Assembly (NCBI GenBank): GCA_021299175.1
Contig: JAJTFY010000042.1
Coordinates: 1-42,126, forward strand
DNA length: 42,126 bases
Direction of reading: 5' to 3'
From: Chitinophagaceae bacterium
Lineage (GTDB): Bacteria > Bacteroidota > Bacteroidia > Chitinophagales > Chitinophagaceae
Position 1 is the first letter of the stretch. Each line of letters begins with the position of its first letter. The notes beneath the pieces are model-generated. The model was given only the letters and a program-made list of their open reading frames with translations. It searched no databases and was not told the DNA's origin. This document shows positions 1 through 42,126 of the stretch, in pieces. The position numbers and the translations under genes were made by a program.

Positions 1-2
1 AA

Positions 3-548
3 AAGGTTCATTCCATCTCGGTTTTGGTTGGTGCAATCCCTGGAGCTCTACCTTGTTTGATAGGATGGGCGGCAGGTGATGCAGACCTGGGCGTTGGCGG
101 ATGGATCCTGTTCTCCTTGCAGTTCTTCTGGCAATTTCCCCATTTTTGGGCCATTGCCTGGGTAGCACATGAGGATTATACAAGAGCCGGATTCAGGATG
201 TTGCCTTCCAGGGGCGGACCCACCAAATATGCAGCGGTACAGGCAATATTATACTCAGTACTGTTGCTGCCGATTGGGGTTTTGCCGATGGTGTTTGGAA
301 TGTCTGGTATGGTGAGCATGGTCATCGTTACATTGGCCAACCTTGTAATGGTTTGGCAATGCATACGATTGTTCCGTGAGATGGATGTGAAAGCAGCCCG
401 CAGGGTCATGTTCACTTCCTACATTTATCTTCCGGTGGTATTGTTGGCATTGCTGGCAGACAAGCGACCCGTCCAAGACCAGACCAGTGTGAGGATTGAA
501 AAAGTGATGTTGTTGAACAAGATTCATTTTACTGATCGTAAATCATAG
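3..548 (+). CDS. ctaB: Protoheme IX farnesyltransferase (heme O synthase), C-terminal part; 5' end outside window
   Basis: Frame open from base 3; KVHSISVLVGAIPGALPCLIGWAAGD and FFWQFPHFWAIAWVAHEDY are typical UbiA/CyoE-CtaB motifs; next to oxidase subunit genes. Confidence 0.9.
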   Translation, partial: KVHSISVLVGAIPGALPCLIGWAAGDADLGVGGWILFSLQFFWQFPHFWAIAWVAHEDYTRAGFRMLPSRGGPTKYAAVQAILYSVLLLPIGVLPMVFGMSGMVSMVIVTLANLVMVWQCIRLFREMDVKAARRVMFTSYIYLPVVLLALLADKRPVQDQTSVRIEKVMLLNKIHFTDRKS

Positions 549-555
549 TTATACC

Positions 556-1131
556 ATGAGTCAGGTAATAAGCGAGCAGAAAAGAAAAATTCACCCCCAT
601 AAGTTTACCTTATGGGTAGCGATAGGCAGTATTTTGATGATGTTTGCAGGGTTGACCTCTGCTTACATTGTAAAAAGAAGCCAGGCCAGTTGGTTGATGA
701 TAGAAATACCCATGATGTTTTGGTATTCAACAGTCACCATTCTGGTCAGTAGCGCTACAGTGCAGCTTGCATTGAAAGCGTTGAAAAAGAGGGAAATGAT
801 CAACTACAAGCGTTTGCTTGTGGTAACAGCGGTGTTGGGAGTTCTTTTTGTTGTATTGCAGGTAGCAGGATTCAGTCAGTTTGCTGCACAGGATATCCGC
901 CTCGTTGGGGCAGGCTCCAATGCATCTTACTCTTTCCTGTTGGTCATTTCCTGTTTGCACGCTATTCACGTGCTGGGCGGGGTAGTGGCATTGGTTGTGA
1001 TTGCCATCCGGGCGCTGAACAGCTCTACAAGGAGCTACAGCACAGTACCGCTTGAAATCGCAGCAACGTATTGGCATTTTGTAGATGCTTTATGGATCTA
1101 CTTATTTATATTTTTCACCTGGATGAAATAA
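556..1131 (+). CDS. Cytochrome c oxidase subunit III-like (heme-copper oxidase subunit III)
   Basis: Polytopic; MMFAGLTSAYIVKRSQASW near N-terminus and HVLGGVVALVV...ATYWHFVDALWIYLFIFFTWM at C-terminus typical of COX3 family; operon context. Confidence 0.88.
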   Translation: MSQVISEQKRKIHPHKFTLWVAIGSILMMFAGLTSAYIVKRSQASWLMIEIPMMFWYSTVTILVSSATVQLALKALKKREMINYKRLLVVTAVLGVLFVVLQVAGFSQFAAQDIRLVGAGSNASYSFLLVISCLHAIHVLGGVVALVVIAIRALNSSTRSYSTVPLEIAATYWHFVDALWIYLFIFFTWMK

Positions 1132-1166
1132 GTCCTGGTGAGTTGAACCTTTAAACAAGCAATAGC

Positions 1167-1753
1167 ATGGCAACAGCCCAAGCACACACGGAAACCAAAT
1201 GGTGGAGTGGTGGCAAAAGCCCCTTCAACGTTGAGTACGGAAAACTGATGATGTGGTATTTCCTGATGAGTGACGCGTTCACTTTCGGGGCCTTCCTCAT
1301 CTCTTACGGAACCATTCGTTTCAGCCAGAACTACTGGCCAGATCCCAATGAGGTTTTCAATGCATTTCCTCTTGCAGGACACGCAAATCTTCCGCTGGCC
1401 TTCATGAGTTTGATGACTTTCATCCTCATTGTAAGTTCGGTAACCATGGTGCTTGCCGTACACGCTGGCCATAACACCCCTGGGGTCCTGCCGCCGATGT
1501 TGCTGCACACGACGGACACCATGTGGGTACACCCGGACCGGTTGCTTTTGGTGGTTACTTCTTTGGCATCACTGGTTTCCATGGTTTTCACGTAGCTTCT
1601 GGAGTGGGCATCAATATTGTGATGTTGATCATGGCCATCAATGGAACCTTTGAAAGGAAGGGCCACTACTGGATGATTGAAAAGGCTGGTCTTTACTGGC
1701 ATTTCGTAGACCTGGTATGGGTATTTGTATTCCTTTGCTTCTATCTCATCTAA
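1167..1753 (+). pseudogene. Second cytochrome c oxidase subunit III gene, disrupted: internal deletion plus frameshift
   Basis: N-terminal half in frame 1167-1595 (WWSGGKSPFNVEYGKLMMWYFLMSDAFTFGAFLISYGTIRFSQNYWPDPN...VTMVLAVHAGH), C-terminal half in frame 1523-1753 (VGTPGPVAFGGYFFGITGFHGFHVASG...GLYWHFVDLVWVFVFLCFYLI). The span between AVHAGH and GTPGPVAFGG is only about 15 codons, much shorter than in COX3 family members. Confidence 0.82.
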
Positions 1754-1774
1754 TCAACAGTTAAAGAAATTCAT

Positions 1775-2188
1775 ATGGAACACGCAGTACAGGAAATATC
1801 ATTTCACCATGAACCCGGTGGAAAAGAGGTTGTCAGCAAGATCATCAGAACAACGGTAATCTTGTCCGTTATCACCATCATTGAACTTGGAATGGGTCTG
1901 GGCATGTATGCCATACCCATGGCCGCCGGTTTGAAATTGTTTTTGAAAGGGGTGATTGTTATCCTTTCCCTTGCAAAGGCATTTTATATTGTTGGTGTAT
2001 TCATGCACCTTGGAGAAGAGGTAAAGAACCTGATCATGACCATCGTGGTTCCTTTGTTGCTCTTCATCTGGTTCATTGCAGCCTTCTTGTATGAGGGCAA
2101 TTCCTGGAAAAACCTCAGGAATACCTACAACCCAAAACAAGCTGTTTCTGCTCCTGCCGCACCTCACGAAGCCGGCGAGCACCATTGA
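1775..2188 (+). CDS. Cytochrome c oxidase subunit IV-like (prokaryotic COX4 family)
   Basis: 137 aa, three TM segments; AKAFYIVGVFMHLGEEVKNLIMTIVVPLLLFIWFIAAFLYEG is typical of the family. Confidence 0.85.
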   Translation: MEHAVQEISFHHEPGGKEVVSKIIRTTVILSVITIIELGMGLGMYAIPMAAGLKLFLKGVIVILSLAKAFYIVGVFMHLGEEVKNLIMTIVVPLLLFIWFIAAFLYEGNSWKNLRNTYNPKQAVSAPAAPHEAGEHH

Positions 2189-2211
2189 TATTGAACATTA
2201 AAAATCAAAAA

Positions 2212-2247
2212 GCATCGTTCCGGCTACAACCGAATGGTGCTTTTTTT
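2212..2247 (+). terminator. Putative rho-independent terminator after subunit IV gene
   Basis: gcatcgttc ... gaatggtgc (9-bp stem including 2 G-U pairs) followed by TTTTTTT. Confidence 0.6.
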
Positions 2248-2265
2248 GTTTCTATTTATACATAG

Positions 2266-2964
2266 ATGAAAAAGACAACCCTTCTTGCCCTTTTGATGGT
2301 TACACTGTTGCCGATTGCCAGTTATTTGTACGTCAGCAGCCTGAGCAAGGACGCCATCAAAATGCCCCGCCGTTATTTTTATGATACCGTTGTAGTAAAA
2401 ATGGAGAAAGGAAAAAAAGTCAATGATACGGTCTGGCACAAGGTGAAACCATTTAAGCTCAAGAACCAGTTTGGAAAAGAAGTGGGTCTTGAAGACTGGG
2501 GCGGTAAAATCATCATTGCAGATTTCTTTTTTACCTCCTGCCCATCGATTTGCCCCAAGCTTACCCGCAACATGAAAAAATTGCAGACGGCATTCAAAAA
2601 AACCGATTCCCTGGTAAGGTTTGTATCCTTTACCGTTGATCCAGTCCGCGATACCGTTCAGGCCCTGAAAGCCTATGGCGATAAATTTGGCATCGACCAT
2701 GATACCTGGTTCATGCTTACGGGCGATAGAAATGAGTTGTATGATATTGCACTGAATGAGTTCAAGGCTTCCATCGCCTCCAATGGCAATATTGACACTG
2801 GCTTCATCCATACCGACCGGTTCTTTCTTTTGGACCGCGACAGGGTGGTAAGGGGATGGTACAACGGACTGGACAGTGTCAACCTCGATAAGCTCATCAA
2901 GGATGTGGTGCTCCTGAACATGGAGCGTGATAAGAAGAAAAAAAGAAATCTCTTCAGAAAATAA
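2266..2964 (+). CDS. SCO1/SenC family copper chaperone
   Basis: DFFFTSCPSICPKLTRNMKKLQ (CxxxC motif) and VSFTVDPVRDT; near cytochrome oxidase genes. Confidence 0.9.
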   Translation: MKKTTLLALLMVTLLPIASYLYVSSLSKDAIKMPRRYFYDTVVVKMEKGKKVNDTVWHKVKPFKLKNQFGKEVGLEDWGGKIIIADFFFTSCPSICPKLTRNMKKLQTAFKKTDSLVRFVSFTVDPVRDTVQALKAYGDKFGIDHDTWFMLTGDRNELYDIALNEFKASIASNGNIDTGFIHTDRFFLLDRDRVVRGWYNGLDSVNLDKLIKDVVLLNMERDKKKKRNLFRK

Positions 2965-2982
2965 AATTCAAAAACCAGAAAC

Positions 2983-3525
2983 ATGTTACCTGCAAGCATT
3001 CAAAAAAACGACAAGAGAGCCAGTTTGCTGATCATTCTATTTTCAATCATCGTTTTTGTAGCGGTTGTATTCCTCTCTAAAATCAAACTCGAGTTGGATT
3101 TGCCGTTCAACGTGCATTTGTTTGCACAAGTGAATGCAGCCATCAATACTGCTGTATCTTTTTTGTTGTTGGTAGGGCTTCTGGCAGTGAAGCGTGGTCG
3201 CTATGCTTTGCACAAAAAAGTGATGATGACCTCCATGGTCCTTTCACTCCTTTTCCTGGTTTCCTATATTTGTCATCACCTCTTATCGGATTCAACCGTA
3301 TTCGGTGGTGAAGGAACCATCCGTTATGTCTATTATTTTATCCTGATCACCCATATCATTCTTGCGGCCATCATTCTTCCCTTTATCCTCTTTACTTCCT
3401 ACAGGGCATTGGTGGCAGAATGGCCTGCACACAAGAAACTGGCAAGAATTACCTGGCCCATCTGGTTTTATGTATCAGTAACAGGAGTGATTGTATATCT
3501 CTTGATTAGTCCTTACTACGTTTAG
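2983..3525 (+). CDS. DUF420 family membrane protein
   Basis: Polytopic 180 aa; HLFAQVNAAINTAVSFLLLVGLLAVKRGRYALHKKVMMTSMVLS and HIILAAIILPFILFTSYRA; commonly follows SCO1 in this phylum. Confidence 0.82.
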   Translation: MLPASIQKNDKRASLLIILFSIIVFVAVVFLSKIKLELDLPFNVHLFAQVNAAINTAVSFLLLVGLLAVKRGRYALHKKVMMTSMVLSLLFLVSYICHHLLSDSTVFGGEGTIRYVYYFILITHIILAAIILPFILFTSYRALVAEWPAHKKLARITWPIWFYVSVTGVIVYLLISPYYV

Positions 3526-3534
3526 GGCTTTTCT

Positions 3535-3903
3535 CTACAACTCTTTTTCTGGATCCCAGTAGCGCTCCGTGAATTCAACAACCTTGTCGTTGACCACGGC
3601 TACGCCGTCTTTTTCAAGGAGCTCTTGCATCAGTGTTGGGGTTTGGAAATGATTTTTTCCTGTGAGCATTCCATTGCGGTTCACCACCCTTTGCGCGGGA
3701 ATGGGTGGATGGAGACCGTGTGAGGCATTCATGGCCCAGCCAACCATCCTTGATGAAAGCCCCGATCCAAGGTATTTGGCAATGGCACCATAGTTGGTTA
3801 CACGTCCTTTGGGAATCTGTCGAACAACATCAAAAACGTCTTCAAAAAAATTTCTTTGAGATGGAGGAAGAGAGGCGTTCTTAGTAGGCAGATTTTTTTT
3901 CAT
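3535..3903 (-). CDS. MGMT family / alkyltransferase-like (ATL) protein
   Basis: VRQIPKGRVTNYGAIAKYLG...MVGWAMNASHG...PIPAQRVVNRNGMLTGKNHF; the PCHR active-site motif is replaced by PAQR. Confidence 0.87.
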   Translation of the reverse strand: MKKNLPTKNASLPPSQRNFFEDVFDVVRQIPKGRVTNYGAIAKYLGSGLSSRMVGWAMNASHGLHPPIPAQRVVNRNGMLTGKNHFQTPTLMQELLEKDGVAVVNDKVVEFTERYWDPEKEL

Positions 3904-4084
3904 GCTCCATCCGATTTCTCAGCTCGGTTCTTTTAGGCTCTGGAACGTTGATATGGTCGTAAGGGCAGTTGAGGCAACCGTTTCCACAACAATTTCCGTT
4001 GTCCAGGTGGTATTTGGCAGTGAGTACCATATACCCTTGCTCATTGTAGTAAAAATGCTCACCCTCTATCAGTTTCTTTTTCAT
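3881..4084 (-). CDS. DUF5522-like small Cys-rich protein
   Basis: 67 aa; EGEHFYYNEQGYMVLTAKYHLDNGNCCGNGCLNCPYDH; overlaps both flanking genes in the same orientation. Confidence 0.75.
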   Translation of the reverse strand: MKKKLIEGEHFYYNEQGYMVLTAKYHLDNGNCCGNGCLNCPYDHINVPEPKRTELRNRMEHEKKSAY

Positions 4085-4817
4085 CCTTCAATACTTCAAT
4101 TAACGCAGTTTCAATTTCTCTTACCATTGTTGAAAGACGTTCATCCATTGTTGGGTCCAACTGACCAGGAATTGCAAACTTCAGGTAATGAATCCTTTTG
4201 CTTTTTGCAATATCAAGGCCTTCGTAGTGTGTTTTGATCAGCAGCTCTTGGTTTTGTTTAAGATCTCTGCTGATATCATCACTTTCTTCCAACAAAGTCA
4301 ATCCGTAAAGTTCAATCACCAGTTTTGTGAATTGAAACAGTACCGGAGAGTCCGTCTTTAGATTGATATAACCACCGGGCTTGAGTATTTGTTGATATTT
4401 TCTAAGAAATTCAGGATGTGTCAACCTGCGGTTGGATTTTGAGATGCGCAATTGAGGATCAGGAAAGGGAAGCCAGATCTCATCCACCTCGCCTGCTGCG
4501 AAATAATTGTTGATCATGCCAATCTGCGAACGGATGAACGCAACATTTTTCATTCCTGCTTGCAAAGATTTTTTTGCTCCCACCCAGATGCGGTTTCCCT
4601 TTACATCGACACCAATCAGGTTTTTGTTCGGATAGAGTGTTGCCAAACCAATTGAGTATTCTCCTTTACCACAGGCCAATTCAAGGATGATGGGGTTGGT
4701 ATTGTTGAACCTTTCATGCCATTTGCCTGCAGTATTTTCCGGATACTGCAATACATGATCGAAGGTGGCAATTTCAGCAAAGCGAATCAGTTTTTTTTGT
4801 CCCATAACAGGCTGCAA
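4059..4817 (-). CDS. trmB: tRNA (guanosine(46)-N7)-methyltransferase TrmB
   Basis: ILELACGKGEYSIGLATLYPNKNLIGVDVKGNRIWVGAKKSLQAGMKNVAFIRSQI, DEIWLPFPDPQLRISKSNRRLTHPEFL. Confidence 0.92.
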   Translation of the reverse strand: MQPVMGQKKLIRFAEIATFDHVLQYPENTAGKWHERFNNTNPIILELACGKGEYSIGLATLYPNKNLIGVDVKGNRIWVGAKKSLQAGMKNVAFIRSQIGMINNYFAAGEVDEIWLPFPDPQLRISKSNRRLTHPEFLRKYQQILKPGGYINLKTDSPVLFQFTKLVIELYGLTLLEESDDISRDLKQNQELLIKTHYEGLDIAKSKRIHYLKFAIPGQLDPTMDERLSTMVREIETALIEVLKDEKETDRG

Positions 4818-5023
4818 AGGTAAAACAGCTTTGCATCAATCGCATGTACTTCTTTCTCACAATTGGTGAAACCACCGGTATTTGCTGTGAATAATCTCCG
4901 CATTTCATGTTGATTATCCCTTTACAAGCTTTTGGAGCCAAGCTAGTTTTACAGGGCAATAATAAATACATGTTGCTGGCGCGATACCCCGGGCCTATTT
5001 TAAAAAACAATAAAATCAATTGT

Positions 5024-5335
5024 ATGAAAAAACTGATCTTATCAGCAGCAATGATGTTTGCAGCATTTCTGACACAGGCAGCTGTTGGCAAACAAATCGA
5101 AGAAGTAAAATTCAAGTCAGGTGAAGAAAAAGTGAGCACTGTACATTGGGGCGATGAAGGATCTCCTGAAAAAGAGACATTGTGCACGATAACGATGAAA
5201 GGAAGAATTGATCTTGGGCCTATTGAGGCAGAAGTGAGTTGCACAACTTCTGCAACCAGCTGCGAAACGGCAACCGTAAGCGCCATCAACTGCCTTTCGG
5301 CAGCGATGAAGACGGTGCGCATGGTGATTATGTAA
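5024..5335 (+). CDS. Small exported Cys-containing hypothetical protein
   Basis: ATG at 5024 gives the signal peptide MKKLILSAAMMFAAFLTQAAVG; in the frame of the 4907-5335 ORF; mature part contains 4 Cys. Confidence 0.55.
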   Translation: MKKLILSAAMMFAAFLTQAAVGKQIEEVKFKSGEEKVSTVHWGDEGSPEKETLCTITMKGRIDLGPIEAEVSCTTSATSCETATVSAINCLSAAMKTVRMVIM

Positions 5336-5381
5336 ACCAGTCCAGGGGTATTGCGCCATTTTTCACTTTAAATACATTACC

Positions 5382-6128
5382 ATGAAAATATACTTATTGA
5401 TATGCTGTGTTGCCATGTTGGGCATTGCACAGGCACAGACAACAACCATGTTCGTATACGAAGGAAAATTCAACAGCAGTTTCGGTAGGGCAGAGAATTT
5501 CAGACAATTCAAGGGAACCTTGATTGTATCAGGCGACAGGTCTATGTTTACCATGAAAGAGTCTGGTGTGCAACTTGCCTCTGTTCAGGGAAACAATATT
5601 GACCTCAGGCCAGACAGCATGTTTACTGTTTTCAAAGATGTTGAATCCAATTCATTGTTGTTTGAGTTTTCTGATTTGAATCAGCGAACCCATCTGTTTG
5701 CAGATACATTGTTTCCTATGGATTGGAAAACCAGCGAAGAACAAAGATCGATCGGGGGCATCCCATGCCGCAAGGCAGTGACGCAGTTTAAGGGAAGGGG
5801 ATACACGGCCTGGTATGCCCCCACGATCACCATTCCAGATGGGCCTTGGAAACTGGGAGGCTTGCCCGGTTTGATCCTGGAAGCCTATGACGATGAAGAC
5901 AATTGGCACATGACCTTTGTTTCAAAGCAGGAAGTATCTGGATTTGACCAGGATCATTTTTTGGCAGTCATGAAAAAGGGAACAGAAGGGTTTCCTGCAT
6001 TTGCAGCGCAGGTCAAAAAAATATTCAGCAGGTTGGCAACATCTTTGGGTGCGCAATCATCTGCGAACTGTGTTGATTGTCAAACCAAATCTGTGATAAA
6101 ATTCCATTCCTGGGAAAAGATCGATTGA
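5382..6128 (+). CDS. GLPGLI family protein
   Basis: Signal peptide plus WKLGGLPGLILEAYDDEDNWHMTF; followed by a TonB-dependent receptor-like gene. Confidence 0.88.
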   Translation: MKIYLLICCVAMLGIAQAQTTTMFVYEGKFNSSFGRAENFRQFKGTLIVSGDRSMFTMKESGVQLASVQGNNIDLRPDSMFTVFKDVESNSLLFEFSDLNQRTHLFADTLFPMDWKTSEEQRSIGGIPCRKAVTQFKGRGYTAWYAPTITIPDGPWKLGGLPGLILEAYDDEDNWHMTFVSKQEVSGFDQDHFLAVMKKGTEGFPAFAAQVKKIFSRLATSLGAQSSANCVDCQTKSVIKFHSWEKID

Positions 6129-6129
6129 A

Positions 6130-8469
6130 ATGAAGATCCGGTCATTGGTGGTGTTGGTGTGTTTGATCCAGGTTTCTTTTTTGTTTGCTTCGGTTCACCG
6201 GTTGGCAGTGGATACGACTCTTCCAGGAAGTAATGTAGGGGAGCTTCCTGGCATTGTTATCAGGCGCAACCAGCCCATGGCCAAGGCCAGTGTCGATACC
6301 TTGACGTTTGATGCGGCAAGGTATTTGAAAACAGAAGCATTCAGGCTGGAAGACTTGGTAAAAAACATACCCGGGTTTCGTGTGGATGACAATGGCCGGA
6401 TCTATTTCAATGGAAAGGAAATCAGCAGGATCATGATTGATGGAGATGATCTTGCAGGAGAACATTATAAACTCTTGTCAAGAAACTTGAAGGCTTTGAT
6501 GATCGACAGCCTTCAGCTCATTCAGCGCCATCAAAAAAACAGGTTGATGCAAACATTCGGCAACCGCGATGCCATTGCTGTTAACCTGGTCATCAAAAAA
6601 TCATGGATAGGAAAAACCAGCGGAAACCTGATGCTCTCAAAAGACATGGGCAACCGTGGAGAGGGGGACGCAGAACTGATCAGGCTGACCAAAAAATCAA
6701 AACAATTGTGCTTCATCAATACCAACAATACAGGCGCCAATGGCGTGACTGACAGAGGAAATGAAATGCAGGGAAACGATCGGGGTGTTTATCGGGTATG
6801 GCCTTTTGACCCACTGTATGCAGGCACTGGTCCCAATCTACCCCCAGCGTATGTCAACATCAACAATGACAAAAGCCTTGCATTCATTTCCTCGTTGGTA
6901 TTGTCTTCACATACCAAACTCAGTCTGACGGCTACTGCCATGCAAAATGAAAACAGGAGGTTGGCTTCCAGCAAATCTTCATACAATATACCGGGTACTG
7001 AAAAACTCAACCTAAACACAAGTACCAAACAGGTAGCGCAATCAACTATTGGAAATTTGCGTATGCAGTTGGAAACAGACAAGGGGGGCAATAAGTTATC
7101 TTCTTTTCAATTAAATGTCAGCAATGGACAAATGCATTCAATACAACATACAGACCGCAATGGCATTCTTACCACGGTTAGCAATGCCAATGATCGTTTG
7201 CATCAATTCAACCTGCATGCAACACACCATGTTTCCTGGAAGCTCAGCCCCCAAGTTCTGTTACAGTTGGATACCCGGATGGCAATTGACCGAAACAGGA
7301 ACCAGCTTCAGGCATCGTTTTCTTCTGATGGCCTGATGCAGTTTTTCGTTGATCAGGCATTTTCCCATCATGGAAAAATGGCAGGTACCGATCTTTCCCT
7401 GATCAGGCAACGGGGTCAGCAAAATGCCAGGGTGGGTATTCGTGCTGTTATTGAGTCAATCACATCAGCTATTGGAACTCAGGCCATCTCGCTGCAGCTG
7501 GCAAAATATTATCCTTACCTGACTGTCGTTCAACGGCATTCAAAAAAAATATCCACCACGTTTGATGCTGCAGCAGGAACAGCAATGGCAAACAACAACG
7601 CATTCATCTTTCACCTGGAGGAAAAATTATTATGGCAGAGAAAACCTACGCAGCAATACCGGATGGGAATTGCCCTTGCCCAAAAACCTGCCGCCATCCG
7701 TTCATGGCATGCAGGACCAGTTTTCTTTGAAGGCACCATGAGAAATGGCATTGCCAATCCCGCTATTCCGTTATCGGTGGATCTGGAAATCGGGGCAACA
7801 AAAATGGATTTGTACAAGGGGTTTGTATTGTCTGTCAATGCGCGTGCCGGCATGTTGCGCAATGATTATGGTCTAGCAACTGCTGTCGGAAGTTGGGTTG
7901 ATTCCTTGTCCTGGTTTATCATTCCTTTGCAGCGCAACCTCATGTTCAATGCACGTGTTGAGCAGTTCATCCATGCCTTAAAATTGAAGTATATTCTCGA
8001 AGCCAATGGGATGTTGAGTCAACGGCCGCAACAGTTGAATGGGAAGTTTTTCAATTCCACCATGAAAGGCCATGGCTTTGAACATCGGATGGTCAGCAAC
8101 TGGAAAGCTTGGTTCAATGGTGAACTGCATTATGGACTGCAGGAGAACAGCTTTGGCGCTTCGGGTCAGCAGCCCTCAACCATGAAGAGGATTGTTTATG
8201 GGATCTCCACAACCCTGCGATGCAGTTCTTATTTGTTTGCCCATTTGCAGTACTGTGTTCAGCGTTTTGAAAGGGGGCAATCTTTTGATATGCTGGACGG
8301 CGTGATCAAAGCAGTGTTGAGCCCCCGATGGCGTTGCTCCATTGCCCTGAACAACCTCATGAACCATCAATGTATTGAACTGCTCAATGCTTCTCCCTAT
8401 GGCAATGATCGATTCACCCAGCAACTCAATGGAAGACAGGTATTGTTTGGCCTCAATTGGGGATTTTGA
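6130..8469 (+). CDS. TonB-dependent receptor-like outer membrane beta-barrel protein
   Basis: Signal peptide; plug-like EAFRLEDLVKNIPGFRVDDNGRIYFNGKEISRIMIDGDDLAGEHY; long barrel-like remainder; starts 1 nt after the GLPGLI stop. Confidence 0.8.
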   Translation: MKIRSLVVLVCLIQVSFLFASVHRLAVDTTLPGSNVGELPGIVIRRNQPMAKASVDTLTFDAARYLKTEAFRLEDLVKNIPGFRVDDNGRIYFNGKEISRIMIDGDDLAGEHYKLLSRNLKALMIDSLQLIQRHQKNRLMQTFGNRDAIAVNLVIKKSWIGKTSGNLMLSKDMGNRGEGDAELIRLTKKSKQLCFINTNNTGANGVTDRGNEMQGNDRGVYRVWPFDPLYAGTGPNLPPAYVNINNDKSLAFISSLVLSSHTKLSLTATAMQNENRRLASSKSSYNIPGTEKLNLNTSTKQVAQSTIGNLRMQLETDKGGNKLSSFQLNVSNGQMHSIQHTDRNGILTTVSNANDRLHQFNLHATHHVSWKLSPQVLLQLDTRMAIDRNRNQLQASFSSDGLMQFFVDQAFSHHGKMAGTDLSLIRQRGQQNARVGIRAVIESITSAIGTQAISLQLAKYYPYLTVVQRHSKKISTTFDAAAGTAMANNNAFIFHLEEKLLWQRKPTQQYRMGIALAQKPAAIRSWHAGPVFFEGTMRNGIANPAIPLSVDLEIGATKMDLYKGFVLSVNARAGMLRNDYGLATAVGSWVDSLSWFIIPLQRNLMFNARVEQFIHALKLKYILEANGMLSQRPQQLNGKFFNSTMKGHGFEHRMVSNWKAWFNGELHYGLQENSFGASGQQPSTMKRIVYGISTTLRCSSYLFAHLQYCVQRFERGQSFDMLDGVIKAVLSPRWRCSIALNNLMNHQCIELLNASPYGNDRFTQQLNGRQVLFGLNWGF

Positions 8470-10007
8470 TCAGTTGACCGGAATGAGCTGCTGTTCACTT
8501 TCGTTGCCTGTTCGGTCAACTGCGGTAACCATGATGTTTTTGAGGGTGGATGTTTTCCCAGCAGTGTCTGCATTGAGCAGCTGAAGAGAAGCATTCAGTT
8601 GCGCCTTACCCATGATCGTGTACTCCCATTTGTTGTCGTACTGCGCATAGAGGATCCAACCCGTGGCATCCTTGTCTTTGGAAGACCATTGGATGTTGAG
8701 CTTGTCCTTGCTTTTGGTGATGGCCACCTGAGGCGAAGCAGGAGCGATTGCGTCCAGCCATGGGCTGGCCGGCACCAGCGCAGGAATGCTATAAGGGCCA
8801 GCCTTCAATTCCTTGGTTAGGGTTGGGTTCTTGGTAAGCGATGAAACACTCCAATGCACGGCGCCCATGCTCTTGGGGAGCATGCTACGGGTGAGGCTGA
8901 TTTCGTCCAGCACTTCCTTGTTGTTGGTAACACCGTTCTTGTTGGTGCCGATGCTTATCCCCGGCCAGAGGTGGCGCTGCAGGGTGTTTTCACTCTGCCA
9001 CCATCCCAATAGATCTGGAAATGACTGACCTTGTTTGTTGATGGGCCAGTAGAGCTGGGGCGTGAAATAATCAATCCAGCCTTTGTTCAGCCAAAGTTTG
9101 GCGTCTGCATAAAGCTTTTCGTATTGGTCAAATCCGGTAACGGTAGAAGGATAGCCGGGGCGCCAGATCCCAAACGGACTCAGGCCAAACTTGACATGCT
9201 TTTTCTCCTGTTTGATCTCAGCATAAAGCCTTTCAATCAGTTTGTTGACCCCATCCCTTCTCCAATCTCCCCTGGAGAGTTTACCACCGCTGTTGACATA
9301 GGCAGACCAGCTTTTGTCATCTGGAAAATCCTTATCGCCATTGTAGGAGGGATAGGGATAGAAATAATCGTCAAAATGAATGCCGTCTACGTCGTAGCGT
9401 TTCACAATGTCCATCACCACCCTGGAAGTATGGTCCTGCGTGGCCTTCATGGCCGGGTCCATCCACCAGAATCCCTCTTTCAGCAGGTAGACCCGCTCCG
9501 GGTTGGTCTTGACAACAGACCTGCTGCTGATATCAGGAAATAAGACCAGGGCTCGATATCACTTTTGTAAAGGGCATCCGCCTGCGGACGAACCTGAAAA
9601 ATCACTGCATTGAACTTGTTTTCCTGCAGATAATTCAGGATGCTAAGGGCCTCTGCTTTTTGTTCTTCAGTGGAAAGCCCGGGTTTGCTGGGCCAGTTGA
9701 TGTTGGCAACCGTGGCAATCCAGGCAGCGCGGAATTCGCGCAAAGGCGATACAAAAGGCTTGTAGGGTGTTTTTTGTACAGGTGGAGTTGTCTGTTTGGT
9801 GGCCGCAGCAGTGGGTTTTGGTTTCACAACTTCCTCGTTGGGCGCCTTTACAGGTGCCTTTGGTTTTACCGCAGGCGCCTGGGTAATCTCTTCAACCGTT
9901 GTAGCCTTGTAAGGGAAGACTTTATCATTGATTTTATTGAAGAATGCGCAGCTGTTCAAGAGGAGGGAGGCAAGCAGGAGGGTAGAGATGGATGAAAAGT
10001 GACGCAT
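8470..10007 (-). pseudogene. Family-10-like glycosylhydrolase (GHL10-type) lipoprotein, disrupted by internal deletion plus frameshift
   Basis: N-terminal half MRHFSSISTLLLASLLLNSCAFF...EFRAAWIATVANINWPSKPGLSTEEQKAEALSILNYLQENKFNAVIFQVRPQADALYKSDIEPWSYFL (ORF 9480-10055); C-terminal half in another frame SVVKTNPERVYLLKEGFWWMDPAMKATQDHTSRVVMDIVKRYDVDGIHFDDYFYPYPSYNGD... (ORF 8470-9462, readable upstream of its Met). Confidence 0.82.
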
Positions 10008-10073
10008 GGTCTTGGTTTTGCTGCAAATTACTACAGACCAAGCATACATCCCCATAATTTGATAGCTTTACGC

Positions 10074-10682
10074 ATGCCGTTTACCGAGGAGCCTTACCGC
10101 TATTTTGTTTTGAACAAGCCTTACAACATGGTCTCACAGTTTGTGAGTTCCCACAAAGTCAGGCTTTTGTGCCACCTCAAGTTTGATTTTCCGGAAGGCA
10201 CGCATGCCATTGGGCGCTTGGACAAGGATTCAGAAGGGTTGTTGTTGTTGACCACAGACAGGAGAATTACCCGCTTGTTGTTCCAGAGCAAGATGCCCCA
10301 TTTCCGGAAATACCTGATCCAGGTAAGGGGCATGGTGGACGAATCAGTAGTTGAGCAGCTGAGGAACGGGGTATCCATACCTGTTGCCGAAGAAACGGCC
10401 TATGTTACCAAGCCCTGCGAAGTGGAAATGGTTGAAGAGCCGGCCGGATTGTTTTCCAATGGCAAGGAACTCCATGAAAGGGTACCGCGCAGTTGGCTGA
10501 CCATCAGCCTTACAGAGGGCAAATACCACCAGGTCAGGAAAATGGTGCAGGCCGTGGGGCATCCCTGCAAACGGTTGATCCGCCTTTCTATTGAAGACAT
10601 TGAACTGGAAGACATGCAACCCGGTGAAATCAGGGAACTGACCCAGGAGGAGTTTTACAGGAGGTTGAGGTTGGGAGGATAG
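10074..10682 (+). CDS. Pseudouridine synthase (RsuA/RluE-like)
   Basis: YFVLNKPYNMVSQF, GTHAIGRLDKDSEGLLLLTTD, EGKYHQVRKMVQAVGHPCKRLIRL; ATG at 10074. Confidence 0.9.
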   Translation: MPFTEEPYRYFVLNKPYNMVSQFVSSHKVRLLCHLKFDFPEGTHAIGRLDKDSEGLLLLTTDRRITRLLFQSKMPHFRKYLIQVRGMVDESVVEQLRNGVSIPVAEETAYVTKPCEVEMVEEPAGLFSNGKELHERVPRSWLTISLTEGKYHQVRKMVQAVGHPCKRLIRLSIEDIELEDMQPGEIRELTQEEFYRRLRLGG

Positions 10683-10889
10683 AAGTTTTCAAAAATTTTA
10701 TTTACTAAAAAGGTTTAGAAAAGTAAATTTTTAAAAAAGTTTCCTAAATTGTGGCATATCTGCAATAATCCAATATTTCTACAAGCTTAAAAGGATAACC
10801 GTGAATTTTAAACACCACCGTATCACCTATCTTCTCAAAGCAGAACCGGTAATTACCCGTAATTATCTTATAATTTAAATTTAAGGGTA

Positions 10890-12113
10890 ATGGGTTTGTT
10901 ACAAGAATTAAATTACGTTATAGGATGTGTTTGTGCTTCTATAGGGATTGTTGTCTCGATTATATTTATTGCAGTAAATAATGAGGGTTCACATGCCAGA
11001 AAACTGCTGGCGGCGATACTTTTTTCCCTATCACTTTTTTGTTTTTCCTATGCAGTGGTGGGTACTCAATTTTATCTAGAGTTTCCACATTTATGGCGCG
11101 TACCAGCAACATTTTCTGGTTTAGTGCCCGCGTTGCTTTATTTGTATGTTCGATCTGTTCTTAACCAGGAGTTTAGGTTAAAACCCTATGATTACCTACT
11201 TGCTATCCCCGGGTTATTGATATTTGTACATTTTTTTCCATTTTATATGCTTTCTGGAGATGAAAAAAGGGTGATTATTTTGCAACTGCTCACAGACAAG
11301 AAGTTGGCCCTGATGGAAATCGATGGCCTATTCCCCCTTGGCTTTGGTATGATCATCAGAAGTTCATCAGGTATTGCTTTTACCTTTTTATCCTTTTTAA
11401 AAATACATCAACACAAAAGGAATTCTCAGTTAAAAGAGAGCACTACCTATTCTCAAAACCTTGAAATATACAAATGGCTTTATTTTTTATTGATTATTAT
11501 CTCTTTTTCATATATCCTACTGATCTTGTGGAACTTCCTGGCAATATCTGATGTAATTGAGTTCTTTGTTGCCATCAGTTTTACCACTGCCGGCCTCATC
11601 CTTTTCATTTCTACCTATCTTTTTTGCAATCCCAAGATTTTGTATGGCTTTCAAGGTTGGATCAATGAAAATGGGCTATTGCCTGATGCTGTAGAGACTG
11701 AACCCAAAATGAGTAAAAGCCCGTTCTCGTATTCAGATGAATCCTCTTTTTCGCCTGAAATGAGAAAAGAGATAAGATCAGCCATTGAAAACCATTTTAA
11801 ATACAACAAGCCCTTTATTGCTCCAGGATATAAAATCAAGGATTTATCCTTGGAATTGGACATTCCGGTCTATCTCATTTCATCCTTCATCAACCACGAA
11901 TATGGAATGAACTTCAATGAATTCATCAATGATCATAGGGTAGACCATATTACAGATATTCTTAATGAATCGGCTGAAAGTCAAAGCTTTACACTTGAAG
12001 CTGTCGCTCAATCTGCTGGATTCAACTCAAGAACTACTTTTATCGCAGCAGTAAAAAAGAAATCCGGAATGACTCCGTCAGCCTATTTCAGCAAGAAAAC
12101 CACTGCTTTGTAG
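10890..12113 (+). CDS. AraC-type HTH regulator with N-terminal multi-TM domain
   Basis: About 7 hydrophobic segments, then a C-terminal AraC-like domain (IKDLSLELDIPVYLISSFINHEYGMNFNEFINDHRVDH...AVAQSAGFNSRTTFIAAVKKKSGMTPSAYF). Confidence 0.88.
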   Translation: MGLLQELNYVIGCVCASIGIVVSIIFIAVNNEGSHARKLLAAILFSLSLFCFSYAVVGTQFYLEFPHLWRVPATFSGLVPALLYLYVRSVLNQEFRLKPYDYLLAIPGLLIFVHFFPFYMLSGDEKRVIILQLLTDKKLALMEIDGLFPLGFGMIIRSSSGIAFTFLSFLKIHQHKRNSQLKESTTYSQNLEIYKWLYFLLIIISFSYILLILWNFLAISDVIEFFVAISFTTAGLILFISTYLFCNPKILYGFQGWINENGLLPDAVETEPKMSKSPFSYSDESSFSPEMRKEIRSAIENHFKYNKPFIAPGYKIKDLSLELDIPVYLISSFINHEYGMNFNEFINDHRVDHITDILNESAESQSFTLEAVAQSAGFNSRTTFIAAVKKKSGMTPSAYFSKKTTAL

Positions 12114-12230
12114 GCCAGAATTTGTTCAAAATCACCCAATTTTGATTATTCCTAACTAAATGGATTAGGTATTTTTACGTAATCGTAGTTTTTTTGGTTT
12201 TTAAGATAGCATACTATTCAACGAAGAACC

Positions 12231-12473
12231 ATGCTTGACACCAAGAAAACTGAAGTAGCCAAAACTGTCGGGAGTAGAATCCGTAATATTCGCCAGTCCA
12301 AAGGGTTGACAATTGAGCAGCTTGCTTTCGAAGTCGGTATTGAGTATACCCAGCTCAGCCGGATTGAGCGGGGCAGAATCAACACTTCAATTTTTCAGCT
12401 TTTTCTCATTTGTAAGGCATTGAATATCAGTTTTTCAGAAATTTCAGATGACCTAACAGAAGTTATGCTCTGA
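12231..12473 (+). CDS. XRE-family HTH regulator (80 aa)
   Basis: VGSRIRNIRQSKGLTIEQLAFEVGIEYTQLSRIERGRINTSIFQLFLICKALNI, a canonical HTH_3. Confidence 0.92.
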   Translation: MLDTKKTEVAKTVGSRIRNIRQSKGLTIEQLAFEVGIEYTQLSRIERGRINTSIFQLFLICKALNISFSEISDDLTEVML

Positions 12474-12560
12474 TTTTCCGGACAACAACAAACCTTCCCT
12501 TTACACCCGTATGTCATATCTGACATCCTTTTAACCTTCAACCTTGTATAAATTTACAGA

Positions 12561-12692
12561 ATGGATATAATTGACACCCATCAGGGTAAAAGAAAAGATC
12601 AATTACGCTACTCAAACGTGGTTGTCATAGTAGGGTTTATTCTAATTATATCATCAGTGATTATTTTGAAAATCCAGCAGCTCTTGAATTGA
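12561..12692 (+). CDS. Putative 43-aa single-TM micro-protein
   Basis: MDIIDTHQGKRKDQLRYSNVVVIVGFILIISSVIILKIQQLLN*; basic segment followed by one TM; below the ORF-track size cutoff. Confidence 0.35.
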   Translation: MDIIDTHQGKRKDQLRYSNVVVIVGFILIISSVIILKIQQLLN

Positions 12693-12750
12693 TTCAGTCG
12701 GGCTGATGAAGTTGATAAAGAAGCAATAGGTGTTTGGTTAATAGCAAATC

Positions 12751-12776
12751 GGCCTTTGATTTCCATCAAAAAGGCC
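12751..12776. other. Hairpin (ggcctttgat / atcaaaaaggcc)
   Basis: Inverted repeat with a 2-nt bulge, directly upstream of the perfect hairpin at 12791. Confidence 0.4.
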
Positions 12777-12790
12777 TCGGAATAGGTTTT

Positions 12791-12824
12791 AAATCCAATG
12801 CCTCAATGGGCATTGGATTTTTTA
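12791..12824 (+). terminator. Strong putative rho-independent terminator
   Basis: Perfect 12-bp stem aaatccaatgcc(tcaatg)ggcattggattt followed by TTTT. Confidence 0.75.
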
Positions 12825-12934
12825 TAACACGATAAGACGGGATTCCATATGCCAAATAACATTGATATTGACTTGGATTCTGTTTTTGGGGAACTGATAA
12901 TTGGTTTTATACTGTCAAATAACATATCCAACTT

Positions 12935-15838
12935 ATGAAAAGGTTTAAGCGAATTGCCAGTCCATTTTTTTTGTTTTTATGTTTTGCTTGTACCCAAACC
13001 TATGCTCAAGAATACATTGTATTTAATGCAGTAAGGTTTACATCTAGCAAAACAAATAATCAGCTTGATAATATTCAAAATATTTCTGGGAGTGGCTTTA
13101 AATTCACTTCTCAAAATTCAACATTCGCTTTATCAAAAACTAGCAACAACGTCAATGGTACTTTGACGTATATTAATTCATCTGGGACAAAAATTAGTTA
13201 CAGTGGTTCAATTGAAGGCAAGTTTACATCTGGTAATAGTACCATAGGATTATATTTTATCAGTGGGACAAACTATTTTATTTTGGTAGTGCCGGGCTTT
13301 GAGAGTCATGGAGACCTTGATAACAATGACGATCCAAATTTCAATTCATCTGGTCCAGACTCAGAAGTTGAATCTCTGAAGACCACACAACAGGCTTCCA
13401 ACAATGTCGTAGTTACTATGGGTGATGCCAGCGCAACAGAATCTTCTTCTACTACCTATGCAACATTTACATTGAGTTTTACACAAAATAGATCTTTAAA
13501 CAATACAATTACATTCACCCCAACACTAACCAATGGAACAGCAACATCCGGTGATGATTTTTCAACTTCAATGAGTTACTCTACAGACAATTCGAACTGG
13601 ACTGCAATAACGACAACAGTTTCAGTTGCTTATGATAAAAATACAGTTTACATACGTTGTTCAATAACCGATGATACTCGACCTGAATGTGTTGAAAACT
13701 TTACATTATCAACTGGAACACTCACTCATTCTGGGACAAGGGAGGTTGACAATTACTCTGGTGTATATGGAATTGGGACAATTAATGATAACAATGACCC
13801 ATTGATTTGGAACGGATCTTCCAGCACAAATTGGGATCTTGCGGCCAATTGGACACCAAATGATCTGTCTCCGGGCTCTTGCTACTATGTACAAATTCCA
13901 GCATCACTCTCCAGGTATCCTGATTTCACCTCAAGTTCAACAAATACAACCATAGCAGGACTGAATATTGCTTCTGGAGGAAATTTGAAACTGACCAGCG
14001 GTACACTTTCTGTTAAAGGTCCAGTTGTCAATGAAGACAATACAAATGGGGTTTACAGTGATGGAACCCTTGAATTAAATGGGACTTCTGCACAAACAAT
14101 CAGCGGCACCGGTCTATTTCACAATGTCAAAATCAACAATGCAACCGGAGTTTCTCTGAGCAGTGGTTCTATTATAATCACCGGCAAACTTACTCCAACC
14201 GCAGGAGAAATTACAACCAACGGCAGATTGGTTTTCAGGCAAAATGCAACAGATCACGGAGAAGTAGGACAAATAACTGGTTGTCCGAGGACAGTGTTTA
14301 CCGGGAATGTGACCATCGAAAGATATATACCTTCCTCCAATCGTTCGTTTAGATTTCTTACACCAGGAGTCACCACTTCTACTTCAATAAAACAAAATTG
14401 GCAGGAAAACAGCAATGTTACCAACCCCAATGCTTATCCAAATACAACTGTAGGCAGCAATAATCCAATTCTGGGTTACGGTACCCATATCACAGGAAGT
14501 ACAACCGGACTAAATGGATTTGATGCAACATTGACTGGCAATCCTAGTATGTATACCTTCAATAGAAGCAATCAAACCTGGGAAGCCATTGGCAATACAA
14601 ATACCAATACATTTAGTGCCGGAGAAGCCTACAGGGTGCTCATCAGAGGAAGCAGGGCCACTGACTTAAGAACCAATACTCCGAGCCTCGACGCAACAAT
14701 AATTAGAGCAACAGGTACGTTGACTACATGTGATTGTTCTTTCAGTTATCAATCGGGGACAGGGGTTGTTGGTCTTTTGTCGAACACAGTAGGAAACTAT
14801 TCTTTCATCGGAAATCCCTATTGGTCGGTTGTAGACTTTAACAGTCTGACAATTTCGGGAATAGAGGACAATATTTACTATTGGGACCCAACCGTATCTG
14901 GTTCCCAGAACAGGGGTGCATATGTAACTTACAATAGGACAAATGGCAATCAAAATAATTCTTCAAGAGTAAATCAATATATACAACCAGGGCAAGCGTT
15001 TTTCGTAAAAACAACCAATAGCACACCAAGCATTGCATTCGGAGAAAGCAAAAAAAGCAACGGGAACAAAACCAATATATTCGAAATCAACAGGGATATT
15101 AAAGCGCCCTTAGAAGGTTCAGGACCCAATGTCACCAATGAACAATCTTCTGCAATTGAAAAAATGTTTATTTCCCTTCGAATGAAGGGAATGCCAAACA
15201 ATAGCATTAGTGACGGATGCTTGTTAAGCTACAGTGAAAATTTTAGCAATGCATACGGGAGAGAAGATGCCTCGAAAATGAGTAATCTTGACGAAAACAT
15301 AGCATTGGTAAATGACGAGATCAAACATGCCATTCTTGGAAAAAAATCTGATCAAATCCTGAGCAATGACACCACCCACATTTCACTTTGGAACTTGTAC
15401 GAAAAAACCTATACTCTCGAAATCGACCCTAGAGGAATGGCAAATGATCAGAAAATTTATTTTGTAAACAACAAAAACAGCACTTCTACCCTTTTAAAAA
15501 ACAATCAACTATTTGAATACGAGTTTCAACCTAGGGCAGGAGAAAAAACCATTAATGATTTTTCAATTATCGTGGGTAATCAAAAGGGAATTAAAAAAAA
15601 TGTTGAGAGGCTTTTGATCTATCCTAATCCAGCTAAAGATGAAATTCAGTTTATTCTCCCCAATCATGAGATAGCCAACTGGGCCAAAATATTTGATACA
15701 AATGGAAAACTTATAATCATAACACCGATTAAACAAGCTGAAAACAAACTGCGTACATCAAATCTTCCTAAAGGGAATTATTTGCTTGAGATCAAAACTG
15801 CAAACAGATCATTTACCAGTATGTTCAATAAACTTTAA
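12935..15838 (+). CDS. Large secreted protein with Calx-beta-like region and T9SS type A C-terminal sorting domain
   Basis: Signal peptide MKRFKRIASPFFLFLCFACTQTYAQ; VTMGDASATESSSTTYATFTLSFTQN...GTATSGDDFS...IRCSITDDTRPECVENFTLSTG (Calx-beta-like); C-terminus LLIYPNPAKDEIQFILPNHEIANWAKIFDTNGKLI...LPKGNYLLEIKTANRSFTSMFNKL. Confidence 0.87.
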   Translation: MKRFKRIASPFFLFLCFACTQTYAQEYIVFNAVRFTSSKTNNQLDNIQNISGSGFKFTSQNSTFALSKTSNNVNGTLTYINSSGTKISYSGSIEGKFTSGNSTIGLYFISGTNYFILVVPGFESHGDLDNNDDPNFNSSGPDSEVESLKTTQQASNNVVVTMGDASATESSSTTYATFTLSFTQNRSLNNTITFTPTLTNGTATSGDDFSTSMSYSTDNSNWTAITTTVSVAYDKNTVYIRCSITDDTRPECVENFTLSTGTLTHSGTREVDNYSGVYGIGTINDNNDPLIWNGSSSTNWDLAANWTPNDLSPGSCYYVQIPASLSRYPDFTSSSTNTTIAGLNIASGGNLKLTSGTLSVKGPVVNEDNTNGVYSDGTLELNGTSAQTISGTGLFHNVKINNATGVSLSSGSIIITGKLTPTAGEITTNGRLVFRQNATDHGEVGQITGCPRTVFTGNVTIERYIPSSNRSFRFLTPGVTTSTSIKQNWQENSNVTNPNAYPNTTVGSNNPILGYGTHITGSTTGLNGFDATLTGNPSMYTFNRSNQTWEAIGNTNTNTFSAGEAYRVLIRGSRATDLRTNTPSLDATIIRATGTLTTCDCSFSYQSGTGVVGLLSNTVGNYSFIGNPYWSVVDFNSLTISGIEDNIYYWDPTVSGSQNRGAYVTYNRTNGNQNNSSRVNQYIQPGQAFFVKTTNSTPSIAFGESKKSNGNKTNIFEINRDIKAPLEGSGPNVTNEQSSAIEKMFISLRMKGMPNNSISDGCLLSYSENFSNAYGREDASKMSNLDENIALVNDEIKHAILGKKSDQILSNDTTHISLWNLYEKTYTLEIDPRGMANDQKIYFVNNKNSTSTLLKNNQLFEYEFQPRAGEKTINDFSIIVGNQKGIKKNVERLLIYPNPAKDEIQFILPNHEIANWAKIFDTNGKLIIITPIKQAENKLRTSNLPKGNYLLEIKTANRSFTSMFNKL

Positions 15839-16168
15839 ATGGGAAATATGAAAATCAAAATTCTCATACTACTGGTTTCTTCTTTTTTATTCCTGGTAAA
15901 TATTTCTATTTCACAGGACAACAACGAAACTATATATTTTGACGAAAAAGCTTTCGAAGATTTGTTTGGCAACAGTAGTTCCAGCGAAACTTCTCAAAGT
16001 TTAAAAAATATGTTCAATGAAATATCATCAAATCCTCCTCCCTTTGATGACAACACCTCTGATGTTCCCATCGATGGAGGACTAGGATTCCTCTTGGCCG
16101 CGGGTATTGGATATGGAGCAAATAGATTAAGAAAGCACAAAAAGGGAATAAACGCGCGCCAAAAATGA
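15839..16168 (+). CDS. Small protein with exosortase-type (PEP-CTERM-like, 'PID'-type) C-terminal sorting signal; start may be 15848
   Basis: Signal peptide MKIKILILLVSSFLFLVNISIS; C-terminus VPIDGGLGFLLAAGIGYGANRLRKHKKGINARQK = short motif, hydrophobic helix, basic cluster; immediately upstream of the exosortase-like gene. Confidence 0.78.
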   Translation: MGNMKIKILILLVSSFLFLVNISISQDNNETIYFDEKAFEDLFGNSSSSETSQSLKNMFNEISSNPPPFDDNTSDVPIDGGLGFLLAAGIGYGANRLRKHKKGINARQK

Positions 16169-16773
16169 CTTCGATTAGTAGAAAAGCAATAGGAGTCTAC
16201 GCATCAATACCCCAACCTGTAAAAAAATTCCTGTTAAGATCCCTGGTGCTATTCATCATCTGGAAAGGAATGTATTTGGCTTTTTTTGCATTTCCTCGAA
16301 CATTGGATAAGCCGCTTACAAATCTTGTGGGCAAGCATTCTGCATGGTTACTCAATCACTTGAATTCCTCGAATCATTATACTGCAAAGGAAATGATTGC
16401 GGTAACACAATTCGAAGGACAAATTCAAATTGCGCCTGTTAGCAGGATTGATTTAAATGGAAAAAAAATCATGTTCATTGCAGACGGATGCAATGGGCTT
16501 GAATTGTTCATACTTTATGTGGGCTTTATATTGGCAATGCCATCAAAAGCAAAAAGAAAGCTCTTTTTTATTCCATTGGGCATAATCGTCATTCACTGTA
16601 TCAATACCCTTCGCTGTGTGGGGCTTAGCACATTGGTGGTCCATTGGAAAGCTTATTTTGATCTTGCGCACCACTATATATTTAAAATGGTGGTTTATGC
16701 TACTATTTTCCTTCTTTGGGTTAAGTTCTCGGAAGGGATTTCCTTCAAGAAAGAACTAGACCATGTTGTATAA
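16165..16773 (+). CDS. Exosortase/archaeosortase family transpeptidase
   Basis: Polytopic; catalytic-type residues in order: Cys in MFIADGCNGLELFILYVGFILAMP, Arg in HCINTLRCVGLS, His in DLAHHYIFKMVVY. Confidence 0.85.
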   Translation: MTSISRKAIGVYASIPQPVKKFLLRSLVLFIIWKGMYLAFFAFPRTLDKPLTNLVGKHSAWLLNHLNSSNHYTAKEMIAVTQFEGQIQIAPVSRIDLNGKKIMFIADGCNGLELFILYVGFILAMPSKAKRKLFFIPLGIIVIHCINTLRCVGLSTLVVHWKAYFDLAHHYIFKMVVYATIFLLWVKFSEGISFKKELDHVV

Positions 16774-17149
16774 ATCTGAAAGAAATAGGTGGATTGGAGG
16801 CCTGATTTGTATTCTGATCCTCTACACTCTATTTTATACCCTGTTCGCAGATAGGTCCTATACCTATACAATTCCCAGAAAAACCAGACACATCATTAAA
16901 TTCGGTACAACCGTAATCGTATATATAATTGGAACCTTGCATCTTGGGAAACTAAATGCTAGGTGGATGTCTCAATTATGGCATCTTATCCATATTACCT
17001 TGCTATTTATCATTACAAGTATTGGTCTGTATGATTGGGTATTTGGTATGGTATCGGTTAAAACCAAAGAAATTGCGGCATCTATGCAGGAGTTTCTTAT
17101 TTCACCTGTACTTTATTTTGCAATGGGATTGATTCAAAAGAGGCTTTAA
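16763..17149 (+). CDS. Exosortase-associated small polytopic membrane protein
   Basis: 128 aa, 3-4 predicted TM segments; start overlaps the exosortase gene end by 11 nt. Confidence 0.6.
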   Translation: MLYKSERNRWIGGLICILILYTLFYTLFADRSYTYTIPRKTRHIIKFGTTVIVYIIGTLHLGKLNARWMSQLWHLIHITLLFIITSIGLYDWVFGMVSVKTKEIAASMQEFLISPVLYFAMGLIQKRL

Positions 17150-17231
17150 ATGTGTCTGGTACTATTGTGTTCTATGTAATTAAATCAATTTTTGAAGAAC
17201 CAGTACACCAGCACCTATTATCGCCAAAGTT

Positions 17232-17246
17232 GTTGAGAATCTCAAC
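17232..17246. promoter_or_regulatory. 15-nt perfect palindrome gttgaga-a-tctcaac upstream of susC
   Basis: 7-nt arms around one base, about 140 bp before the SusC start. Confidence 0.35.
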
Positions 17247-17385
17247 CAAGATATAATAACACGTATAATTCTGGAGGGGTAAACAGATATTCTCCAGTTT
17301 TAACCCGATTTTAACAGTTCAATAGGATTATTAAACAATCTGTAATAAATTCAAGCTGATATGTTTCACTTTTAAAAATAGCAGT

Positions 17386-20300
17386 ATGAGAAAAACAAAA
17401 CTTCTTGCTTATGGCCTCATGGTTTCGGCCATCTTGCTACTTTCTGTTTCTGTTTCGGCACAAAAGAAAGTTTCGGGAACCGTGCTGGACGCAACCTCAA
17501 ATTCACCATTGGCTGGCGCAACCATTTCCTTGAAAAATGGGACTGGAACAAGCATCACCCGTTCAGACGGTAAGTTTGAGATTGCTGCACCCGCTGGGAA
17601 AACGGTATTGACGGTTTCTTTTGTTGGCTATCAGTCGCAGGATATTCCTGTTGGCGCCAATGAATCCAATCTAACCATTTCTATGACCAGGACTGGCGAT
17701 ATGGGAGAGGTGGTTGTAATTGGATATGGCACCAAGAAGAAAGTGGATTTGACCGGGGCTATTTCCACGGTTACTGCAAAAGATATCGAATCACGCCCTG
17801 TGGCCAATGCACAGCAGGCTTTACAGGGGTTGGTCCCCAACCTTAATATCTCCGTTTCAAATGCGGGTGGAGAGCCCGGGGGTGGAATGAACATGAGCAT
17901 TCGTGGTTTAAGTTCTTTCTCCGGAAGCACTGCTCCTTTTGTTCTGGTGGATAATATCCCCATGGACATCAACAGCATCAATCCGGCTGACATCGAGACC
18001 ATAACGGTGTTGAAGGATGCAGCATCTTCTGCTATCTATGGAGCACGCGCTGCTTATGGTGTCATTTTGATCACGACCAAATCTGGTAAAAGTGGCAAAG
18101 AAAAGATGAACGTTTCTTTGCAGACAAATGTGGCACTTTCAAGACCGGTTCAGTATCCAAGGTTGGTTGATCCCATGACCTTTGCTTTGGTGTCGAATGA
18201 CGCTGCCAAAAACATCGGAAATGCGCCCTGGTATAACCAAGATGCTTTGGATCGGTTGGCGAAAAATATTGCCAAACCTGGCAGTGCCCCCGAAATGTTT
18301 GGAACAGCCGATGGTCAGAACTGGAATATTGGCTCTATGGGACTGGGTGCCGCAGCTGTAACCGATTGGTATGATGTGCTTTTCAAAGATTTTTCTTCAC
18401 GACAGAAATACAACCTCAGCGTTTCCGGGGCAAGCGAAAAAATCGATTATTATTTATCTGGTGGATGGTATAAAGAGGATGGTTTGCTCCGCTACGGCAA
18501 CGAAAGCTTCAACCGCTATAATTTTGATGGCAAGGTCAATGCTCAGGCGACCAAATGGGCGAAGGTGGGCGTTCTTTTCAAATACAATTCAGGCCTGCAG
18601 GAATTTCCATGGCAGCAGGATCTGGGAAGGGGTAGGATTTATGACATGATGTCGAAACTTAAACCTACCATGCCTGCAAAATATCCCGGAACAGATATCT
18701 GGACGTTGGAGAGCAGGATTCTGGAATGGGGAGCACAGAGGGACAATACATTGAATACGCAGATGATCCTTGCACCAAGAATTACGCTGGAGCCAATCAA
18801 GGGCTGGGTCACCAATGTGGAATTCAACTATACCAATAGCAACAACCGCAGGGAGTTCATCTCCAAGAAATATCCCTGGATGAGGCCTAATGGAGAATTG
18901 CTTATGAGTGCACAAGTGGCTACCTCATATCGCCCAAGGTTGAGTACAGACAATTATATGTCGCCCAACATCTATTCAACCTATGCAAAAAGCTTCGGCA
19001 AGCATAACTTGTCTATTATGGCGGGCTATCAACAAGAAAAATTCAAATATTTCTCTATTAATGCAGATGCTTTGTATCTGTTGAGCGACAATGTACCTTC
19101 TGTCAATACTGCGGTAGGTACCAAGACAGTTGATGATTCACAAGGCCATTGGGCTACCCAAAGCGGATTCGGAAGATTGTTGTATGACTTTAGCGACAAA
19201 TATCTGCTGGAAGCCAACTTCCGTGCCGATGCTTCTTCCAGGTTTGAGCCCGGTAAACAATGGGGGTATTTCCCTTCTGTCTCAGCGGGCTGGGTGGCAT
19301 CCAAGGAGAAATTCTATCCATTGAAAGACGTGGTCAATTACATGAAAATCAGGGGCTCATTGGGCGAATTGGGCAACCAAAGCGTATCCAATTACCTGTA
19401 TATCCCTACCATGGGAATCGGTCAAACGTCCTATCTCTTTAGCGGACAACGTTTATGGACTGTAGGTGCACCAAATATCTCGAGTGTGAATCTAAGTTGG
19501 GAAAAAGTAAGAACACTTGATTTTGGTGCAGATCTTGCTTTTTTCAAGAGAAGATTGTCCGTAACCTATGACTGGTACCAATCTTTCACTACGGATCTTG
19601 TAGGTCCGGGCGCTGCTGTACCTGCATTGCTGGGTACGGCTGTACCCAGAGAGAACTCCGGTGAGATCAGGACAAGGGGTTTTGATCTGGAATTCAAGTG
19701 GAAGGATCGAATTGGCGAAGTCTATTTTGAGATCGGTGGTAACCTTGCCAACAACATAAGCCAGGTCATGTCCTATAATAACCCTACACAAATCCTGAGC
19801 ACTTTTAGAAAAGGTCAGATACTGGGTGAACTATGGGGCTATAAAACCGATGGGCTTTTCCAAACGGCTGAAGAGATCACCAAATGGCCAAATCAATCAT
19901 TTTTATGGTCTGGAAGATGGAATACAGGTGACCTGAAATACTTGGATCTTGATAACAATGGGGTTATCAATAATGGGAAAAATACAGTCGCCGATCCAGG
20001 AGATATGCGCGTTGTAGGCAATGAGAGACCCCAATATCTTTATGGGTTTAACGGTAATGTTTCATGGAAGGGGCTGGAGTTGTCCTTTTTCTTCCAGGGT
20101 GTAGGTAAGCAAGATCTCTTCATTACTGAGATCGTGAATGGAAACGTATTCAGGGGACCTGCCAATGGACCACTTCACATGATGGTTTATACCCAGCATC
20201 TTGATTACTGGAGAGATGCATCAAGCCCATTGGGTGCAAATCCTAACGCTTACTATGCGAAACCTTACTCTGTGTTTGACGGTGACAACAGTAAGAATTA

Positions 20301-20559
20301 CGGAAGACCGGTTGATCGGTATTTGCCAAGCGGAGCCTACTGCAGACTTAAAAATCTGCGGTTGGGGTATACCATTCCTCAAAAAATAATCAACAAAGTG
20401 CAGATCAAGGGGGCTAATATTTATTTTTCTGGCGAAAACCTTTTCATTATCAACAAATTCAAATTGCTTGATCCCGAACAAACAGCAGGTAGCGCAGGTG
20501 ACGGAAGAATCTATCCCTTGTCAAAGGCCTTCTCTCTTGGATTGAATGTCAACTTCTAA
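17386..20559 (+). CDS. SusC/RagA family TonB-linked outer membrane protein
   Basis: KKVSGTVLDATSNSPLAGATISLKNG (carboxypeptidase-regulatory-like), VVVIGYGTKKKVDLTGAISTV, NPADIETITVLKDAASSAIYGARAAYGVILITTK. Confidence 0.96.
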   Translation: MRKTKLLAYGLMVSAILLLSVSVSAQKKVSGTVLDATSNSPLAGATISLKNGTGTSITRSDGKFEIAAPAGKTVLTVSFVGYQSQDIPVGANESNLTISMTRTGDMGEVVVIGYGTKKKVDLTGAISTVTAKDIESRPVANAQQALQGLVPNLNISVSNAGGEPGGGMNMSIRGLSSFSGSTAPFVLVDNIPMDINSINPADIETITVLKDAASSAIYGARAAYGVILITTKSGKSGKEKMNVSLQTNVALSRPVQYPRLVDPMTFALVSNDAAKNIGNAPWYNQDALDRLAKNIAKPGSAPEMFGTADGQNWNIGSMGLGAAAVTDWYDVLFKDFSSRQKYNLSVSGASEKIDYYLSGGWYKEDGLLRYGNESFNRYNFDGKVNAQATKWAKVGVLFKYNSGLQEFPWQQDLGRGRIYDMMSKLKPTMPAKYPGTDIWTLESRILEWGAQRDNTLNTQMILAPRITLEPIKGWVTNVEFNYTNSNNRREFISKKYPWMRPNGELLMSAQVATSYRPRLSTDNYMSPNIYSTYAKSFGKHNLSIMAGYQQEKFKYFSINADALYLLSDNVPSVNTAVGTKTVDDSQGHWATQSGFGRLLYDFSDKYLLEANFRADASSRFEPGKQWGYFPSVSAGWVASKEKFYPLKDVVNYMKIRGSLGELGNQSVSNYLYIPTMGIGQTSYLFSGQRLWTVGAPNISSVNLSWEKVRTLDFGADLAFFKRRLSVTYDWYQSFTTDLVGPGAAVPALLGTAVPRENSGEIRTRGFDLEFKWKDRIGEVYFEIGGNLANNISQVMSYNNPTQILSTFRKGQILGELWGYKTDGLFQTAEEITKWPNQSFLWSGRWNTGDLKYLDLDNNGVINNGKNTVADPGDMRVVGNERPQYLYGFNGNVSWKGLELSFFFQGVGKQDLFITEIVNGNVFRGPANGPLHMMVYTQHLDYWRDASSPLGANPNAYYAKPYSVFDGDNSKNYGRPVDRYLPSGAYCRLKNLRLGYTIPQKIINKVQIKGANIYFSGENLFIINKFKLLDPEQTAGSAGDGRIYPLSKAFSLGLNVNF

Positions 20560-20569
20560 AAAAACAGAT

Positions 20570-22294
20570 ATGAAAAAAATATATTTAATTCTATTCCTTT
20601 TCGTTGGGCTTGGAGCTGGCCTTTCTTCATGCAAGAAAGATTTTCTCAACCTGACGCCACTTGACCAAATTTCAGATCCTGAATTCTGGAAAACCGATTC
20701 TGATCTCGAGCTATACATGAATGGACTGTATAATGTTCTGCCCGGATGGAATCTCTCCGGATCCGGTGGCCATCCATTGCTTGATGCAGGAACGGACATG
20801 GCCATAACCGTCGGTTTGTTTTTAGGTGAAAAAAACCGTCTTGATGGTGCCATCAACATCCCTTCAAGCGGAGGAGGGTGGAGTTGGACCAACGTTCGTA
20901 ATGTGAATTATTTCCTGGCAAACAGCGATCGTGTCAAAACGGGAGCCCTAAAAGACCATTATACTGGGGAAGCATACTTTTTCAGGGCTTTCAACTACTT
21001 TAATTTGTTGAAGCAATTTGGTGATCTTCCTATTGTAAAGACTCCTTTGACTGTGAAGGATGAGGCCGCATTGTATGGTCCCCGCAGTTCCAGAACAGAA
21101 GTCGTGAATTTCATCCTGAGTGACCTAGACCTTGCAGTGACAAAACTGAAGAAAAAGTCTGAAGTACCGGCACAACGGATAAGCCGCGATGTGGCTTTGT
21201 TGTTAAAATCCAGGGTAGCACTTTATGAAGGTACCTGGGAAAAGTACCATCAAAATGATGCATTCAAAGGAACGACGGATGGTAAGGCATTTCTTACCGC
21301 AGCTGCCAATGCTGCAAAAGCAGTAATGGATGGGGCAATCTATAGGTTGACCACAGGCAATACGAATCAAGTGTATTATGAGCTTTTTAATCAGGTGAAC
21401 CTGCTTTCAAATTCTGAAGTCATGCTTTGGAGGGGTTACACTTTTGCATTCGGTAGCAATGCACTTCAGACCTGGCCCAATGGATCTGGTTTTACCCAGG
21501 ATATGGTCAACCTTTACCTGTGTACTGATGGATTGCCCATAGGCGTAAGTCCGCTGTATCGTGGTGATAAGGATATAAGAAATGTAGTCATGAACCGCGA
21601 TCCAAGGTTTGTTCAAACGGTCATGAACCCAGGGGACCCTGTCACGATCAATTTAAAAAATGACACTACCAAGTATCTGCTCCCTTTGTTGGGAGGTGCA
21701 CAGACGGGTCCCACTGGATATGAATCACAGAAATGGCGCCGTCCACAGTTTGACCCTACAACAAACGGATTTAGTGGAGAAGTACCGTACATTATTTTTA
21801 GATATGCGGAAGCCTTACTCAATTATGCTGAAGCAAAAGCCGAATTGGGAGAATTGACCCAGGCTGATGTTAATTTGACGATCAACATGCTGAGGGCGAG
21901 GGTTGGCATGCCCAATATGAATATTGCCTCTATTCGCACTGATCCCAACTGGCCGGATTATGGTTATACGTTGAGTAATACGCTGAAGGAGATCAGAAGA
22001 GAACGCACCGTTGAGTTGATGGCGGAAGGCTTTCGACGGGATGATATCATGCGTTGGGCTGCACATAAGTTGATTATTGGTAAAAGACCCAAGGGTGCTT
22101 TTTATTCAGATGAATTAAAAAAAGCATTTCCAAATTTGCCTGTAGATGCTGCGAATTTTCTTGATCCATACAGGACTTCGCTTGTTGGAGCTGGAAGTAC
22201 CTGGGGATTCGATCCTGCTAAGCATTATCTTTTGCCCATTCCGATCAACGAGATGACTTTGAATCCAGCCATTAAACAAAATCCTGGATATTAA
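20570..22294 (+). CDS. RagB/SusD family nutrient-uptake lipoprotein
   Basis: Lipoprotein signal LGAGLSSCKKDFLNLTPLDQISD; EAYFFRAFNYFNLLKQFGDLPIVKTPL; IFRYAEALLNYAEAKAELGELTQADVNLTINMLRARVGMPN; C-terminal KHYLLPIPINEMTLNPAIKQNPGY. Confidence 0.95.
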   Translation: MKKIYLILFLFVGLGAGLSSCKKDFLNLTPLDQISDPEFWKTDSDLELYMNGLYNVLPGWNLSGSGGHPLLDAGTDMAITVGLFLGEKNRLDGAINIPSSGGGWSWTNVRNVNYFLANSDRVKTGALKDHYTGEAYFFRAFNYFNLLKQFGDLPIVKTPLTVKDEAALYGPRSSRTEVVNFILSDLDLAVTKLKKKSEVPAQRISRDVALLLKSRVALYEGTWEKYHQNDAFKGTTDGKAFLTAAANAAKAVMDGAIYRLTTGNTNQVYYELFNQVNLLSNSEVMLWRGYTFAFGSNALQTWPNGSGFTQDMVNLYLCTDGLPIGVSPLYRGDKDIRNVVMNRDPRFVQTVMNPGDPVTINLKNDTTKYLLPLLGGAQTGPTGYESQKWRRPQFDPTTNGFSGEVPYIIFRYAEALLNYAEAKAELGELTQADVNLTINMLRARVGMPNMNIASIRTDPNWPDYGYTLSNTLKEIRRERTVELMAEGFRRDDIMRWAAHKLIIGKRPKGAFYSDELKKAFPNLPVDAANFLDPYRTSLVGAGSTWGFDPAKHYLLPIPINEMTLNPAIKQNPGY

Positions 22295-22336
22295 GCCGCG
22301 TCCATTGTTATTTATTCATTGAGTGCGCAGCTCATA

Positions 22337-22382
22337 CATCACCGCCTGATTCCAAAAATCATTCAGGCGGTGATGTTTTTTT
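22337..22382 (+). terminator. Strong rho-independent terminator after susD
   Basis: Perfect 13-bp stem catcaccgcctga / tcaggcggtgatg followed by TTTTTTT. Confidence 0.85.
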
Positions 22383-22504
22383 ATAAATGAGTTGGCAACA
22401 GCCATATGTTTTGCACCATTTCATTAAGGAAAGAGTGTATCTTTCCGTTAAGGTGAGTTTGGGTAAATTGTCTCCACAACTCCATCCATGTCAAGGAAGA
22501 CAAG

Positions 22505-23314
22505 TTGCCCTTTTTTTATCCTCATCTGCATCGACATGTTGAAATCCAAATCACCTGGATTCTTGCTGGTAAGGGGACGCTTGTCATTGGGAACAACATG
22601 AAGCCATTTCAATCGGGTGACTTGTTTGTGATTGGAGCAAATCAGCCTCATTTGTTCAAAAGCGATCCTTCGTCCTTTGAGTCAAACAACCAAGATAAGG
22701 TCCATTCCCTGAATATATTCTTCAATCCAGATGGATTCATGTCAAGCCTGCTCTTGTTACCTGAAATGTACAGCATTAAAAAGTTGATCAAATCAAGTGA
22801 TTTCGGCATCAAGGCTTCTGAAAAAGACTCATCCAAATTATTTGAATATTTTGTCAAGGTCAGGGATAATGCAGATGGCTTCCTGCTTGCCTATTTTATT
22901 GAAATGCTCCAGGCAATGGCCAACATGGTTCAATGGGAATATTTTTCAACAGAATCGTTTGAGCACATGTTTACGGATTCAGACGGGTTGAAAATGAATG
23001 ATATTTTTCGTTACACCATGGATCATTTCAAAAAAGAAATTTCTCTGGATCAGATTGCAGCCATTGCACATTTAACGCCCCAGTCTTTTTGTCGTTATTT
23101 TAAAAAACATACTTCCAAAACCTATACCCATTTTGTAAATGAACTGCGGATCAATGAAGCATGTAAGCTGTTGATGGAAAGAAAATATGTTTCCATTGGG
23201 AATGTTGCGCATCAGTGCGGTTTTAACAGTGTGATTTCGTTTAACCGTGTATTTAAAAGCATCATCTCCAAAACCCCAAGAGAGTTTATAAAAACCCATG
23301 AAAAAAAGGATTGA
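22505..23314 (+). CDS. AraC family transcriptional regulator (cupin + HTH); 5' end uncertain, possible frameshift
   Basis: PFFYPHLHRHVEIQITWILAGKGTLVIGNNMKPFQSGDLFVIGANQPHLF; HTH ISLDQIAAIAHLTPQSFCRYFKKHTSKTYTHFVNELRINEACKLL...CGFNSVISFNRVFKSIISKTPREF. In-frame homologous-looking sequence continues upstream of the only start (TTG). Confidence 0.85.
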   Translation: MPFFYPHLHRHVEIQITWILAGKGTLVIGNNMKPFQSGDLFVIGANQPHLFKSDPSSFESNNQDKVHSLNIFFNPDGFMSSLLLLPEMYSIKKLIKSSDFGIKASEKDSSKLFEYFVKVRDNADGFLLAYFIEMLQAMANMVQWEYFSTESFEHMFTDSDGLKMNDIFRYTMDHFKKEISLDQIAAIAHLTPQSFCRYFKKHTSKTYTHFVNELRINEACKLLMERKYVSIGNVAHQCGFNSVISFNRVFKSIISKTPREFIKTHEKKD

Positions 23315-23366
23315 TTTTCATCAAAAAGCAATACTTATCTTATGATAAATTTCAAAGAACATAATT

Positions 23367-24953
23367 ATGGCATCCTTTCCCAGTATTTTTAATGATGTTA
23401 TAGGACCTGTGATGAGGGGTCCTTCTAGCTCGCATTGTGCCGCCTCTTTGAGAATTGGAAGGCTGTGCAGGGATTTAATGGGAGGTTCAATTGGTCATGT
23501 CCTGATTGAATTCGATCCCAATGGATCCCTTGCAACTACCCATAAGAGCCAGGGTTCAGACATGGGTTTGTTTGGTGGATTTTTGGGTTGGGAAGCATAT
23601 GACGAGCGATTGCCCGAATCAGAGAGATACCTTGATACAGAAGGAATTAAAGTTGAAATTGAAATTCATGATATAGGTGCTGATCACCCCAATACCTATA
23701 AACTTACCATGAGCAACAAAGATGAATGCCATCGCATGACTGCGATTTCAACTGGCGGGGGGATGATTGAGGTAATTGAAATTGATAACTGTAAAGTCTC
23801 ACTTGCAGGAGATTATTATGAAACACTTATCTATTGCGACGCTGCGAACCATCTTATTCCCTATCTTAAAAATACAGTTGCGTATGATGAAATCATATGG
23901 CATGAAACCAATGATGAGGGGCTTGGCTTTCTTGAAATAAAGGCCCAACAATTCCTGGATGAAAATATTGTACAGGAAATTTTGGCAATGAATGGAGTAA
24001 GGTACATGAAGAAATTATCTCCTGTCCTTCCGGTCTTATCCAGAAACAATCTTGAGGTCCCGTTTATTACCAGTGAGGAAATGCTTGCTTATAACGCAGA
24101 CAAAAATCTGCCGTTATGGGAATTGGCCGTTGACTATGAAAGTGTAAGGGGAAATATTTCGCACGATGAAGTCTTTGAAAAAATGCAATCAATTGTGCGC
24201 ATCATGCGGAATGCGATTCAGACAGGCTTAGAAGGAACCAGCTATCATGACAGGATCCTGGGCAGTCAGTCTGTTCAATTAAAGCATCAGATGGACAATA
24301 AGCGGCTGATGGGTGGTGATGTGAACAACACGATAATCATGTATGTCTCTGCCATCATGGAAGTCAAGAGCTCTATGGGCGTCATTGTGGCTGCACCCAC
24401 TGCCGGTTCCTGTGGAGCTTTGCCGGGCGCAGTGATTGGAATGGCAACTTCATTGGATTTACCCGAGGAAGAAATGGTAAAGGCCATGCTTGCTGCCGGC
24501 TTGATTGGTGTATTTGTTGCAGCGCATGCCACATTTGCGGCAGAGGTTGGAGGATGCATGGCAGAATGTGGTTCAGGTTCAGGAATGGCCGCGGCTGCAT
24601 TGGTTGGTATGGCCAATGGTACTTTAGCGCAATCCCTTGCTGCGGCATCCCTGGCTTTGCAGAACGTATTGGGATTGATCTGTGACCCCATCGGAAACAG
24701 GGTAGAAGCACCTTGTTTGGGTAGAAATGTAATGGCAGCAACCAATGCAGTTTCCTGCGCCAACATGGCCCTGTCTGACTATAACCATCTCATCCCATTG
24801 GATGAAGTAATCGAAACCATGCAAAAAGTTGGCAACGAAATTCATCATACCCTTCGTTGCACAAACCTTGGTGGTCTTTCCATTACCAAGGCAGCAAAAG
24901 ATATTGAGCAACAATTGGAAAATCAGGACCAATCATTTTTCAAAATTTGTTAA
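23367..24953 (+). CDS. sdaA: L-serine ammonia-lyase family (iron-sulfur L-serine dehydratase)
   Basis: IGPVMRGPSSSHCAASLRIGRLCR; SSMGVIVAAPTAGSCGALPGAVIG; EVGGCMAECGSGSGMAAAALV; NVLGLICDPIGNRVEAPCLGRNVMAATNAVSCANMAL; C-terminal residue is Cys. Confidence 0.9.
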   Translation: MASFPSIFNDVIGPVMRGPSSSHCAASLRIGRLCRDLMGGSIGHVLIEFDPNGSLATTHKSQGSDMGLFGGFLGWEAYDERLPESERYLDTEGIKVEIEIHDIGADHPNTYKLTMSNKDECHRMTAISTGGGMIEVIEIDNCKVSLAGDYYETLIYCDAANHLIPYLKNTVAYDEIIWHETNDEGLGFLEIKAQQFLDENIVQEILAMNGVRYMKKLSPVLPVLSRNNLEVPFITSEEMLAYNADKNLPLWELAVDYESVRGNISHDEVFEKMQSIVRIMRNAIQTGLEGTSYHDRILGSQSVQLKHQMDNKRLMGGDVNNTIIMYVSAIMEVKSSMGVIVAAPTAGSCGALPGAVIGMATSLDLPEEEMVKAMLAAGLIGVFVAAHATFAAEVGGCMAECGSGSGMAAAALVGMANGTLAQSLAAASLALQNVLGLICDPIGNRVEAPCLGRNVMAATNAVSCANMALSDYNHLIPLDEVIETMQKVGNEIHHTLRCTNLGGLSITKAAKDIEQQLENQDQSFFKIC

Positions 24954-24959
24954 AGAAAT

Positions 24960-26348
24960 ATGTTTGACAAGAAAGTATATCTGGAAAGAAGGGAACAATT
25001 AAAGCGGTCGGTTGGTAGTGGCCTGATTTTATTTTTGGGCAACGAAGAGAGCAGCATGAATTACAAGGATAATCTTTATCCTTTCAGACAGGATAGCAGT
25101 TTCTTGTATTTCTTTGGAATTGACAGGCCAGCTTTGGTAGGGGTCATTGATATCGATAATGACAGTGAAATTATTTTTGGAGATGATTTTACAACCGAAG
25201 AAATGATCTGGACCGGGTATCGCGAACCCTTGCATCTGCTTTCAGGCAGCATTGGAATTTCAATCGTCAAACCCAAAAAAGATCTGTGGTCTTTTATACG
25301 ATTGGCAAACGACCACAAAAAGAAAATACATTTTTTGCCACCCTACAGGCCCGAGCAGCATGAATTATTGGCAGACCTATTGGGTGTTGAAGTTGGATCA
25401 CTGCAAGGAATGCATTCAGTCAGTTTGATCAAGGCAATTGTTGCCCAGCGGTCGCATAAATCACCTGGTGAACTTGAGGAAATCAATCGTGCAGTAAATA
25501 CCACCGCTGGTATGCAAACTGCAGCGATTAGCATGGCAAAAGCAGGGATGACTGAAGCACAAATTGCAGGGAAAATGCAGGAAATAGCCATTGGCGCAGG
25601 TGGCAATCTTTCTTTCCCCACCATTCTTACGCAACAGGGTCAAATTCTTCACAACGGGTATAGCCATTCCCCATTGACAGAGGGAAACCTCGTTCTGTCT
25701 GATTGTGGTGCTGAAACAGGAATGCACTATGCAGGGGACCTTACCAGAACATTTCCAGTCAGTGGAACATTCTCTGCTGCACAAAGGGATATCTATGAAA
25801 TCGTATTTCGTGCACATGAGTCTGCTGTTGCGTTGCTGCAACCAGGCAAACCATTCAGGGATATTCATTTGCATGCCTGTGAAAAATTGACGGAAGGATT
25901 ACAGCAATTAGGAGTGATGAAAGGGGATGTTAAAGCCTCAGTTGCTCAAGGGGCACATGCACTTTTTTTCCCATGCGGCCTTGGTCATATGATGGGTCTA
26001 GACACGCATGATATGGAGAACCTGGGCGAGGAATATGTTGGCTACAATGAAGAAATAATAAAAAGCAAACAGTTTGGTTTGAAATCATTGCGTTTGGCCA
26101 AACCGCTGGAAGAAGGGTTTGTTGTTACGATAGAACCAGGCCTGTATTTTAATCCAGCACTTATCGATGAATGGGAAGCAAACAATCATTTGGGATCCTT
26201 TATCAATTATGACAAACTTAAAGCCTACAGGAATATGAATGGGATCAGGATTGAGGAAGATTTTGTCATTACGGAAAATGGCAGCAGATTGTTGGGGAAC
26301 CCATTGGCCAAAACGGCAAGTGAAATTGAAGCACTTCGGATAAAATAA
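24960..26348 (+). CDS. Xaa-Pro aminopeptidase (aminopeptidase P, M24)
   Basis: N-terminal AMP_N-like region (SSMNYKDNLYPFRQDSSFLYFFGIDRPALVGVI); LVLSDCGAETGMHYAGDLTRTFPVSG; GLGHMMGLDTHDME; VTIEPGLYF. Confidence 0.92.
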   Translation: MFDKKVYLERREQLKRSVGSGLILFLGNEESSMNYKDNLYPFRQDSSFLYFFGIDRPALVGVIDIDNDSEIIFGDDFTTEEMIWTGYREPLHLLSGSIGISIVKPKKDLWSFIRLANDHKKKIHFLPPYRPEQHELLADLLGVEVGSLQGMHSVSLIKAIVAQRSHKSPGELEEINRAVNTTAGMQTAAISMAKAGMTEAQIAGKMQEIAIGAGGNLSFPTILTQQGQILHNGYSHSPLTEGNLVLSDCGAETGMHYAGDLTRTFPVSGTFSAAQRDIYEIVFRAHESAVALLQPGKPFRDIHLHACEKLTEGLQQLGVMKGDVKASVAQGAHALFFPCGLGHMMGLDTHDMENLGEEYVGYNEEIIKSKQFGLKSLRLAKPLEEGFVVTIEPGLYFNPALIDEWEANNHLGSFINYDKLKAYRNMNGIRIEEDFVITENGSRLLGNPLAKTASEIEALRIK

Positions 26349-26434
26349 AAATCTGCTTTATGCCATTTGTTATATCCAATCATATTTTTCCCAAGCCCAA
26401 GGGCATCAAACATAATTTTGAATAAAAATCCCCA

Positions 26435-27847
26435 ATGAAATTTACCACTGTTTTTATTGCTGTAGCAGCAAGCTTTTTTTTGTTATCTGCGTATAACAAA
26501 AAGAGCACAAGTCAAAATGCTTCGCGCCAAAACAGTAAGCCCAATATTATTTTTATCCTTACAGACGATCAGCGTTGGGATGCACTTGGATTTGCTGGTA
26601 ATCCCATCATAAAAACACCGAACATTGACAAGCTTGCCGGTGCAGGAATTTATTTTAAGAATGCTTTTGCAACCACACCAATTTGTGCTGCAAGCCGTGC
26701 GTCATTGTTAACGGGTTTGTACGAGCGTACCCATGACTATACCTTCGGAAAGCTCCCATTGAGCAACGAATACATGCTGGAAAGTTATCCTTATCTGCTC
26801 CGAAAAGCAGGATACCAGACAGGGTTCGTAGGTAAGTTTGGTGTAAAAGTCAACAAAGGAATTGAAAAGGCCATGTTCAGCGTCAGTAAACAAACAGCAT
26901 GGCCATATATAAAAGAGATTGATGGCAAAAAAATACACTTGGCCGATATCAATGGTAATCACGCAATTAATTTTATACAATCAAATAAAGATCAGCCCTT
27001 TTGCCTCTCTCTTTCATTTTGGTCACCACATGCTGATGATGATTCAAAGCAACAATATTTCTGGCCTTCCTACTGTGACAGTTTGTATACGGGTACCCGT
27101 ATTCCCTTGCCATCAACTGCAGACCCTGCTTTTTTTAATGCATTGCCAACGTTTCTGCAAAAAACCATGAACCGTGACAGATGGTATTGGCGGTTTGATT
27201 CTTCTGAAAAATACCAGAGGATGGTGAAAGGATATTACAGGATGATCAGTGGTGTTGATAGTGTTATAGGACGTATAAGGGCCACATTGGAGGAACAGGG
27301 CCTAGCAGACAATACCATCATCATTTTTATGGGGGATAATGGATATTTTTTGGGAGACCGTGGCTATGCTGACAAATGGTTGATGTATGAACAATCCATT
27401 CGTGTCCCAATGATCATTTATGATCCGAGGCAACCGAAATCTGATCGGGGAAAAATCTATGATGAAATGGTGCTCAATGTAGATGTTACCCCTACCATAC
27501 TCAAACTCGCGGGTTTGGATATACCTGAGCGATACCAAGGGGAAAGCCTTACATCCTTTTATCAGGGAAGACCAAAGAAATGGAGAAAAGCTATTTTCTG
27601 TGAACACCGGTTGGAAGGCAACCCACTTTTATTGAAGACCGAATGTTACAGGGATGATACGTGGAAATTTATCCGATATGAAGATCATCCAACATATTAT
27701 GAATTGTACAATTTAAAAAAAGATATCAATGAGACCCATAACCTTGCTTTTGATAAAAAGTACAAGGATAGGGTTGGTTTTTATGCTCAACAATGTGATT
27801 CAGCAGCGGGTAAGTTATTGTCGCAAAGGGTGAGCCCTCTTCATTAA
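26435..27847 (+). CDS. Sulfatase (S1 family, Cys-type)
   Basis: KPNIIFILTDDQRWDALGFAGN...TPNIDKLAGAGIYFKNAFATTPICAASRASLLTG (CxASR motif); IIIFMGDNGYFLGDRGYADKW. Confidence 0.95.
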   Translation: MKFTTVFIAVAASFFLLSAYNKKSTSQNASRQNSKPNIIFILTDDQRWDALGFAGNPIIKTPNIDKLAGAGIYFKNAFATTPICAASRASLLTGLYERTHDYTFGKLPLSNEYMLESYPYLLRKAGYQTGFVGKFGVKVNKGIEKAMFSVSKQTAWPYIKEIDGKKIHLADINGNHAINFIQSNKDQPFCLSLSFWSPHADDDSKQQYFWPSYCDSLYTGTRIPLPSTADPAFFNALPTFLQKTMNRDRWYWRFDSSEKYQRMVKGYYRMISGVDSVIGRIRATLEEQGLADNTIIIFMGDNGYFLGDRGYADKWLMYEQSIRVPMIIYDPRQPKSDRGKIYDEMVLNVDVTPTILKLAGLDIPERYQGESLTSFYQGRPKKWRKAIFCEHRLEGNPLLLKTECYRDDTWKFIRYEDHPTYYELYNLKKDINETHNLAFDKKYKDRVGFYAQQCDSAAGKLLSQRVSPLH

Positions 27848-27898
27848 ATAGCCATGGTGTTTATTGGTCTTTATGTTAAGTCTTATTATAAAAACCAA

Positions 27899-28762
27899 TT
27901 ACGAAATACCTTTTTTGTATACGGAGTAAAACATGCTGACCGAAGTGTACATGACAATTGCGATAACAATCCACCTCAGGGTATCCAAAGGCAATGATTT
28001 TACAACAAAGGCAGCAATCAATACGGCAACAATTCCAGTTAATGCCATGCTCAGTGCTGCCTTCCGATGATAGGCGCCTGCCTTTATAAATTTAAATGAG
28101 GCTGGCGGCATCAAAAATGCACATGATCCCATCATGATGGGAAACGCTACCAAGGGTGATAAGCCTAGCAAAAAAACCATTGCCATGCATGGTGCATACA
28201 AACCCACTCCTACAGTCATCATCGCACCCAGAATACAATTTACAACTGCTGCAACAACTAGTTTCCATCCATGAAGCCCAATTTCGTTGCCCTGCCCTTG
28301 TATCCAATTCATTTTATTGGCAAACATAAAACCTGCTGTAACCAATAAAGCAATGCCCATGGTCAGCCTTATTTTGTTCTCGGAAAGTTTAGACACAAAC
28401 CCAGCACCAAGAATTGCCCCAATAGTGGCTGTAGCAAACATAACCACCATGGTAATGGGATCAACTTCAATGATTTGTATGAATACAATTGCCTGTATCA
28501 ACACGGGAATGGTGTTTGCAACATTCATTGTGCCGGGGATTAATCTGTCTGGGGTTTGCTTGGTGAACTTCAGCAAGGCAGTTTGTGGGGCAAATGCCCC
28601 AATCCCAAGAACATCAAAGAAATTGACTACAAATCCAATGAGTCCTGTTTTTGTCCAACTGGCTTCGCCCAACTGATTTTTGTGCAAACGAATATCTTTT
28701 GCAAAAAAATAGATAAACCATAGGGAGAAAACAATTAAGGCGAACCAGATGATTGTTATCAT
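27899..28762 (-). CDS. Sulfite exporter TauE/SafE family permease
   Basis: Polytopic; IGFVVNFFDVLGIGAFAPQTALLK, GAILGAGFVSKLSENKIRLTMGIALLVTAGFM, GVGLYAPCMAMVFLLGLSPLVAFPIMMGS. Confidence 0.88.
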   Translation of the reverse strand: MITIIWFALIVFSLWFIYFFAKDIRLHKNQLGEASWTKTGLIGFVVNFFDVLGIGAFAPQTALLKFTKQTPDRLIPGTMNVANTIPVLIQAIVFIQIIEVDPITMVVMFATATIGAILGAGFVSKLSENKIRLTMGIALLVTAGFMFANKMNWIQGQGNEIGLHGWKLVVAAVVNCILGAMMTVGVGLYAPCMAMVFLLGLSPLVAFPIMMGSCAFLMPPASFKFIKAGAYHRKAALSMALTGIVAVLIAAFVVKSLPLDTLRWIVIAIVMYTSVSMFYSVYKKGIS

Positions 28763-28788
28763 ATTTTATTTTTTGATAATGCTGTTGA

Positions 28789-30423
28789 TTATTTCATTTC
28801 AATTTCAGCAAGCAAAACCGTTCTGGGATCAAGTTTTAATGAAGTGGGGATTTTATTCAGCTTGATCGGGATGATTGATTCTTTGCTGTTTACTTGAAAC
28901 TTCAACAGATCTGAACTATTTGTATCTGCATTGTAAATTTCAACCTCTATTGGAAAATCAAATATAAATCCAGAATAATGTGTTTGATTGATTTTCAGTA
29001 CAACTTGTTTTGCAGTGGCGTCATATTCCCAATGGGCTGAAATTTTCAAATTATCGGCTTTGTATAGCCATTGATTGAAAAACGTGGTCAGGTTTTGCCC
29101 TGATATCTTTTCCATTTCTTCCTTAAAATTGGCAGTTGTCGCATTGGCATTAAAGTATTTTGCATAATACGCCTGGATGCCTTTTCTGAAAGCATCATGG
29201 CCGATTTTCTCTCTCAACATGTGCAAAACCCAGGCACCTTTTTGATAGGTAATCCCAGTGGTAACAGGATCTGTTTCTGCAGAGCGTTCAGCGACGATGC
29301 TGTAAGTAGAATCCTTTTTTGAAAAATTGTATACTGATTTACGGGAATTTTTTATTGCTGCAACAAACTCTTCGTGGCCATAAGCATGCTCCTGAAACAA
29401 CATGCTGAAAAAAGTGGCAAATCCTTCGCTCAGCCAGGCATCATCCCAGGTGCTTTCGGTTACTGCATTGCCAAACCATTGGTGGGCAATTTCATGGATC
29501 ACCACATTTCTTAGTCTTTTCTCATATTTACCTGTAACCAGGTTTTCTCCATAAAATATGGCAGACGATGTTTCCATTCCTCCGCCGACACTTGGTGATT
29601 GAATGTTGGCCAATTTTTCATACGCATAAGGCCCGACGTAATCAGTATAAAATTGAAGTACTTGTTTGGTTGGTTCTGCAAAATCAGTAAATCCTTTTTC
29701 TCTATCCCTTGGATATACCCATGTTTGAATATCCTTGCCATCAAATTTTCCAACATGCTGAACCGCAAATTCAGCAACACCCAAAACGAACAACCAGCTG
29801 GAAACAGGAACAGACTGTTTCCAGTGGGTTAATTTGTTTTCCTTGTCGATCGTTGATTCTTCCAGCAAGAGACCATTGGATACTACTTTGTATTTGGATG
29901 GGGCCGTTACCTTAAACTCGCTGGTTGCCTTATCGTATGGGTGGTCAATGGCGGGTAGCCAGTGGCGTGCATTGTTTGGCCAGTTTTCATTGAAAAAACT
30001 GCGGTCCCCATATTTGGTGGGTCCAATTTTCAATCCTCCCGCAGGTACGCCGTGGTATTGAATGATAAATGTAATGGTGGAATCTTTAGATACCCGACCA
30101 GATAACTGAATGATCAGTGCATCATTTTTGTGGGTAAAACTGCCGTTGGTGTTGTTGTAACGTACAGACTCCACGGCCATGCCTTTCTGCAAATACTTTC
30201 CATTTGTATTGATCAAATCAAGCCTGATTTGTTTAACATCATTTGTTTTGAACAACACTGAAATACTGGCCTTGCCAAATATTTCATCAGTATTGTCCGA
30301 CAACTTCAATTCAAACAGATAATGTAAAACATCAATTGAATAATTACGGGGATAATTATCTGCACGGCAAAATATGGCAAGAACAGAAAAAATCGTTGTT
30401 AGCGCAAAATATTTGTATTTCAT
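28789..30423 (-). CDS. M1 family aminopeptidase (short form)
   Basis: GGGMETSSA and HEIAHQWFGNAVTESTWDDAWLSEGFATF (HExxH-x18-E). Confidence 0.93.
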   Translation of the reverse strand: MKYKYFALTTIFSVLAIFCRADNYPRNYSIDVLHYLFELKLSDNTDEIFGKASISVLFKTNDVKQIRLDLINTNGKYLQKGMAVESVRYNNTNGSFTHKNDALIIQLSGRVSKDSTITFIIQYHGVPAGGLKIGPTKYGDRSFFNENWPNNARHWLPAIDHPYDKATSEFKVTAPSKYKVVSNGLLLEESTIDKENKLTHWKQSVPVSSWLFVLGVAEFAVQHVGKFDGKDIQTWVYPRDREKGFTDFAEPTKQVLQFYTDYVGPYAYEKLANIQSPSVGGGMETSSAIFYGENLVTGKYEKRLRNVVIHEIAHQWFGNAVTESTWDDAWLSEGFATFFSMLFQEHAYGHEEFVAAIKNSRKSVYNFSKKDSTYSIVAERSAETDPVTTGITYQKGAWVLHMLREKIGHDAFRKGIQAYYAKYFNANATTANFKEEMEKISGQNLTTFFNQWLYKADNLKISAHWEYDATAKQVVLKINQTHYSGFIFDFPIEVEIYNADTNSSDLLKFQVNSKESIIPIKLNKIPTSLKLDPRTVLLAEIEMK

Positions 30424-32060
30424 TATTGTATGGTTATTTTTTTCAAATAATGTCCTTTGGCATCCACTTGTGGTGCACCATTGCTGGTTACGACAATTCC
30501 TTCCTTGCCAATCATTGTTCTGGTGGGTTTGTCTGCCGGGCCAATATCAAGTGGCAATGGCATGAAGAAATTATTCAGTGTAATCTGATACTTTTGATAC
30601 CCAACTTCTTTCACTGAAATATCGAGCACATCATTGGTGTATACATAGAAATTGAAAAAAGGCTTTAAATCTTGCTTCGATGCCGTGCTGAACAATTCTT
30701 CTACATCTTTTGTAGTAACAAAATTGTCATACGTATACTTGGGATCTGTTGCGAGTTTTTTCAAGGTGGGCAAAAATATTTCATCACCCAGTACATACCT
30801 TAAGCTGTGCATGAAAAATGAACCTTTTGCATAAATATCCCTTCCAGCATATGCTTCATCTTCTGATAATTCCTCACCACCCACCATTGGTTTTTTGTTT
30901 CTGGTAGATCTTTTGTGTCGACTGATGATTTCATCATACGCTGCCTGACCACCCAGTTCATAGTGGATCAATGCTTCAGCATAGGTTGTAATGCCTTCTT
31001 GAATCCACATGTGTGCCCAGTCTTTGTTGGTCACTTTGTTTGCAAACCATTCGTGTCCATATTCATGGTATAGATTGGCTGAATAGTCATGCACTCCAAT
31101 TTTTGTATAATTAAATTTATTTTGAAACGTGATCATCGTTTGGTGCTCCATTCCAGAATTGGGTACTGCAGCAATGCCAATCTTTTCTTTGGCCCAAGGA
31201 TATTCCCCAAAGTATTTCTCGAGTATTTTGGTATCCCTTGCTTTGAGTTCAATTATTTTAGGTGCGAAACTGCTGTCTTCTTCCAATACATAAAATTGAA
31301 TAGGAACAATAGTTCCATCGACGGTAGTATAGTCCTTGCTCACAACGGCATACTTTCCAATGTTGAACACCGTACAGTAATTGCTGATGGTATAATTGGT
31401 TTTCCAATGGTAGGTTTTCTTGTTTTTCTTTTTCAGCACTTCCTTTAACAGGCCAGGACCCGCAACCACTAAATTTTCTGGCACAGTGATGAACATGTCA
31501 ACACCCTCGTTTGGTTCGTCGCTGGGATGGTCCTTGCAAGGAAAATAAACCCTTCCTCCTTCTTTCTGGCAATTGATGGCAACCCAATCGTTTCCACTCC
31601 TGTCTTTGGTGAAAGTAAAGCCACCTGTCCATGGGGGCTTTACCGCAATAGGAGGTTCTCCGCCATACGCTACCCTGACAATTTGCCTTCCCTTTGGAAA
31701 AGACTTGTCACTGGTGATATAAATCTTGTCATTCTTATGTTCAAATTTTACTGGCTTATTGTTCACGCTCACCTTGTTTATCGTAAACAAATGAACCAGG
31801 TCCAATAAAATGGTATCTGCAGATGCTGATAAAATCACATCAACATCCACATAGCCTTGAATTGTTTTTTTCTCAATATCAACATCCAGCGCAATGGTAT
31901 AATGCCTGATGTCCATGTTGGCTTGCAATGGATTCAACTTTCCTCCTGAAGACAGGTAACTGATGTCCCTGTTTTGGGCTTTCATCTGGGTCGACATGAC
32001 CAATACGCTTGCCATCAAGAAAAGTGTAGGTCTTAGATTTCTGTTTAAAAAATTTCCCAT
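30423..32060 (-). CDS. M1 family aminopeptidase (second copy)
   Basis: SGMEHQTMI and HEYGHEWFANKVTNKDWAHMWIQEGITTY (HExxH-x18-E). Confidence 0.92.
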   Translation of the reverse strand: MGNFLNRNLRPTLFLMASVLVMSTQMKAQNRDISYLSSGGKLNPLQANMDIRHYTIALDVDIEKKTIQGYVDVDVILSASADTILLDLVHLFTINKVSVNNKPVKFEHKNDKIYITSDKSFPKGRQIVRVAYGGEPPIAVKPPWTGGFTFTKDRSGNDWVAINCQKEGGRVYFPCKDHPSDEPNEGVDMFITVPENLVVAGPGLLKEVLKKKNKKTYHWKTNYTISNYCTVFNIGKYAVVSKDYTTVDGTIVPIQFYVLEEDSSFAPKIIELKARDTKILEKYFGEYPWAKEKIGIAAVPNSGMEHQTMITFQNKFNYTKIGVHDYSANLYHEYGHEWFANKVTNKDWAHMWIQEGITTYAEALIHYELGGQAAYDEIISRHKRSTRNKKPMVGGEELSEDEAYAGRDIYAKGSFFMHSLRYVLGDEIFLPTLKKLATDPKYTYDNFVTTKDVEELFSTASKQDLKPFFNFYVYTNDVLDISVKEVGYQKYQITLNNFFMPLPLDIGPADKPTRTMIGKEGIVVTSNGAPQVDAKGHYLKKITIQ

Positions 32061-32121
32061 AATTAAAGTTTTATTTGGCTTTTATTTTTCCTGTTAACAG
32101 GTCTCAGGTATGATGCTTTCA

Positions 32122-33447
32122 TCAATTGATTTTTATGTATTTTGATGCATTGTTTTTTCCAACTGTTTTTGGATCAACAGAAAACAATCCAGGATACCTT
32201 CTCTTGATTATTTCCTTTTCTTCTGATTTCAGCTCCTCAAGTCCAATGGGTTGGTCTTGTGGCCGGATTCCTTTTTGGTTCAGACGGTTAAACAGGCTCC
32301 AGTTGCGGGTACTTTTACCGGGTGCAGGATCATCGGGTTCCTTTGCTTTAAGATCATATCTGGTAAAATCGATCAGTTTTTCTGGGGTATTGGCCTGCCA
32401 GTTTCTTAAGGTTGCCATCCTGAAACCTTTGTTCATGAACCATTTGATTTCCATTTCAGCTTCTGATCCGCAAATGCCCGATCCACGCTGAACAAATTGA
32501 TAGTTGATGCTGTCATTGTTTTTGTAATGCGCTCGCCAAAGCATTCCATATTCCCCTTGCGTAATGAATTTTGCGTCTGGCCACCTGCGTCGCGTTTCCT
32601 TCAGCCAGATTTCCAGACCATCCAATCCATTTCTTCCACTATAGCCATATATTTTATACGCATCAACAAGGCTCATTTCCCAAATGCAGGTTACCCATGC
32701 AAACTTGTTGAGTGCAAATCCAGTGTCAAAATGAGCTGCGGTGGTAGACAACATTTCCTTTGTTCCAATATCGGTTCCCTGACGCAGAATTGTCTCAATC
32801 GGACCTACACCCTGCCTGCTGCCGCAACGGATGCCATTGATAAACCTGGGTGCTGAATACCTGGCATTCAGGAAATCAACGGTCCAGCCATCGAGGTTTA
32901 CACAATCAATCATGTCTTCTTTTCCCTGGGCTGGTTTGCAAAAATGTTCACGTGATGGGTAATAAGGATAAGAAATTGATCCCTCGCCATCACCATTGTC
33001 TACGGCATACTGACTCCAAATGTTCCCCTGGCAGACATGAATACCTTCTTTTTCTGCCAGGTATTTCAGGTTGTCGGCAGCGAGAAAACCAGCAACGACA
33101 CTTTTGGGACGGTATCCACCACCCACCATTGCTGAAACCATTTGTAAGCCTTCATGCAGATCACGGTTAATTTGCTCCCGGCTATTGTACATGTTGGCAA
33201 AATAGCCACCTGGTAAAAATGTAATCTCATCACCAAATTTTTTATGGTAGGAGACAACCAGTTTTTTTAACTCTACATAATTCGGACGCTGATCTTTCAA
33301 GGCAAGCCAACTGAAAGACCATGTAATCCGCGCACCTGGCCAAGCCTTTTCTATGGTTTCCCTAAATTTTTTGGCGCCTTCCGGCGTGTGAATGCTTGAT
33401 TCATCAGTGCCATGAAATGCATCGCGCGAAGTTTCAATTTTAATCAT
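32122..33447 (-). CDS. DUF3863-like putative TIM-barrel protein
   Basis: HTPEGAKKFRETIEKAWPGARITWSFSWLALKDQRPNY...EITFLPGGYFANMYNSREQINRDLHEGLQ; family assignment from memory; no signal peptide visible. Confidence 0.6.
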   Translation of the reverse strand: MIKIETSRDAFHGTDESSIHTPEGAKKFRETIEKAWPGARITWSFSWLALKDQRPNYVELKKLVVSYHKKFGDEITFLPGGYFANMYNSREQINRDLHEGLQMVSAMVGGGYRPKSVVAGFLAADNLKYLAEKEGIHVCQGNIWSQYAVDNGDGEGSISYPYYPSREHFCKPAQGKEDMIDCVNLDGWTVDFLNARYSAPRFINGIRCGSRQGVGPIETILRQGTDIGTKEMLSTTAAHFDTGFALNKFAWVTCIWEMSLVDAYKIYGYSGRNGLDGLEIWLKETRRRWPDAKFITQGEYGMLWRAHYKNNDSINYQFVQRGSGICGSEAEMEIKWFMNKGFRMATLRNWQANTPEKLIDFTRYDLKAKEPDDPAPGKSTRNWSLFNRLNQKGIRPQDQPIGLEELKSEEKEIIKRRYPGLFSVDPKTVGKNNASKYIKIN

Positions 33448-33521
33448 AAACAGATACTTTAATATGCTTGGGTTTGAATTATATCAATGCGCATCTGAAT
33501 CGTTTTTAGCAAGTCCATCCA

Positions 33522-35096
33522 CTAACGCTTAAATCCTGTCACTGGATCAACTGTGAGTGCCTTTGGTAATTCTTTTCTTGGAATTTTCTGATCCCGCATC
33601 GCTGTATTGTATACAAATGCTGCCACAATCGTAGCCGACTGTTTGAGATCATCTGGCATCAGATGATCATAGCTGTCCATGTTGCTGTGTTGTGTAACCA
33701 ATCGATCCTGAATAAACTGGAATCCAGGTAATCCAATTGTATTGAAAGATATGTGGTCAGTACTTCCCGTATTTTGAATGGTAACGGTTTTGGCCCTGAG
33801 ATCATTGAAAGGCGTAAACCATTGTTGGAAGATATTTCGGGCTGCCTCATTTCCCTGGAGATGTATTCCCAGCACTTTCCCTGTACCGTAATCCAAATTA
33901 TAGTATGCTGAAAGTTTATCATGTGCCGGCAATAGTTTCATGGTTTCCGCATCGCCAAATGTTTTCTTTACATAACCTCTTGATCCCAATAAACCTTGTT
34001 CTTCTCCGCTCCAAAGTGCTATGCGTATTGTTCTTCTTGGTTGTACTCCTATTGCTTTTAGTATCCTGATGGCTTCCATCATTACGCAGACACCTGCTGC
34101 ATTATCAGTGGCGCCAGTAGCTGCAGGCCATGAGTCAAGGTGAGCGCCGAGCATCACTATTTCCTCTTTCAGGTTTTTATCAATACCGGGTATTTCAGCG
34201 ATTACATTGTATCCTTGTGTATCATTGGTTTGGAATTTTGTTTTTACATCCACATCCATTTTTACAGGAATTTTATTTCTGAGCAGGCGGATGATCGTGT
34301 TATAATCTTCCAAACCAATCGCGATGTCCAGAAAATTATCCGGATCGGTTATTTTATAGGGGCCACCTTGCAGAACAAAAATGGTGCCGCTATGGTTATC
34401 GGGAGATGAACTCAGTATGGCTATGGCGCCTTCTGTCACAGCCATCCTTTTAAGTGCATTCAGCACACCTCTTGGTATAACATTTTGTGTTTTATTTCTT
34501 TCAGCTCTCCTTCGTAATGCAGCAGTATCTTCACTTTCAACGACTTCACCTAATTTTTTCAGGTCCTCATCACTGCGGCGAAGAATTGCTGGCCTATTGC
34601 TGTGATCATAGGTCATCAGGTCATCAAAAATCAATATGTTGCCTTTAAGTTTATTTCGATAGACCTCAAGACCAACTGAATCCTTCGCCGAGATCAGGAT
34701 CACTTCTCCTTTTTGAAGACCATTGGTGCCTGCTGTCCATGTTTTGGGGTATGCAATGAGTGACCTGTACCAGGGAGATGACATCGCCACATAGGATTTT
34801 TCTAGTTCCCACCCTTTCCCAAATTCACCCCATGGGTCCAATCTGGCATTGACCAAACCCCATTGGGTCAATTGGTTTATGGCATAGTTGGCGGCACGCA
34901 TAAATCCTGGGGAATTGGTGACCCTTGGTCCACTTGCGTCAGTGATCTGAAATGCAATATCCATGACTTTTGAATTCACCATTCCTTCGGTTCTGATTTT
35001 TGCCATTACTGCCTGGTCAATATTTTCAGTTTGTCCAATCAGTACGATTGGGAATGCAAAAAGAAGGGATATGGAAAAAAGCTTGATCAATTTCAC
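33522..35096 (-). CDS. M28 family zinc peptidase with PA-like insert
   Basis: Signal peptide; EIVMLGAHLDSWPAATGATDNAAGVCVMMEAIRIL; IALWSGEEQGLLGSRGYV. Confidence 0.93.
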   Translation of the reverse strand: MKLIKLFSISLLFAFPIVLIGQTENIDQAVMAKIRTEGMVNSKVMDIAFQITDASGPRVTNSPGFMRAANYAINQLTQWGLVNARLDPWGEFGKGWELEKSYVAMSSPWYRSLIAYPKTWTAGTNGLQKGEVILISAKDSVGLEVYRNKLKGNILIFDDLMTYDHSNRPAILRRSDEDLKKLGEVVESEDTAALRRRAERNKTQNVIPRGVLNALKRMAVTEGAIAILSSSPDNHSGTIFVLQGGPYKITDPDNFLDIAIGLEDYNTIIRLLRNKIPVKMDVDVKTKFQTNDTQGYNVIAEIPGIDKNLKEEIVMLGAHLDSWPAATGATDNAAGVCVMMEAIRILKAIGVQPRRTIRIALWSGEEQGLLGSRGYVKKTFGDAETMKLLPAHDKLSAYYNLDYGTGKVLGIHLQGNEAARNIFQQWFTPFNDLRAKTVTIQNTGSTDHISFNTIGLPGFQFIQDRLVTQHSNMDSYDHLMPDDLKQSATIVAAFVYNTAMRDQKIPRKELPKALTVDPVTGFKR

Positions 35097-35130
35097 TGGA
35101 GTATATTTTTAATGATTGTAATGATTAATG

Positions 35131-37053
35131 TTATTTTTTTAGGTTATTCATCTGTGCCTGGGGAGAAGGTACATATCCTTTTTCCATAATATCCATAAAG
35201 CCTAGCAAAGCACCCCAATGATAAAATGCATCACTCCATGTATTGGCCTCTCCACCAAGTCCGGTTTCAGCATGATAATTTTCACATACATGCCGATCAC
35301 TCAACCAGGTTTTTAAAAGCAAGGCTTTTGATTTTTCAACCATATCTTTTTTGGCCCCTGGTATATTGTAGTTTCTCATGCCCAGGTAAACCAAGAAGTT
35401 CAATGGCGCCCAGATCCTGCCTCTCCAATAATGATTGTCTTTGAATGCCTTGTCATTGCGTGCAACCGAAGGCAAGATGTATTCTCCCCAGAATTCATTG
35501 GGATTGTAAAAATGTTCCTTCATCATCCTTGAGGCTTGTTCCAGGCTGGGAACTTTTGTCAGCAATGGATAGAATAAAGTAGGCGTTAACCGGTAACTGG
35601 GTTTTCCTGTTACCAAGTCTTTGTTCAAGTAAAGTCCAAACTGATCATCCCAAAGTGTCTCCAGTTTTTTGGAATACTTCTCTGCTCTTTCTGTTAGTTC
35701 TTTTGCATCACCCGCATGTCCCAAAATAGCAGCTATTTCAGACAGGCTCTGGCAATCGGCTATGTAAAGGCTCATCAATCCTACATCCGCCATCAACATT
35801 CGATGGTTTACGCTGTCAAAACCTGCATCGTCCCACATGGGAGAATTGTCCATCCCGGATTCCCATTTGGCCGCCTTCATTTTTCCGGATTCAGTGGCTG
35901 AGCGAGATTTGGTATTGCCATAATCATAAGGATCTGTGCCATGCACCAGGTAACCGTCTATATCCCTGTTGGCTGCTCGCCAACGGTTCCAGCTGAGCAA
36001 CTCATTGTATACTTCCTGTAAAAACCACTTTTCCTTGTACTTCCTATAAATTTCCCTTACCACAATTGATCCAACCTGGGGCTCAGTCCGGTCCTCACTT
36101 TTATGCCCATACTGCGAGTTATTGGGAACAAATCCTCTGTCTGTAATCTCCTTGGTAATAGCGATCGCATTGGCATAAGCCAGCTCCTTGTTGTCAAGTG
36201 ATAACATGTAAGCTGCGAAATAAGTATCCCAACCGAACAATACCCAGTCGTTTGAAAATGTGCGGCTAACAGGATTGATTATTCTGCTGTTGTTGGGATC
36301 ATAAATGGTCGTCCATGCAAGCACTGTTTGCATGGCATCATATGCTTCCGGAGATTTGCCAACTTTCAATCGCTCAGTTTCGAATTTTTGTTTTGCATTT
36401 TGGATGGTTTTTGCAACAAGTTCCTCCGACTTTGATGTGCCTGTTGAAATCACGATTGCTTTATCCAATGGAATGTGGAAGGCATTGGAAGAGATTATTT
36501 TCTTGTTTCCATTGACATATACTTTGATATTATTTGTTGGCGTCTGTCCGACAATCATGTGCTGATCAATGTTTATTTCGCCTTTTCTGTTCCATAGCAT
36601 CTTGGGTGTTATCAGCAATGAATCACCTGTTGATGCTTTCAATGGGCTTAGCAGTATATACAATTCGTTGTCCACCGATGCACTCTGCACCCGTAACCGG
36701 ATATTGTGCCATTCTACTTCAAGTTCCGTGTAAGTTCCATCATAGGCATGTGGCCCAGGGATGACCTGCTCTTTGCTGTCATAATGATCCCTGCCAATCA
36801 AGGTTTCCTCAAGGATTTTACCCTGCTGGTCTTTCATCGCAAGATTGATGGCAAAGCATTCTGGCAACAGTACGTGTGACAATACACTGCGGGTATTCCA
36901 GGTATTCCAACCATGCATTAGCCTGTTGGTCATTTCTATTGCCTCTTTTCCACTGGGTTTCTTTGCAGTCAATTGATTTTGTGCGACGGTAGCGTCACAG
37001 AAAAGCAACATCAGGGCTATTGGTAAGAATAGAAATGTATAATTCTTTTTCAT
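35131..37053 (-). CDS. MGH1-like / GH63-like glycoside hydrolase
   Basis: DWVLFGWDTYFAAYMLSLDNKELAYANAIAITKEITDRGFVPN...KWESGMDNSPMWDD...HYWRGRIWAPLNFLVYLGMRNYN. Confidence 0.87.
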   Translation of the reverse strand: MKKNYTFLFLPIALMLLFCDATVAQNQLTAKKPSGKEAIEMTNRLMHGWNTWNTRSVLSHVLLPECFAINLAMKDQQGKILEETLIGRDHYDSKEQVIPGPHAYDGTYTELEVEWHNIRLRVQSASVDNELYILLSPLKASTGDSLLITPKMLWNRKGEINIDQHMIVGQTPTNNIKVYVNGNKKIISSNAFHIPLDKAIVISTGTSKSEELVAKTIQNAKQKFETERLKVGKSPEAYDAMQTVLAWTTIYDPNNSRIINPVSRTFSNDWVLFGWDTYFAAYMLSLDNKELAYANAIAITKEITDRGFVPNNSQYGHKSEDRTEPQVGSIVVREIYRKYKEKWFLQEVYNELLSWNRWRAANRDIDGYLVHGTDPYDYGNTKSRSATESGKMKAAKWESGMDNSPMWDDAGFDSVNHRMLMADVGLMSLYIADCQSLSEIAAILGHAGDAKELTERAEKYSKKLETLWDDQFGLYLNKDLVTGKPSYRLTPTLFYPLLTKVPSLEQASRMMKEHFYNPNEFWGEYILPSVARNDKAFKDNHYWRGRIWAPLNFLVYLGMRNYNIPGAKKDMVEKSKALLLKTWLSDRHVCENYHAETGLGGEANTWSDAFYHWGALLGFMDIMEKGYVPSPQAQMNNLKK

Positions 37054-37125
37054 GTTGTTTCTATCGTGTTGATATTTTTCATCCTTTCCATATTCCAGAT
37101 ATCATTTCCACTGCATTGTATATTG

Positions 37126-38943
37126 TCATCTTTGTTGTTCTGCTTTGTATCCATCAACAGATCTGGCAATCTTAGCCAATAGTTTTTTTCCTTCATTGAC
37201 AACATCTGCAGCAGATCGCTTGTCAAGGGTTTTGGTGTTGATGCTGCCCATGAAATTATTCAATTCTTCTCTGGCGGCAGCGGCTTCTCTTGATGGATGT
37301 TCTGCTAGTTCTTTGCGCAATATTCTTATTTTCTCATAGTCCTGAATGCCTTCCCTGAGTCTTTCAAACCGCACTGAACTTTGGGCGTTTGGATAAACAA
37401 AATAAGTATCTCCACTGGGCCATCGGATGAACCTGGAATCCAGCAAAGGGTTTTCAGGCCAACTGTTATAGGCCCATCTCAAGAATCCATCGAACCCCAT
37501 GGCCGATGCAAACCAGCCCTCATAGCAGGATTCAGCCGGCGGGGAGAACGTAAAATTGTTGGGCTTTGGTATTCCGCAGGCCACATAATAGGTTGTTTTT
37601 AAGCCAGAACGTCTTCTGGCATCAATAACATCCCCGGCAAGTGTATCAACATGTCTCCAGTTAGAACTGAAATCATAAATGGCCGGGTTGATTTTACCAT
37701 AATAGAAGCCAGCCATAGAAATTTTCAATTCAGGTGCTGCCTCCTTCAAAAAACCGAACATTTTTTCCATTTCTTCTTCTTCCCGTTCATCAAGCGCAAT
37801 GGCCGTTTTATGCAACCAACCCTTGGCCTTCAGATGGCCTTTGAAATCATGCAAGAAGCTTCTCCACATGTCCTCATATGCCTTTGTTCCTGGTATTGAT
37901 TCAATGGTGATGGTTTTGGAAGACTTTTCATCAAACCACGAAAATTTATTGCCAACGGGAACCATTGAATAGCAATTGATTTGTTCTTTTATCCCTGATT
38001 CCATAGCAAGGTTGACATAGAGATCAAATACTGAATAGTCATAGGTCCAGGCGCCATCCGCTTTTTTGACCCACTTGATCATGGACCCATATGGATCAAA
38101 TGTCTGACCCGCCCAAGGGTCCTCAATCAGTGTTGTGGTGATGCATTTCTGTCCCGCTTGGGCAAGCATGGTCAGTAAAGGTTTCAATAGGTTGATGTGT
38201 TCCGCTGACCATAATTTTACCCGGTTGAACCTTGCAACAGCGTAGGGATTCTGCCAAAGGTCAAGATGAAAGGACCATGCTGAAGGTGCTGGGAGAGACT
38301 TGTTCATCACTTCCAATGTAATTGCATGGTTTACCGTGCCGGACGTCGATTCAACTGAAATGTTTCCCTTGTAAACCCCCGGGGGCGCCAGTGGTGGTAT
38401 GTCAACAGCAATCCATACAGGTTTTGTCTCTTGGGCATTAATGCCAAACTTGTTGGCTTTTTTGAGCAGGTCAGGACTTATCTGTGATGGAGATTTATTC
38501 AAATCCCTGGTGCCGCATCCACCAGCAAATTCATTGCTCAAAACATAATTGACGATGGATATGGAGGTGATTCCCTTATCGAGTTGATGATTACTGTTGC
38601 GAAACGGACTTGCCCTGACAATGACCTCATCTATTTTTTCAGCAGACCAAACTAGCAAGAGGCAATTGATCCTTTCTCCTTTCCAGCCCTGAAGATTGAC
38701 GGAAGCAGAAATTTTTCCCGAGGGAGGAAGACTTTTTGCGTAGGCAATATCAGTGGATCCAAACCCAGTCTGAACGCCAGGATTGATGGTTTTCCAGGCT
38801 GAGATCTCATCTGCAGCAGGGTTGACAGGGTCAGGTTGAGGATCCCAATCCTTGATTAAATTAAAAGAGATACAGCAAACTGAAATGACAACAAACAGGC
38901 CTATGGTATTTTTTTTCAATCGTGCTGCTTTCCTGTTTTTCAT
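37126..38943 (-). CDS. DUF4091 / GH123-like glycoside hydrolase domain protein
   Basis: LEVMNKSLPAPSAWSFHLDLWQNPYAVARFN; GFDGFLRWAYNSWPENPLLDSRFIRWPSGDTYFVYPNAQSSVRFERLREGIQDYEKIRIL. Confidence 0.87.
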   Translation of the reverse strand: MKNRKAARLKKNTIGLFVVISVCCISFNLIKDWDPQPDPVNPAADEISAWKTINPGVQTGFGSTDIAYAKSLPPSGKISASVNLQGWKGERINCLLLVWSAEKIDEVIVRASPFRNSNHQLDKGITSISIVNYVLSNEFAGGCGTRDLNKSPSQISPDLLKKANKFGINAQETKPVWIAVDIPPLAPPGVYKGNISVESTSGTVNHAITLEVMNKSLPAPSAWSFHLDLWQNPYAVARFNRVKLWSAEHINLLKPLLTMLAQAGQKCITTTLIEDPWAGQTFDPYGSMIKWVKKADGAWTYDYSVFDLYVNLAMESGIKEQINCYSMVPVGNKFSWFDEKSSKTITIESIPGTKAYEDMWRSFLHDFKGHLKAKGWLHKTAIALDEREEEEMEKMFGFLKEAAPELKISMAGFYYGKINPAIYDFSSNWRHVDTLAGDVIDARRRSGLKTTYYVACGIPKPNNFTFSPPAESCYEGWFASAMGFDGFLRWAYNSWPENPLLDSRFIRWPSGDTYFVYPNAQSSVRFERLREGIQDYEKIRILRKELAEHPSREAAAAREELNNFMGSINTKTLDKRSAADVVNEGKKLLAKIARSVDGYKAEQQR

Positions 38944-39119
38944 ACCTGTTTTTGCATTGCTGATTCATTCAATAAATTTATCAACTCGGTTCAAGGGGAA
39001 ACACAATTCTTGAATGTATCGCTTGTTGCCTAACAATCCAATTGAACTGATAAAATAAGGTTAAAACTGGAGAAGAATTGTTTACTCTAACTATAAAATT
39101 TATTGGCTAAACTTACGGT

Positions 39120-40901
39120 ATGAAATCTACAGTAATGAAAGCTCCAAAAACCATGATGGTTGTATTGTTTTTTCTATTGGGTGGTTCATTGTTTTCACAG
39201 GTTCGCCCGCACCATATTTTTGATAACAATATGGTTTTGCAGCGCGACCAGCCTGTCAAAATTTGGGGATGGGCCAATCCATCTGAGCGCGTTAAAATTG
39301 AATTTGGAGGACAGGTTAAATCGACTCAGGCCAATCAGCAAGGGGAGTGGTTTACCCATCTTGATCCCATGAAAGCAAATACCCAACCCCAGGACATGAA
39401 AGTTTCCGGAAAGGTTGATGCGGTAATATTTTCCAACGTATTGGTTGGTGATATATGGGTGCTTGGAGGTCAGAGCAACATGGAGATGGATTTATCCAGG
39501 ATCTTTCATGGCGATGCAGAAGTTTTATCGGCCAATTTCCCCAACATTCGTCTCATGACCATTCCCAGTTCTGCAGGTCATTTGCCAAAGAAGGATTTTG
39601 AAAGAATCAATGAATACGATAGCTGGAACGACAGGTACGATAAAAAAGGATACTGGTTTGCTTGCTCTCCTTCAACAGTTGCAACATTCTCTGGATTGGG
39701 CTATATATTCGGGAGAAGAATACATTTGGCCAGCCAGATACCCATTGGTTTGATTGATGCATCATTGGGAGGAACTACGGTCGAAGCCTGGCTAAGCCCC
39801 ACGACACTGAACAAGATGCCTGAGAACAAAGCCTTGGTAAAGCAATGGAATGACAAGGAGGCGGCATATGATCCGGTTGAAGACCTTAAAACAAAAATCA
39901 CCAATTGGGAGAAAAGAAGCCTTGTCCTGAAAAGCCAGGGATTGGAACCTGCTCCAAAGCCGGTGGAGCCCTCGGTAAGGCCTTCGCTTGACAGGAATTT
40001 TCCCGGATCATCCTATACGGGAATGGTGGCCATCATTGGTGGGCTCACGGTAAAAGGAGTACTGTTTCATCAGGGCTATAACAATGCGCTGGGAGATTCC
40101 CGTCCAGCATTGTATGCATTAAATTACAAGGCATTGATCAATGACTGGAGGGCCTTGTTCAACAACAAAAATTTACCCTTCGGAGTCATGGAATTGAGTG
40201 CCGGGGGAGAACCACAAACGTTGGATAATTATGAATTGAGAATGTTGGATCCTGCACCATACATTCGTGAAGGACAGTTCAATGCCTATCGGGATTTACC
40301 CAATACAGGGTATGCTGCTGCATACGACCAACAGGTAAACTGGTATCATCCTCAAAAAAAAGCGGAAGTTGGTGAGCGGATGGCCCGCTGGGCATTGTCA
40401 ACCCAGTATGGTTTTAAACTAGGATGGGAACCGGCAATCTATAAGAGCATCGAAAGGCTCAAGGACCGAATCATTGTAACCTTTAGCAAGGAGGTGAAAT
40501 CCTCTGATGACAGGCCTTTGGAAGGCTTTTCAATCGCAGGGCCTGATCAACATTTTTATCCCGCAAAGGCTGAATATGTGAAACTGGTGAACGAGAAGGG
40601 GCAAAAAGTCAATGATAAAAAAAGGGTTGTTGTATGGAATGATCTTGTTGTTGATCCAGTAGAACTGCGTTACGCCTGGGCCCGCAATCCATTGGGCAAC
40701 CTTGTCAACGACGCAGATAGAATTATTCCAGTACCTCTTTTCAGAACTGACCAATGGGAGTATCCGGATGCACCCTACCTGCCTGAGGAAGTGGAAGCAT
40801 TTAGGCAAAAGCAGAAACTGTTGCAGCGCAAGGCAGAAGAACTGGCACAACTCAGGATCATTCAAGAAGCAGAAAAATTGTTGAAAGAAAAGAAAAAATG
40901 A
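39120..40901 (+). CDS. Sialate O-acetylesterase-like (SASA) protein
   Basis: HHIFDNNMVLQRDQPVKIWGWANPSERVKIEFGGQ; DIWVLGGQSNMEMDLSRIF; GVLFHQGYNNA. Confidence 0.9.
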   Translation: MKSTVMKAPKTMMVVLFFLLGGSLFSQVRPHHIFDNNMVLQRDQPVKIWGWANPSERVKIEFGGQVKSTQANQQGEWFTHLDPMKANTQPQDMKVSGKVDAVIFSNVLVGDIWVLGGQSNMEMDLSRIFHGDAEVLSANFPNIRLMTIPSSAGHLPKKDFERINEYDSWNDRYDKKGYWFACSPSTVATFSGLGYIFGRRIHLASQIPIGLIDASLGGTTVEAWLSPTTLNKMPENKALVKQWNDKEAAYDPVEDLKTKITNWEKRSLVLKSQGLEPAPKPVEPSVRPSLDRNFPGSSYTGMVAIIGGLTVKGVLFHQGYNNALGDSRPALYALNYKALINDWRALFNNKNLPFGVMELSAGGEPQTLDNYELRMLDPAPYIREGQFNAYRDLPNTGYAAAYDQQVNWYHPQKKAEVGERMARWALSTQYGFKLGWEPAIYKSIERLKDRIIVTFSKEVKSSDDRPLEGFSIAGPDQHFYPAKAEYVKLVNEKGQKVNDKKRVVVWNDLVVDPVELRYAWARNPLGNLVNDADRIIPVPLFRTDQWEYPDAPYLPEEVEAFRQKQKLLQRKAEELAQLRIIQEAEKLLKEKKK

Positions 40902-40946
40902 CAACGCTGTAAACAGGCCTTAAAAAATAAAACCCCCACAATAAAA

Positions 40947-42126
40947 ATGGAACGAATAACATTGCCTGCATCTTTATCCAAACGTATCATCTTCATGCAG
41001 TTGAAATGCATAATCGTGAATGTTTTTTTCATGTTGATGGCCATACTTTCTGCCGCGCAGGATTCCTTACGCATGCCGTTGAGAAAAGGAAATATTGGCG
41101 GTTATATGATCACACGCCTGGAGAAAGTTGATCAATCATTTAATGCAGGCTACTCCATGTATGCAGCCGCATGGCCTTTGGTGAAGGAATATCCGGGACG
41201 CAGTTTTCAATCAGGCTTGTTCGGAACCTGGATGCATCCTGAACATGACGGCCCCCTGCCAGTGGAAAAATTATATACTGATATTGAAGGAGGACTTGGA
41301 TGGTGGCGAGATACAGAGTTTGCAACCGCAACACCCAAATTTATCATGGGTGGTGTGCAATTGAATTTTGCAGGATGGGCCAATGGGCCTGGTGCCGGTA
41401 GGGGAAGGGACTGGACTAAATCCAAAGGTAAATACGGTGTTGCACAACTGAGTCCATGGTTGTTGTGGCCTCCAGACGGGCTCAATCTTCGGCAGGGTAC
41501 CTGCGGTGAATGGTTTGGAAGTGGCTATCTGCCTTTGCCGCTCACTGAACCCCAATTGACTACCGCGGGTAAAGACGTTCCCACCGGCAATCAGTGTTGG
41601 ACCTTGTTTCTCAATACTGGAAATTTCAAAGGACCGGTCGCGTTCTTTACACCCTATTTCTGGAGTGAAGCTTCTGTTGACAATCCACTCCTGAGCGGAT
41701 TGTTTCTGGATAAGCGTCCATCAAAGGCCAACAAACCTTTTCAAATGGAAACGCAACACATTCATTCCTATGAAGCCACAGATCCCAAAGGGCAGATATT
41801 TGCGCGGATGGCTCCGACGCAATACCCTGTTGGGACTGATGGCAATTCTGAATTGCTGCATCGTTTGATGGTCTATAACAAGGACGCATTGTGGGATGAT
41901 GTAGAAGCATGGTTCAAAGGCGGCAAGCCTGCCAGTGGCATGATTGATACTAGCGAAGCCCATATGCAAAAGTTTGAGAAAGGTGTCAGGTCAAACTGGA
42001 AAATTTATGGTAATCATATTCCAAAAGAAAAACGCGCCTTGACGAATATTACTTCTTATATGGATGCAAATGTTACTGATGCTGCTACTTTAAAAGTACG
42101 CTGGCAAGGTGAATTGATCAGTAGAA
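40947..42126 (+). CDS. Hypothetical secreted protein, 3'-truncated by window end
   Basis: Frame open from ATG 40947 to the last base (393 codons), absent from the ORF track because no stop falls inside the window; starts MERITLPASLSKRIIFMQLKCIIVNVFFMLMAILSAAQDSLRMPLRKGN. Confidence 0.75.
   Translation, partial: MERITLPASLSKRIIFMQLKCIIVNVFFMLMAILSAAQDSLRMPLRKGNIGGYMITRLEKVDQSFNAGYSMYAAAWPLVKEYPGRSFQSGLFGTWMHPEHDGPLPVEKLYTDIEGGLGWWRDTEFATATPKFIMGGVQLNFAGWANGPGAGRGRDWTKSKGKYGVAQLSPWLLWPPDGLNLRQGTCGEWFGSGYLPLPLTEPQLTTAGKDVPTGNQCWTLFLNTGNFKGPVAFFTPYFWSEASVDNPLLSGLFLDKRPSKANKPFQMETQHIHSYEATDPKGQIFARMAPTQYPVGTDGNSELLHRLMVYNKDALWDDVEAWFKGGKPASGMIDTSEAHMQKFEKGVRSNWKIYGNHIPKEKRALTNITSYMDANVTDAATLKVRWQGELISR

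Follow-up and report, generated by a model that had tools for sequence, protein, structure and literature searches.

A predicted PID-CTERM microprotein encoded directly behind a type A T9SS cargo: a pairing that recurs across Bacteroidota

The substrates of Bacteroidota exosortases do not look like PEP-CTERM proteins, and yet the phenotype of xrtF mutants is similar to that of mutants of the type IX secretion system (T9SS). A 42,126-nucleotide stretch of DNA from a Chitinophagaceae bacterium (contig JAJTFY010000042.1 of assembly GCA_021299175.1; the whole stretch is hereafter called the window) brings the two systems together in four consecutive genes, in which a large predicted T9SS cargo is followed by a very small predicted exosortase substrate, an exosortase and a membrane protein. 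The locus raises the question of whether it is a dedicated exosortase with one target that happens to lie behind a T9SS gene, or whether the microprotein and the cargo belong together.

The four genes of the locus

The features on which the argument rests are as follows.

12935-15838, plus strand: ORF1, 967 aa, predicted secreted T9SS cargo
14195..15574, plus strand: module of ORF1 (aa 421-880), predicted all-beta, common to nearly all PID-paired cargos
15617..15820, plus strand: predicted type A T9SS C-terminal sorting domain (CTD) of ORF1 (TIGR04183, 55.1 bits)
15839-16168, plus strand: ORF2, 109 aa, predicted PID-CTERM microprotein
16064..16135, plus strand: predicted PID-CTERM sorting signal of ORF2 (PIDGG motif, hydrophobic helix, basic end)
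16165-16773, plus strand: ORF3, 202 aa, predicted XrtX-like exosortase
16763-17149, plus strand: ORF4, 128 aa, predicted multi-pass membrane protein

An earlier note on this DNA had described four consecutive plus-strand genes with tight junctions, and the coordinates and overlaps that we obtained are identical: the TAA of ORF1 is followed directly by the ATG of ORF2 (15836-15841), ORF2 and ORF3 share an ATGA overlap (16165-16168), and ORF3 and ORF4 overlap by 11 nt (16763-16773). ORF2 has a second possible start at 15848 (MKIKIL...), which would give a more typical signal peptide. The order of CTD cargo, PID gene, exosortase and ORF4 was found again in independent genomes (loci L036, L037, L072, L073, L079, L087, L088 and L197), and the neighbourhood is thus kept in relatives, as the note's reading called for. 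The matches to family models on which the assignments below depend stand well above chance (TIGR04183, 4.9e-13; NF046080, 3.2e-12; XrtX, 1.7e-37; TIGR04178, 4.6e-15).

ORF1 is made up of a signal peptide, a weak Calx-beta-like region, the module and a type A CTD. Its C-terminus scored 48.9 bits against TIGR04183 (cut-off 23) and 44 bits, again over the cut-off, against PF18962, and by these matches ORF1 is a predicted type A T9SS cargo. The module covers about 460 residues N-terminal to the CTD and carries NPY.S and AFFV motifs together with near-invariant Asp residues; a Pfam search with it matched no family. In an AF2 model of residues 421-967 (pLDDT 83.6, pTM 0.71) the module is predicted to be all-beta, while the modelled CTD resembles those of substrates in two structures of the T9SS translocon, 8glj and 8glk (target TM 0.81 and 0.78). 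Besides the CTD, a fold search with this whole model returned generic Ig-like proteins at low TM-score only.

The note had read ORF2 as a signal peptide followed by about 50 mature residues and a C-terminal segment, and this description stands. The signal peptide ends in ...SIS before a Q, about 50 residues follow, and the protein then continues with PIDGGLGFLLAAGIGYGANRLRKHKK; NF046080 matched residues 76-99 of the 109, at the C-terminus, with 46 bits against a cut-off of 26. By this match ORF2 is a predicted PID-CTERM microprotein. Because NF046080 spans just the 25-residue tail, it is without length bias, and proteins carrying the signal are, as judged from predicted frames, tiny throughout Bacteroidota: within the family the frames have a median of 81 and a maximum of 144 aa among the best 150 matches listed, and phylum-wide they reach at most 183 aa among the matches listed. 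Most PID-CTERM proteins have only some 11-15 residues, with much Asp, Pro and Gly, between the signal peptide and the tail; mature-segment lengths, with a median of about 11 residues, rest on a rough signal-peptide rule.

The assignment of ORF3 as an exosortase with a Cys/Arg/His arrangement was likewise borne out. ORF3 passed the general exosortase model (TIGR04178, 55.7 bits, cut-off 23); of the subfamily models that the note had proposed to search, XrtX scored best (NF046081, 128.9 bits, below its cut-off of 170), and the XrtF score also fell below its threshold (TIGR04128, 79.4 bits, cut-off 90). The candidate residues lie at positions 109, 150 and 169/170. Among 40 ORF3 homologues C109 and R150 are invariant and H169/H170 are conserved in at least 90%; all 40 of these homologues also matched each of the XrtX, XrtY and XrtF models. 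An AF2 model predicts a confident multi-helix protein (pLDDT 94.5), and neither a sequence search nor a fold search of the PDB turned up a related structure for ORF3. We therefore describe ORF3 as a predicted exosortase closest to XrtX, with a score below the XrtX cut-off. ORF4 matched no named family, TIGR04127 included, and its hhalign comparison with TIGR04127 was weak (39-46% probability). ORF4 homologues follow most of the exosortases examined, even where no PID gene is nearby.

Pairing of PID-CTERM genes with T9SS cargos

The host genome, a 2.27 Mb draft that is 98% complete, holds 1 exosortase, 19 type A T9SS cargos and, in the count of proteins sharing the C-terminal motif that the note had suggested, 1 PID-CTERM gene over the cut-off, namely ORF2. 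A gene for the PorU sortase, by which the T9SS machinery was checked, is encoded elsewhere in the genome (1271.7 bits, cut-off 420). With one exosortase and one PID-CTERM protein, the description of a dedicated exosortase with a single tiny substrate therefore holds in this host. As a one-off operon it does not extend to relatives, which scatter up to 20 PID-CTERM genes over the genome, mostly behind T9SS cargos of their own, and keep one or two shared exosortases elsewhere; the number of PID-CTERM genes per carrier genome runs from 1 to 20. The constant unit is therefore the cargo with its microprotein, and the exosortase is a shared tool.

Within the family, 58 of the 69 ORFs directly upstream of PID genes encode a type A CTD, at gaps of mostly a few to about 100 bases. 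The arrangement is especially dense in one genome, G237, where 17 of the 18 PID genes listed have one of the 99 CTD genes in front of them, against about 0.9% expected per site. At three loci (L108, L113 and L127) the PID start had been misplaced by ORF calling, and the upstream cargo was judged from the coordinates of the CTD match. In an independent set from other Bacteroidota families, scored with a CTD profile trained on the window's family only, a T9SS cargo lies upstream at 17 of 21 PID loci, a set that leaves out two loci of the window's own family and one that has no upstream sequence. The 4 exceptions include two flavobacterial loci; the flavobacterial PID genes L292 and L293 lie behind unrelated genes. 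A few PID genes adjoin an exosortase and have no cargo immediately upstream (e.g. L075, L076 and L081).

The paired cargos are also of one class. In G237 the module was found in 17/17 paired and 2/46 unpaired cargos; because the profile used for that contrast had been trained on paired cargos, it was repeated with a profile trained without G237, which detected the module in 16/17 PID-paired and 3/47 unpaired cargos (p 3e-11). At L096, one of the 3 unpaired module cargos, a short cargo follows and then a PID gene downstream. Several genera contain module cargos that have no PID gene behind them. The rule that a module implies a PID gene was accordingly rejected, module proteins do not all require the microprotein, and because of these genera we claim only the direction from PID gene to module cargo.

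Presence and absence across genomes follow the same pattern. Among 299 family genomes, PID genes occur in 95, exosortases in 123 and the module in 122; PID gene and exosortase occur together in 85, and PID gene and module in 86. Both co-occurrences remain when kinship is corrected for by collapsing genomes to genera (n=104; p 1e-14 and 5e-12, respectively). In the host genus itself, PID gene, exosortase and module are all present in 2 genomes and all absent from 3, and 1 genome has the module alone.

Taken across the phylum, the pairing of PID microprotein and T9SS cargo is well supported at the level of predicted genes, and we consider it highly probable that it is real and functional. The pattern points to cooperation, in the display of proteins at the cell surface, between two sorting systems that have been regarded as separate. 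Our literature search, which had subscription journals outside its reach, found no publication on PID-CTERM/T9SS pairing or on the XrtX/PID-CTERM system. The T9SS link is absent from the names of NF046080 and NF046081, and may already stand in the comments to those models.

What the microprotein might do

We propose, with the case for and against evenly balanced, that the locus is a two-pathway surface-display unit composed of a T9SS cargo and an exosortase-processed microprotein. By family membership, the signal peptide of ORF1 would take the cargo across the inner membrane, and its type A CTD would direct it through the T9SS across the outer membrane. ORF2 would be a separate, co-translated partner, exported by a signal peptide of its own. 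If exosortase biology applies here, the PID-CTERM tail would park ORF2 in the inner membrane, and ORF3, aided by ORF4, would cut at the PIDGG motif and pass the short acidic peptide to some envelope component, where the mature peptide would serve the cargo encoded before it, via the module and CTD region. That the exosortase acts on the PID-CTERM signal is very probable. Fusion of cargo and PID tail by readthrough or frameshift was dismissed, because the gaps between the genes vary and nearly every microprotein has its own signal peptide.

The step from processing to function is less secure. Our leading candidate role for the microprotein is to anchor its cargo or to act as its partner in assembly, to which we give slightly less than even confidence. 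The earlier note had ventured that ORF2 may be an anchor or scaffold for ORF1, and the near-obligate pairing with one cargo class fits this, as does a covariation between the partners: in G237 the similarity of cargo CTDs tracks that of mature segments (r 0.42, p 0.006), as it does in pooled genomes with permutation within genomes (p 0.0005). CTD and PID tail similarity showed no association (p 0.32 in G237, 0.26 pooled), a comparison in which the tails may be too conserved to reveal covariation. Covariation with the mature part and not with the tail is what would be expected if the tail is recognised by a shared exosortase while the mature part goes with the cargo. Several observations count against the proposal. 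Mature segments of about 11 residues (by the rough rule given above) leave little room for specific binding, PorU attaches type A cargos elsewhere to A-LPS with no extra partner required, and ORF3 scores under the XrtX cut-off; the module cargos that lack a PID gene and the PID genes that lack a cargo directly upstream weigh on the same side. A bolder version, which we regard as doubtful, is that Bacteroidota use the exosortase to produce short peptides as anchors, with the gene for each lying immediately after that of the type A T9SS cargo it serves; surface display of this protein class would then depend on two independent C-terminal sorting signals, carried by two polypeptides and handled at the inner and the outer membrane, respectively.

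The main rival to an anchor or assembly role has the microprotein act ahead of outer-membrane export: its tail would hold it in the inner membrane, it would escort, tether or check the periplasmic cargo, and exosortase cleavage would release it for hand-over to the T9SS. The same pairing data feed this alternative, as do the translational coupling in the window and the established residence of exosortases in the inner membrane. We nonetheless think it unlikely, since most unpaired type A cargos in these genomes manage alone (in G237, 99 CTD matches stand beside roughly 20 PID genes) and the mature segments are too short and too acidic for a usual chaperone.

Somewhat less likely still is that the microprotein gene is a passenger, in which case genes for CTD-module cargos and PID proteins would have been duplicated together with no direct functional link, and the PID system would act alone. 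Near-identical CTD and PID pairs do occur within one genome (L099/L100; L090/L106/L107), and the mature-segment covariation could also arise from duplication of the gene pair as a cassette. Were duplication the sole cause, however, the tail would be expected to covary too; moreover, the pairing persists in distant families with diverged sequences and covers several CTD subtypes inside a single genome.

The median mature length and the many paralogues in one genome would suit a cleaved peptide that serves as a signal or regulator, telling the cell of cargo export or acting from cell to cell, but the partner is one structural cargo class and not a set of regulators, and no sensor gene was regularly adjacent at the loci examined, making this role improbable. 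An ordinary one-substrate dedicated exosortase with a T9SS gene upstream by chance is the least credible account: it agrees with the single exosortase and single target of the host genome, and is already contradicted by the counts, in which the upstream cargo recurs phylum-wide.

Comparison with known systems

The closest named system is XrtX/PID-CTERM (NF046081 and NF046080): the sorting signal of ORF2 is clearly over the cut-off, XrtX is the best match of ORF3, and the two components strongly co-occur, whereas ORF3 itself reaches 128.9 bits where XrtX requires 170. XrtF and its associated protein (TIGR04128 and TIGR04127; Fjoh_1448 and Fjoh_1449) share the layout, in which a small multi-pass membrane protein comes after a short Bacteroidota exosortase, and differ in that ORF3 falls short of the XrtF threshold and ORF4 has no TIGR04127 match. 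We know of no XrtF substrate. In F. johnsoniae, deletion of xrtF or of Fjoh_1449 reduces sand colonisation and biofilm formation and abolishes zorbs, as do porU and porZ deletions (PMC10936215); we count these phenotypes in favour of the proposed unit. The near-obligate pairing described here offers a concrete, testable link between exosortase and T9SS, and names a partner, a module and a peptide to assay.

PEP-CTERM systems usually have many substrates and are linked to exopolysaccharide loci. Like PEP-CTERM/EpsH, the present system combines a tripartite C-terminal signal with a Cys/Arg/His exosortase; the difference is that every predicted substrate is a microprotein, in most cases linked to a T9SS cargo. 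In P. gingivalis, PorU attaches type A T9SS cargos to A-LPS; the CTD type is the same as here and the host genome has a PorU gene, but that pathway involves neither an exosortase nor a microprotein. A VimA-like link to PEP-CTERM systems has been noted (PMC7468200).

Type B T9SS cargos are anchored by dedicated neighbouring partners (PMC9143113; PMC12618676). As with SprB-SprF and PG1035-PorP, a large T9SS cargo would have a partner of its own, often encoded next to it; unlike those pairs, the locus has a type A CTD, and the neighbour is a 109-aa PID-CTERM protein, a tiny predicted exosortase substrate and not an outer-membrane barrel, so that ORF1 does not qualify as a type B cargo with an SprF-like partner. 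The type B cargo with its PorP/SprF-like partner would thus be the closest parallel in principle, though not in its components. If the proposed unit is real, dedicated partners would not be confined to type B cargos: they would also serve some of the type A T9SS cargos that are believed to depend on PorV and PorU only.

PID genes and their neighbours in other genomes

The PID genes, which encode small proteins ending in a PID-CTERM sorting signal, are found in several arrangements. At three loci (L078, L080 and L083) the order is a variant one: exosortase, ORF4 (the multi-pass membrane protein gene that usually follows the exosortase gene) and then PID, and the PID proteins are longer (107-183 aa) and rich in Asp, Asn and Tyr. 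At two flavobacterial loci (L292 and L293), the gene upstream of the PID-CTERM microprotein is not a T9SS cargo but an unrelated one, about 320-330 aa long, and its C-terminus is similar at both loci.

Module cargos, the T9SS cargos with a predicted all-beta region of ~460 aa before the CTD, are numerous and very large at loci L264-L271 of genus g91, with frames of up to 6500 aa. Among those examined, none had a PID gene downstream, yet these genomes nonetheless hold one PID gene and one exosortase. In genome G079, a module cargo is followed at L260 by a PID-like microprotein, VPLDGGLSLILLAAGAG. Since the NF046080 search, at the threshold applied, left this protein uncounted, our PID counts are lower bounds.

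Glycan-related genes in the window

A glycosyl hydrolase-like gene on the minus strand is split in two:

8470-10055, minus strand, glycosyl hydrolase-like 10 (GHL10, PF02638) gene, two ORFs in different frames

The minus-strand ORFs at 9480-10055 and 8470-9462 cover PF02638 profile positions 1-57 and 131-287, respectively, and the split is a frameshift or an assembly error.

Immediately 3' of the exosortase set (17386-22294), a SusC-like TonB-dependent receptor is encoded together with a SusD-like protein. Genes for a sulfatase and a glycoside hydrolase lie farther downstream, as does one for a sialic-acid-esterase-like protein, making the window rich in glycan-use genes.
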